DNA from: Pseudopyrenochaeta lycopersici
Lineage: Eukaryota > Ascomycota > Dothideomycetes > Pleosporales > Pseudopyrenochaetaceae
Assembly: GCA_003313425.1 (NCBI GenBank)
Contig: NHZP01000076.1
Coordinates: 150,359-214,358, forward strand
Direction: 5' to 3'
DNA: 64,000 nt
The notes under the pieces: model-generated
What the model was told of the DNA's origin: nothing
Database searches by the model: none
What the model saw: only the letters and a program-made list of their open reading frames with translations
Translations under genes and position numbers: made by a program
Shown here: piece by piece, positions 1 through 64,000 of the stretch
Position numbering within the stretch: the stretch's first letter is position 1
How the letters are laid out: each line of letters begins with the position of its first letter

Positions 1-370
1 TCGTTCAAATACGAGGCCTAATTGATTAAGATTGCAACAGAGACGATATAGATCGCACTGTGTCGCAGTACCTGTCGATAGGGCAAATAGTGATAGCAAG
101 TCTTACTTTCAATAGATGTAATAAGTAATCTGGAAGGTTTGCTTCGGTGGACCTGCTTAAAACCTGCGCCAGCTGCGCGGAGCGGGAACGCCAAGTATTA
201 TTCTATCTCCCATAGCTGAGTTACAGCAATACAGAACCATCCCTTCACTATTATCTGTAGTGTGAAGCAAGTACTATTGCCTGAAACCATACGTTACAAG
301 TTTAGTAATAGTATTACTAGGCCTAGTAGTATAGTAGGCTAAAGTATCTATAGAAGTATTACTTATCTTA
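1..370. other. AT-rich non-coding DNA
   Basis: I see no open frame of note, RNA gene or recognisable element in this stretch. It ends at the five bases TCTTA (366-370), which are the left target-site copy of the solo LTR that follows. Confidence 0.5.
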
Positions 371-592
371 TGTCACGGTAACCACCGTGGTTCCCGCAAC
401 ACCTGAATTGGCTAGCCCTGTCGAGGCCTGAGCTCGAGCACAGGCCTAGCCCCTGAGTATTCTTCTGCACCTGAGTTTCTGTTCTCTTCTCTTCTTTACG
501 CAACGTCTTGTATTACACCTGAGATTGTACGTAGTATAATAATTAAGCTATTAGTTAAGCGTTGAAATCCCTACTCGTAGCCTCTCGTGACA
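371..592. mobile_element. solo LTR with 5-bp target-site duplication
   Basis: The 222-bp segment starts TGTCACG and ends CGTGACA, a 7-bp terminal inverted repeat with the TG...CA ends of an LTR. It is flanked on both sides by TCTTA (366-370 and 593-597), a perfect 5-bp target-site duplication. No internal retrotransposon sequence is attached, so it is best read as a solo LTR left by recombination between two LTRs. Its family cannot be assigned; it resembles neither the gypsy nor the copia LTR further right. Confidence 0.8.
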
Positions 593-827
593 TCTTAAGA
601 GTATTTAAAGTATAATAATCTTAGAAGCTATTAGTAAAGATAACTAATAAAACTATAAGGTTAGTTCTCTGGGATAAAGTAAGGAACTTAATAAATAAGG
701 GTCTAGTACTAAGATAGTAAGAAGGCGCTTCTAAAAAGAGTACTAGGGATTAAAAATAATTAGTATTACTATTACTATACTATAGAGTATAATATTAAGT
801 TAAACATAATAACCTTTAGGGGTTTAT

Positions 828-1189
828 TGTGACGATCTTATATACACGAAGGTTATGCAAGTTACTTAGTGTACTCAGTGTGCTCAGTGTCGCTGATTAT
901 TGTCAGATACAAGCGAGGGTACGCGATACTGTATTGTAGTACAAAGCTCGGGTGTAACCACTTGGCACACACACTCTCCATAAAAGGAGAAAATAGAGAA
1001 CACAGAATAGATCAACCACGTTCATCATCAAAAATTCATCAAAGATCAAGCCAAAATAGTCCTTGAATCTGACAATTATACTGATCAACTGAGCACGTCA
1101 CGTGATCTCGGTTGTGTGTCCAATGTCTGTGAGGTCTGGTCGAGGTCTGGTCGAGGCCACTAAGGCGTGGTCTCGGCGGGATCGTAACA
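828..1189. mobile_element. LTR-like segment
   Basis: The segment begins TGTGACGATC and ends GATCGTAACA, near-perfect inverted termini with TG...CA ends. The interior has a palindrome-like CACGTCACGTG and a direct repeat of GGTCTGGTCGA near 1135-1155. The flanks show no target-site duplication, so this is a decayed or rearranged LTR, probably another solo LTR. Short open frames here look like chance. Confidence 0.4.
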
Positions 1190-1531
1190 CGCAGCTAGCA
1201 GTACATCTGCTATCTGCTGTACAGCGATAATTTAAGATAGAAAGCCTTATTAGGCGAGGTCTAGTATTTAGTAGATAAGGGGCTACTTTTTAGTAGGGTC
1301 TAGCTTACGCTTCTAGTAGTTATATAAAGCTTAAGGTAGAGTGCCTTTAAGGCAGCGTTTAAGTGTTAAACGAGGGATTATATATAGCGCAGCTGCATAA
1401 GAAACTTTAGAAATTAAATTTTTTTCTAATTACTGCTATAGCTAGCTCTATCCTACCTTCTTTTTAAGCTATTTAGAGTTACTGTGTTAAGGCTATTACT
1501 GTTTAAAGGTGTTAGTACAGGTTAATTTTGG
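1190..1531. other. AT-rich non-coding DNA
   Basis: No gene or element is recognised. Base composition and frequent TAG/TAA triplets resemble the RIP-decayed elements elsewhere in the window. Confidence 0.4.
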
Positions 1532-1580
1532 TGGGGTTGCCCACTGACTGGTTTTGTCTACTGGGTGGTGGAACACGTTA
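1532..1580. repeat. isolated terminal repeat of a pogo-type element
   Basis: This stretch matches, with a handful of mismatches, the right terminus of the pogo-type element at 12549-14391. Both contain GCCCACTGACTGG, a gap, and GAACACGTTA at the outer end, and both finish on a TA. The partner terminus is absent within the first 1.5 kb, so this is a stranded end of a second, otherwise lost copy. Confidence 0.7.
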
Positions 1581-2077
1581 TGTAAGGAGAATTAGTCAAA
1601 GCGTGAAAACTGACCTGTGGTAACCCCTACAACGCCAGGAAATTGCATCGCGATAGCTTGTACATACAAATGAATAGTCCTATTGCGAAAACGAGCTCTA
1701 GCTGCCCTGAATATGAGTTTTTGCTTTTTTGCGATGCTTGTTTACTATAGGAATATGGTGGGTGATGCCATTGGCTGGGCGCAGCTTCTAACGTCAAAAT
1801 TAGCATTTAGAATTAACCAATAAGATCTTAACCTTAACAGCCGGGCTCCAGAATTGCCCAGGACAGCGTTGTTTTCAGCTGTAACCTGAGTCAGAAAAGC
1901 TCACCAATTTCGGTGCTCGAATTGCTCATGCATGTGAAAGGGGATAATAAAGTGGGCAAGAAAGCTTAATTGCGCACTCAGATGGCATGCAGCAACACGT
2001 CCCATCCCTGATAACTCTTCTCCGGTTTCCGGACGCGTTTCCGTTCGCCACTGCTGGCATGTGGTAGGCTACTTATG
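1581..2077. other. non-coding stretch, nothing recognised
   Basis: Moderate GC, no long frame on either strand and no repeat shared with the rest of the window that I can see. Confidence 0.4.
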
Positions 2078-2278
2078 CTAGGTGTATCTCTTCACAGGGT
2101 CGAAATCGTACCAAACTTGATTCTTTCTGAACGGACGCGTCCAATCCGAGGACGCGATCACAGACTGCTCGGTGAGTAAGTTAACGTGCACGGTATTTCT
2201 ATAGTCCGCGCCACTAAGTTCACAGAGCGGATTGTCACAACCGAACATCTGTAGTCGGCGAGAAGAATCGTTCTTCAC
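2078..2278 (-). pseudogene. fragment of an unidentified protein gene
   Basis: A 66-codon minus-strand frame. Its segment NLLTEQSVIAS closely matches NLLSKQSVIVS in the minus-strand fragment at 9192-9457, so both appear to be remnants of one gene family. I do not recognise the family with confidence. No start context, intron or downstream exon is evident, and the frame stops in non-coding DNA, so this is a fragment and not a working gene. Confidence 0.3.
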
Positions 2279-2622
2279 ATGTTTTCTTCGACCAGTCGAT
2301 GGACTTTTAACGTCCTGCTAATGGTGGAAGTTGTCACAAGGGTCTCAAACTCGTCCTACAAGAAGACCACCATCTCGTCAAGGTATTGATCAAGCTCTCA
2401 AGATGTTCGCGTATGGCTTAGAGCATCGAGGGCGTCCGCCACCATGCCACGGCGCTTGAACAGTTCAGAGCAAAGGCTTGATGCCTTCCTGAATGGTATG
2501 TTAATTGTATGGGAAGCAGAACGTAGAGTGCAAGAAGTCATTTCAGGCATGCTAGATGGAGTTTCTATGAATATAGCAAAAGCTAAACTTCAACCAATTT
2601 TGTTCCTGCAAATGAAAGATCC
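2279..2622. other. 3' flank of the HeLo-like gene
   Basis: This stretch lies beyond the stop codon of the minus-strand gene at 2623-3526. A plus-strand 77-codon frame (2444-2677) runs through it and into the antisense of that gene's last exon; it has no recognisable feature and I do not call it a gene. Confidence 0.4.
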
Positions 2623-3526
2623 TCACTTTCCCCCAAAATTAATTCCACTGACCCCACCAGTGATGATTCCACCTTGAAACCCAGAGTTCTGATTGCCGAA
2701 GGTCACACTGGTTGAACGTCTCCGGTCCTCTGTAGCGGCTTTCACGACAGCTTCTTCCTGGGACTTAGACAGCAGCTCATCCAGCAGCTTCCGCGACGCA
2801 GTTATCGCTTTGCGTTCCTCCTCGAGCTGCTGCAGTGCCTCGACATGACTCATTGTACCTTCATCCACTTGCTGATCATACGTTGTAAGCTTGAGCTCTT
2901 CAGCCCTGTTTCCCAACACCGCTAGCTGTTGATCCGCTGCACTAATAGCGCCCTTAATCTCAGTCTGCTTCGTCGACATCGTCTTCTTAATCTCTTCTGT
3001 GATGCGAGTATGGCGGATGGAGCTATATCTGTAAGGCAAAAAGGCGAGGATCAGCATCTCGTCCTCACCCAAGCGTACAGACTAAAAGTACTTACAAGGT
3101 CGCTATGCTAACGACGGAATTGATGGTCACCTTGCAGTTTTGGAGCTGCTCTGACATAGTCTTGATTTCCCCTTGCTTGAAGAAGCCCACGTTTGCTCGA
3201 TCCTGCCAGGCCAATTTCCCATCTTCTGAATGTCTAGTCCAGCGCTGAAGGTCGGTCCTGAACTGGTCGCATGCACTTGTGCAGATGCTGATAGTCGTCT
3301 TTGCTTCCACGGCTACGCTTGCACCGAGTGGTTGCCAGTCTTGCTCCTTCACGGCTTGGAGTGAAGTGAGCGCCATGTCGACAGAACGCACATCGTCCTT
3401 CAGGTGCTGGATCGTCTCTGGTGCACCCTTGATCTTCTGCAGGTCATTCAGAAGAAGCCTTGTGCCATGCAACGCCGGGACGGTGACACCAACCACACTT
3501 GCGGCAATAGTGATAGGATCGCCCAT
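2623..3526 (-). CDS. HeLo-like domain protein with C-terminal amyloid-type motif (putative cell-death effector)
   Basis: Two exons on the minus strand, 3526-3096 and 3028-2623, around a 67-nt GTAAGT...ACAG intron (3029-3095), give 278 residues. An ATG five codons upstream is possible, but the start MGDPITIAASVVGV is the usual opening of the fungal STAND N-terminal family (Helo_like_N type). Residues 1 to about 145 are that helical domain. Residues 145-245 are charged and helical, likely coiled coil. The last 32 residues are rich in Gly, Asn and Ser, with the core FGNQNSGFQGGIITGG, matching the N-x-G-x-Q-x-G-x-x-x-G style of prion-like signalling motifs. In known HET-S/HELLP-type pairs such a protein is a membrane-active cell-death executor switched on by a receptor carrying a matching motif. 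It is divergent to the receptor gene at 3679. The frame is intact and free of RIP damage. Function is inferred from family and context. Confidence 0.8.
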
Positions 3527-3761
3527 TATATTTGGTAACAATAGAAGTCAGGTTGAGAGAGGTGTAGAATCCAAACAGTTCGGCTGAACCATGGCATGCG
3601 GGGTTAAATACGGTATACAGATATTTATCTCCAGCAAATGAAGCTGAGCCATCGAAAATCTAGAGCAGGACCGAGAGGATGGACCATTTGCGTTGTATGA
3701 CGATAGAAGCCAGGTGGGGAGACAAAGAGCAGAATCCAGGGCTTCAGCTGAGGCATGCGGG
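3518..3761. repeat. imperfect tandem duplication between the divergent genes
   Basis: The segment 3518-3602 and the segment 3674-3761 align as diverged copies. Shared blocks include GATAGAAG, CAGAATCCA-like and GGCATGCGGG. The left copy holds the start codon and upstream flank of the HeLo-like gene; the right copy overlaps the apparent first codons of the receptor gene. The promoter-proximal region has therefore been duplicated, which also means the first codons assigned to the receptor may not be ancestral coding sequence. Confidence 0.6.
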
Positions 3762-6755
3762 CTTCGCTCTCGACCGAAGGGATGGGTCGCCACCTGGGCT
3801 GAGCGGAAGGACAAGCGCATTTAGACGACCAGGCTCAGCTCCTGCTGGCGTTTCATCGCAGACACCATCATGGCATCCGCCCACGTTCCACCTTCCACCC
3901 GGTAAGTGGCGTAGAGGTGACAAGGGTCCGAGCAGCCCGCTAACAGATTGCCCCACCTTAGAACGACCAGAGACTCCACCAACCCCATCGGCCGTGATAC
4001 CCTTCAGCCGCGATGCAGACTTCGTCGAGCGGCGGGCGATACTTGATCAAATCCACCACAAATGTGCTGTACCAGGGTCGTGGACTGCACTCGTCGGCCT
4101 AGGCGGCGTGGGGTGAGTAGGAACCGCTCCACCAATACCGATTACTGACTACGGAGAAGTAAGTCGCAGCTTGCTATCGAGTATGCGTATCGGACCCGCG
4201 AGCAGTCGCCCGAGATGTGGGTTTTCTGGGTCTACGCAAGCAACGCAGCCCGGCTTGAACAGAGTTATCGCGACATTGCCGACCGTGCCAAGATTTTTGG
4301 GCGGCGGAACCCTAAGGCCAACATCTTCAAGCTGGTGCACAACTGGCTAAGTGATAGCAAGGATCGATGGCTACTCCTCCTCGACAACGTGGACGATGCA
4401 CGCTTTCTTCTTCATGTCCCGGCTAGCGGCCAAGGACAACCTGTACCTGCGGACGACCGGAAAACCGCTTCCCGACCGCTGCGCGACTACCTCCCTCACT
4501 GCGAGCATGGGTCAATCCTCATAACAACGCGGAACAAGGAAGCGGCACTTAAGCTGGTGGACCAGCGCGATGTTGTTCCTGTCGAGCTGATGGACAAGTT
4601 GCAGGCGCTGACGCTCTTCGAGAAGAAGCTGGGAGCACAAGGAAACAGAAGCGACGGCGGCGATGTTGCTGAGCTGGCGGCGGCGCTCGAGAACATGCCG
4701 CTTGCCATTGTGCAGGCTGCCGCATACATCTCACAGAGAGCACCACGATACTCGGTAGCCAGGTACCTCGAGGAGTTCAGGAAGAGCGAGCGCAAGCGGT
4801 TAAGCCTTCTTACCTATGATGATGATGACGGCCAGCTCTGGCAAAACAGTGAGTTCCGGCGAGACCGGGAGGCAAAGAACTTGATCATCGTCACATGGCA
4901 GATCTCGTTCGAGTACATACAGCAGACACGACCGTCGGCGGCGGACCTGCTCTCGCTAATGAGCTTCTTTGACCGGCAAGGGATTCCAGAGACTCTGCTT
5001 CGGAGTCGAACCGAGCAAGGAGACGCCCCGAGAAGTCAGAAAGAGCATAACGACGATGACTGGGATAGCGACGAAGAAGATGATGCATCGCAATTAGGCG
5101 CAGACGACGAGGATTTCGAATACGACGTAGTAACACTACGTAACTTCTGCTTCATCTCTGTCGACACTAGCGGCACGAGCTTTGAGATGCACGCGCTAGT
5201 GCAGCTGGCGACACAGAAGTGGCTTGACTCGAGCGGCAAGCTCGAGCGGTGGAAGCAGCAGTTCATCAGTAATCTCTGTGCAGCGTTTCCGACAGGAGAG
5301 TACGAGAACTGGCCAACGTGTCAGGCGCTTTTCGCGCACGCTAAATCTGCTGTAGGGCAGCAGCCAGAAGGGGAGGAGTCGCTAGTAGAATGGGCCACAC
5401 TGCTCTATCGTGCAGCATGGTATGCAAGGAGGAAAGGGAGTATAGCTGATGCTGAAAATCTGGCCGTAAGGTCAATGAAAGCACGAAGGGGAGTATTGGG
5501 CCAAGAGCACGAGGACACTCTCGAGAGTATGGGAATGGTGGGATTAGCATATAATTTTGGAGGTAGATTGGACGAGGCAGCGGAGATTAGGTTGCTAACG
5601 ATGGAGATTTCCAAGAAGAAGCTCGGGCCGGACCATCCTTTCACACTAATCAGCATGGCCAACCTGGCGTCGACGTACAGTAATCAAGGCCGATGGGATG
5701 CTGCCGAAGAGCTGCAAGTGCAAGTGATGGAGATGAGCAAAATGAAATTCGGAGCAGACCATCCACGCACGCTCCCCAACATGGCCAACCTTGCGTCCAC
5801 GTACTGGAATCAAGGCCGACGGGATGCTGCTGAAGAGCTGCAAGTGCAAGTGATGGAGATGAGCAAGAAGAAACTCGGAACGGATCATCCAGACACGCTA
5901 GCCAGCATGAACAATCTGGCGTCCATGTACAGTAATCAAGGCCGATGGGATGCTGCCGAAGAGCTGCAAGTGCAAGTGATGGAGATGAGCAAAACGAAAC
6001 TCGGAGCGGACCATCCAGACACGCTGACTAGCATGAACAATCTGGCGTCCATGTACAGCAATCAAGGCCGATGGGATGCGGCCGAAGAGCTGCAGGTGCA
6101 AGTGATGGAGATGAGCAAGGAGAAACTTGGAGCGGACCATCCAGACACTCTGAGCAGCATGAATAACTTGGCGTTGACATACGGGAATCAAGGGCGGTGG
6201 GATGCTGCTGAGGAGCTGGAGGTGCAGGTGATGGAGACGAAGAAGGAGAAACTTGGAGCGGACCATCCAGACACTCTGACCAGCATGGACGACTTGGCGT
6301 TGACATACGGGAATCAAGGGCGGTGGGATGCTGCTGAGGAGCTGGAGGTGCAGGTGATGGAGATGAGCAAGGAGAAACTCGGAGCGGACCATCCAGACAC
6401 GCTGACTAGCATGAACAATCTGGCGTCCATATACAGCAAACAAGGGCGGTGGGATGCTGCTGAGGAGCTGCAAGTGCATGTGATGGAGACGAGCAAGGAG
6501 AAACTCGGAGCGGACCATCCAGACACGCTGAACAGCATGAACAATCTTGCCTTCATGTGGAAAAACCAGGGCCGAGATGCAGAAGCTATAAGTCTAATGA
6601 GGGAATGTGTACAGCTTGGACAAAGCATTCTCGGAGTTGATCAACCTCGTTTTATGTCTTCCTTAATGAGTTTAGCTGTATGGGAGAGAGCGCAAGCATA
6701 TGCCGGTGCCTTAGCCGGGGGAAGTATGGCCGATGATGGACAAGATGTAGATTAG
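3679..6755 (+). CDS. NB-ARC/TPR STAND receptor (NOD-like receptor)
   Basis: Three proposed exons, 3679-3901, 3962-4112 and 4160-6755, encode about 989 residues. Intron 1 (60 nt, GTAAGT...TTAG) keeps frame; intron 2 (47 nt, GTGAGT...GAAG) splits the P-loop codons and restores GLGGVGKSQLAIEYAY. In order: a short poorly conserved N-terminus; P-loop at about residue 119; Walker B LLLLDNVDD at about 197; ILITTR at about 244; NMPLAIVQAA at about 302; MHA (for the usual MHD) near 467; then TPR repeats from about 620. Such proteins are ATP-driven switches that oligomerise on ligand binding and trigger an N-terminal effector. There is no effector domain fused here, which fits signalling to the divergent amyloid-motif gene next door. 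The start is uncertain: 3679 lies in a duplicated segment, and the region just before FHLPP looks frame-disturbed. The body of the gene is intact. Confidence 0.87.
5643..6524 (+). repeat. seven 126-bp TPR-coding repeats
   Basis: Seven consecutive 42-codon units, each reading roughly TL.SM.NLA..Y.NQGRWDAAEEL and ending with K.LGADHPD, follow one another without indels. Neighbouring units are nearly identical; for example the sixth and seventh share long identical runs. More diverged units flank them at about 5517 and 6525. They are tetratricopeptide (kinesin-light-chain type) repeats and probably form the ligand-sensing face. Near identity between units suggests recent duplication or homogenisation. 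Confidence 0.9.
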
Positions 6756-6942
6756 GCAGATTTAACGTATTGAATCATCTGAAAAGGCGCCCGCCAAGCC
6801 TCCGCAGACTAGCTAACTCGGGACTGTTAAGGCTTGATAGCTGATGATTGGTCAGGTGATAGCAAGGGGTTCCTAGTACGACAAGGTATCAGCGAATCTT
6901 TGTGTGCACGAAGGGTGAAGCCGATTTTGCAAGCGACTGTGG

Positions 6943-8435
6943 CACGCGCCGGGAAAAAAAGAGCCGACTCCGAAATGCGCGGGCCACCCCACCACCATAG
7001 AGATTAGAGTAGGGAGCAGGTTTGCAGCGCATCTCGAACGCGATTTGAGATGAAATAGAGCTCGATTGTAGTGAGGCTACTGTGTCACATAGAAATCGCT
7101 ATACAGAGATATTTTCTGGTGTTGTAGCAGGTGTAGGGCACCGTTTTCAGCGCTTTTTAAACTTAGTAACTAGTCATCCTTCCCTCCATGTCAATACAGT
7201 CTTGAAGCCTTCGTGGCATACTATCTACACGCTGGTTTATGAAGTTAAGAGTTATTTTCTCCCAGCCCTTATAGGCTAGCTCTCGCGTCTCAGCTTCATC
7301 CTAGTGTGGGAACTTCTTAAGATGCTGTTTCACGACCTGCTAGCAATTCTTAATAGGAACAAGGTTAGGGCTGTTAGAGCAATTAAAGAAGTAGTTAAGG
7401 TTGTTCTTACGCTTTCAGGTAGCAACAACGTTGCGGTCTGAGCCTCCTCCGTGGCTGCTGTCGTTATCTTCTTCTAGGATAAAGTAAGGCTGCTCCTTAA
7501 TCTAGGGCTTGACTACTAGCTTAAGGATAGTATCTCTATACACCTTAAGAGAGAGCTTACTATTCCTGTTACTAGGAGTGTTATAGAAAGTAAGGTCGCT
7601 CTTGAAATTGTAGCCTACAGCAGCCTAGATGTGCGCAGTCTCTTAGTCTCTCTCGTCCTCTTGGTTGAGCTGCTCTTAAATACAGTCGCTACAGTAACGC
7701 TCGCCAGGCCTGCGGGTGACTTGAAGCTTTCCCTGATGCCCTACACGGCAGTGTACCTTATCTGAGAAGCGTACATCTCGCTAATCCTCCTTAGTAGGTT
7801 TGAGAGTAAGGCAGGTCTCGCTGTGCTCTACTCTCTGCTTTACGCAGCGCTGAGAGACCTAGCCCTTAGTACAAGCGATACATTTGTGATAGTCTATAGA
7901 GCCTAGGTGCTCGCGAAGGGTATCTCTACAGATATCTAAGTTAAGCTCATAGGCTAACTGCTCCTAAGTAAGGACGCGAGCTTCCTAACCTTAATCTTGG
8001 AGGAAGCGGTTACAGCGTTCAAGGTCCTTGCTACTGAGCTTTGATGGCCGCCCGCGCTTCTCCGTAAAGGCAGGGTTATTATAGTGAGTTCTGTTAAAAG
8101 CTATCTCTGCCTAGATTATCTAGAACCTCCTCTTCTCTTCCCTCCTTAAGTATAGCCCAGCCCTGCTGTTTTAAGACGCCGTAGAACTTAAATAAGTTAG
8201 TATAGTAGTATAGGATGCCTATTGCGTCATTAAAGTCAGCAGCGCTACGTATGCGAGCTTTTTTAGGGGTACTAATATTCAGAATACTACTTCTAGACAT
8301 GCTGAGAAAGATGCGCACATAAAAATAATATATTAACTATGTACTTGTGCTGTAAAGTAACGTTCAAATTAGGAGCTTGCCGTCTTAATTTGGTGGGGGC
8401 GCTTTCGGAGTCGGCTCTTTTTTTCCCAGCGCGTG
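6943..8435 (-). mobile_element. mariner/Tc1-like DNA transposon, inactive
   Basis: Terminal inverted repeats of about 30 bp bound the element: 6943 reads CACGCGCCGGGAAAAAAAGA and continues into GCCGACTCCGAAA, and the reverse complement at 8435 differs at one or two bases. The flanks carry TGTGG on both sides. The minus strand encodes a broken DDE transposase: near 8294 a start-like segment, then GRPSKLSSKDLERCNRFL, REHLGSIDYHKCIACTKG, an EEDNDSSHG catalytic block and an NSPNLVPIKNC block typical of the DD(E/D) core. Many in-frame TAG/TGA codons stand where Trp is expected, for example after KNC. It is not functional. TA is the usual mariner target, so the 5-bp flanking repeat is odd. Confidence 0.75.
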
Positions 8436-8838
8436 TGTGGCTCACCACCTAACGCCCGGGACGGCCTAACGCCCGGCACCCCACTAAATTAATAACACAA
8501 CTTTGAGGCTGCAAAGCCTTATATAATAGCTAGTGTCTCGATTTTTGTAGTAGAGAGGTGTATAGGCTAGATAGCTTATCTACAGCTCTTTATATTTAGC
8601 GGGAAGTTTAATTGCACGGCCCTTTTGTGACTGAATAAGTGGTGCGCCTGCCACCACTAGAAGACTTTTCACTACCTCTAGGCTTTGCAACTACCCTTGT
8701 CTTTGCGACAAGCCTTTGCAGGAGTTTTGAGGCTCTTGGTTGTACAGAGGCATTGATACCGTGTCTGTGCACCCCTTGCACGATCAATACTAGTGCCCTC
8801 TATATTTAATCCAGCCTAACTCCACCAATATAAGCCTG
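8436..8838. other. intergenic, no gene seen
   Basis: Contains two close copies of CCTAACGCCCGG (about 8449 and 8466) next to the mariner-like element. No coding signal is visible. Confidence 0.4.
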
Positions 8839-9131
8839 ATGGAAGATGCGATTAAAGAAATAGAATTACTTAAGCCTGGAGAGCGTCTTAATTACAAGAA
8901 GATAGCTAACAGACATGGTGTTGAGCGTTTTACTTTATTTCAGCTTATATACAACTTCTCCAGCACGAAGTTGAGGGATTGAGGCAAGCTCTAGTTGTCA
9001 AGAAGAAGCAGTACGAACGTGGCAAACCGCTTGACCTACAGCAGCGTAAGGAGTATCATGGTGGTGCTGTTATCCGGTCGCCAAGCAAGGTCAGGGAAGC
9101 ACGTGCTCGTCAAAATTGGATCACAAAATAA
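8839..9131 (+). pseudogene. internally deleted pogo/Fot1-type transposase
   Basis: The first part, MEDAIKEIELLKPGERLNYK and the following KKIANRHGVERFT, is the N-terminal psq-type helix-turn-helix of fungal pogo/Fot1 transposases. Then, in another frame and without any DDE core between, comes LLQHEVEGLRQAL and KKKQYERGKPLDL...RSPSKVREARARQ, the C-terminal tail of the same proteins, ending at TAA 9129-9131. About a thousand bases encoding the catalytic domain are thus missing. There are few RIP stops, so the deletion copy may be younger than its neighbours. No terminal repeats were found. Confidence 0.7.
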
Positions 9132-9191
9132 TGAGGCTTTTTAAGACGGACGCTTACACATCCTAGCTTGCATTTGCATGCACTTTTGAAC

Positions 9192-9457
9192 TCAAAGAGC
9201 TAAATGGAGGCCACTCTGTACGAATCGCTTGTTGGGGCTGAGGCTTTTATGACCGTGTTTCGATGTGAATGTTCGGTATGCGACCTTGACATCACTCTCC
9301 TGATTAGTGAACGCAAGAACAAAATCAGCCTTCTTGCCGGTATTAGATCCAGTCGGGGCGAGATATCTTGGCTCAATGTTCTGCGTCTGCACGCTATTGA
9401 GCTCTAACTTCTGTGTATCTAAGGACACGATTACAGACTGCTTGGAGAGTAAGTTAA
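9192..9457 (-). pseudogene. truncated protein gene cut by an LTR
   Basis: A minus-strand open frame runs from the LTR edge at 9457 to 9192 and reads through NLLSKQSVIVSLDTQKLEL, then a segment with GSNTGKKADFVLAFTNQE. It shares NLL(S/T)(K/E)QSVI with the fragment at 2078-2278. The upstream part of the gene is absent, having been interrupted by the solo LTR at 9458. The KKADFVLAF segment loosely recalls fungal PD-(D/E)XK-like hypothetical proteins, but I would not assign the family. Confidence 0.4.
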
Positions 9458-9580
9458 TGTTGGCGGGCAGCAGGCAAGAGGGACTAGGTTGATTACTATG
9501 AAATGAGAGACAAGGGAACTATATATCCTGTGGATGCTTATATAACAGAGCACGTGAGGAGCTAACCGTGTTGGCTAACA
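9458..9580 (-). mobile_element. solo copia LTR
   Basis: This 123-bp segment is the reverse complement of the LTRs of the copia element at 21824-27251, with about a dozen differences, and has the same length. It starts TGTTGGCGGGCAG and ends GGCTAACA. The flanking pentamers (GTTAA and TAGAA) do not match, so there is no surviving target duplication. It interrupts the gene fragment to its left. Confidence 0.85.
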
Positions 9581-10700
9581 TAGAACTAGACTCGTAGTAT
9601 TATGAGTATACTCATGAGTCTAGTATACTAGCACTACTTTGCCCAGGTATGCGTTCTGTTAGTACCCCACCGTAATATCTGTTGAGGTAACGTCAGTAGG
9701 ACTGAGGGAGACGCCCGGGTGCGGATTAGCATTTAGCTGAGTGCGTGGCATCGCGGATCAGCCAGCTTGGCGGGGACGAGGGTTACCCTGTGATCATATT
9801 GCCGGTTATCATTGTGCTGAACCACTATTGGCATCTTTATTTTGCGGTTGATAAGGGCTCATAGATTGTACACGCGTTTTGATCACCCGCTTATTCTTTG
9901 ATGCTAACTTTGCTAGGAAATTTTGCAGTTCACGGAAAGCATAGGCGTCACATTGTCGCTTGTGAAGGTTTAGCAGATACTAACTGTGCTCTAGCACTTA
10001 GGCGAGTGGGGATTGTTGAGATATTGTGCATGAGGCTAATCTCGGTGTTTAAAGGCTGCAATTAAACATGGGTCTTGCCGTAAACCTACAGGGAAAGAAA
10101 CACGGGCGACGGCTCTCCTCTCCCATCCCGGGAGACTAAGACCTCGCTTGGAAGTTAAACTTACTGCCTCTATATACTATGTATAGTAGTATAATAATGT
10201 AATCCTATTAAGAGTCTCTGCTCTTATCTCTATGGGAAACTAGAGTTTATTTTAGCGTCGCATGGAAGTCCTATAGGATCTCTACTTAGGGATTCCCGCT
10301 AGTAATCCTTTCCCTTGGCGGGGGATAGCAGTCACGAGAAAATTAGGGCTTCCTGTTGTTTCCTTTACCAGTTTACTGTGATATAGTCAGCTGAAGAATG
10401 CTAACATTTAAGCACATGAAAATTTTCTGTGATTTACTGTCTTATTATTTGCGGTAGTAATTAGCATATAAAGGGAACTGCGGGCACTAACTCTGGGGGA
10501 AACTTAAAATATCGGTTGTTAAACTCAACAGAATGTTCGATTAGGTAAATAACCATGACTCGATCGGGAACGTCATCTTGTTGGGGGACGGTGAGATCAT
10601 GATGCAGGCAGAAACTGGAAACTATCAGCTGTGAAACTCAACGGACTGCCCCACGGAATTGATGAGGGGTTTCCGAAGGAAGGGAAAGCTCACTGGAAAA
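9581..10700. other. non-coding stretch upstream of a secreted-protein gene
   Basis: No supported gene. Near 9600-9645 there is a palindromic AT-rich run built on ACTCATGAGT and CTAGTATACTAG. The stretch closer to 10500 is less AT-rich and serves as upstream region for the gene at 10836. Confidence 0.4.
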
Positions 10701-10703
10701 TAA

Positions 10704-10713
10704 TATATAAAAG
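10704..10713 (+). promoter_or_regulatory. TATA box
   Basis: TATATAAAAG lies about 125 bp before the start codon of the secreted-protein gene at 10836, a normal distance in filamentous fungi. No other TATA-like run is as well placed. Confidence 0.5.
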
Positions 10714-10835
10714 AGTCTTGATTCACTCCCAAGAACTCTATCATCCTCAAACAGTTCCTTGGTTTGCTGAAGACAAAATCATATCGAAACATTCCAAAAT
10801 TCAAATTGCTATCCAAACGTCGAAAAATCACCAAG

Positions 10836-11471
10836 ATGCTCTTCAAGCAAACTTTTGCACTTGCCACTATGCTTGCTACCACAAGCGTTCTTGCGGCGCC
10901 TAGTCCTTACGATGGCAGAGGTGGCAAGGGCTACAAGGACGGCAAAGGTAACCACGGCTACGACATCGATTATCAGGGCCACGAATACCGCGACAACAAC
11001 AACAATCAGGCCTATCCCTACAATTCCTGCGGCTGGGGCTACAAGTATTACGACAGTGATAAGAAGTGCCACATCGAGCGTTGCCCACCTGGCAAGGCTT
11101 ATTGGGACGAGGAGGAGAAGTGTAAGGACAAGCCAAAGTGTAAGTTACTTTTTTGGTTGCTCGCTACTCTCCAGGCATACTGACTACCTGTCCCTTTAGG
11201 CTCTTTTGGACACTACTGGGACGAAAATAAATGCGACTGCAATGAGTCTCACCAATGTGACAAAGAGCCTGGAACTAAGTGGGATGATGTTGGGCAGAAG
11301 TGCCGTAAGCCCTACTACCACGATGACAAGAAGTGTGGTAAGGGTGAAGAGTGGGATGATGCAGGCAAGAAGTGCAAGAAGTATGTCGGAAACTGCGGAT
11401 CATACATGGGCTGGGATGGAGAAAGTAAAGAATGCGTGGCATGGGGACGAGACTTCGATTACAAAGGCTAA
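10836..11471 (+). CDS. small secreted Cys/Trp-rich repeat protein (effector-like)
   Basis: Two exons, 10836-11139 and 11200-11471, around a 60-nt GTAAGT...TTTAG intron with an ACTGAC branch site, encode 191 residues. The start follows CACCAAG, a good context. Residues 1-20 (MLFKQTFALATMLATTSVLA) are a signal peptide. The next 50 residues are Gly/Tyr/Asn-rich. The rest holds 13 cysteines and five copies of a W-D-x(3-5)-C unit: YWDEEEKC, YWDENKC, KWDDVGQKC, EWDDAGKKC and GWDGESKEC, with two related Tyr versions. I do not recognise the family. The Cys count, signal peptide, small size and position in a transposon-rich region fit a secreted effector or wall-associated protein; the repeated motif could bind carbohydrate or metal, which is only a guess. 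The frame is intact amid RIP-damaged DNA. Confidence 0.85.
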
Positions 11472-11477
11472 TAGTGG

Positions 11478-12125
11478 CTGGTGTTGGAACTTGGTGCTTC
11501 CAGTCCATTTGAAACAGTTGCGATTGATATTATTAAGCTTGATGTCATTAGATACAATGGTCACCGCTACGTATTCCATAGATTTGATCTGTACACCAAG
11601 TTTAATTTCGTCTATACAATTCTGAAACGAGACAAACCAATGCTGCTTAATGTCTTAACGCGCCTAGATAGATCTATCAAGCGCGAATTCAATACTAAAG
11701 TTATATTCTTAGTTGCCGATGATGAACGAGGATATAGTTTTGTAGACAATTTAGCGCTAGCATAATGCAATTAAGAAGGAATTAGATTACAGATCAGAGC
11801 ACCTCACATTAAAGAGCAGAACGGCTCAGCAGAACACTCTGGCAAGAACCTCATTGATCGTTCATGATCTATGCGAGTCACATCGAACCTACCTCTCGCA
11901 CTCGCTCCTGAAATATACGTCGCGACGCGGCGGCATATCTACTCAACCGTACACCAACGCGAGCAATGACTGTATTATAAGAAAGTCCATTAATACTTGG
12001 GATTAGTTGTTGCGGCGCGTTAGCAAGCAATACTTGAAATGGTAGAGTAAGGCATATAAGTTTCTAAGCCTAGATCTGCGTGTGAATAAAGGCCACCCTC
12101 GACGTTTGCGCGGGACCTATTTCGC
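11478..12125 (+). pseudogene. copia integrase fragment
   Basis: Starting seven bases after the stop of the secreted-protein gene, the frame reads PFETVAIDIIKLDVIRYNGH, then FLVADDERGYS and APHIKEQNGSAEHSGKNLI, the core of a Ty1/copia retroviral-type integrase (D...D...E region). After about 11850 the reading frame is broken by stops but remains copia-like to roughly 12125. No LTRs accompany it. It is less damaged than the full copia element at 21.8-27.3 kb and is probably a different family. Confidence 0.75.
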
Positions 12126-12378
12126 ACTCCGCACTTAGTAGTCCTTACCCTCTATCCTTTATTCCATTCCTAGCCTGGCCGCGCTAATGTGGTTGCGCCC
12201 GCCCTTCGTCTCTATTTTCTCTCCTGCACACTGTCGCTTTCCCTGCTCCTATAATTCCTATGGAGATCTTTGCTCGTCATACGGTCTATACTGTTGGCAA
12301 GGAACATACTTTCAGCAAAGACTGCAGGACTGTTTGCAATTAACGAGGCGGCTAACTAGCTGCAGGATCCGCCGCATA
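12126..12378. other. intergenic, nothing recognised
   Basis: Short GC-moderate stretch between retrotransposon debris and the telomere-like block. One short plus frame crosses it without recognisable features. Confidence 0.35.
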
Positions 12379-12546
12379 GGCTGGTCGGTGGGTATAGGTT
12401 TGGTCGGGGTTGGGTTGCATTACATAAGACCCTAACCCAACCCCAGCCCCAACCTAATTTTTGAAAGTACTCTTAGATTTAGGTAGGGGGTTAGGTCGCA
12501 CGGACCCTAGGTTAGGGTTAGGTTAAGTCTAGGTTGTCGCCTAGGT
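12379..12546. repeat. degenerate telomere-like block with hairpin
   Basis: The plus strand holds GGTTTGGTCGGGGTTGGGTT (12397-12416) followed, after an 11-nt loop, by its near complement AACCCAACCCCAGCCCCAAC, so a long GC-rich hairpin can form. Beyond it, at 12510-12535, is GGTTAGGGTTAGGTTA, close to TTAGGG telomere repeats. It abuts the pogo-type element at 12549. It looks like an interstitial remnant of telomere-type DNA. Confidence 0.6.
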
Positions 12547-12548
12547 TA

Positions 12549-14391
12549 ACGTGTTCCACCACTCAGTGGGCAACACCAGTCAGTAGGCCACCTCATCAAA
12601 ACAGGCGGATCTCAACGCACGAAAACGCGACAACTACGCAGTAAATTTACTAGTAAATATAGTAGTATTACTCTCTATCTTTGTCTACACGAAGTCTGAT
12701 TGTAACCTTGAGTTCCGCATTTAGTGCAGGTTAGTAGTGCTCGTTGCTGAGGCCGAGAAGCCTCCTCCTCTACCCTCAAGTTTAAGGCTATTTTAGTAGC
12801 TACAGCTAACGCGCGACCTGCCTTAACCTGTAAGGCACCTCCAGCTGCAATATATTGTCGCTGTTTATCCTTCCTACGTCGTAAACGCGTGTTTAAGGCA
12901 CGAAGTTTACTGTTTTCCTCTGTTAAGATTGTAGCTGAGTTTATAGCTAGCTGACAGCCTTTGACGAGCTGAGCGAGAGCCCTGCTTAAGGGGCTCTGTA
13001 ATTGACGTTGAAGGAGCTCACGTACGAGGCGGGCCTGTTAATCAAGTTGATCAGTAGTGTGAGGCGTTTCTGTTGTCCAAACAGCCTCAGCTGTGGCTGC
13101 TGTCTGTAGAGGAGACGGTGTACGGACAACTGTTAATGTTGATAGGACACGTTCAGGGTAAAACGGGACTAAGCCTGTCGCCCGAAAGCCTCCAAGGATA
13201 TTTAAGGTTAAGAAAACAATTATACGTATACATAGATATATATAGAGAAATTCGTCCTTATTAATAAACTGCACCTGTTAGCGCGTAAGCCTGTCTATTA
13301 CTTATCCGTACGCTGTCTTAAGAGGAGAGAAGTAACTAATATTAAGAGGCTGCAGCTTGTAAGATATATAAGGAGGCATGCAGAGGGTAATAATATTCCT
13401 CTCTGCGCAGTAAGTATTAAACGCAGGCGTCGCGTGGCTGCTATAGCTATCTAGTATAAGAAGGTAATAGCCTCTAATTATACGTAAGGCTGTAAGGACG
13501 TTAAAATGCTTCAACTAGGCAAGGCTAAGGTTGTTAGTTGTCCATCTGTTGTCGCTCACACTAATACTCCAGTCGCTAGGCAGCTTAAGCTTAGGACTAT
13601 ACCACGACGCCTAGTGGACCTTGCCCTTAAGGATAATAAAGGGAGGCAGTACAAAGCCTACAGCGCTCACACACTTAATTGTTATTGTCTAGTTACAGTT
13701 GCTAGGCTGTACAACAGTTACTTGTCTGATAGTATCAGAGCTAGTAATAACCTTTAATGTTGAGGCGATACCCATCATAAACCTAGTCTTATTAAAGTTA
13801 TACGTGTCCTCGTCTAATATCCTGTACGTCTAAATAGTGTCCCTTATAAGGCTATACTAGCTGTTTATCTTTATAGGATCCTTATATTTTGCGCGCTGTA
13901 AGTAGAATTTACAGTTCTACTTTGTTTGAAGCTCTGATTGAGCCCTAACAAAACGAGAGACCCAGTTTTTACTAAGAGGAGGTGGAGGAGGCTGCTGGCC
14001 TCGTGCAGCAAGAAGAGCGTCTCCTATCTGACGTACGTTAATAATATGAGGCGGAAAGCATCGTCGATCAAGCTCTAGTATCTATTGAACAAGGCTCTGT
14101 TCCTTAGTAGGCGTTAGCTTACGTTTCCGTGCGTTAGTGGTAGGTTGAGGCTGATAGCCTTTGAGGCGCCGTTGCAGCGTTGTTCGAGGGACACTAAACA
14201 GGTGCGCAGCCCTACGCACACTTTTAATTTGTTGCAAATTAATTGCCTAAGACGCAAGAAGGACTCGGCCCTCCTTTTGAGCTACTAGAGGCTGTTGTTG
14301 CGTAGCCATTTAAGTTGTTGTGTGGGCAAGCGCGTTAGTGTTGATAAGGTGGCCCACTGACTGGTGTTGCCCACTGAGTAGTAGAACACGT
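12549..14391 (-). mobile_element. pogo/Fot1-type DNA transposon, inactive
   Basis: Inverted termini of about 45 bp (ACGTGTTCCACCACTCAGTG... at 12549 and its complement ending at 14391) are flanked by TA on both sides, the pogo/mariner target. The minus strand carries a DDE_1 transposase: LLILDSYSSHATPAFNTYC at about 13450-13400 (first catalytic Asp), CMPPYISYKLQPLNISYFSP, then GGFRATGLVPFYPERVLSTL near 13200. Stops such as the TAG in LA-stop-LKHF stand where related proteins have Trp. A helix-turn-helix N-terminus is suggested near 14150-14300. The element is dead. Confidence 0.85.
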
Positions 14392-14545
14392 TAAGATAGG
14401 GTCTTACTAATAGAATTAGCCAATTATAACCTTAAGCTATCACAGCGCTAGGACTCTTAAGGAGCGTAGCGCTAGGACAAAGCAGTACCGTAAAAATTTG
14501 CTAAACTCGCCAAACGCTAGCAGGGGGCGGCCCCGCCAGGATTAC

Positions 14546-14847
14546 TGTCAGGGTTCAATCCTTTCAGGTTACTAGACGCAGGTGAAAGGGTTCAATCCTT
14601 CCAAGTTACTAGACGCAGGTGAAAGGTAACGATCCTGCCAAGTTACTAGACGCAGGTGAAAGGTAACTGTTACCTCTTACCTTTCACCAAGCTAGGTAAC
14701 TGGATCGGGACTAGCCTGCTCTAGCTTATGTATATAGGCAGCACCTCTCCCCTAAAGGTGAGAGGTATCTGCTATTTTGTCCATTTCCTTTTAAATTAAG
14801 TTTCTTTAACTAAGACCGTCCTAACTGTGCGTGTTAACTGCCTTACA
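14546..14847 (+). repeat. 5' LTR of gypsy element
   Basis: 302 bp, TGTCAG...CTTACA, with a copy of equal length at 27676-27977 differing at only a few positions. Near its start are three tandem copies of a 36-bp unit containing GTTACTAGACGCAGGTGAAA. It is preceded by target-site ATTAC (14541-14545). Confidence 0.95.
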
Positions 14848-17800
14848 TAATAGCAGATTATACAGCGCTTTGGCTCCTCTCCGTAGTTAACACACAGTTG
14901 CTTACGCTGTTACCTCTTAGGTAAGTTTAACAGTAAGGTGGTACTAACGTACTAGAACCAGATCCTATCCCCCCTTAGTTAAGCTTTAGGATAGCCCTCG
15001 CACGATAGTTAATTTACAGTGCTATCCTCTGCTACTAGTTTAGCCAAAATTTTATAAGCTATTCCCCCTTAGTTAAGCTTTAGAATAGCCTAGAATTTGC
15101 TAGGTTTCCTTACTAGTAACCTGTTTCGCACCTTAGTGCCTGCGCTTTGCGCTACCTAAACGCTAGGATTATTATTAATAAGACACGTCCTATTGTTCTC
15201 TTCCTTAAATAGGAACACTCTAGGGATTATTCCTACTTTCACATACTATAGTCTGTGCATGTGTTTTAATTTCGCGCACGTGCTGCCTTAAGCACGCATT
15301 TACCCTCTAAAACTTCCTAATTAGGTAATTCTCTAAACTTAGCCTATGTATAACACTCCTAAGTATTTCTCCTAGTCCTAGCAACCTCACCTAACTAATA
15401 ATACTACTTAACTAACAGTTAAATCTTAAGTCTGCTTACTAAAGCTTAAGGATTCCCTCTAGTTTTACTTTAACTTTTACTTTTACTTCTATATCTACTC
15501 TTACTTCTATCTAACCTTCTTTGTTCAGCCTAATAGCAGACAGCTCTTATAATAAAGAGTCCTCTAGCTAGCAGCCTAAATTTTAAGCCTATTAGAAAGA
15601 TGACGCGTTAGCTAAAATATAGGCGGCTTGTGATTAACTTAGGGAAAGGGCCTGTTAACGCTAGGAGAAGAACAAGAATAAGGCTATAGAGGATTCAGAA
15701 CTAGTTATCTTAGAAAACCCTGTTATTAAAGACGTAGAGTACCCTAAATTTGCGCTGACAAGCTCCTGTACTAACTTATTGACTGAGGAAGTTAACCTAC
15801 ATTCCTTCTCTCGCGATACGATACAGCGTGCTACAGAAGCTTATTAGATGTAGCTACGTAAGGAAGCTACTAATCTAGGTCTCCCTAAGGACTTTAATAA
15901 CTATCTTCCTCTAGGTAGCCTTCTAGGTTTACTACTATCCGTAAGCTTAAGTCTACCTACTTCTATTCAGCGATTAGCACCCTTAGGTATCTAGCTTATA
16001 AAGAACTACCCTAGTAAGTTCTTAAGCCTTAAGCCTACGCAACTTGCACGCCTAACAACACTATTTAGGTGTGCCCTGCATACTCTTAATAAGGATAAGA
16101 AGTCGTTAGAGATACGCTACCTTAACACTTCTACTCTAAAGCAGGAACTAACTAAACAACAACGCAGCTTTACTTAATAAAAGGATAAGCTAGTTAAAGA
16201 ATATAATAAGCTTAGTAAGTAGTAGAATAAGCTCGTCGCTAACTATAAGACCTTAGAAGGTTCGTTATAAGAAATTAAGAATAAGCGTAACTCTGCGTTA
16301 CGCAACCGTCTGTTATCTAGCTCTCCTAAGGTTTTAGGCCTTACTAGACTTACTCTATTACAGCTAGCCCTAGGAGCTATAAATAAGCCTCTACTAGAAG
16401 GAATAAGTATGCCTACACGAATCCTCCCCTAAGGTAACATAGCGGGCGGTATTCTTAATAAGTTTAGTTCCCCTTAGCGTGTTCCGCTCTTAACTAACCT
16501 TCCTCTTACTTGCGAATACTAAACATCCCTAGGCAACATAGTAACGCTAAGCCCTTATCTAACTAAGCTCTACTATAAGATTAAGGGGTTACATTAGTTC
16601 TTATCTATAAAGAATAAGTAAATTTAGGTGCCTCTAGTATACTCTAGGGGTCCTAATCTTTATAAGTAGATTATAAAGATACTTAGCTATTTTAAAAATA
16701 ATAGGTTAGACTAGTAATATAATAACATGCAAGCATAATTTATCTTTTAAGCTACTAGCAGTTCTGCTTAAACCTTGCTGCGAGAGTCTAATAGGTTTTC
16801 ATGTTAATATAAAGATAACTTTAAGTATTTTTATATCTTTAACTCTATCTTTAGTAACTATAACTACTATATTATAGCAGAATAGTAATATAATACTTTA
16901 GTCTTCCTAGAACGTAGCTCGCTAGAATACCCTACTACAGTTAAAGTATAGGCTCTATTCTAGACAGAGTTTAACGCTATTACTACTTAGCTTAGATAGA
17001 TTACTGTAACTTAAGTGTATAAGCTTTGGGCTAAGCTTCTAGGCTATCTCTAACAGAGCCTTAGTAGCGCGCCCGCTGTCTATACTGCTGCTAACTTCTA
17101 ATCTCTTTGCAATATAATTAATAATGCATGTTAGAGCTACGACCTCTAGCAATTGCCTTAGTATCTCGCTAATTAAACAAAGGGGCGTAACGCGCCAGCT
17201 AGACTAAGCCTAGCACCGCCTCGTAAATTTGTTCTAAGGATAGCGGTAGATAAGCCTATTAAGAAAGCTAGTGAGCCTGCTCTAGGCCTACGTCCGTTAT
17301 TTAAAGATAATAGAATAGGTAACTATAAGCTAGCTAACGGTCCTAAGCCTTATAACGCGGACTCTAGCTGTAACTAGTATTAAGGAAATCCGCGCAGTAA
17401 CCTAGCTACTAATTATTATATGCACGCAAGCCTAGAGACTAGTAACTCTAACTACAAAGAAGCCTCTAACAGCAACAGTAATAAAGCTAAGGTTGTTATT
17501 TATTTAGGGGAAGAGTAACCCTAGATAAAAGTCCTTTATCTAGGGTTAATAATTAGTTTTAGGAAACCGCGCTAGCTACTACTTACTAGGGCGGCATACA
17601 TAAGCCTGTAGCGCAGGCACTCCTGTAACGCACGCAGGCTGTCTAGAAAGATAAGCTATGTCTAGACAGCCTAGACTAGTTCGCTTTCACGAGCATAATT
17701 AGATAACAAGAAAACGCCCCCTACGTCGCCTGGACATTAGTAGACAACAGAGCAGATACAAACTTTATCTTACAGCGGTTCCTCTAGCTTACCTAAGGGT

Positions 17801-18200
17801 TCTAACTAATTCCTCTTATTACACCTATTATATGCGAAGGATACAAAGGTATTACTTTAGAATCTATTACTTATAGGGTTAAATTCTACATAAAAATTAA
17901 TTCCTACTTTAAGCACACTTCTGCCTATGTTCTTAACTAGTGTAGAGCCTTTAACCTAGTATTAGGATTCCGCTAGAGGAAACTATATATACTACGCTTT
18001 AATTACTATTAGGGTATAATTAAATTCCCTAACGCATACTACTAAACAGAATGCTGGTAACACTTACATACACTACAAGTCGTCTGCAAGCGAGCTACGC
18101 CTAACGCCTCCACACAGCCTAGTTCCTCTACAGATAGTAGGAATGAAGGTAAGACTAGCTAATAACAAGCAAAGTTAGATACCGCAGCCCCAGCAAAGCC
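14848..18200 (+). pseudogene. gypsy gag and protease region, RIP-degraded
   Basis: The leader and gag region of the Ty3/gypsy element. From about 16300 the translation resembles fungal gypsy gag (for example LSPYLTKLYYKIKGLHQFLS once stops are ignored). Near 17735 a retroviral-type aspartic protease begins with TLVDNRADTNFI, where the usual Asp-Ser-Gly-Ala active site has become Asp-Asn-Arg-Ala. Stops are frequent and nearly all TAG/TAA. No zinc knuckle is obvious. Confidence 0.7.
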
Positions 18201-21200
18201 AGATGACAAACACTAAGTACTACACTAGTAAACTAAACCTGCGGTAGGCATTAAGGTCGTCTTACTAAGAGCTATTTAGGCGTTTGCTAAACAAAAAAAC
18301 TACCCTCTGTTCATAATAGTTTGTCGCTCACTACCAGGAGTGTTACAGAAAATCCGCCGCGTAGCGGCATAAAAGGACTATAATAAGTTCTTTAACCCTC
18401 CTAAGGAAGTCTTATTAAAAGATATCCTGCCTCCGCACCTGCTTAAGGAATATGCCTTAATTATTCCTGTGTTTAACAAAGCAGCCGCAGCTAAGCTCCT
18501 AGATTACTTAGAACATAACTACGAGATTAAGCTTAAGCTAGGAGCTAAGGTGCCTAATTATTAAGTAAGACTATTTTCTAGTAAATAGTTTAAAGCTGTT
18601 AAGTAATATATTCAGGAGATAGAGGCCTGGGATTTTATCTTCTAGAGACCCTCTACTACACGAAATAACTTACTTATTATCGCTAAACCTAGTAGTAGTA
18701 TCTAAGTCTGCGTAGATTATTAAGACCTTAACAAAGCCTCCGTTAAGGATTAATACCTAATTCCTTTCTTCTGCGAGACTTTAGCTAAACTTAACAAAGC
18801 TGTTATCTTTTCTAAATTTAATGTTGTGCACGCTTTTTATTAAATTCGCATGAAGCCTAGTTTAGAGTAGCTTACTGCCTTCTCTACGCGTTAGGGCACT
18901 TATTAATACCGCGTAATGCCTATAGGCCTCTGTAATACTCTAGCTACGTTTTAAAAGGTAATTAACAGCACTCTTTTTAAGTACCTTAATAAGTTTTATA
19001 CCGCCTATCTAGATAATATCTTAGTTTTCTTAGAATTAGTAGAAGCCCACATAGAGCATGTAAAAAAGGTGCTTACGCGCCTTAAGGAAAAAAGGTTCTA
19101 TATAGACCCGCGCAAATTAGAATTTTACACAGACTATATTAAGTTCCTAAGTATAATAATTATAAATAAAGGTATTAAAATTAACTCTAAGAAGATTAAG
19201 GCTGTATAGTAATAGGAAATACTAAAGACTGCCTAAGATGTGCTTACTTTCCTTAGGTACACTAGCTTCTCCCGGCGCTTTATTAAAGGCTACTTAAAGA
19301 TAGCGTTACTACTTATACGCTTATTAAGGCTACTATTATAGAAAAGAAAAGTAGCTATCCTAACAAACCTGCCTATAAGAAGGTTTATTATAAGCTAATT
19401 GTATAGAGGGAGAAGAAAGTAAAAGCTTTTAAGGCTCTTAAAGTAGCATTTTGTGTAGGCGTAGTATTAAAGCATTTTAATCCTGCTAAGCAAATCTACA
19501 TCTTTACTAATGTGTTAGGATATGTATTAGGCGGGGTTATAAAGTAATATAATAATAAGGACGTCTTATAACCCGTTACTTTCTTTTTAAAGAAACACTC
19601 CCTAGCAGAGTGTAACTATAATATCTATAATCTTAAACTTATAGTAATTATACAGGCATTTAAAGAATAGGAGCCTAAACTTATAGGCTCTTCTTAACTA
19701 ATACAGGTAATAACAGACTATAAGAACCTAGAATAGTTTATAACAACTAAAAAACTTAGCTAATAGTAAGCACAGTAGTCCTTATTTCTTAGCTAGTTTA
19801 ACTTTAAGATTGTCTATGCCCTTAGGGAAACTAATAGTAAAGCAGACGCTTTAAGCTGTTAACCTTAGGATACCCTAACAGACGCAGAAGACCCTCGTCA
19901 CAGTACACGGGCTGCTATTCTTAGACCCCGAGTGCTCTCCCTAGGCATGCAACTAGCAGTTGCAACAGCCTTACGCGCCTTAGCCCTTAGTTAACCTAAG
20001 TCCCTAGACTAAATATCCTAGGAATAAGCTAAGGTAGTATAATTTTACTTTACCCGCGCTCGTAGAACAGACTTTCCTGCAGAATTTAATAATAATAATA
20101 ATAATCCTACGCCTATTAACAGTATAATAGATCCTTCGCTGCCTTATTATAAGGACGACTATTAGTTAATAGAAGAAATCCTAAACGCTGCGTACGCTAA
20201 CAACGCTATAGCTAAAAAGGCCTTCGAAGCTATTAACACGGAAACTACTAAATTACTATTATAGTTTTATAAGAATAGCTACTACTTCTCTGCTACAGAC
20301 CTGTTAAGCACAGGTAAAGGAGCTTCCTAACGCCTGTGGATAGATAATACTAGGCTTTACATGCCTCCTAACCTATAGTTGCGCCGACGCATTATAGAGT
20401 TATGTTATAACTATTAAATCGCTGGTCATAAGGGCCCTCGCAACACGTTCTTCCTTATGTACTCGCAGTATTACTAGCTAAAGATACACCTGTTAATTAA
20501 ATAGTATTACGACGCGTGCGCTACTTGTCGCTGAATAAAAAGCCCTCAGGACAGCAAGCATAGTTACTTATAGCTACTGCTAGTGCCTTATAGACGCTAG
20601 ACAGAAATTTTAGTTAATTTTATTTAAGATTTACCTGCCTCTTAGCTAGATAGCTATACTTTTAAGAATATCCTTGTTATTATAGACCGCCTTATAAAAA
20701 GACAGTATTTTTTCTCTACGTATGGCTGTACTGTAGCTAAAGCCGCTAGGTGCTTTATAGAGGTCTTTAAATTGCATAGCATTCTCCTTAGTATTATCTC
20801 TAACCGCGGTTTAAATTTCGTTAGTTAGTTTTAGAGGCGGGTCTGTAAGCGACTGCGTATCTAACAGCGCTTGTTAACAGCCTATCACCCTAAATCAGAC
20901 AGGCAGACTAAGCGGGCAAATTAAGCCTTAGAAATTTATCTTCGTCAGTACATTAACTACGCGCAAACTGACTAGGCTACCTAGCTTTACGTCGCTAAGT
21001 TTTAGGCCAACAATACAGTTAACGCCTCTACAGGCATGACGCCATTCTTTGCGGATCTCAGATATTACCCTTGCAGTAGCATACACCTAGGGGAAAACCA
21101 TAATAAAAAGCTTAGTAGCACCGCAGCTAGTAATAAAATCCAGGTAGACGAGCTTATAAACACCTACGCGGACCTAGTTACTTATTTATAAGAACAAATG

Positions 21201-21818
21201 CTATAAGCTTAACAAGAATAAGCTTACTACGCTAACACCTCTCGCTAATTAGTGCTAAAGTACGCTGTTAGAGACTAAGTCATAGTTAATATAATTAATT
21301 AGTCTACTAAATAGGAATTAAAGAAGCTGGACCTTAAGTAGGCAGGGCCTTACAGTATTACGAGAGTCGTGCATAACAGCCAGGCGTATTAATTAGACCT
21401 TCTACCAGACATGTTAGGCAGCAGAGTTTTTCCTATGTTTTACCCTAAGCTTCTTTAGCCTGCGCCCTTAAAAGAGCTTCTAGATTAAGCGCCAGCTTAG
21501 CTAGTAGCTGTTAAGGTAATTAATCCTAATAGTAAGGTTTAAGACAAGTAGCTTATTAATAATTTTCTTAATTGCTAGCAAACTAGCGTTAAAGGCCGCT
21601 AAAAGCGCGAGTGGCAGTACCTGATTAAATAGACTAGATACCCAAAACCCACCTAGCACCCAGCGACTGAGTACCCTAATAACTACGACGCTTATCTGTT
21701 TTATTAGCGACAGCCTAATAAGCCTAAGCTACCTACTTACCGCATGCCTCCAAATTAGTCACTACTCAACGAGGATAGGCTAGCTGCAGAAGAGTATCTC
21801 AGCGGCGACGAAGGTATC
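18201..21818 (+). pseudogene. gypsy pol (RT, RNase H, integrase), RIP-degraded
   Basis: Reverse transcriptase lies at about 18410-19100, with VDY.DLNKASVKD near 18713 and the catalytic YLDN at 19006-19017, where the second Asp of YxDD has changed to Asn. RNase H follows to about 19860, ending ETNSKADALS. Integrase runs from about 20330, with the H..H and CATCR zinc site at 20400-20540 and a GLNFVS...AYHPKSDRQTKRAN block at 20800-20930. The tail reaches 21818. Dozens of in-frame TAG/TAA codons lie almost entirely at Gln positions while Trp codons are mostly intact. The copia element is inserted at 21823/21824. Confidence 0.9.
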
Positions 21819-21823
21819 TAAAC

Positions 21824-21946
21824 TGTTAGCTAACACGGTTAGCTCCTCACGTGCTCTGTTATATAAGCATCCACAGGGTATATAGTTCCCTTATGTCTTA
21901 TTTGATAGGAATCAACCTAGTTCCTCCTGCCTACTGCCCGCCAACA
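21824..21946 (+). repeat. 5' LTR of nested copia element
   Basis: 123 bp, TGTTAGCTAACACGG...CCGCCAACA, preceded by the target site TAAAC (21819-21823). It is followed by GTTATGAGCCC, the probable primer-binding site. It differs from the 3' LTR (27129-27251) at only a few bases. Confidence 0.95.
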
Positions 21947-24900
21947 GTTATGAGCCCGGTTTGCACCTCCTAAGCTACGCAACTCTGCACGAATATAGCT
22001 TTAGACGTGTAACTAATAATAACTACGTTCACCTTTACCCGTTGTGTCTATTAACAGCTAGGTTAGCGTCAAAGACCTATATAGTCAACAAGTGTCGCTA
22101 TTTAACTAGAACTGTTGCTCTCCGCATAGAGATTAGTTTAGTAATTAATTACTGAGATCACGATATCGTACAACGACGCAGGAGTTACACGAGTAACTGT
22201 TTTACTGGATAAACTAGCCGACTAGGAGTTGTAGTTCTAGCTATAATAAGAGAAAGCTGTCGTAGATGGCATTTAGAAGTACCATAATATCTTAAAACTA
22301 AAGGATGAGCTACTAAAGCTTAGAGAACTAACTAGACTGTTACCTAGCGATATACGGCCAGGAGCGACAGAGATCAGCCAGCTAGACGCAGCTAAAAAGG
22401 TATTATACAGTAATCTCCTTTAAGACTAGAGATACGAAAGAGCAGAGTATATAAAACTTAAGCAGAAGGATAGTAAGCTCCTTCTTAACATCAGCCGTAC
22501 GATTGCTGCTTAACACCTTTACCTTATTAGTAGAAAAGATAAGGCGTACGATTAACTAGTTACTCTTAAGAAGCAGTTTACGCTAACAGCTGCCTCACGA
22601 AGCAGAGAGCTGACTATTAAATATCAAGCTCTGCAGGACGGTCCTTAGAGTTAAGATCTTAAGTAATAGCTTAACGACTGGATTTATATTACTAACTAAG
22701 GCGGGGAGGCAGGTCTCCCTAAAATAACAGGTTATTAAGCTTAAGAGGATTTCCTAACATCTATTAGGACGATTGCCCCTGAATAGGCCGCGTTGTCGCA
22801 CTATAACCTTATTAAAAAGGAGACCTTAGATAAGATAAATAAGATTCAACCTCTAGCAGACTATATAGCTCAGTTCAGGGTCTATTATTAACGAATTAGG
22901 CCTAGTGTAACGTCGCTTAGCACGTTTATAATACTCAGTGTTTTAAATAGAATAGACCAGAAGAACTAGAAGGACCAGAAGGAGCAGAGATCATCAAAAT
23001 TAGCTCATAAGCCAGAATGTCTCTGCGGAGGTATGCATTAGTACAGGGAGTGCTGGTACCTGTTTCCAGATCATCTAAAGAGACTAGAGAGCTTTCAACC
23101 TATTAAAGCTGTACAGGATAGAATAGCTGAGGCCTTGAAGAACCTAGAGCAGGTTAAAAGGATTAACAAGCTCCTCGCTCGTTACGGCAAGAAAATTAAG
23201 GGCGTAGATGAGCCAATAAGCCTTGACGGTGGAAAGGAGAGCTAAGGGGGCAGTTTTGCGACCTACAGCTCCTTCTCTGTTACCTAGGTGTAACTAAAAA
23301 CGCTGCCAACGATCATTAATCAATGGATCCTTGACCTAGGCTCAAACATCTATATATGCAATTCAAGGAGGTTTGGCTGGTGAGAGATAAGGCAGGCTAC
23401 AGCCTAGGAAACGGTGCTTGCAGGAGACTTAATCCTAGTAATACAGGCCTAGGGAGAGGTTATATTTAAGGTCAATTAACTGTCTAGAATAAGTTAGATT
23501 AAGCTGACTAATGTAGCGCTTATAGAAGGCTTCTTTACAAATGTTGTAAGCCTCTTAAGATGCTGAGAAATAGGCATTCAGTTTGACTCAGGACGAGATG
23601 TCATATACAAGCAGCATCCGTCAAACGTCACATGCCTACTTAGGTATAGAGAAGGACACTAGATCGTTGATGCTGACGAGAACGATTGTCTAGCACTAAG
23701 TAGCTTCGCAACAGCTCTTCGAGGAGCGTACAAGGTCTCACGGGAAGATCGACGTCCAATTGCCGCATCTCATGTTGAAGCTCATGAGATGTTTGCACAC
23801 GCGAGCAAGGAGGCGATCGACCACTTGAATGCAAACGTACGAGGAATCAACCTTAAGCAAGAAGCTTGAGCACCACAGCTGCGAGAATGCGAGACCTGCA
23901 TTGAGTCAAAATCGACAGCTCAGGTCAGCAGGCGTTAATCGGACGATCAAGCTACAAGGCCTTTCTATAGGATTGTAGTTAATCTCGTACAGCTGATCCT
24001 AACAGGAGAAACGTGCTATAACGGAGATCGTTACCTCCTGTATGCTGTATGCGAGTTCTTAAGGTAGCATAAGGCGACGACTCTTACTAATAAAACACTA
24101 CCTGTCGTGATAGCAGCGTTGCGAGCGCTGATAAACAAGATTGAACGCTAGTATGGACATACTGTCGTTGTCCTTAAGGTTGACGGCAATCGCGGATATA
24201 GCTTACAGCTCTATAAGGTCGCGAGGCAGGCTGGCCTCAAGGTTAAGCTTCGAGCCCCTAACACGCCTGAACAGCTAGGAGCCGCAGAGCAAGCAGGGAA
24301 CGTGATCATGACAAGAGCAAGATCACTTCGAATCAAGGCAGGACTGCCAAAGTCGCTGTCAAGTGAGCTAGCAGTTACAGCAGCTCGAATCGTCAATGTC
24401 ACGCCTACCAAGTCAATCGCATGGAAGACGCCATATAAGCTAGTCTATGGCAGGCAGCCTTCAGTTACCCATTTCTTACAGATAGGCTGCAAAGCCTATA
24501 TCCTAAATAAGAAGCTAAAGAAAGCAGATAAGCTTAAGTCTCGTACATTCATAGGATACCTCACAAGGTACGACTCAACGAATATCTTCCGCATCTAGCT
24601 GCTAAAGAAGAGCTAGGTAATACGCGTAAGAGACGTAATATTTCAGAAGAACAGCCTTTTCAACGACTATAAGAAAGCTGAGAGAGAAGCTATCGTACGA
24701 GAAGATATTAACTATCTCAACATACCTCAGGTACAGGAGATAGAGGCTAATCAAGAGATACTGCAGAACCAGAGGCATCAGCTCAACGATAAGACAGCTC
24801 GTTCTACAGAGATAGCTGAAAACAACATAGTAGCAGAGTTCCATAAGGACTGGGGCTTTCTACTAACACTAGAACCATCAGATTATAGTACTGCACTACC

Positions 24901-27128
24901 TTAACAGGAGGCAGACGACGATAGAGAATCAGGCTGAGCTACAGAGCCGGTAGAACAAGTCAGTGCTGAAGATCAAGGCACTGAGGAACAGGTTCAAGAA
25001 CAGCTGCTTAATGAGCTGCAGACACATCATGAGGATGACACGTCTACAGTCACAAGTAGACCAGATGGACCAAGTAGGCCAGATGGACCACTTAGGCCAG
25101 CTGCAACAGGCAGGCGAGGCCGACCACGAAAGCTACCATCTAAGTGGCCTAGAGGATGGAGCAATACAGACGACTATGTACCAGATCGTCAGCAGAACAA
25201 TGCACCAAAGATAGCTAATCCTGCTGTTAGAAGTAGTAGCAACATTATAGAAGGGAAGAGAGCTAGGAGGCTAGCTAACCAGGCCCTAGCTACATACTAC
25301 AGAGCATTCGCAGTAGTATTAAATCCAACAGCTCCTTTGAAGCTCGCAGGTGAGATGCCTAGGTCAAGGCTACATCGTGACCAACTGCCAGAGCCGCCAA
25401 AGCGATAGAAGGAAGTGAAAGATTATCCATTCAGTGCTGAGTTTAGAGAGGCAGCACAAGCAGAGCTTAACAGCTGCTAGTTAAAAGATTACTTTAAGCG
25501 TACGGAGGTTACTACAACGATAACAGATGCTAAGGTTCTACCCTTAATGTGGGTGTTCTTGTATAAGTTCAACAAAGACGGGTACCTATACAAGTTTAAG
25601 GCGCGTATATGCGTACGAGGAGACCTGCAGGAGGCATAGGGTAAGACGTATACTGTAACGTTAGCTATTAAGGTCTTTCGATCTCTTATAGCACTAGCAG
25701 TAGCATTTAACCTAAAGATGTTTCAGTTCGACGCCCTAAACGCCTTTCTTAACGCTTAACTACTACGCAAGATATACTATCGTACGCCTAAAGAGTTCAC
25801 AGACGAGTTTGGCGAGCTTCTTAAGCTTCAGCGAGCGCTCTATAGCCTTAAGGAAGCACCACTGCTATGGTACCAGGAGCTCTCATTAACCTTAAAGAAG
25901 CTTAGGTTGAGGCCTGTGCCAGGAGCACCGTGCCTATACACGAACGACCGTCTGATCGTCTTTTTCTATGTGGACGATATCGTCGTCCTCGTCCATCCGC
26001 TCAATATGAGCTACTACCAAACGTTCAAGCAACAGATGCTTGGAACGTACGAGATCCGTGAGCTAGGCGAGCTGAAGTGGTTCCTCGGCATCCGTGTAAT
26101 CCGCGAGGAACTTACTCAATCAATCTACCTAGTACAGGACTCATTTATTAACAAGATCGCAGTAAAGTTTACCCTAAGGTCTAGCGTGAGATGCCCGGAC
26201 GTACCCCTGAGGGACAACGTCCTCCTGCCTTCAACAGAGGATTTAAGTGCTGCTCGAACACAAAGGTATCAGCAGCTAGTTAGATCACTAGCGTATATAT
26301 CGACATTAACGAGACTAGACGTCGCGAGAGCGCACTTAATCCTTGCACGCCACCTACAGAATCCAGGGCAAAAGCACCTGCACGCTGCCAACCATGTGTG
26401 GAGATACCTAATAGGCACAAAGCACCTAGCTATTCGAGCGTCAGGGGACATCCAGCACAGCATAACTAGCATCACATCGCCAGCTTAGCAGGAGCTAGAC
26501 CAAGAACCTCTCTTTTATGGTGCATTAGATGCGGCCTTCGCAGATGAGCCTAAAACTCGCCGAAGCTCTTAAGGCTACATCTTTAAACTATATAGACTGC
26601 CTATCGACTGGAAGGTAACAGTCCAACGATCAGTCACAAAATCAACTACTAAGGCTAAGCTACTATCTCTATCCCTTGCAGGATCAGAGATGGAATGGTG
26701 GCAACGCTTCTTTCAAGCTATTCAATTTGACCCTAAGTTTACACCAGCACTGTAGTGTGATAACCAGCAGACTGTCTTAATCGTGACAAAGGCAGTTAAT
26801 AAGCTTCAGACGAAGCTAAAGCATGTGGACGTACATCATCATTGGTTACGTTAGGAGGTAGCAGAAGGCAGACTGCAGGTAGACTAGAAGGCTACTACAG
26901 AGATGCCAGCTGACGGCCTTACAAAGATCCTTAGTTAACAGAAGCACGCTGACTTCGTACGCCAGCTAGGACTAAGTGACCTATCAAGGATTCGAGAGGA
27001 ATCAGAGAGTACTGCTCTCAGTCTGCAGGACCTGGGGGGGTGGTACTACCAACTACAGTAGAGGCAGACGCTTAAGGACACTCATTTACAGCTTTTATTG
27101 CTCTTCATTCACTCAAGCTGGGGGGTTG
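21947..27128 (+). pseudogene. copia gag-pol polyprotein, RIP-degraded
   Basis: One plus-strand frame with many stops covers the element. Gag ends with a zinc knuckle, CLCGGMHQYRECWY, near 23020. The protease has ILDLGSNIYICNS near 23320. Integrase has the HEMFAHAS and CETCIES zinc residues at about 23780-23910 and its core to about 24480, with GRQPSVTHFLQIGCKAY. Reverse transcriptase (RVT_2) spans about 25440-26200 with the intact catalytic YVDDIVVL at 25967. RNase H follows to 26940. A purine tract, GCTGGGGGGTTG, lies directly before the 3' LTR. Stops are almost all TAG/TAA replacing Gln; Trp codons (HHHW, MEWW) are intact. It is not functional. Confidence 0.92.
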
Positions 27129-27251
27129 TGTTAGCCAACACGGTTAGCTCCTCACGTGCTCTGTTATATAAGCATCCACAGGGTATATAGTTCCCTTGTG
27201 TCTTATTTGATAGGAATCAACCTAGTTCCTCCTGCCTGCTGCCCGCCAACA
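27129..27251 (+). repeat. 3' LTR of nested copia element
   Basis: 123 bp, nearly identical to 21824-21946, and followed by TAAAC (27252-27256), the second copy of the target site. The near identity shows insertion was recent relative to the decay of the gypsy host. Confidence 0.95.
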
Positions 27252-27675
27252 TAAACAGTTTTACTTAAGTTAGCGCGCCTCAATTTGCCTCAATTTGCGC
27301 GCCTCCAGCCTCAATTCGCGCATCTATAGCCTCAAGATTGCTCGCCTTCGCCCTCACTCTGCGCAGTGCGCCTCGCTTTGCGCGCCACGTCTAGGGACCT
27401 TGTAACTAAACGAAAATTACAAAGGTTGCTCCTATATATATCGTACAAAGGTCTTTAGGTTCTATTTTTCGCGTCGCGGGGTAGAAGTGTTAGAAAACAC
27501 CTTAGAGCTCGGCGATTTTATATAGGAAACCGTTTAGACATGCGCAGCGCTATATAAAGCCTATTGCTGGATTTACTAAGTTAGAGGGACTTAGTAGTAA
27601 ACAGTTTTCTTATATTTTATCTTAAATTTTTGTCTCTCAGTTCAGAGGCCCTCACTATTTTGAAGGGGGGGGTCG
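27252..27675 (+). other. 3' internal end of gypsy element
   Basis: Continuation of the host gypsy element after the nested insertion. It contains a run of CCTCAATTTGCGCGCC-like short repeats (27285-27390) and ends in a purine tract, GAAGGGGGGGG (27662-27672), just before the 3' LTR. Confidence 0.7.
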
Positions 27676-27977
27676 TGTCAGGGTTCAATCCTTTCAGGTT
27701 ACTAGACGCAGGTGAAAGGGTTCAATCCTTCCAAGTTACTAGACGCAGGTGAAAGGTAACGATCCTGCCAAGTTACTAGACGCAGGTGAAAGGTAACTGT
27801 TACCTCTTACCTTTCACCAAGCTAGGTAACTGGATCGGGACTAGCCTGCTCTAGCTTATGTATATAGGCAGCACCTCTCCCCCGAAGGTGAGAGGTATCT
27901 GCTATTTTGTCCATTTCCTTTTAAATTGAGTTTCTTCAACTAAGACCGTCCCAACTGTGCGTGTTGACTGCCTTACA
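27676..27977 (+). repeat. 3' LTR of gypsy element
   Basis: 302 bp, near-identical to 14546-14847, followed by ATTAC (27978-27982), the matching target-site copy. The whole element therefore spans 14546-27977, about 8.0 kb without the nested copia. Confidence 0.95.
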
Positions 27978-27982
27978 ATTAC

Positions 27983-28517
27983 CGAGACTACGTCGGATGC
28001 AGATTAGTATAGAGGCCCCTGCACAACCGCCATCGCTGCTGGTCCTCAAATTACCTCTGCTGAAGCTGCGCTGCTGCTATTACATGAGTTTTTAGATGAT
28101 TGAGGCGAGGTTTTGAAGGAGATTTGGTGAGGTGTGGCTCGCGCGCTGTAGTTGCTTTGAGCTAGCAGCTCGCTGTTACCAAAAATCTATAGCTGTTCGA
28201 CAGTACAACAGATTTGTTAGAGTTTACTATACAATTGAGTCTATCTCCTCAGCGCCTTTACAGCTGCCAGCTACAATAGGTTGCTATTTGCCTGCAAGTC
28301 ACCCTAAACCTAATTAGGAAATTTCCAAGAGAAAGTTCAAGAAGCCTACCACTAGCCTCCTCACCTCCTCCTCAACCACCACCTCTACTACCTCCTCTAC
28401 TACCTCCTCTACTACCTTATCGCCCGAGCAGCCCATCGAACTCGCCGTCAAGCCGACGCTGCTCTATCAACTCTACTTCTGCTTCTCCCGCATACTCAAT
28501 CTCCTAGGAACGCGCTG
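27983..28517. other. decayed coding relic, unidentified
   Basis: The plus strand reads coding-like at first (QITSAEAALLLHEFLDD near 28045) and then breaks up. It leads into the duplicated segment 28518-28855, so it is probably the damaged upstream part of that relic. No family is recognised. Confidence 0.35.
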
Positions 28518-28855
28518 CTAAATGTAAATGTCTATAGACAGGACATTTGGGTAGAAGTGTTTGTAGTTAATAAAGTCTTTAGGTCTAGTCTTAAGCAGAG
28601 ACTACATAAGGAAGATTATCCACAATATACTTGTAAGACTATGCTGCATAATTTAAACTACTACTAGCACAGCAAGCGCTACAAAATACTAAGTAAGAGG
28701 CGTGCTCTACAGTAACTCGCCATAATTCTTGTTCTTATTCTTGTTCTTGTTGCTAAAGTCTACAGTAATATTTATAGCTAGCTTTGTTAACTTAGGCCTA
28801 GCCTCCCGCGTTTTGCGCGCTTTCTCAGACCTAGTCCAGGCCTTATGAACACCCA
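28518..28855. repeat. segment duplicated at 57720-58045
   Basis: The plus-strand sequence matches 57720-58045 at most positions, from GCTGCTAAATGTAAATGTCT to GCGCTTTCTCAGACC. On the plus strand both encode a short relic with HKEDYP and CKTMLHNLN; on the minus strand both encode the C-terminus of the secreted protein at 57892, with EKARKTREARPK and an Asn/Glu or Asn/Lys run. Similarity stops abruptly near 28855/58045. Confidence 0.8.
28707..28850 (-). pseudogene. C-terminal fragment of a paralogue of the 57892 gene
   Basis: The minus strand reads RSEKARKTREARPKLTKLAI, NITVDFS, then alternating Asn-Lys and YGELL, parallel to the last 45 residues of the intact gene at 57892-58659. The N-terminal two thirds, including the signal peptide, are absent. 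The acidic NEN run of the intact copy has become NKN through G-to-A changes. Confidence 0.65.
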
Positions 28856-28961
28856 GAACTATGCGGTCTCCCCCTTTTTTCTCTTGCCCTGTGCGTTCGC
28901 TAATCTTACGAAACAGAAGGAGAACACCTAGAAGAATGCGTCCGCCCCCTTTATTCTGCAA

Positions 28962-29126
28962 CTAAACCTTTCTTAGCTAGTGCCCTAACCTAGATTAGCT
29001 AGTACCTACGCGTAACGCGTTAGAGCATAAATCGCGTTCCTAGACGCGTAACTACGCGTTCTATATAATAGAATAAATAAGAGTAAAAGCGAGAGGGAAT
29101 AAAAGAGAGAAAAAGAAAGAGTATCT
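28962..29126. other. upstream flank of helicase copy 1
   Basis: Contains short palindromes around ACGCGT (29010, 29048, 29058) and a purine-rich run just before the first ATG. No gene. Confidence 0.35.
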
Positions 29127-31844
29127 ATGATGTTTACCTTTCTCCCATCCTACAGCGTCCTTGTCTGCTGCCAGCATACCTGCGCTGTCTACGGCCTAGA
29201 TCAGCACCTAGAGCGCCAGCATAGTATACCTGCAACGCAGCGGAGAGAGCTGCTCGCAGCCTACTAAGGCCTTAACTTAAACCCGCCAGCGGAGGTCCTT
29301 CTCCCTCAACTAAACAGCCCGCCTATCGCGGAGCTAGGTTCCCCACAGGACGCATTTCTCTGCTGTAATTACGTTGCTAGCAGTAGTAGCAGCAGTAGTA
29401 GTAGTAGCACTACTACTAGTAAGCGCTGCGGCTTTCTAAGCATAAGCCGTAAGTGTATACAGAAACATATAAACGAGCAGCACGGTATAAAGCTTACACG
29501 ATGGTCCTCTGCCTCTGCGACCTCGTACCAGGAGCACGCTACGCAGCTATGGAGGCCAGTTAAGGTGCAGACTTTTTTCCGCGAACGGCGCTACGTCCGG
29601 TACTTTGTAGTACAGGCAGAGGTACAGGAGTAGGCACAGGAGCAGACGCAGGATCAGCATTCGGGGCAGCAACAACAGCAGAGAAAGCGGCTAGACCCTA
29701 AGGAGAGGCTCACTAGCTTGTTAGCTGAGTGGGAAACTATTGAGCGTCAGGATAACAAGGCAATCAGCCAAATCGCTGAAGAGGCCTTAGCCTACGACCG
29801 CACTGGCTGGTTAAAACGGACGCAATGGGAGCAGCACCTTAAAGCCTACCCAGACTGGAAGCAGCTCGCCTACGCTGTGCGACCGCCAGGCGACGACGAG
29901 CCAGTATTACAATGTACAGTACGCCGCGTTGAAGAGGTAGTTGAGCAGGCTGTCGAGGGGCTCAGCTCGCTATCAATTGAGACGTTGCGCTGGCTACGTA
30001 GTGCAACACCACAGCAGTCTGATTGTCGCCCTCTAGGTCGTATGCAGAAGATAGAAAGCCAACGTCGCGCAGCACGGCTCTGGGCACGACTTATTTGCTA
30101 CTGCCTGCGGTTAATTGCTGCCGGAGAGAAAGAGAAGGAGGAGGAAGACGCAGAGGACGGATTCCAGCATATCGTCCGCCTATTCCCCTGGCACAGAGGG
30201 CAGAAGCAGGAAGCAGTGAAGCTCTGGAGACTACTGACTGCTGCCGACGGAAGCAGTCACGTAGCTGAACAGCAGAAGGCTATCCTAAGCCTGTCTAAGG
30301 CACTGTTCTGCCAGGAGGTATACTGTCAGCCGTTTCATAGCAGTATAATCCACTTCCTCGCCGCGCTAGCTATTAACCCAGATACGAACTGACTACGCGA
30401 CGCCTCGCAGTTCTCAACGCTTCTTAGCTCAATCGTCTACTGCGTCCGCGTCCTAGCAGCTGAAGCTTTCCTCCCATCTACCCAGCGCGCAGAGCAGGGT
30501 GCTGCTAAGACAGCTGCTCTACTACATCAGCGAGCGCGCTATCTCGTCGATGGCTCGCATAGCCCGATGAGCATTATGATTAGTCTACTTGCCTACGCTA
30601 AGTATATCTCTCTACGTACCCTAGGCCGTATTGCAGGCAGTATGTGGTGGTCTCCTAACCGCCAGACGTTCTTCCTTAAAGGCCAGCCTATTAAGCTAGA
30701 GCGCTTTCGCGCTATGGCACAAAGACTAGTAGCGAAGGCAGAGCAGATCCTTTGGGGGGAACTGCTCTGGGTAGAGGAGCAGGCACAGCGACGCTCTACT
30801 AACCTAGCAGCTATCTAAGACAATGTGACAACAGCACAGCGAGCAGGCTGCTTCTTAACACTAGCTCAGCTTAAAGAGGGCAGGGACTGGGTTCTCGCGC
30901 GGCTCGCGAGCGTGCCAGCTGCGCAGCGACTATATATATTAAGAGGGGAGCAGGAAGGCGAGGAGGGTAATTAAGGCAGCCAAGTCTACTAAGCTAAGGC
31001 GTCTATACTGTAGCATAAGTAACAGGTGCAGCGATATCTCTAGCGCGTGGGACGCTTCCTTAAGCTACTCTGTCTCGCGGTCTATATTATAGGCGGGCAG
31101 CTAGCGCGCGGGCCTAAGTTGCTGTTAGTTTGGTGGCGTAATGGGGTGCTCTAGGATCGTAACCTCTACGTGATTGATGGGCAGGTTACGCTAGTTACCC
31201 GCTACCATAAGACGCAGGCGCAGTAGGATTGACCTAAGGTAGTTCCGCGCTTCCTGCTAGAGGCGGTAGGGCAGTTGATCGCAGCGTACCTGCTCTACGT
31301 ACGGCCTCTGCGGGCGATGCTGCTAGCTAGCCAAGGTAAAGTAGCTTTAGCATTGATAAACGACTACCTCTGGGTAGACAAGGATAAGCTCTGGGATATA
31401 GATAGGCTTACGCGTGCGTTAGCGGTTGAGTCAGTAGAGCTTCTAGGCACGCGGCTGACGATCCAGGAGTACCAGCACGTAGCTGTAGGTATTAGGCGCG
31501 AGGTAGTAGGACAGCGGTTTGCAGTAGGCTATTGTTAGGAGAAAAAGAGTCGCGGTAGTTACTGGGCGTTTGCGCCTGAGGTAGACGGTGGCAGTGACGG
31601 CGAGGAGGACGGAGAGGATCCGCTTAAGCTACAGAGCGGGCGTTTTACGACGACAGGACTAGTAGCCTATGCTGTACAGGCTGATATAGTATAGGGGCTA
31701 AGTGTTCGTTCAATTGACGTCTTCCGCACGTTAAGCTATAGCTGGCACGCCTTCCTTAGCTTCCTTCTATATACAGAGGCGAGTAGAAAGAGGAAGTAGG
31801 AGCAGAGCAGCCTAAGCGATAGAGACGAGCCGCAGAAGAGGCAG

Positions 31845-31995
31845 CAGACGCAGCAGTTCTAGCAGACGCAGCAGTTCCAGCAGACGCAGTAGTTCCAGCA
31901 GACGTAGCAGTTCTAGTAGACGCAGCAGATGCAGCAGTTCCAGTAATTCTAGCAATTCTAGCAGTTTGAGCAGTTTCAGCAGTTTTAGCAGTTCC
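31845..31995 (+). repeat. 18-bp imperfect tandem repeat
   Basis: Several degenerate units of AGCAGACGCAGCAGTTCC, fading into TTCTAGCAG and TTTGAGCAG variants. The array occupies the place of the helicase P-loop segment present in copy 2. Confidence 0.75.
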
Positions 31996-32691
31996 AGTAG
32001 TGGTAACGGTGGCAACTGAGGCAGAATTAAAGGCAGTAGTTAATAAGTCGCATGTTGTTACTACAGCAGACTTGTGGCGGACAAAGCTGCACAGGCTAAA
32101 GGATCTTCGGCTGCTACTGTGCCAGCAGGTACTACTTACAGCTACGTTGCCGCCGTTGCAGGAGAGGCAGCTACAGGAGGTAATGTTAATGCGCGGAGTA
32201 ACAATTATCCGCGCAGAGATAACGCAGCGACGTAGGACGCAGTATACAGTAGTTCGCTGCAGGCGTAAGGTAGAGCTACAGGAGACGGCTGTAGAGCTCG
32301 CGCGCAGGCTGATAGACGAGGTAAGGTTGCTTAGTAGCGCGCAGGTAGCAGAGGTGGTAGTAGGACGAGAGGTAGCAAGAGCGAAAGGGGTCGTGTACTG
32401 TCGCAGTAAGGCGCTGTGTGAGCAGCTAGCAAGGCGGCTAGGCTGCGTAGCGTACCACGCAGGCATGCCCGAGCGCGCAGAGGTGCTAGAGAGGTGGAGG
32501 CAGTCAGGAGGGCTAATCACATGCACGTCAGCGCTTAGAGTAGGAGTAGATATTGCGCAGGTGCTCTTTACGCTGCATGTAGAGAGGCTGTGGGGGATAG
32601 TTGATTTCGTGCAGGAGAGCGGGCGAGCGCGAGGGGCAGGCAAGGCAGTGATTCTAGTCGTGCAAGGACAGCAGTGGCAGAAGGCTGAGGT

Positions 32692-33020
32692 AGAGGCAGA
32701 GGCAGAGGCAGAGGCAGAGGCAGAGGCAGAGGCAGAGGCAGAGGCAGAGGCAGAGGCAGAGGCAGAGGCAGAGGCAGAGGCAGAGGCAGAGGCAGAGGCA
32801 GAGGCAGAGGCAGAGGCAGAGGCAGAGGCAGAGGCAGAGGCAGAGGCAGAGGCAGAGGCAGAGGCAGAGGCAGAGGCAGAGGCAGAGGCAGAGGCAGAGG
32901 CAGAGGCAGAGGCAGAGGCAGAGGCAGAGGCAGAGGCAGAGGCTGAGGCTGAGGCAGAGGCTGAGGCTGAGGCTGAGGCAGAGGCAGAGGCTGAGGCTGA
33001 GGCAGAGGCAGAGGCTGAGG
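32692..33020 (+). repeat. GAGGCA hexamer expansion, about 54 units
   Basis: An almost perfect (GAGGCA)n run encoding alternating Glu-Ala. The last 80 bases contain interspersed GAGGCT variants. The same site in copy 2 (about 48800-48832) has only about five units, so the array has expanded roughly tenfold in one copy. Confidence 0.95.
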
Positions 33021-34093
33021 AGCAGCAACCGATGAACGATAGCGAGGTGATGGACGCGTTTATCAGCACAGTAGGCTGTCGAAGAGCAGTAATGAGTTAG
33101 TATATGGACGGCAGGCGATTATCTTGCAGACAGCTACAGGCAAGAGCAAATACAGGAGTAGGCGGCGCAGCAGACAGGGCAGCAGAAGGCCTAGAGATAG
33201 CGTTCTGCGATAACTGTGAGGAGCAGGAGTATAGAGGGCAGAAACAGTAGCAGGACGAGGAGCAGGTACAGGCGAGGCAGGAGCAGGTAGTACGGGCGAA
33301 GCTCAATAAGCTATCGCAGACAACGTGTCCATACTGCTAGGGTATGTTGCATAAAGTATTCAGGAGGGAGGAGGGCAAGGTAGCAGTACAGCAGGAGGAA
33401 GAGGAGGAGGAGTATAAGGCAGGGCAGCAAGAGGAGGAAGAGGCGGAGCAACAGACTGAGCAGCAAGCTGAGCGGCAGGCCGAGCAGCAGACTGAGCTGC
33501 AGACTGAGCAGCAGGCCGAGCAGGCCGAGCAGCAAGCTAAGCAGCAGGCCGAGCAGCAGGCCAAGCAGCAGGCCAAGCAGCAGGCTGAGCAGCAGGCCGA
33601 GCAGGAGCTCAAGCAGAGAGAGTGCGAGGCGGCAGTACATAGTCTGTGGCAGTGTCTGCGGCTTAGGCAGGAGGGGTTGCAGGATATAGAGGAGCTGCGG
33701 AGCAGGGTAAGGTATAAAAAGGAGGTTTAAACGTGCTGGAAGTGTGGGATAATAGAGTATCTCTGCGGCAGAACGCAGGGTAGTAAGCAGAGCAGTAAGC
33801 AGAGCAGTAAGTAGAGTAGTAGGCAGGCAGATTGCGCATGGCCGAACGTAGCGATAGCAGTGCTATATGGGCTACAAGTAGCAGTAGAGGCAAAAGCAAA
33901 GCTAGAGGTAGGTAGAGGAATTTAAGATAGTAGGCTTTGGGAGGTAGGATATCGTGGGCAGGTAGATAGTAAGGAGGAGCTAGGTAGATAGATAGGAGAG
34001 GTATATCAAGATAGGCGGATTTTTAAGCATATTACTAGTAAAGGAGTAGCTAGTATTATATATAGTATCTTAGAAGAGGAAAGAAAGAAATAG

Positions 34094-36560
34094 ATATAAT
34101 TTATATAGTATTTATAAAAGAATAGTTAACTAGTTTAAATAAGAAAAAAGAAGAAGAAAGTAAAGTAATTTCATATAAGATATTAGAAAGAGAGTAAATA
34201 ATAGATAGCTGTATTTAATAAGAAAAAGAAGAAAGAGAGTAAAGTAATTTAATATAAGATATTAGAAAGAAAGTTAAGAATAGCTAGCTACTTTAAATAA
34301 TATATAGAATAGCTATAATTAGGTTAATTTTTAGAAAAATTAAGTTTATATATAAGTTTTAGTAGAAAATACTATATAAATAATAACAGTAAGAAGCTAT
34401 AGTATATAAAACTATTCTAGAAATATAGTAGTATAACTTTTATAGTAGTATAATAAAACGTTATTAGAATATAATAGTTAAAAGATAAAAAGAAAAGAAG
34501 AAGAAAAGTATTAGACTTAATAATTAATAATATTATAGTAAAGAATAGTTTTTAAAGTAGAGTAGATAAAATAGTAGTAAAGAAGAATATAGTAAGTAAA
34601 GTAGTAGTAAGTAAAGCAGAAGTAAGTAAAGTAGAAGATAAAATAGTAGTATATAAGATAGTAGGAAGTAAGATAGTAGAAAATAAGATAGTAAGTTAAA
34701 TTATAGCTGAAGTAGTAGTAAGTAAAAGAGTAGATAATATAGTAGTAGGTAATATAGTAGATAAAGTAGTAGATAGGAAAGTAGTAGGTAAAGTTGTTAA
34801 TAAGTAAGTAGGTAAAATAAAAGTAGATAAAGTAGTAGTAAAAGAAGTAAAAGTAAATAATAGGTTAGGAGTATTAATAGGAAAAAAGAAGAGAAAAGTA
34901 AAATAATTAAAATATAGTATAAGGACAAGTAAATAATAAGTAATTATAATTAAAAGAAAGAGGTTAAAAAGAGTAAAGTAATAAAAGATAAGTTAAAAAG
35001 TGCAAAGTAATAAAATAGAGGTTAAAGAAGAATAGATAGTAAGTAAGTAGTGTTACTTAGAAAAAAAAAAGATAGTATAATAATATAAAAGAGTATAGTA
35101 TATAGAGTTATTATAAGTAATAGAGTAGATAGTATAGTAGAAGTAATATTATAAAAGTTTAGAATTTAATAAGAATAAAATAGTAGGAATAGTTTTAAAG
35201 TTAATAAGAATAATAAAAGTAAGTAGTAAGTAGTTAAAGACTAAGTAGTAAATAGTATTATAAAAAAAATAAATGTAAAGTAATATAATATAGTAGAGAA
35301 GAATAGTAAGTTATAAGTAATAGAGTAGGTAGTATAGTAGAAGTAGTAAAATTAAGATTTAGCATTTTAAGAAAATAGGACAGTAGAAATAGTTTTAAAT
35401 TTATTAAGAAATATTATTTAAAGTTAGTATAAGTAGATAGTAGTACGTAGAAAGTAGTTTTATGTTATTAAGGTTAAAAAAAGGAAAGTAATAGAATATA
35501 GTATAAGAGTAGAAAGATAGTAGGTATATAGTTTATAGTTTTAGTTAGTTAAAAAAGAGATTAGTAATTTAATATAGTATAGAAGGAGATAGATAGTAGA
35601 GTTTTAGTTTATAGTTTTATAGAGTTAAGAGTTAAGAAAACAAAGTAATAGTATAGAAGTAATAGTATAGAAGTAATAGTATAGAAGTAATAGTATAGAA
35701 GTAATAGTATAGAAGTAGATAAATAGTAAGGTTTTCGTAAGTAGTATTATAGAGAAAAGAAAAAGAAGAGTAAAGTAATTATATAAAGTATTAAGGGAGA
35801 TAAATAGTAGAGATTCGCTAAGTAGTTTTATAGGAGTAAGAAAGAAGAGAGTAAAGTAATATAATATAGTATAGAGAGAGAAAGATAGTAGAGATTTACT
35901 AACTGCTTTTATAGAGTTATAAAAGAAGAGAGTAAAGTAATATAAGATAGTATAGAGAGAGTAAAGTAGTAGGGGTTCGGTAACTAGTTTTATAGGGTAA
36001 GGAAGGGGGGAGTAAAGTAATAAGGTATAGTATAAAGAGGGAAAGATAGCAGAGATTCGCTAACGGCTTTTATAGAGAGAGAAAGATAGTAGGGATTTAC
36101 TAACTAGTTTTATAGAGAGAGAAAGATAGTAGGAATTTAGTAACTAGTTTTATAGAGTTAAGAAAGAAGATAGTAAAGTAATATAATATAGTATAGAGAG
36201 AGAAAGATAGTTAGGTTTTGGTAACTAGTTTTATAGAGAGAGAAAGATAGTAGGGATTTCGTAACTGGTTTTATAAGGGTAAGAAAGAGGAAAGTAAAGC
36301 GATAGGATATAGTTTTATAGAGGTAAGAGTTAGGAGAGCGAAGCGATAGGATATAGTATAGAGGGCGAAAGATAGTAGGGATTTAGTAACCGGTTTTATA
36401 AGGATATAAAGAGGAGAGCAAAGTAATACAATATAGTATAGAGAGTAGAAGGAAGTAGGGATTGGCTAACCAGTTTTATATAGTTATAAAAGAGGAGAGT
36501 AAAGTAATATAATATAGTATAGAGGGAGAAAGATAGTAGGGATTCGCTAACCGCTCTGCC
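34094..36560 (+). repeat. cytosine-poor 3' tail of helicase copy 1
   Basis: About 2.5 kb of A/G/T-rich sequence with very little C on the plus strand (often 0-2 per 60 bases) although G is common. The first 1.9 kb aligns closely with 49921-51500 and with 62690-64000. The last kilobase is an imperfect array of roughly 70-90-bp units containing GAAAGATAGTAGGGATT, CGCTAAC and TTTTATAG. Near 35650-35710 a 14-bp unit, AGTAATAGTATAGA, repeats five times. No coding capacity. Confidence 0.8.
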
Positions 36561-36960
36561 ATTATTCTACGAACAAAGACAGTATATTTATTCGCTTTGC
36601 CTATGTAAAATTTAGCGTGGGCACGGACACTCAAGTATATTTGTTCGCTTTTTTAGAGTTAATTTGTTCGCTATTCCCAGGGTTAATAATTAATGCAACG
36701 CTTACAGAACGTGCACGAAGTATATCTAAATTATATGTTAGATTTCTAGAGTAAACAGAGATACATTAGGTAAGTAGAATATAGATGAAGTTTAGGTACC
36801 GAAGTTCGCGATGTTGGGAGACACTATCAATAAGATCTGTAGCACGACAAAGGAAGTTAAGCGTAGGTCTAAGTCTAACATTTACTCTAGAGGATAGAAT
36901 AATTTAAGCAAAGTTAGCTGGCGCAACTAAGGAGCTAGAGTAGGACTCTTCAGCGAAGCA
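36561..36960. other. intergenic between tail 1 and minus-strand relic
   Basis: Holds three copies of a motif like ATTTGTTCGCT (36585, 36639 and 36660 regions). No gene is seen. Confidence 0.4.
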
Positions 36961-38640
36961 TAAGCTTGCGATTCCTCAACGCCGCCGTTAACGCTGTCGT
37001 CGTCTTCGCTGTCTTAAATTTCTTCCACCTCGTAGATTGTTGCTAGCGCCTCTGCCTTAATGCTCAGCGTCTTCTTCTCACTAATAGGCCCGCTAGCAAT
37101 TCCCTCTAGCCCCAACCAGCTCTTAAGCGCCTTGCTAGCAGCGCAGATGTCTAGGTACACCTTTTTTACTAACTTAATCTAGACATGTAACTAGCCTACA
37201 CAAAAGGTCCGTTCAATCTACCAATTAGCAATCTCGCTGTATAGTATCAGGGTTAGAATGCCCCAGCCTAACTCCTGAATAATTAAGTACTAGCGCATTG
37301 CTTGCCCTAAACGTTATCTAAACACTAGCTTAGCCTTCTCAGTAGCATTAGGGTTAACTAGTTCTAACAGCGCTGCAATTACCTTAGTGCGGACAGGACC
37401 TTTTCTGTACCGATTTCGCGTCCTGTTATTGCTAGAGATAAAGTCGTTATGCCAGATCTGCGCCATTTTGTTAGTATATGCTTAGCCTAGGAGAGCAGAT
37501 GCCTATCGAGACTCAATATAGACAGCTGCTAGCTCTTCCTCGTACCGTGTGCACATGTTCCAGGCGAAGCAGAAGTCTCTATCAGCATCGTCGCGCACAT
37601 CTAGTAGTTATAAGCGCTTTACACCCACATAACTCTTACTCTAGCTGCCAGCGAGCTCGCCACCGCTCCTAAAGGGTAAGCCGCGCTCTCGCTAAGCTTA
37701 CAGGAACTAACTAGCATAGTACTGAGAGGCGTAGTTTCCAAGCACGCGCGCTTTCTCTAGAAGGCTACAAGCTGTAAGGTAGAGTATTTAGGTAGAGCTG
37801 TAGAAGTCCATGCTATCAGAGACAGACTACTTAATAATCCAGGCAACAACCGCCTCGTCCTATTACGCAATAGAGGTGTAGGCAGCCTGCTCTTAAACAG
37901 AAGCCTTGTCGTTAGGTGCTACTAGGCTAAGAGCAAGCCGCTTCTTTGTCTTTAAAATCACGAGTTTCTTACTGCGTTCCCGCTCAGCACGGCGGTTGTT
38001 GTTTGTAACAGTAGTAGTGCGCAGAGGGGGGTCTTCTAGCTGTTTGTCTAATTCGCTGGGCTCTAAGAGATAAGGGCTAGGTAGATGCGTCTCTTTAGTG
38101 TCTATTCGAGCGCGCTTTAGCGAATAGGCTGGCACAGATAGGGGTGGCCGCTTTCTGTATTGCGAGGGTAGAGCAGAGGGCTGTTGCAAAGGGGAAGCAG
38201 AGGGCTGCTGCGCAAATAGCGGCTCTTCTATCCTGTCCTGCGCAAGCGACTCAGCCGCGCAGATAAGGCGATTCCAGGCATCGTCGGATAGAGTGTTATC
38301 AGCGAGCGTCTCTCGCAGCAACTAGATAGCTGACAGCACAGAGTAGGCGATGAAGACAGGCTTGCAGATGCTGGTATTGTTGGGGATCAGCCACCCAGCG
38401 CTGTGCAGGCAGAACAACGTGCTGTGCTGCGAGCCTGAAACCGTAGCCTGGCGAAAAAATAGCTTCTGGTAGTCTTTATTTAGTAGCTCGTACCCGTAGT
38501 TATAGGCAAAATCAGCCTTAATAGCTAGAGGAAAGCTCCAACAGCCGCCGTTAAACTGCTCTGCAGCTTTATTTAATAGAGCTGCCTAGTGCATTTCTAG
38601 TTTTTGTACTAGCAATAAGGTTAAGAGCTGGGTTCTTAAC
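36961..38640 (-). pseudogene. unidentified protein relic, divergent to the second helicase family
   Basis: The minus strand is coding-like from about 38640: EMHQAALLNKAAEQFNGG, then WSFPLAIKADFAYNYGYELL, then STLFCLHSAGWLIPNNTSIC, followed by an open 142-codon stretch (38321-37893) with a basic C-terminal patch, RRAERERSKK and LKTKKR. Further down (37700-36960) the frame is broken by many stops. I do not recognise the family. Its divergent placement about 200 bp from the helicase relic suggests the two were a linked pair in the ancestral repeat. Confidence 0.5.
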
Positions 38641-38835
38641 GCAGGCTATGGGGAAGAGGGTGTAGTATTGCTAGGCTCCTAACGCGTTCGCGCTACGGCA
38701 CCGAAAGTCAGGCCGTGCACAGATATAACACAACACCTTTACCAACCAGCGTTAGCAGAGCTAGAAACGTAATTAAAAGAATGCGTCAATTAATATAGAG
38801 AGGAAAAGCAAACAGACTAACGGACGTGTTACATA

Positions 38836-41800
38836 CAGCCCGCCCGTATACCTCCTGCTCCTTACACTATAGAGACATTCGCGCAGCTGTTTAAACACCT
38901 GCCTAAGCTTCAAGTAGTCGTCTGCAAGCTATGTACCAGCGCTATACTACTAGCGCAGGTTGTTACGCACTTTAAAGAGCGCCACCCTAAGGTAGCAGTT
39001 GCCACGCGGAAGCACCTGGCAGCAATCATACATACGCTGCCTGAGCTTGTGCGGGTTCCAGGAGACGTTCGCGTGCTAAAGCCAGCTAAGGAGCCCATCG
39101 CTAGCCTCAAAATCTAAGAGGACGGGCTGGTATGCTTATTAGAGAGATGTTAGTATACCTGCATCTCAGTGCAAGGCATGCAGAAACACTGCAAGGATGA
39201 GTATGGCTAGGTGAACAAACAAAAGCGAGGGGGGGATATAAGGCAGAAGAGCAAGCATTCGAGCAACTGAATATAGCGAGACAGCTAATCCTGCCAGCGC
39301 CTGTTTAGAGCTGTTAGCTAGCTGGCGTATATTACGGTTAAGACAAGCGTTAGGGGTATAAACTAAGAAGACATCTCCTAGAGAGTTAAGGCAGATCGCC
39401 AGTACTAGCGGGAGAAGTAAGCGGCAGCAGCAGCGCAAGAAAAGATCTAAGAGAGCGTCCGTTCGCAAGCCGATCTGTAGCTAGCATTAACTGAATAGGT
39501 TCCTTACTTAAAGCGCAGCCCTAGGGCAGCGCTTCTGCGCGCTAAACGGCTAGCAGGTAGGGAGGTAGATGCGTATAGTAAAGAAGAAGAGGCATCAGAC
39601 GACACAGGCTTACGCGATGTTTACAAAGCTATGGAGCGGCTAATACGGAAAGCCTTCAACAGCAGCTAGGCGGAGGTTGTAGGCAGGCTTACGCTAGAGA
39701 TTATTGAGCGACGCGAGGCGGGCGCAGAGTTGAACGAGCAGCCCTTCTACGCAAGGCATCGAGTCTGCACGATTAAGAAGTACAGCCAGAAGCTAGTGAG
39801 CATCCTCTGCTACCTGTAGCGCACAAACAGTCAAGCCAACTAGCCGCTATACAAGCTTACCGGCACGCAAGACGCGCTTCTGTAGTTACTCCAGCAACTT
39901 GCGCACTCCGCCGACGCTGCAAAGAAGGGGCGGCTAGAAGAGCGATGTCTGCATCTTTGGATTGCCCTACTCAACCACACGCTGCTAGACGATAAGCACG
40001 AGAGCGCACTGCTAAGCGGGGTGGCTGTCCTCAGCCTTAAGCCTGATCACTACGGCGGTGGGTGGGTTCTAGCGCACGAGTTCTCGCTAACACTGTCCGC
40101 TCTGATCACCACCTTAAAAGCGCTCGTAGTGCATTATGCCTGCTGCTAGCGAGATAAAGCGCTTTAGAAAGACCCTAACACAGCGCCCACTACCTATAAG
40201 CTGGTTAGGGACATAGCTAAACAGTTTATAACGCTGTCTGACTTTAAAGGCACGCCTAGTCCCATAAATTAAATGCTGCGCTTACGTACGCTAGCTAGAA
40301 CACAGGCAAGGCGACGCAACACTCCCGGCATCGTGTCGTGGGATAGAGACCGTCTTCTTATTAATAAGCAGAGCTTTTCGCTAGCCGACCTCCAGTCTAT
40401 AGTTAAGGGGCTGTGCAAGACAGCGCGAATACAGTTACTTAGGGACGTCCTACTCTTAGATCTAGACGACACGGACTACGTGCGGCCTGGGAGCACCACG
40501 CTTCCAGAGGTGTCTGTAGACAAACTCGTTAACTAGCCAGCCAAGCTAGCTACGGGCTAGAGCTTTCTAAAGCACCCTAGCAACTAACTAGACAGGTAGT
40601 AAGACTGGCTTCTAGACCAGGTATTAGAGGAGGCCCTGCTACGGGAGAGATTTATCTATAGGATAGACAGCATGCAGCAGCTAAAGCGGACGCTATAGCG
40701 CAACGACGCTGTAGCTAGATATATAAAGGGTGTGCGTTGATTTAAAGAGAGCCTCTTCACCCTCGTGCACCTCTCTGCTGGTACACCCGCGCGCAGGACA
40801 GAGATCACCTTAATACAGTGCAAGAACAGCGCAGATAGGGCCAGGTGCTAAGGGGTGTTTATAGAAGGTAGTCTAGTATCCTTCACTACTACGTACTATA
40901 AGGGGTACAGCTTTAGCAAGCGTGTTAAGACTATCCACTACTACGTTCCCTAGGAGGTAAGTAAGCTGGTAGTATACTTCCTTAGGCTCAGCCGACTGTT
41001 CATAGACAATCTCTAGATGCTGCACAACAGCGTTACCCGCCCTACTGCTTTCCTCTAGGAGCTAGAACTAGAGGAGCAGTAGGAGGACGAGAGCGACAGC
41101 GAAGAGAGCGACGACAGAGACGAGTACGGCGATACTAACTATAAGAAGGCATAATCAGCCAACCCAGACGGGTACTAGGGTACCGATCGCATACGCCGCG
41201 TCCTGCGCGAGCAGACCTTCTAGTATATGAGCGCCGCCCTCGGCACCTGCGCCTAGCAGCATGCCTACCTGGCTATCTACTGAGAGCTAGCCAAAGATAG
41301 ACAGGCACGCGACTGGCTGGAAGTGCTCTACTAGAACAAAGCGCCTACGACAAGCCATGCGCGAGCGTTGCAGTCGGGTCACAGCCTTTAAACTAAGGAA
41401 GGTAACTACGGCCGCTCTATAATAGAGTCTCCCTTTTAGACCATGGTCGAGCGGGAAGAGTTCCAGCGCGTGAGCATGGACTAGTATCGCGTGCTGGAGT
41501 TTGCCTCCGCCTGGGAGAACGGCCTCATACACCCTGGTGTCCGCGCAGAGATGATAGCGCAGCAAGAGAAGCAGGCGCTCTAGCGCTGGTTATCGCTCGC
41601 GATAGTAGACCTCAAGGTAGAGTTCAGGCGACTCGCCGGGCGGCCGGACGCCAAGTATCGTAGTAAGCAGGAAGAAGGCCTTAGGGCTGTAATGCAGCGA
41701 CGGCTGCGCGTGCTGGTCGTGATGGCTACCGGCACAGGCAAGAGCATGCTGTTTATGCTGCCCGCGTCCATCTCGCCAGGCGGCGTCACCGTTGTCGTTG

Positions 41801-43440
41801 CTCCGTTAAACGCCTTGCGAGACGATCTGCAGGACCGCTGCGACCTGCTTAGCATTCCCTGCGCCAAGTAGGACAGAAGAAGACCGCCTTACTAGGCTTA
41901 AATTATGCTAGTTACTCCAGAGAGCGCAGTTACAAAGGGATTCAGCAGGTTTATCGACGAGAAGCGCATACTACATCAGCTAGATTATATCATAATAGAC
42001 AAGTGCTACGTGCTGCTAGAGTCGACGGAGGACTAGCGGCCAGACATCCTCAAGATAACGGAGATGGCGGAGAAGGGGACGCAGGTTGTCTACCTGACTG
42101 CGACCTTGCCGCCAACGCTGCAGCCCGCCTTCTTCTAGACCGCAGGGCTCGATGCCCAGACTATAACTATATGCCGCGACGAACGCACTACGCGGGCGAA
42201 CATTACGTACTAGGTGCTAGAGTATACACAAGGCACGCTAGATAAGGCACTTATTAAGCTTATAGCTGCGAAGAGGAGGAAGTACAGACTAGAGGCGCAG
42301 ATCATCGTCTATTATCTAACGGTGGACGAGACTAAGCGGCTTACAAAGCTTCTGTAGTACTCTGCCTACTACTACTAGATAGATACAGACAAGGAGAAGG
42401 CACGCATAGTGCGAAGCTTTACCTTAGGCGTAGAGAAGCTCTGCACAGCTACTAACATGCTAGGCCTTAGGCTTAACGCTGCAGGCGTCCGGGTGGTGAT
42501 CTACGTTGCTATGTGTCTCTTATTGCTCTAATATGTGCAAGAGAGCGGCCGGGCTAGGCGAACAGGGCTAGGCAGCGAGTTAATTATTCTGAGAGCGTGC
42601 TATCTAATAAAAGAGGGGAGGGTAAAGAAGGCGCTCAGCTACAAGTTAGAGCGCCCTGCGAAGAAGTTCCTAACTACTAAATCGTGCCGGAGAATTGCAA
42701 TAGACAGGCATATAGACGGCAGACGGAATAGGCAGCAATGCGAGATAGGAGAGTCAAAGTGTAATCTATGCGAGCAACACCCCCGCGGTACCAAGCGGCA
42801 AGGCGTCAAAGAAGAGCGGGAAGAGCCAGAGGCAACGCATGCTGATACCGCAGCAGCTGCAGCAGAGGAGCAGCGCAGAGAGCTTAAGCAAGCTATGGCC
42901 GTAGAAGAGCAGAGAATCAAGATCCAGCAGCAGCGAAGGACAGAGTAAGTAATATACAAGCTAGAGCGGCTAGAGCAGCACTTTCAGCGCTAGAGCAACG
43001 CGTGCGCCATCTGCATGGTTACTCAAGCGGACCCAGCGCGCCACAATTAGAAGGATTATTCAAAGGCTAACAAAGCGCAGATTAAGTTAATGGAAGCTAA
43101 GGTCAAATCTATACACTATGTAAAGTGGGAGAAGTATGCACGGTGTTACTATTACTAGGCGCCGCAAGCCATCTACAATAAGTAGGAGGAGATAAGTGCA
43201 CAGGGTGTATTTAAGACACGAGGGATGAGTTTTCCTTGCTAGTATAGCAGGGTGCTTCAGCAAGCAGTAGCTGCGCTGCTTACCTTTTAGCAACTGACGT
43301 GCACGCTATAGCTAGAGCAGCAGATACAAGACGCCGCGATTATGCACGGCAGCAATAAGGCCCGGCTTTACAAGTGGCTTAGACTAAAGATTAAGATAGG
43401 CCAGAGAGACGCAAGCTAGATGTACTGTTTTTTATATGCT
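38836..43440 (+). pseudogene. OrsD-recombinase-like-RecQ helicase, second family (RIP-degraded)
   Basis: One plus-strand frame extends over about 1,530 codons with many TAG/TAA stops. N-terminal CKLCTSAILL...HFKERHP and CISVQGMQKHCKDEYG are OrsD-type zinc-finger segments. The central block has TPARRTEI (40786-40806), TYYKGYSF (about 40890) and SGHS..T....YGRS (about 41373-41415), the order seen in tyrosine recombinases. The RecQ-like part has P-loop ATGTGKSMLFMLPA near 41728, IIIDKCYVLLES near 41990 (a DECH box changed to DKCY), YLTATLPP at 42090 and VQESGRARRTGLG at 42535. The C-terminus has CNLCEQ and CAICM. It is clearly distinct in sequence from the 29-kb and 44-kb copies. Dead. Confidence 0.85.
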
Positions 43441-43489
43441 TAGGAGGAGGGGCATGTGCACTTATATAAAGCAGACTAAGAAAGCTCTA

Positions 43490-43960
43490 CTCTATATAAC
43501 CCTAACCCTAAACCTTAGGTTAGGATTAGGAAAAGGGTATTATAGACTAACTTACGGCTGGGTTAGAAGTTAGAATAGTAGAAACTAACTTGCGTCCTTA
43601 TTAGATTAGAAGTTAGAAACGAGTTAGTTAGGTAGTATACAGAGCAATAATATGTGTTAGGTGTTTATAGTATTTATAGCATATGTTAAAGGAACCAGCA
43701 GCTTAGTAGAGGAGGGAGGGTAGACTAGATTACCTACTAGAGAACAGGAGAGTACGACTAGAGACTAACTTTTACTTAATAGTTAAGTAAAAGTTAGAAT
43801 ATATAAAACAGACACAAGAGGTTCCCCTAACTCGTAGAAGTCCCCTAACCCGTAGAAGGCCCCTTAACCTATAGAAGACCGCCTAACCCGTAAAAGTCCC
43901 CTAACCCGTGAAATACCCCCTAACCTGTAGAAGACCCCCTTAACCCGTGCAGGAGAGGCA
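43490..43960. repeat. telomere-like tract and 19-bp minisatellite
   Basis: At 43498 AACCCTAACCCTAAACC is followed by TTAGGTTAGGATTAGG, so C-rich and G-rich telomere-like strands meet head to head. At about 43815-43950 six or seven units of CCCCTAACCCGTAGAAG (17-20 bp) repeat imperfectly. Both lie at the 3' end of the second-family helicase relic. Confidence 0.75.
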
Positions 43961-44567
43961 TATTAGAAAAAAGAGGAGAAAAATAGTATAGTACAAGAAT
44001 ACAGCAGAACCTATATAAAAGTGTAAAGAGCGATGTTAAAGGAAATAGAGTAGGTAGTTAGCCTGTTAGTGTAGAACGCAGAGCGTAATAGAGAGGTTGG
44101 TAGTAGGCCGTCTAGTGCAGGAAAAGAAGCTGAGCGCAGCAGGATAAAAGAATAAGGGCAAGGAAGAAAGGGTAAGTAGAGGGCCTGTTAGGTGTTATAA
44201 CGAGAAGAGAGGGCGGCCGTAAAGCGTAGAAGAAAGGGGAGGCAGCATAAAGTTCTGTTTAGATTAGAACTAAAATTAGAAAGATAACACTAACCCGGTC
44301 TATAGAAGAAGAAGAGAGATACGCGTAAGGTGTTACACTAGCCATATGGACGCGCTCAACTTTAGCGTCAACGCCATAGTTGAATAATCGCTAATTAGCT
44401 GCAGCCCTACGCACGTACCACCGCGCCGGCATAGTTAAGCGAACATCAACACCATAGTTGAGTGATAACTCTACTACCCCCCCTAAGCCCCCTCTTTACA
44501 AACCTACAAATAGCAGCTTATATACGCAAAAGACAGAAATATATATAGCTATATATATATAATATAT
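43961..44567. other. upstream flank of helicase copy 2
   Basis: Contains related short segments CAACGCCATAGTTGA (about 44369) and CAACACCATAGTTGA (about 44447), each with a small inverted repeat CAAC...GTTG, and an alternating TATATA run (44541-44566) directly before the first ATG that could serve as a TATA element. No gene seen. Confidence 0.45.
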
Positions 44568-44844
44568 ATGCAAGATCAAAGAGGAGAACAAGGCAGAAAT
44601 AGCGCGATCTTCGCGCGATTTCTAGCCTATAGGGTGCTCATTTGCCGCGAGCATCGCTACGCCGTCTATAGCCTTGATAGGCACCTTAAGGAGCACCATA
44701 GCATGCATGCAGCAGCGCAGAGAGCGCAGCTCGCCTTGTACGAGGATTTTGCGCTCCTTGCGCCAGCAGAGGTGGCCCAGCCAGCGCCCTATAGCAGCCC
44801 TATTGAGGCGCTCGGGCCAGCGCAGGACGGGTTCCTCTGCCTCT

Positions 44845-44884
<40 letters not shown>

Positions 44885-45675
44885 CAGTAGCGTCTGTAGC
44901 AGCAGCAGCAGCAGTAACAGCAGTAGCGTCTGTAGCTTTATTAGTACAAGCCGCGCGAAGATGCAGCAGCATATTAATCAGCAACATAGCGTTAAGCTTA
45001 TGCGCTGGTCGTCTGCCTCAGCTGCCTTGTATCAGGAGCAGGTGACGCAGCTATAGAAGGCTGTTAAGGTACAGACCTTCTTCCGCGAGCGGCGCTACGT
45101 TCGCTATTTTATTGTACAGGAGGAGGAGGAGGAGGAGGAGCAGGAGGAGGAGGAGGCAGCTGAGCAGCAGGCGCAGGCAGAACAGCAGCAGGCAGGGCAG
45201 CAGCAGGCACGGCAGCAGCAGGCAGGGCGACAGCAGACAGAGCAGCAACAGCAGCAGGAGGCGCTAGCTCATCTCACGTTAAGCTGGCAGGCCCTTAAGC
45301 GCGACGATAGCGAGGCCATGGATCGCATCGCAGAGGAGACGGCCGCCAAGGACCGTACAGGCTGGATTAAGAGGACGCGCTGGGAGGAGCACCTGCAGGC
45401 CTATCCTAACTGGAGGCTGCTAGCCCACGCGATCCGGCTGCCAGGCGACAACGAGCCTGCGCTGCAGCAGCTGGTAGCCGCAGTAGAGCAGCTGGTAGAG
45501 CAGGCGGTACAGGGCCTTAGCACGCTTGCGATTGATACGCTGCGCTGGCTGCGTAGTGCCAAGGCGCATGAGCCTGACGTACGGCTGCTGGCTAAGATGC
45601 AGAATAAGGAGAGCCAGCAGCGCGCGGCCAGGCTGTGGGCTCGTCTGCTCTGCTACTGCCTGCGCCTAGTCGCTA

Positions 45676-45679
45676 TAGA

Positions 45680-45725
<46 letters not shown>
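45676..45725 (+). repeat. CAG trinucleotide run
   Basis: About 16 CAG units encode poly-Gln inside copy 2 of the helicase gene. Copy 1 has a Glu/Lys-rich stretch at this place. Further CAG runs occur at 44846-44930 (serine frame) and 46410-46436. Confidence 0.9.
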
Positions 45726-45727
<2 letters not shown>

Positions 45728-47399
45728 CGAGGCCGAGGCAGAGGCAGAGCACGGACTGCAGCATATCGCCCGCCTATTCCCCTGGCATGGTAGGCAGAGG
45801 CTAGCAGCTAGGAGGCTCTGGAAGCTTCTCTCGTACCACCAGGATAGCAGCGACAGCCAGGTAGCTCAAGATCAGCAGAAGTACGTGCTGCGCCTGTTTG
45901 AGGAGCTGATCTGCCAGGAGGTTGTCCACCAGCCGTTTGAGAGCGGCGTTGTACACTTCCTTGCTGTGCTAGGTATCAATCCAGAGACGCTGCGGCTGCG
46001 TAGGGCAGCAGAGTATTCGACACTGCTTGGCTCGCTTGTGTACTGCGTGAGGGTAATAGCAGCTGAGGCCTTCCTGCCCTCCGCGCAGCGCAGTAATCAA
46101 GGCGCTACAGAGACGCTGGTACTACTGCAGAAGCGAGCTAGGCACCTTGTAGACGGCTCGCACAGCCCAATGAGCACAATGCTAAGCCTGCTAGCATACG
46201 CTAAGTTTATCTCACAACGGACGCCTGGCAGCATTGCAGGTAGTATGTGGTGGTCAGCTAATCGGCAGACGTTCTTTATTAAGGGCCGTCCTGTTGCGCT
46301 GGCGCAGCTCTGCGCGATGGCGCAGGGTATTGTAGCAGAGGCTGCGCAGGTACTGTGGGAGCAGGTGCTCTGGGTACAGCAGGAGCAGGAGCAGGAGCAG
46401 GAGGAGAGGGCGAAGCAGCAGCAGCAGCAGCAGCAGACAGCTAGCAGCCCGCCACCTCTTAATCTCGCAGCAATCCAAGACGACGTAAGTATAGTACGGC
46501 GTGGGCTCTCGTTTCTCTCAGCAGCACGCCTGCAGGAGGGCGAGCAGTGGATGCTGCAGCAGCTGTCAACTACGCCAGCAGGCCAGCGCTTATATAAGCA
46601 GCAGAAGGGGGTAGCAAGCGAGCAGCAGGAGGACGCGCAGCAGCCAGTACAGTGGAACAGACCCAGGGTGCGGCAGCACCTACGCCAGATTAATCGCTTT
46701 CTTGACCTACTCTGCCTCGCGGTCCACATAACAGGCGGCCAGCCAGCGCGTGGGTCTGAGCTGCTCTCAGTTCGGTGGCGGAACGGGGTGCTTCAGGATC
46801 GCAACCTCTACGTAATTGATGGGCAGGTAACGCTAGTAACGCGCTACCACAAGACGCAGGCGCAGTGGGATTAGCCTAAGGTAGTAGCGCGCTTCCTGCC
46901 AGAGGCAGTAGGGCAGCTAATTGCGGCGTACCTGCTCTACGCACGGCCACTGCGGGCGATGCTGCTCAGCGGGCTGGGGAAGCAGGCGTCAGCGCACACG
47001 ACTGACTATCTCTGGGCTAATGAGCAGGGCCCGTGGGAGACAGATCAATTAACGCGTGTGATGGCGGCTGAGTCAGCAGCCTGGCTGGGCACGCGGTTGA
47101 CAACGCAGGACTACCGCCATACTGCTGTAGGGATTGGGAGGGAGGTAGTAGGCGAGCGGTTTGCTGCCAGCTATCGCGCAGAGCTAGCTCAAGGTAGGAC
47201 AGCAGAGGAGGCAGAGGCAGGCAGCGAGGACGATGGCGAGGATCCGCTTGAGCTACAGAACGGGCGGACGACAGCGATTGGCATGGTAGCGTACGCTGTG
47301 CAGGCTGATCTGGTGCAGGGGCTCAGCGCGCGGTCAATTGACGTGTTCCGCACGCTGAGCTGTACGTGGCACGCGTTTCTTGGCTTCGCAGAGGCAGGG

Positions 47400-47522
47400 A
47401 CAGGAGTAGGAGCAGGGGCAGGAGTAGGAGCAGGGGCAGGAGTAGGAGCAGGGGCAGGAGTAGGAGCAGGGGCAGGAGTAGGAGCAGGGGCAGGAGTAGG
47501 AGCAGGGGCAGGAGCAGGGGCA
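47400..47522 (+). repeat. 18-bp minisatellite coding Gly-Val-Gly-Ala-Gly-Ala
   Basis: Six and a half units of GGAGTAGGAGCAGGGGCA follow each other almost perfectly inside copy 2, between the recombinase-like and helicase parts. Copy 1 has no such array. Confidence 0.95.
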
Positions 47523-49259
47523 GAGAAAGAGAAGCAGCAGGAGAAGCAGGTATCAAAGCGGAAATAGGGGGGAGGCGTTACTGAGCAGGCGCAGGATAGT
47601 AGCGAGCACAGCCGCAGGCAGAAGAGGGTAAGGGTAGGTGAGGAGGGTACCGCGGCTGAAGCAGCAGTATCTGCTCAAGGCAAGGGCAACAAGGAGAGGA
47701 GAGGGCTCGAGGACGCTATTCGACAGGTGCTCTGTCTCTCAGCCAATCATCTAGTCAAGTACAAGTCAGCTACACAGGAAATTGCACTACAGGCTGTTGT
47801 ACGAGGGCTCAGTCCGCTGGTAGTAGTACTACCAACAGGCGGAGGTAAGACGCTACTCGCATTTGCTCCAGCAGTACTTGAGCAGCAGCAGGCAGAACAG
47901 AAGGCAGAGATAGGTAGTATTACGATCTTTGTCGTACCATATCGCGCACTAATCTAGGATATGCTCGTACGGCTTAGGCAGGCAGGTATTAAGGCAGCTG
48001 AGTGGAAGGTAGGGGTTGAGGGCGACTATCAGAACCGCCGGACGCTAGCTACTATTATAGTAGTTAGCGCTGATCACGTAGGGAGTAGCAGCAGGCAGTT
48101 TCTCTCATACGCCAGCTTACTTGCACGGCAGGGAGTGCTACAGCGGGTAGTAGTTGATGAGTCGCATGTTGTTATCACAGCAGACTCGTGGCGGACAAAG
48201 CTGCAGAGGCTAAAGGATCTTCGGCTACTGCCGTGCCAGCAGGTACTACTTACAGCTACGTTACCGCCGTCGCAGGAGAGGCAGCTACAGGAGGTAATGT
48301 TAATGCGCGGAGCAACAATTATCCGCGCAGAGACAACGCAGCGACGTAGGACGCAGTACACAGTAGTTCGCTGCAGGCGTAAGGTAGAGCTACAAGAGAC
48401 GGCTGTAGAGCTCGCGCGCAGGCTGATAGATGAGGCAAGGTTACTTAGTGGCGCGCAGGTAGCAGAGGTAGCAGTAGGACGAGAGGTAGCAAGAGCGAAA
48501 GGGGTCGTGTACTGTCGCAGCAAGGCGCTGTGTGAGCAGCTAGCAGGGCGGCTAGGCTGCGTAGCGTACCACGCAGGCATGCCCGAGCGCGCAGAGGTGC
48601 TAGAGAGGTGGAGGCAGTCAGGAGGGCTGATTACGTGCACGTCAGCGCTCGGAGTAGGAGTGGATATCGCGCAGGTGCTCTTCACGCTGCATGTAGAGAG
48701 GCCGTGGGGGATGGTTGATTTTGTGCAGGAGAGCGGGCGAGCGCGAGGGGCAGGCAAGGCAGTGATTCTAGTGGTGCAAGGACAGCAGTGCCAGAAAGCT
48801 GAGGCAGAGGCAGAGGCAGAGGCAGAGGCAGAGGAGCAGCAACCGATGAACGATAGCGAGGTAATGGACGCGTTTATCAGCACAGTAGGTTGTCGAAGAG
48901 CAGTAATGAGTTAGTATATAGACGGCAGGCGATTATCTTGCAGACAGCTACAGGCAAGAGCAAATACAGGAGTAGACGGCGCAGCAGACGGCGCAGCAGA
49001 AGGCGCAGAGATAGCGTTCTGCGATAACTGTAAGGAGCAGGAGTATGGAGGGCAGAAACAGTGGCAGGACGAGGAGCAGGTACAGGCGAGGCAGGAGCAG
49101 GTAGTACGGGCGAAGCTCGATGAGCTATCGCAGACGACGTGTCCATACTGCTGGGGTATGTTGCATGAAGTATTCAGGAGGGAGGAGGGCAAGGTGGCAG
49201 TACAGCAGGAGGAAGAGGAGGAGGAGTATGAGGCAGGGCAGCAAGAGGAGGAAGAGGCG

Positions 49260-49440
49260 GAGCAACAGACTGAGCAGCAAGCTGAGCAGCAAGCTGAGCG
49301 GCAGGCCGAGCAGCAGACTGAGCTGCAGACTGAGCAGCAGACTGAGCAGCAGACTGAGCAGCAGGCTGAGCAGCAGGCTGAGCAGCAGGCCAAGCAGCAG
49401 GCCGAGCAGCAGGCCAAGCAGCAGGCCGAGCAAGAGCTCG
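49260..49440 (+). repeat. Gln/Glu/Ala-coding 12-bp repeats
   Basis: Tandem CAGCAGGCTGAG-type units encode repeating Glu-Gln-Gln-Ala/Thr in the C-terminal part of copy 2. Copy 1 has a comparable run at 33450-33610 and copy 3 starts inside its own (62150). It probably forms a long charged helix. Confidence 0.8.
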
Positions 49441-49920
49441 AGCAGAGAGAGCGCGAGGCGGCAGTACATAGTCTGTGGCAGTGTCCGCGGCTTGGGCAGG
49501 AGGGGTTGCAGGATATAGAGGAGCTGCGGAGCAGGGTAAGGTATAAAAAGGAGGTTCAAACGTGCTGGAAGTGTAGGATAATAGAGTATCTCTGCGGCAG
49601 AACGCAGGGTAGTAAGCAGAGCAGCAAGCAGAGCAGTAAGCAGAGTAGTAGGCAGGCAGATTGCGCATAGCCGAACGTAGCGATAGCAGTACTATATAGG
49701 CTACAAGTAGCAGCAGAGGCAAAAGCAAAGCTAGAGGTAGGTAGAGGAATTTAAGATAGTAGGCTTTGGGAGGTAGGATATCGAGGGCAGGTAGATAGTA
49801 AGGAGGAGCTAGGTAGATGGATAGGAGAGGTATATCAAGATAAGCGGATTTTTAAGCATATTACTAGTAAAGGAGTAGCTAGTATTATATATAGTATCTT
49901 AGAAGAGGAAAGAAAGAAAT

Positions 49921-52095
49921 AGATATAATTTATATAGTATTTATAAAAGAATAGTTAACTAGTTTAAATAAGAAAAAAGAAGAAGAAAGTAAAGTAATTT
50001 CATATAAGATATTAGAAAGAGAGTAAATAATAGATAGCTGTATTTAATAAGAAAAAGAAGAAAGAGAGTAAAGTAATTTAATATAAGATATTAGAAAGAA
50101 AGTTAAGAATAGCTAGCTACTTTAAATAATATATAGAATAGCTATAATTAGGTTAATTTTTAGAAAAGTTAAGTTTATATATAAGTTTTAGTAGAAAATA
50201 CTATATAAATAATAACAGTAAGAAGCTATAGTATATAAAACTATTCTAGAAATATAGTAGTATAACTTTTATAGTAGTATAATAAAACGTTATTAGAATA
50301 TAATAGTTAAAAGATAAAAAGAAAAGAAGAAGAAAAGTATTAGACTTAATAATTAATAATATTATAGTAAAGAATAGTTTTTAAAGTAGAGTAGATAAAA
50401 TAGTAGTAAAGAAGAATATAGTAAGTAAAGTAGTAGTAAGTAAAGCAGAAGTAAGTAAAGTAGAAGATAAAATAGTAGTATATAAGATAGTAGAAAGTAA
50501 GATAGTAGAAAATAAGATAGTAAGTCAAAGTATAGCTAAAGTAGTAGTAAGTAAAAGAGCAGATAATATAGTAGTAGGTAATATAGTAGATAAAGTAGTA
50601 GATAAGAAAGTAGTAGGTAAAGTAGTTAATAAGTAAGTAGGTAAAATAAAAGTATATAAAGTAGTAGTAAAAGAAGTAAAAGTAAATAATAGGTTAGGAG
50701 TATTAATAGGAAAAAAGAAGAAAAAAGTAAAATAATTAAAATATAGTATAAGGACAAGTAAATAATAAGTAATTATAATGAAAAGAAAGAGGTTAAAAAG
50801 AGTAAAGTAATAAAAGATAAGTTAAAAAGTATAAAGTAATAAAATAGAGGTTAAAGAAGAATAGATAGTAAGTAAGTAGTATTACTTAGAAAAAAAAAGA
50901 TAGTATAATAATATAAAAGAGTATAGTATGTAGAGTTATTATAAGTAATAGAGTAGATAGTATAGTAGAAGTAATATTATAAAAGTTCCGAATTTAAAAA
51001 GAATAAAATAGTAGGAATAGTTTTAAAGTTAATAAGAATAATTAAAGTAGGTAGTAAGTAGTTAAAGACTAAGTAGTAAATAGTTTTATAAAAAAAACAA
51101 AAGTAAAGTAATATAATATAATAGAGAAGAATAGTAAGTTATAAGTAATAGAGTAGGTAGTATAGTAGAAGTAGTAAAATTAAGATTTAGAATTTTAAGA
51201 AAATAGGAAAGTAGAAATAGTTTTAAATTTATTAAGAAATATTATTTAAAGTTAGTATAAGTACACAGTAGTAGGTAGAAAGTAGTTTTATGTTATTAAG
51301 GGTAAAAAAAGGAAAGTAATAGAATATAGTATAAGAGTAGAAAGATAGTAGGTATATAGTTTATAGTTTTAGTTAGTTAAAAAAGAGATTAGTAATTTAA
51401 TATAGTATAGAAGTAATAGTATAGAAGTAATAGTATAGAAGTAATAGTATAGAAGTAATAGTATAGAGGTAGATAAATAGTAAGGTTTTAGTAAGTAGTA
51501 TTATAGAGAAAAGAAAAAGAAGAGTAAAGTAATTATATAAAGTATTAAGGGAGATAAATAGTAGGGATTCGCTAACTAGTTTTATAGGAGTAAGAGTTAG
51601 GAGAGTAAAGTAATAGAATATAGTATAGAGAGAGAAAGACAGTAGAGATTTGCTAACTAGTTTTATAGAGATAAGAGTTAGGAGAGCGAAGTAATACGAT
51701 AGAGTATAGAGAGAGAAAGATAGTAGAGATTTAGTAACCAGTTTTATAGAGTTATAAAAGAGGAGAGTAAAGTAATATAATATAGTATAGAGAGAGTAAG
51801 GTAGTAGGGGTTCGGTAACTGGTTTTATAGGGTAAGAAAGGAGGGAGTAAAGTAATAAGGTATAGTATAAAGAGGGAAAGATAGCAGAGATTCGCTAAGG
51901 GGTTTTATTTAGGCAAGAAAGAGGAGAGCAAAGCGATAGAATATAGTATTAAAGAAAGATAGTAGGGATTCGGTAACCGCTTTAAATAGGAAAAAGAAAG
52001 AGGAGAGCAAAGCGATAGAATATAGTATAGAGGGAGAAAGAAAGTAAGGTTTAGCTAACCGCTTTTATAAGGAAAAGAGAAGAGGAGAGCGAAGC
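49921..52095 (+). repeat. cytosine-poor 3' tail of helicase copy 2
   Basis: Aligns with the tail of copy 1 (34094-36560) over its first 1.6 kb with scattered substitutions. It then enters a shorter version of the same 70-90-bp array (GATTCGCTAAC, TTTTATAG, AGAGGAGAG) from about 51540. Cytosine is again rare on the plus strand. No coding capacity. Confidence 0.8.
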
Positions 52096-52107
52096 GATAC
52101 GATATAG

Positions 52108-52153
52108 TAGGGGTAGGGTTATGGTTATAGTTATGGTTATGGGTATGGGTATA

Positions 52154-52188
<35 letters not shown>

Positions 52189-52196
52189 AGGTATAA

Positions 52197-52236
<40 letters not shown>

Positions 52237-52240
52237 TGGA
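52108..52240 (+). repeat. GGGTAT hexamer tract
   Basis: About twenty units of GGGTAT with GGTTAT and GGTATA variants, starting GGGGTAGGGTTATGG. It resembles a variant telomere repeat and closes the tail of copy 2. Confidence 0.85.
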
Positions 52241-52245
52241 AGGCC

Positions 52246-52918
52246 TAATTTGGGCTTGAGGTTAGGATAAAAGTTGCAGAGTTTTATATTTGAAATGTTC
52301 AAAACTAGCTAAGAATTCAATGTGTCGCTATTCTTTAGGCACAATACACTGTAGTAGTGGAGATATAGCTTTCGAAAGGCGAAGGTGTTGATATTTGACT
52401 CCTAATTCGGCCAGGCTCACTCGCGAGCCGCACTAACCTAATTAAGGTTTTTTTGGAAACGTCGAGGAGCAACGTCTAGTGGACTGATAGTCGCATAAAA
52501 AAGGCTGTGGACGCTAGAACTACACTCCATGCTTCTCTTTATGCTATGTAGACATCCCAATCCGCACCGTAGGTGCAGCTGGAAGGAGGCACGGTGCTAG
52601 TAGTCTACAAGGAGAGACGCTAGCCGGATTAGGTTTTTTTTAGAATCCTGTCTTTAAGCCCTCTATAGGACTCGCAAGAGAGGTATAGTAGTAGCAGAAC
52701 GTGCCTAAGGGATACCACAATACCCTTCCACGCGCACAACGACTGGGATAGTAGTAAGTACAAAAGTTCGCGGAATCTTAGAGATGAGAGGTGTGATAAA
52801 GTAATGTAATGCGCGACATGATAGGTTGTGTGGCTTCATAATGTAAGCCACATTACAAGGCAGTTCCACAGTCAGATGTTAAAGACTCAGGAGTTCTTGC
52901 TATCATTATTCCTACATC
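52246..52918. other. intergenic, no gene seen
   Basis: Contains a near-duplicate AT motif (TAATTAAGGTTTTTTT near 52438 and GGATTAGGTTTTTTTT near 52626) and an inverted repeat TGTGGCTT...AAGCCACA at 52829-52853, just before the relic that begins at 52919. Confidence 0.4.
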
Positions 52919-55900
52919 ATGCCTAGTAGCCCTCCCTCCAAAAAGGCTGGCGGTAGGCCGAGGAAATATTACACTACCGCAGCAGCAGTAGAAGCCAAGA
53001 AGGAGAGTAATTAACGACGATATCAGCGTACACGCCAACACACGGGTCCGACAGACTTTATAGCATATAAGCCTTTGCTTCCGGTTGATGTGCCTACGGA
53101 AACCCCACCAGAGCTTGGTCTCAGGACCGGCGCCAACGTCCCCATTCCTTAAGAGCACGACGGCCAACAAAGCGATGTGCCGTCTCACGCGTAAGCAGAA
53201 CACGAACAACTATCCCTATTCTTAACTAGCGAGGAAGAAGGGCTAGTTACTATGCAGATTGAGTAAGTACGGGCTAAAGAGCTTAAGTATAACGTCGAGC
53301 AAGATGAATATAAGGCTGCCATCTTGCAACAACTTAACGAAATAGATACGAGGACTGCGAAAATTCTAATAGAAATGCAGCATAGCGAGAGTAGAGGCCA
53401 ATTAGGCGCTGGCGGCTTCCCAGGAGGTTTAATAGATACTAAGAGGCGTATATGTGGTTTAGGAGCGTCGCTAAGTCCAGAGACAGAAAATTCAGGCGAC
53501 CCGTCCGAAGGTCAAGTAGATAACCATAAACCAGGTCTTACTTTTACTAGGCTGGTAGGCAAAGATGTAGCGGAAGATAGAACTAGCGTATGCAACTCGT
53601 ATCAGTCAGGTCTATCTACAGGCACTTACTACTTTAATAAGGCTGGAAGGCAGGCACCCAGTCAGCGCAGCCCGCCTACTTTAGCGTGGTCGAAGCGGGG
53701 GGATAGTAGGCAAAGCGCTCTGTTCCTAGCCCAAAAGAACACTCTTCTCTCTTAGATAAGACCTCCGCTAGGAAGCCTATTAGCCGACGGCGAACCGTTT
53801 CAACCAGTCGCCCAAAGATCTCCAAGCGTCGCTACACGTTCACCCTTGTGTCTATCTATAACCACTTCACGTTCAAACTTCACCCTATCTACAGCTACCA
53901 CCCTAACCTTAAGGCGGGCCGCAACCACGACTCCTGCCGCATCTCTAGAACTATCAGAACGGACCGCTGTTAAGCTTACAAAGCAGCTTAGGCGTTTCTA
54001 TGGTTGCACACATAAGCAGCATGGTAAGGCGGACTAGTTACATCGACGGCATTATTAACGTTCTAACGTGCATTCCGCATGCTCTTCCCTTAGGCAGCTT
54101 ACTACTCACATCCGCGGAGACTACAACGGGGCAACAACCCTCCTAGACGTTCTTGGCAGCTCTAAGTTAATAAAGCCGGCAGATGTACGCGGCGTTAACT
54201 GCTAAGGCGCCTTTGAAGGCACAATTACAGTAGCTGTGGCGCAAAATAGTAATAGTAATCTGCCTCTAAACTTATGTCTATCACAACACTACTTAAAAAG
54301 TACTAAGGATCGCGCCGCTGAGACTACTTTTAACATTAACAGTATCTGCTGCTTCCCTAGCAGCCTAGGTGTCGCTCGACAGGGAATTAACTAGCTCGCC
54401 AGGCCTTACCCCTTCCTAAACTTTAACGCAGACGTGTATTTTAGCTTAAAGGTTCCTAACTGCAACTAACGTAGAGACTTGGTTAAGAAGCATGTTCTGC
54501 TCCATAAGATTCCCTATTACTGCTTTGGCTCGGTGATTAGAATAGAATCGCTTTTCCTTTACATTTTCTTCCCTGCCCTCTACGTAGAAAGCATATATAA
54601 GTATACTACCTACCTTAGCGACTAAGATCAGCAGCTCTAGTACAACGCAATCCTTAGCCCTGCTCTGAAGAAGACGATCAGATGTGCAAACATCCTACAG
54701 CATTATCCCGCTTCTGCACACATCGTTAGCCTAGACTCAACCGCGCTGTCTGCTGAGAGTTTTGCCCGGAAAGACTCTGCTCAGGAGCAGCTTCTGACGT
54801 ACGCGCTATAGCCACGGCATCTCGACCTACTCTGGGACTGTATCCTTGAGGCTATCGCAAGTAATCCTGGCTTTAGTTAATTTGAAGGCGCTACTCTGTT
54901 CCTGAATGCAAAGAATACTAAGCTAGAGTACATGGACGCTAGTCTCAGCTTGGCGTACGGGCGTTGGGAGCAGTGCTGGTCTAAGGCTACCGATCCGCAG
55001 TTCTACAGTAAGGATTGTACCTTTATAGACCTTGGGAAATAAGTTACCTTAGAGGACAGCGCTCTCCTGTACGACTTAATCTCCGAAGACTATAAGGCTA
55101 AGGTGTACCTATAGAGGAAGTGTTGCCTTGAAGCCTACGCTCAGACTTAAGAAACGGTTAACGCTAACAGGAGTCAGACAAAAAGCGGTCCCAGATGCAC
55201 TACATATCCTTAGGCTATAATGCGAGACACCATAGGCCAAACGCTATTTGCCACACCGCATAGGAAGGAAAGCACAGACGGTTTAATATACTCTCAGTTC
55301 TATAGGCTAGTCAAGACGCCGTTCGACACGTCCAAGACGTACGTGTTCAACAATAAGTCTCTCGAGAATCTTACGCTAGATCCTGGGTATGTCTAGTCTC
55401 TCTAGCAAGAAGGCGGAGGCATCTCGTTCTCTAAGGCTGTCTGCGAGTTTGCCTATCTTCACAGCAAAAAGCAGGCCCATGCAAATCTTACCGACAATCG
55501 CTGGAAGTTGTATAGAATTAGGGAGGAGCACTGCATTTCATTAACGATAATAGAGGACGTCTGTAAGCAGTAGCGCCAATGGGACCTTTATGACGACTCA
55601 ATCGACGATACTAACACTCTACCTCCATACTACGTAGTCCTGACGCAAGACCTCCTTAGGTTCCTCTACGCTCAGATAAATAAGTACTGTTTTCTTTTTA
55701 AGTATATCCTCGCGCACGCGGCAAGGACATACTCGCTACCTGAGACTATTGTTATGGTTGTGGCCCTGCGAGCACTCTAGTTTTATTACAGCAGCAATTT
55801 ACTCTAGCAAGAATCGCTGCTCTACAAGGATTACTAGGAGCATACCCGTAGACAGAAGATTATAGTTAAGGAAGGTCTTAGGTTGCAGGACAGCATAGAA

Positions 55901-57223
55901 CAATATAGTGTTAGCTAGTTCTTGCCTAAGTTTAACTGGGCAACCTAGCAGTTAGCTCCACCGCACGGGGATAATATGTTAGTTAGGAATCTGCTCATAC
56001 ATACGGAGTACAAGCGGAGATGGCGGGCAGTCAAGGATCTGCGCGATGTTTACATTCGCTTCAACCAAGCTAAGGCATAGTATGATCGGTACAATGTCAG
56101 CCAGAACCTAAGACTACTAGCCAAGTGACTCGAGTACCTCCATATCCTCAACCTGCAGCAGTTTAATTCGGACTTGTGGAAGGCTATACTAAAAACTAAC
56201 AAGCGCTACCCTGAGCTTGCACCAGAAGCGATCCAGCAGGACGGCGAAGTAGAGTACTGCTACTAAGGCATAAAAGAGATGTTCTTTGTCAATGGTGTCG
56301 CCAGCCCACCCTATTTTATAACAGGAAACAAGATGCGGTTTAAGAAAGTAGCAGATCTGCTTAGCTTTTTATTTCTATAGGACGACGGAGAGGAGCGGCT
56401 AGGTTAGGCTAGTAAACCTTATTAAGCGATTTTACAGAAGAGCTTTAGGTTAATTAAACGACGGCTTAGATATAGGAAGGCGGAACGGTAGCTTAACAAA
56501 TTCTTCCACCTTGTTCGTTTAACGCACTGGGTGCTTCCCTACCTATCAAATGCTGCGCTAATCTCATCAACCAAGACCAGTCGCAGACAAGGCCTAACGC
56601 GGAGAATAATGTGGTTTTCCGCTGTATATGCTAATCCTAACAAAGTTAAGCTTCCATTTCAGTCCATGCCTCATACTATTATCTCCCTTCTTTAGAAGGC
56701 GCGACGGGAGGTGTTTAGAGACGGCTAGAATACACAGGGATAGGAGACATCTGAGCTCATTAGGGCTTATAAAGCTCAAGGGGTTCGCATCTATAGCTAG
56801 GACGGCGCCGAAGAGTACTAGGTAGCTGGCAAGAGGAGTGCTAGGAAGAAAGGGTTCAAGCTAGTATAGGAGCGGTCGCGGCCCCTAAGACTAATTATGT
56901 TAGAGCGGATTAAGAATAAAAGCCTTAATGAATTAGACGAGCTAATAGTAGAAATCGTGCAAGATTCTAGTAGGGCGGGCAGGAATATTTATAATAAGGG
57001 TGCAAGCAGTTATAACAACAAAAACGAAACTAGCGGCAACTGCTATGCTCCTCCTAGAAGGAGTATAAGAGAGGTATTCACGCGCCAGCTTGGTGTTAAT
57101 AAGAGCAGAGACAATAAGTGCGACGAGGCTATTGGCGAGGGTGGATCAGGTAGTAGTGGCAGTCTTTTCGTGCCATCTTCAAGCAGTGACTAGAAGCAAC
57201 TAGGAGAGTTATTATCTAATTAA
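52919..57223 (+). pseudogene. long unidentified protein relic (about 1,430 codons)
   Basis: One uninterrupted plus-strand frame from ATG 52919 to TAA 57221-57223 contains about 45-55 stops, nearly all TAG or TAA and no frameshift. It starts MPSSPPSKKAGGRPRKYYTT, an AT-hook-like GRPRK followed by a basic stretch, KKES.QRRYQR, then an acidic/Gln-rich helix near 53300. The rest is mixed alpha-helical: RWEQCWSKATDPQFYSKD near 54967, PPHGDNMLVRNLL near 55956, and YRNRWK/RRWRAVKDLRDVYI near 56015. A Ser/Gly-rich end closes it. I do not recognise the family. Size, AT-hook-like start and subtelomere-like setting suggest a DNA-acting protein of another repetitive element. No terminal repeats were found. 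Confidence 0.7.
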
Positions 57224-57719
57224 GATCTTAATCTGAGGTAGAAAGCGCAGAGTTTGATGCGAAACCTAGAAGAGTATTGCAGTAGGGTTGCAGTTTGCGA
57301 TTGCTTAACTATTAAGCCTAGCTATATTTATCGCGTATAGCGAAAATACGTTCTGCTTCAACACAGAACGTAGAGCAGCTGTGCAGCTCTATAAAAGAAC
57401 CTAGAACTAATTTTTCTAAAAAAAAAAAAAAAAGTCTGTCTATAAGCTAGGCTCTGCCCGCGCGCAGAAATAAGTAGTAATAGTCTTTTGCTTTCCTCCG
57501 CTACGACACGACTACGCCAAGAAATGTTCCTAGACTGTTTTAGTACTACAGTTCCTCAGACTATGCAAATAGATATAGATAGAAAGAGCTTTTACCTGTT
57601 CTCTAACTATAGGTAGCTGTTATCTGCAGCTGCGTTTTTAGGACAGGCTCCTAAGTGGCAAAGGCTAAGTCTAACTGGAAAAACCTTGCCAAAGTGCGAG
57701 ATACTGTTGTTGTCCCGCT
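57224..57719. other. non-coding, with a 17-bp poly-A run
   Basis: A run of 17 A lies at 57418-57434. The stretch to 57700 is partly coding-like but broken, and may be the upstream part of the plus-strand relic in the duplicated segment 57720-58045. Nothing else is seen. Confidence 0.4.
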
Positions 57720-57891
57720 GCTGAATGTAAAGGTCTATAGGCAGGATATTTAGGCGCAATCGTCTGCGGCTTATAAAGTCTTTAGGTCTGGTCTTAAGCG
57801 AAGACCACATAAGGAGGATTATCCATAATATGCTTGTAAGACTATGCTGTGTAATTTAAACAGCTACTAGCACGGTAAGAGCTGCAAAAAG

Positions 57892-58659
57892 CTAGACAAG
57901 AGGTGTGCTGTGTAGTAACTCGCCGTGATTCTTGTTCTCGTTCTCGTTCTCGCTGCCAAAGTTCACAGTAATATTCATAGCCGGCCTCGTTGACTTGGGC
58001 CTAGCCTCTCGAGTTTTGCGCGCTTTCTCAGACCCGGTCCTAGTAGGTTTCTTACTCTTTGATCGTTCTAGGCTTCTTTTTACATCCTGTTCGCTTGATC
58101 CATTGTACACGTTCCCTGCGACAGTGTGTAGGCTAGCCCACAGCTCAACAAACAACGCTGCCGGGTCCTGAGGTTGGTTATCTGTTGTATTTAGAAGAAG
58201 CTGTGTAGAGCCATCTAGTAGAGGAAGGTTACTCGTTGGCAATTCTATAGCATAAGGTGCCTGCGAGGAGGGCTTACTTGGGTTAACAAGCTCGTACACT
58301 ATCTTGCCCGCGAGAAACGTAAGCTGATGGGAGGACACCAGACCCGACTGCATAGAGCAAAGAGACGGGGAGGATACATTGCATCTGGCCTCATCAACCA
58401 GAAGGAGTGTGTAGGAGCCAGGAAGCCTCTGCTCTGTGCCTATCCTTACAGCTATGGTAGGATCTATAGTAGCTGCGGGGCCTACGTGTTAGGGTTATGT
58501 TGCCGTGCACAGCGTAGATAGCAACTCACGCTCTACTGGGATGCCAACACCGCTACTAGCGACTGCCGTGTTGAATTCTACGGTAAGATTGTCTATAGCT
58601 ATGCCTCTTACAGACTGTAAAAGGCTAGCTATCAGAACTGTATGACAAGCGAATTGCAT
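57892..58659 (-). CDS. predicted secreted protein, family unknown
   Basis: Two exons on the minus strand, 58659-58530 and 58481-57892, around a 48-nt GTGAGT...CTAAC...GTAG intron, encode 239 residues. Residues 1-19 (MQFACHTVLIASLLQSVRG) are a signal peptide. The middle (about 45-150) is a compact domain with two Cys (RCNVSSPSLC) and several N-glycosylation sites (NVS, NTT, NGS). After it come a dibasic-rich stretch with VKRSLERSKSKK and a basic segment, then an Asn/Glu run. The frame is open with normal splice signals, although both flanks are RIP-damaged. A truncated paralogue lies at 28707-28850. I do not recognise the family. It is divergent to the repeat-precursor gene at 59726, which suggests shared control. 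Confidence 0.75.
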
Positions 58660-59725
58660 TTTAGCAGGCAGGCGTAAGAGGAGATAGATAGACAAATAGG
58701 AGGAGAGGACGTTAGGCTGGGTAAGTAAGAATAGACGAAAGAAAAGAGATAGGAGCACAGCGAAGCCAAAGATGAAGGAAATGTAGCAGAGGCAGATGCC
58801 GAAAGAGCGTTGGTTTTTTGTAGCTGTTACCTCGCTACCGCATATCGCATACGGACTTAGTGTAAAGCGCAGCATAAGGTAAAGACAGCATACCTAACAC
58901 TAGCGTTTCTCTACGTCCCTGCTGCATTATGTAAAGACCTTAGTTGTTAACAAAACAGCATAGCGAGAATAGCTAAACGTCCAAGTAACTAGCATGTTAG
59001 TAAATCCCGACTGTTGGGCTTGTGTGGGGGAAGTTAGAACCAGCGGTTGAAACAGTTCGCTAAGGGAGGTGCAGTGGAGACGCACAGACTGTTAGAGGTT
59101 AGAGTAAATGCACGAGCTACGCTAAGACACTTACAGCAGCTTCTAGAAGGCTTTGAAACACTACACAGACTAGACAGGTGTTTCTTAGCCGCTGATCCTG
59201 TTACCTAATACGGCTGCTTCGTTTATGCCCCCTTCTGTTCAGTGTAGTCATTAATTAGCGCGATTATGTTAAGTTCGGCCGCGTTATGCTGAATAGGCCG
59301 TGCACTGGGGGTGCTAGGGAAGTACCGTTCATGCCAAGGCAATGCGGGTCTAGTCATTGTTGTCGTCTATGTCGCGACGTCCCTGCCAAGACCAAACCCT
59401 ACGAGTTTCTTCAAGAGCCTCCCTTATTATACGATTGTTTTTGCTGACAAACAGATAGGTTTGAAGGGCTATCGTTTATGCGTCTGGCTTGGTAGCTAAC
59501 ATGTCGAAACGATGCAAGCAGCTTGGCATGTTAGGGGCACGATTTTCGTCCTTATAGGAGGTATCTTAAAAGGATATAAAATAAGCATCTTTTACCCTAA
59601 TTAGAACTTATATTATTAGCATCTCTCTATTTTATTTCTAGACACGCATCTTCTATAAATGATTTCACTCAGCGCTCTTTTCCCTAACTTTAAGACTACC
59701 AATCCTAAACAAAGCCCCTTTCACT
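58660..59725. other. shared upstream region of two divergent secreted-protein genes
   Basis: About 1.07 kb separates the two start codons. It is of moderate GC and contains no supported gene; a 62-codon plus frame at 59311 has no recognisable feature. It probably holds both promoters. Confidence 0.5.
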
Positions 59726-60951
59726 ATGCGAGCATCAACAGTCGCGGCTATTTTGGCGTTTACTGCAGGCATAACTGCTAATGCCGCACCTGTTGTCCTC
59801 TCAGAGGGTCTCTCTGATAGCCTTCCGTCTGGGCTTCTAACCACAGTTGGCCTTGATGTACCTGCAGGTGTTAATAATCTATAGGTCCCACACAGCGAAC
59901 AATATACTAGGTTACTAACAGCATCAGGAGCCAGACAATCCGAGACCAGAGTTCTAAGGAGGCCCAGGCGGTTACAAAGAGAGAGCCACAGCGAGGCCGG
60001 GGCCGCGGTAGACGTAGCCAGGCAGGTCGTGTTGGCGGTGTTGTTAAGGGTGTAACTGAGGGGATTGGCGGCGCAGCAGACGCAATTTTCATCAGGCAGA
60101 CGATCCAGGACCAGACATCTCAAGAGGCGCAGCCAGTGGCGAAGAGAGAGCCACAGCGAGGCCGGGGCCGCGGTAGACGTAGCCGGGCGGGTCGTGTTGG
60201 CAGTGTTGTTAAGGGTGTAACTGAAGGTATCGGCGGGGTGGCAGATAGAATCTTCATCGGACAGACGATCCAAGACCAGACGTCTGAGGAATCGCAGCCA
60301 GTAGCGAAGAGAGAGCCACAGCGAGGCCGAGGACGTGGTAGACGCGGGCGAGCTGGTCGTATTAGCAACGTCGTTAAGGGCGTAACTGAAGGTATCAGCA
60401 GTACAGCAGATGCTATTTTCATTAGGCAGACAATCCAAGACCAGACCTCTCAGGAATCGCAGCCAGTTGCGAAGAGGGAGCCGCAGCAAGGCCGGGGACG
60501 TAGTAGACGCAGGCGAGGTAGTCGTGTTAGCGGTGTTGTGGAGGGCGTAAGTGAGGGGATTGGCGGCGCAGCAGACGCAATTTTCATCGGACAGACAATC
60601 CAAGACCAGACCTCTCAGGAGGCGCAGCCAGTAGCTAAGAGGGAGCCGCAGCGAGGCCGGGGACGTAGTAGACGCGGGCGAGGTAGTCGTGTTGGTAGGG
60701 TGGTTAAGAGTGTAAGTAAGGGTATTGGCGGGGTGGCAGATAGAATCTTCATCGGACAGACGATACAAGACCAAAGCTCTAAGGAGGCGCAACCAGTAGC
60801 AAAGAGGGAGGCACAGCGAGGCCAGGAAGGTGGTAGACTTAGGCAGGCAGGGATTTGCCAAGTAGGGGTTGAGTCAGCGTGTAATGGCGACTCAGCTAGA
60901 CTAGATTTGGAGTTTGGTGCAGATTTAGACTTCACTGGTGCAGATTTCTAA
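59726..60951 (+). CDS. signal peptide plus Kex2-type tandem-repeat precursor
   Basis: Exon 1 (59726-59869) encodes MRASTVAAILAFTAGITANA, a clear signal peptide, plus 28 residues. A stop at 59882 requires an intron; a 65-nt one from 59870 to 59934 with the branch-like TTACTAAC joins the frames but has a weak GTTAAT donor. Exon 2 (59935-60951) contains five units of exactly 55 codons starting at 59977, each opening KREPQ(R/Q)GRGR and ending near QTIQDQTS.E.QPVA, then a partial unit with KREAQ and a unique 45-residue tail. Total about 386 residues. Lys-Arg at each unit start is the cleavage site of the Golgi protease Kex2, and the following Glu-Pro or Glu-Ala resembles dipeptidyl-aminopeptidase spacers of yeast alpha-factor. 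Each unit has a cationic GRGRGRR segment and an amphipathic VVKGVTEGIGGVAD helix and no Cys, Trp or Tyr. Probable products are several near-identical secreted peptides. The intron is the weak point. Confidence 0.7.
59977..60801 (+). repeat. five 165-bp tandem repeats
   Basis: Units start at 59977, 60142, 60307, 60472 and 60637, each exactly 165 bp with no indels; a sixth partial unit starts at 60802. Substitutions between units are numerous yet the frame, the Lys-Arg codons and the GIGG/GIS and IFI(G/R)QTIQDQ segments are kept, indicating selection on the protein and not just recent duplication. Confidence 0.95.
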
Positions 60952-61980
60952 GATAGATTGTTAGTAGTTTCTACAAGCGAGTAAAGTACAAAATATAGAT
61001 TGTTAATAAGCAAGTCGATTTATTTAGGGTTGTAACAAGCTACTATAGATAAGGGAGTAATAAAAAGCAGTGTATAAAGTATAAAAAAGAATTGTAAAAA
61101 GAAGGGTAAGGGATTGTATTAGAGGTAAGTAGTAATAGTATTATTATTTAGGGGGTTAGAGAGTAGGTTTAGAGTTAATTAAGAATAAGGTAGAGTTAAG
61201 TAAAAGGTATAGAAGTGTTAGATAAAATACTAAAATACGCTTTGCAGAATTAATAATTACGATAAATTAATTGTGTGTTGATTATAATTATATTCCTTAT
61301 TAAGTTCTGTCTCCTACTTTCTTCTATATGTCCTCTATTTCTAAAGGTTCTGTCAATTAGTAATAGTTATTAGTCCTTCCTATACTGTACTTCTAAGGTT
61401 CTCCTTATATTTAATATGAAGAGTAAGTTATTTTAGAGTTTAATAAGAGTAGGTTAAAAAGTGTTAAGATATAATAGAGAGTAGATTAGTAGCAGTAAGA
61501 GATTAATTAAAATTAAGATTAAGAGTATTCTTATTAGATATAAATGTGTAAGTTTAAGGAGGCTAGATAGTAGCACAAGTATTAAGTAGAACTAGTTAGT
61601 AGAAGGGCATATAAAAGAGTTTTAATAGAGAAGACATAATAAAGCAACTAGGGTAATAATAATAAATTTGGGGTTAGTTTAGGTAAATAGTTATTTTATA
61701 TAACAAGGGGGATAAGTTATTAATTAGAATAATATAGTAATTTAATTTAGTAATAGTAGAAGGATAAGCATAGAGGTATTTAGTATTATAAGAGAAGAGT
61801 TATGTATATTAGTAGAAGAAGAAGAAGTAATAGGTTATAAATTAGGTAATAGAGGTTAGGTTAGAGTTCTATAGAAGATTAGAAGATTAGAAGATAAAGA
61901 AGAGTTATAAGTAGATTTTAAAAGTGTAGGTAAAGTAAGTAATAGTAGTAAAGTATTTAGGTTAAAGGTTAGGGTAAGTT
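60952..61980. other. AT-rich non-coding DNA
   Basis: No frame, RNA gene or element recognised. Composition drifts toward the cytosine-poor type of the helicase tails. Confidence 0.5.
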
Positions 61981-62100
61981 AAGTAGGGGTAAAAGAGGGG
62001 CAAACGACTAAAGTAGGGGTAAATAAGAAGGAAAGTAGTAAAGTAGGGGTAAATAAGGAGTAAACAACTAGAGTAGGGGCAAAAAAGGAGTTAGCGACTA
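61981..62100 (+). repeat. 30-bp minisatellite, four units
   Basis: Four exact-length 30-bp units of the form AAGTAGGGGTAAATAAGGAG followed by (T/C)AAACGACTA-like ends. It lies just ahead of the third helicase fragment. Confidence 0.85.
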
Positions 62101-62129
62101 GAGTAGTAGTAAACTTATAAGAAGGTGTA

Positions 62130-62690
62130 ACCGTAACGAGGGGCAGTCTAAGCAGCAGGCTAAGTAGCAGCAATACAAGCGGCGATAGGAGCAGCAGGAG
62201 CGCGAGGCAGCAGTGCACAGTCTGTGGCAGTGTCCGCAGCTAGGGCAGGAGGGTTTCTGAGAGATAGATAAGCTGCGGAGCAGAGTAAGGTATAAAAAGG
62301 AGGTTCAAACGTGCTGGAAGTGTGGGATGATGGAGTATCTCTGCGGCAGAAAGCAGGGTAGCAAGCAGAGCAGCAAGCAGAGCAGCAAACAGAGCAGCAA
62401 GCAGAGTAGTAGGCAGGCAGATTGCGCATGGCCGAACGTAGCGATAGCAGTACTATATAGGCTACGAGCAGCAGCAGAGGCAAAAGCAAGGCTAGAGGTA
62501 GGTAGAGGAATTTAAGATAGTAGGCTTTGGGAGGTAGGATATCGAGGGCAGGTAGATAGTAAGGAGGAGCTAGGTAGATGGATAGGAGAGGTATATCAAG
62601 ATAGGCGGATTTTTAAGCATATTACTAGTAAAGGAGTAGCTAGTATTATATATAGTATCTTAGAAGAGGAAAGAAGAAAATAGATATATT
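62130..62690 (+). pseudogene. OrsD-recombinase-like-RecQ helicase, copy 3 (C-terminal fragment)
   Basis: Begins inside the Gln/Glu-rich repeat of the same gene as copies 1 and 2 and continues with AVHSLWQCPQLGQEG, VRYKKEVQTCWKCGMMEYLC and GSKQSSKQSSKQSS to the end of the frame. About 4.7 kb of upstream gene is missing. It retains a Trp codon at the place where copy 2 has TAG 49668 (ADCAWPNVA), which helps to infer the ancestral sequence. Confidence 0.85.
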
Positions 62691-64000
62691 TTATATAGTA
62701 TTTATAAAAGAATAGTTAACTAGTTTAAATAAGAAAAAAGAAGAAGAGAGTAAAGTAATTTAATATAAGATATTAGAAGGAGAGTAGAGAATAGCTAGCT
62801 ACGTTAAATAAGAAAAAGAAGAAAGAGAGTAAAGTAATTTAATGTAAGACATTAGAAAGAGGGTAAAGAATAGCTAGCTACTTTAAATAATATATAAAAT
62901 AGCTATAATTAGGTTAATTTTAAGAAAAGTTAAGTTTATATATAAGTCTTAGTAGAAAATACTATATAAATAACAATAGTAAGAAGCTATAGTATATAAA
63001 ATTATTCTAGAAATATAGTAGTATAACTTTTATAGTAGTATAATAAGAAGTTATTAAAATATAAAAGTTAAAAGATAAAAAGAAAAGAAGAATAAAAATA
63101 TTAGAGTTAATAATTAATAATCTTATAGTAAAGAATAGTTTTTAAAGTAAAGTAGATAAAATAGTAGTAAAGAAGAAAGTAGTAGGTAAAGTAGCAGTAA
63201 GTAAAGCAGAAGTAAGTAAAGTAGAAGATAAAATAGTAGTATGTAAGATAGTAGTATGTAAGATAGTAGTATGTAAGATAGTAGAAAGTAAGATAGTAGA
63301 AAATAAGATAGTAAGTAAAAGTATAGCTAAAGTAGTAGTAAGTAAAAGAGTAGATAATATAGTAGTAGGTAATATAGTAGATAAAGAAGTAGATAAGAAA
63401 GTAGTAAGTTAAGTAGTAGGTAAAGTAGTTAATAAGTAAGTAGATAAAATAAAAGTAGATAAAGTAGTAGTAAAAGAAGTAAAAGTAAATAATAGGTTAG
63501 TAGTATTAATAGGAAAAAAGAAGAGGAAGGTAAAAGAATTAAAATATAGTATAAAGAAGAGTAAATAATAAGTAAGTATAATTAAAAGAAAGAGGTTAAA
63601 AAGAGTAAAGTAATAAAAGATAAGTTAAAAAGCGTAAAGTAATAAAATAGAAACAAAAGAAAGTAAAGTAATAAAATAGAGGTTAAAGAAGAATAGATAG
63701 TAAGTAGTATTAATTAGAAAAAAAAAGATAGTATAATAATATAAAAGAGTATAGTAAATAGAGATATTATAAGTAATAGAGAGTAGATAGTATAGTAGAA
63801 GTAATATTATAAAAGTTCCGAATTTAAAAAGAATAAAATAGTAGGAATAGTTTTAAAGTTAATAAGAATAATTAAAGTAAGTAGTAAGTAGTTAAAGACT
63901 AAGTAGTAAATAGTTTTATAAAAAAAACGAAAGTAAAGTAATATAATATAGTAGAGAAGAATAGTAAGTTATAAGTAATAGAGTAGGTAGTATAGTAGAG
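62691..64000 (+). repeat. cytosine-poor 3' tail of helicase copy 3
   Basis: Aligns with the start of the tails at 34094 and 49921, with small indels such as three GTAGTATGTAAGATA units near 63235-63280. It runs off the end of the window. Confidence 0.8.

Follow-up and report, generated by a model that had tools for sequence, protein, structure and literature searches.

A tyrosine-recombinase-like domain predicted in the middle of OrsD-helicase genes clustered at contig ends of Pseudopyrenochaeta lycopersici

The locus and its genes

The window, i.e. the whole stretch of 64,000 nucleotides analysed here, forms the end of a 214-kb contig of Pseudopyrenochaeta lycopersici (genome of 62.7 Mb, 188 contigs). 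Its gene of interest, referred to as copy 2, lies in a single frame of the + strand (44565..49670), as do all the domains located below, and encodes, in this order, OrsD zinc fingers, a long middle part, a DEAD/Helicase_C helicase and a Cys-rich C-terminus. The OrsD domain (PF12013) is matched best over 44610..44852 (E 3.5e-12), and the helicase by the DEAD (PF00270; 47772..48275, E 9.7e-16) and Helicase_C (PF00271; 48492..48743, E 1.5e-8) profiles; OrsD fingers and a helicase thus do flank the middle domain, as an earlier sequence-only reading had proposed. The same reading had called the helicase RecQ-like; of this the helicase is confirmed, the matches of copy 2 and its relatives being confined to the DEAD, ResIII and Helicase_C profiles.

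Within the middle part, the stretch that was folded with an alignment (46458..47390) holds the recombinase-like domain. Here the frame reads GGQPARGSELLSVRW, then RYHKT, YRHTAVGIGRE and finally a Tyr, with 34 codons from Arg to Lys, 88 from Lys to the second Arg and 59 from there to Tyr, i.e. in exactly the order and spacing first described. Counted from 44565 the four residues are R729, K763, R851 and Y910; the original numbers (728, 762, 850 and 909) designated the right residues but were one off. The codons of the putative active site are those of the box I Arg (CGT, 46749..46751) and the Glu of its R-x-x-E (GAG, 46758..46760), the hairpin Lys (AAG, 46851..46853), the box II Arg-His pair (CGC CAT, 47115..47120), the box III position nine residues before the Tyr, which in copy 2 is an Arg (CGG, 47265..47267), and the candidate nucleophile Tyr (TAC, 47292..47294). 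The motifs are there, but the frame that reads them is not open: it is stopped at 45054, 46872, 47565, 47955, 48912 and 49668, six times out of six by TAG. Because all of these stops are TAG and one of them falls inside the recombinase-like domain (46872..46874, after the Lys codon and before that of the second Arg), copy 2 is considered to be a dead, decayed pseudogene.

Two further relatives lie upstream. The recombinase-like domain of copy 1 (30495..31736) has decayed, with 11 stops in the matched stretch and with replacements at the Glu of box I and the Arg of box II; it is followed by the C-terminal part of a helicase with a long Glu-Ala repeat (31970..33097). The 12-base unit of this repeat, at 32586-33089, leaves a long open frame on both strands and is short in copy 2. 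The third, more distant relative (L046-like; about 40252..41502), likewise decayed, reads GTPARRTE ... YYKG ... SGHSL*TKEGNYGRS.

Relatives within and beyond the genome

A search of the genome returned at least 111 matches, 37 of which are free of stops in the matched stretch (some of them being pieces of one gene); 18 score equally and have open frames of 1398-1607 aa. When a distant relative served as query, at least 107 matches were obtained, adding further families with open frames of 1351-1682 aa. Many copies have therefore decayed while others are open, and one intact paralogue is devoid of a helicase: the open frame P0001 (1481 aa) has an OrsD match (E 4.5e-10) and the recombinase residues with no match to a helicase, so that in its lineage the recombinase-like core, and not the helicase, has been kept. 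Beyond this genome, a relative with helicase-like sequence behind it is encoded by L052, a 4286-base contig under the title of a Mucilaginibacter MAG; the contig is probably a eukaryotic contaminant. Neither among viral contigs nor among plasmids was a relative found.

Conservation of the catalytic-type residues

In a MAFFT alignment of eight divergent open-frame paralogues (20-46% identity to the first), 15 columns are invariant, including the Arg, Lys, Arg and Tyr (R/K/R/Y) and the box I Glu. With L052 added as a ninth lineage, 14 of 406 columns remain so (D86, G172, R176, E179, N187, R193, K210, L237, P242, R298, Y357, W382, H383 and L386, numbered along the aligned stretch of L037), again with R/K/R/Y among them; the four residues are thus not variable. 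For stretches whose ends were trimmed with the motif in view, the chance of finding all four invariant is 9e-7 under a uniform draw and 9e-5 within residue types. The nine rows are chosen lineages, from which the near-identical L031, L032, L034, L038-L042 and L047, the fragment L051, the broken L048 and other decayed copies were omitted. In uncut frames (two sets of five rows each), R735, E738, K769, R857 and Y916 of L037 are likewise invariant. Across the five full-length proteins 61 positions are invariant. Cys and His residues belonging to two N-terminal fingers are among them, and invariant positions are densest in the box I region, whose 100-residue bin holds 12; only two are acidic, D645 and E738 in L037 numbering.

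Nine residues before the Tyr, at a position on which the sequence-only reading did not draw, a His is found in seven of the nine lineages and an Arg in two (the family of copy 2 and L033), and box II reads RH in eight lineages and RQ in one. The sequence-only reading had written this box as (H)xxRH; its Arg-His holds, its first His does not, since three residues before the Arg the nine lineages have Q, L, V, R or S and never His. Written as a strict regular expression, the complete motif is matched by eight of nine lineages (L036 is missed) and by 3 of 18,000 shuffles. Because the HxxR His occurs in none of the nine, we place the domain, judged by its residues, in the wider superfamily and not among the canonical integrases.

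Profile searches and structure models

HMMER-type searches of the domain region and its open-frame relatives against Pfam, NCBIfam, PHROGs and PDB sequences matched no recombinase family, PF00589 (Phage_integrase) and PF11917 (DUF3435) included. The best rows from PDB-derived profiles, SAKe designs, were rejected, as their match lay in the low-complexity C-terminal end. Profile-profile comparison by hhalign with 14 recombinase references placed the motifs in register over the full length, weakly and in a setting-dependent manner: 11 of 24 settings failed to exceed their permuted controls, and the outcome depended strongly on how the profile was trimmed, a less trimmed one aligning box I alone (score 19.06, exceeded by 1 of 40 permuted controls). 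How much weight should such low scores carry? Two sequences of DUF3435, an accepted recombinase family, did no better when compared with these 14 references (4.0% local, 1.7% global), and for this reason the low hhalign probability is not decisive.

A low-confidence, alignment-guided model, built on an alignment that was out of register at its Tyr end, shows a helix, three strands and further helices, with the Lys between predicted strands two and three; its ten best VIA-align rows are all Cre-type or XerH recombinases. An AlphaFold model made without an alignment (pLDDT 39) had no tyrosine recombinase in its 50 VIA-align rows and two serine integrases at ranks 23 and 49, over 41-51 residues. 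Foldseek against PDB and BFVD gave no match at E <= 0.001. The assignment to the recombinases hence draws on the residues invariant in nine lineages (R, E, K, R and Y), the His nine residues before the Tyr in seven of them, the profile-profile register and the Cre-type and XerH rows, whereas HMMER-type searches of intact homologues speak against it.

Position and orientation at chromosome ends

After removal of duplicate rows and second gene pieces, those matches of both searches that lie on the 37 contigs of known length come to 96 places, 81 of which face the nearer contig end, a count in which adjacent copies are not independent. If the count is restricted to contigs no shorter than 150 kb, 62 of 67 places face the nearer end; 48 of the 67 are no more than 50 kb away from an end, and every one of the 48 faces outward. 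The repeated, subtelomere-like setting suspected from the window alone is thus borne out: the copies are many, clustered at contig ends and turned towards them. CCCTAA runs were present at two of the 12 contig ends read (C5 and C17). The OrsD genes, TAG decay, C-poor AT-rich tracts and CCCTAA ends together suggest a filamentous fungus subject to repeat-induced mutation.

The suggestion that copy 2 belongs to an element that moves or amplifies chromosome ends fared less well, as neither the ends of an element nor its target sites could be made out. Five copies of a family encoding 1604 aa have 4.8-7.9 kb in common in pairwise comparison, the breakpoints varying by pair, and in the stretches compared (up to 9.9 kb) no common ends, direct repeats or target site were definable. 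Some 1 kb ahead of copy 2, at 43500-43530, lies a short head-to-head telomere-like tract (CCCTAACCCTAAACCTTAGGTTAGGATTAGG); the other loci scanned had none, except for a single pair of repeats within the 1604-aa family. As unit borders, telomere repeats would thus be inconsistent. Downstream of the helicase genes, C-poor AT-rich tails are present in three copies (33.0-36.5, 48.8-52.1 and 62.1-64.0 kb), with a GC skew near 0.8 and, in two of the three, 81-base internal repeats.

What might the domain do?

The explanation that we favor as a whole, with a probability of roughly 0.65, is that OrsD-helicase proteins carry a diverged domain of the tyrosine recombinase/topoisomerase-IB kind and serve as enzymes of subtelomeric elements. 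One part of it, that the middle domain has a recombinase fold by descent, is on its own very probable; the fold is supported but not proved. As to catalysis, substrate and mobility, we infer the following. The N-terminal OrsD C2H2 fingers and the C-terminal Cys motifs would bind DNA at chromosome ends, the Tyr would cut one strand and hold it as a 3'-phosphotyrosine, a step assisted by both Arg residues, the Lys and, in the majority of lineages, a His, and the held strand would be rejoined to another one, while the DEAD/Helicase_C motor, where present, could open or migrate the duplex or joint. The gene families might then supply elements living in subtelomeres with the enzymes for inserting into chromosome-end DNA or exchanging it. 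Since a missing HxxR His resembles the situation in topoisomerase IB and telomere resolvases, a reaction at the chromosome end itself is an attractive guess. It is conceivable, although this is put forward only tentatively, that telomere-linked OrsD helicases constitute a mobile-element superfamily of chromosome ends, driven by a hitherto unrecognised, telomere-resolvase-like tyrosine recombinase that is fused to the helicase and, by inserting into chromosome ends or exchanging them, shapes fungal subtelomeres.

Must the domain cut DNA at all? It could be recombinase-like by descent and have turned into a DNA-binding part or scaffold, with the helicase doing the work at telomeres and the genes spreading passively by homologous exchange. 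The HxxR His missing from all nine lineages and the box III His replaced by Arg in two of them would fit such a loss, and so would the want of sharp common ends in five copies of the 1604-aa family; moreover, clustering and orientation are expected from end-to-end exchange alone, and because this yields the same picture, orientation by itself does not favor recombinase-driven movement. Against a non-cutting domain, however, R, K, R and Y are kept throughout although so few columns are invariant, and it is the helicase, not the recombinase core, that is missing from P0001, so that we regard this alternative as rather unlikely.

That the domain is an uncharacterised one of another kind, its resemblance being a coincidence of commonly conserved residues, is more doubtful still. 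The silence of the HMMER-type searches and of Foldseek, the weak and setting-dependent hhalign results and the low confidence of the models are what one would expect of a chance likeness, but chance accounts poorly for a His-Tyr pair of exact spacing in seven lineages and R-x-x-E in nine, for a register that holds over the full length, and for ten best structural rows that are without exception tyrosine recombinases, and the low hhalign probability loses force by the DUF3435 comparison. An element combining a DDE transposase with a RecQ helicase, as in KolobokH or AcademH (PMC10799480 names both as sources of helicases), is very hard to credit: with D645 and E738 as the sole invariant acidic columns of five full-length proteins no triad can be assigned, and no transposase Pfam match was obtained, so the DDE transposase was rejected.

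Relation to known systems

With canonical tyrosine recombinases (XerD, Cre, phage integrases; PF00589), the domain shares the R-x-x-E box I, the Lys, the box II Arg-His, the Tyr, the His before it in most lineages and, in the low-confidence model, the succession of helix, strands and helices; it differs from them in lacking the HxxR His, in its longer spacers and in being unmatched by PF00589. No match in sequence to topoisomerase IB or the hairpin telomere resolvases was found. DUF3435 proteins are the Starship captains, recombinases of fungal mobile elements; kinship with them is unsupported, as the PF11917 matches sit elsewhere in the genome and hhalign with two such sequences found no register. 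To our knowledge, no helicase is known in Starship captains or Cryptons. Academ elements use DDE chemistry, the triad of which is absent from the proteins described here. KolobokH and AcademH are fungal transposon proteins with helicases, and Cryptons, according to PMC7175516, are fungal mobile elements with recombinases.

The closest counterparts are subtelomeric helicase genes, known from many fungi, among them Magnaporthe, Zymoseptoria, Ustilago, Colletotrichum and Fusarium, and, in the sections of these reports considered here, read as helicases. In Colletotrichum higginsianum, the DHX_G198 group combines a helicase with DUF3505 (OrsD) and occurs, always in the same orientation, at each of the 24 chromosome ends (PMC5576322, in part), thus sharing domains, clustering and orientation with the genes analysed here; the telomere-linked helicases (TLHs) of Fusarium resemble them in copy number and chromosome-end position (PMC12857005, in part). 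Whereas those genes are described as helicases, and the word recombinase is absent from both main texts, a recombinase-like core is noted here, also in a helicase-less paralogue. Among the matches listed in the open-licence PMC literature, in the parts accessible, no recombinase assignment to these genes was found; a prior description elsewhere, e.g. in a database superfamily note, is possible. What appears new is that OrsD fingers and, in most cases, a helicase are combined with a predicted enzyme of a diverged tyrosine recombinase type. If the OrsD-type core were indeed to cut and join strands, the function of these genes would become testable as movement or chromosome-end rearrangement, at the very places where fungi keep fast-evolving genes; a recombinase-plus-helicase architecture would stand beside helicase-bearing DDE elements such as KolobokH, and chromosome-end genes would be recast as possible mobile or end-rearranging elements.

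Other features of the genome and window

The genome also contains 29 DUF3435 matches (PF11917; on C63, C51, C46, C5 and others), away from the OrsD genes. In the window itself, an 868-aa open frame at 4149-6755 has many tetratricopeptide repeats and an NB-ARC match below the cut-off and is NLR-like, a reverse transcriptase fragment (PF07727 RVT_2, E 1.3e-22) lies at 25760-26488, and a tandem repeat of 165 bases in five copies, open on both strands, occupies 59911-60951.
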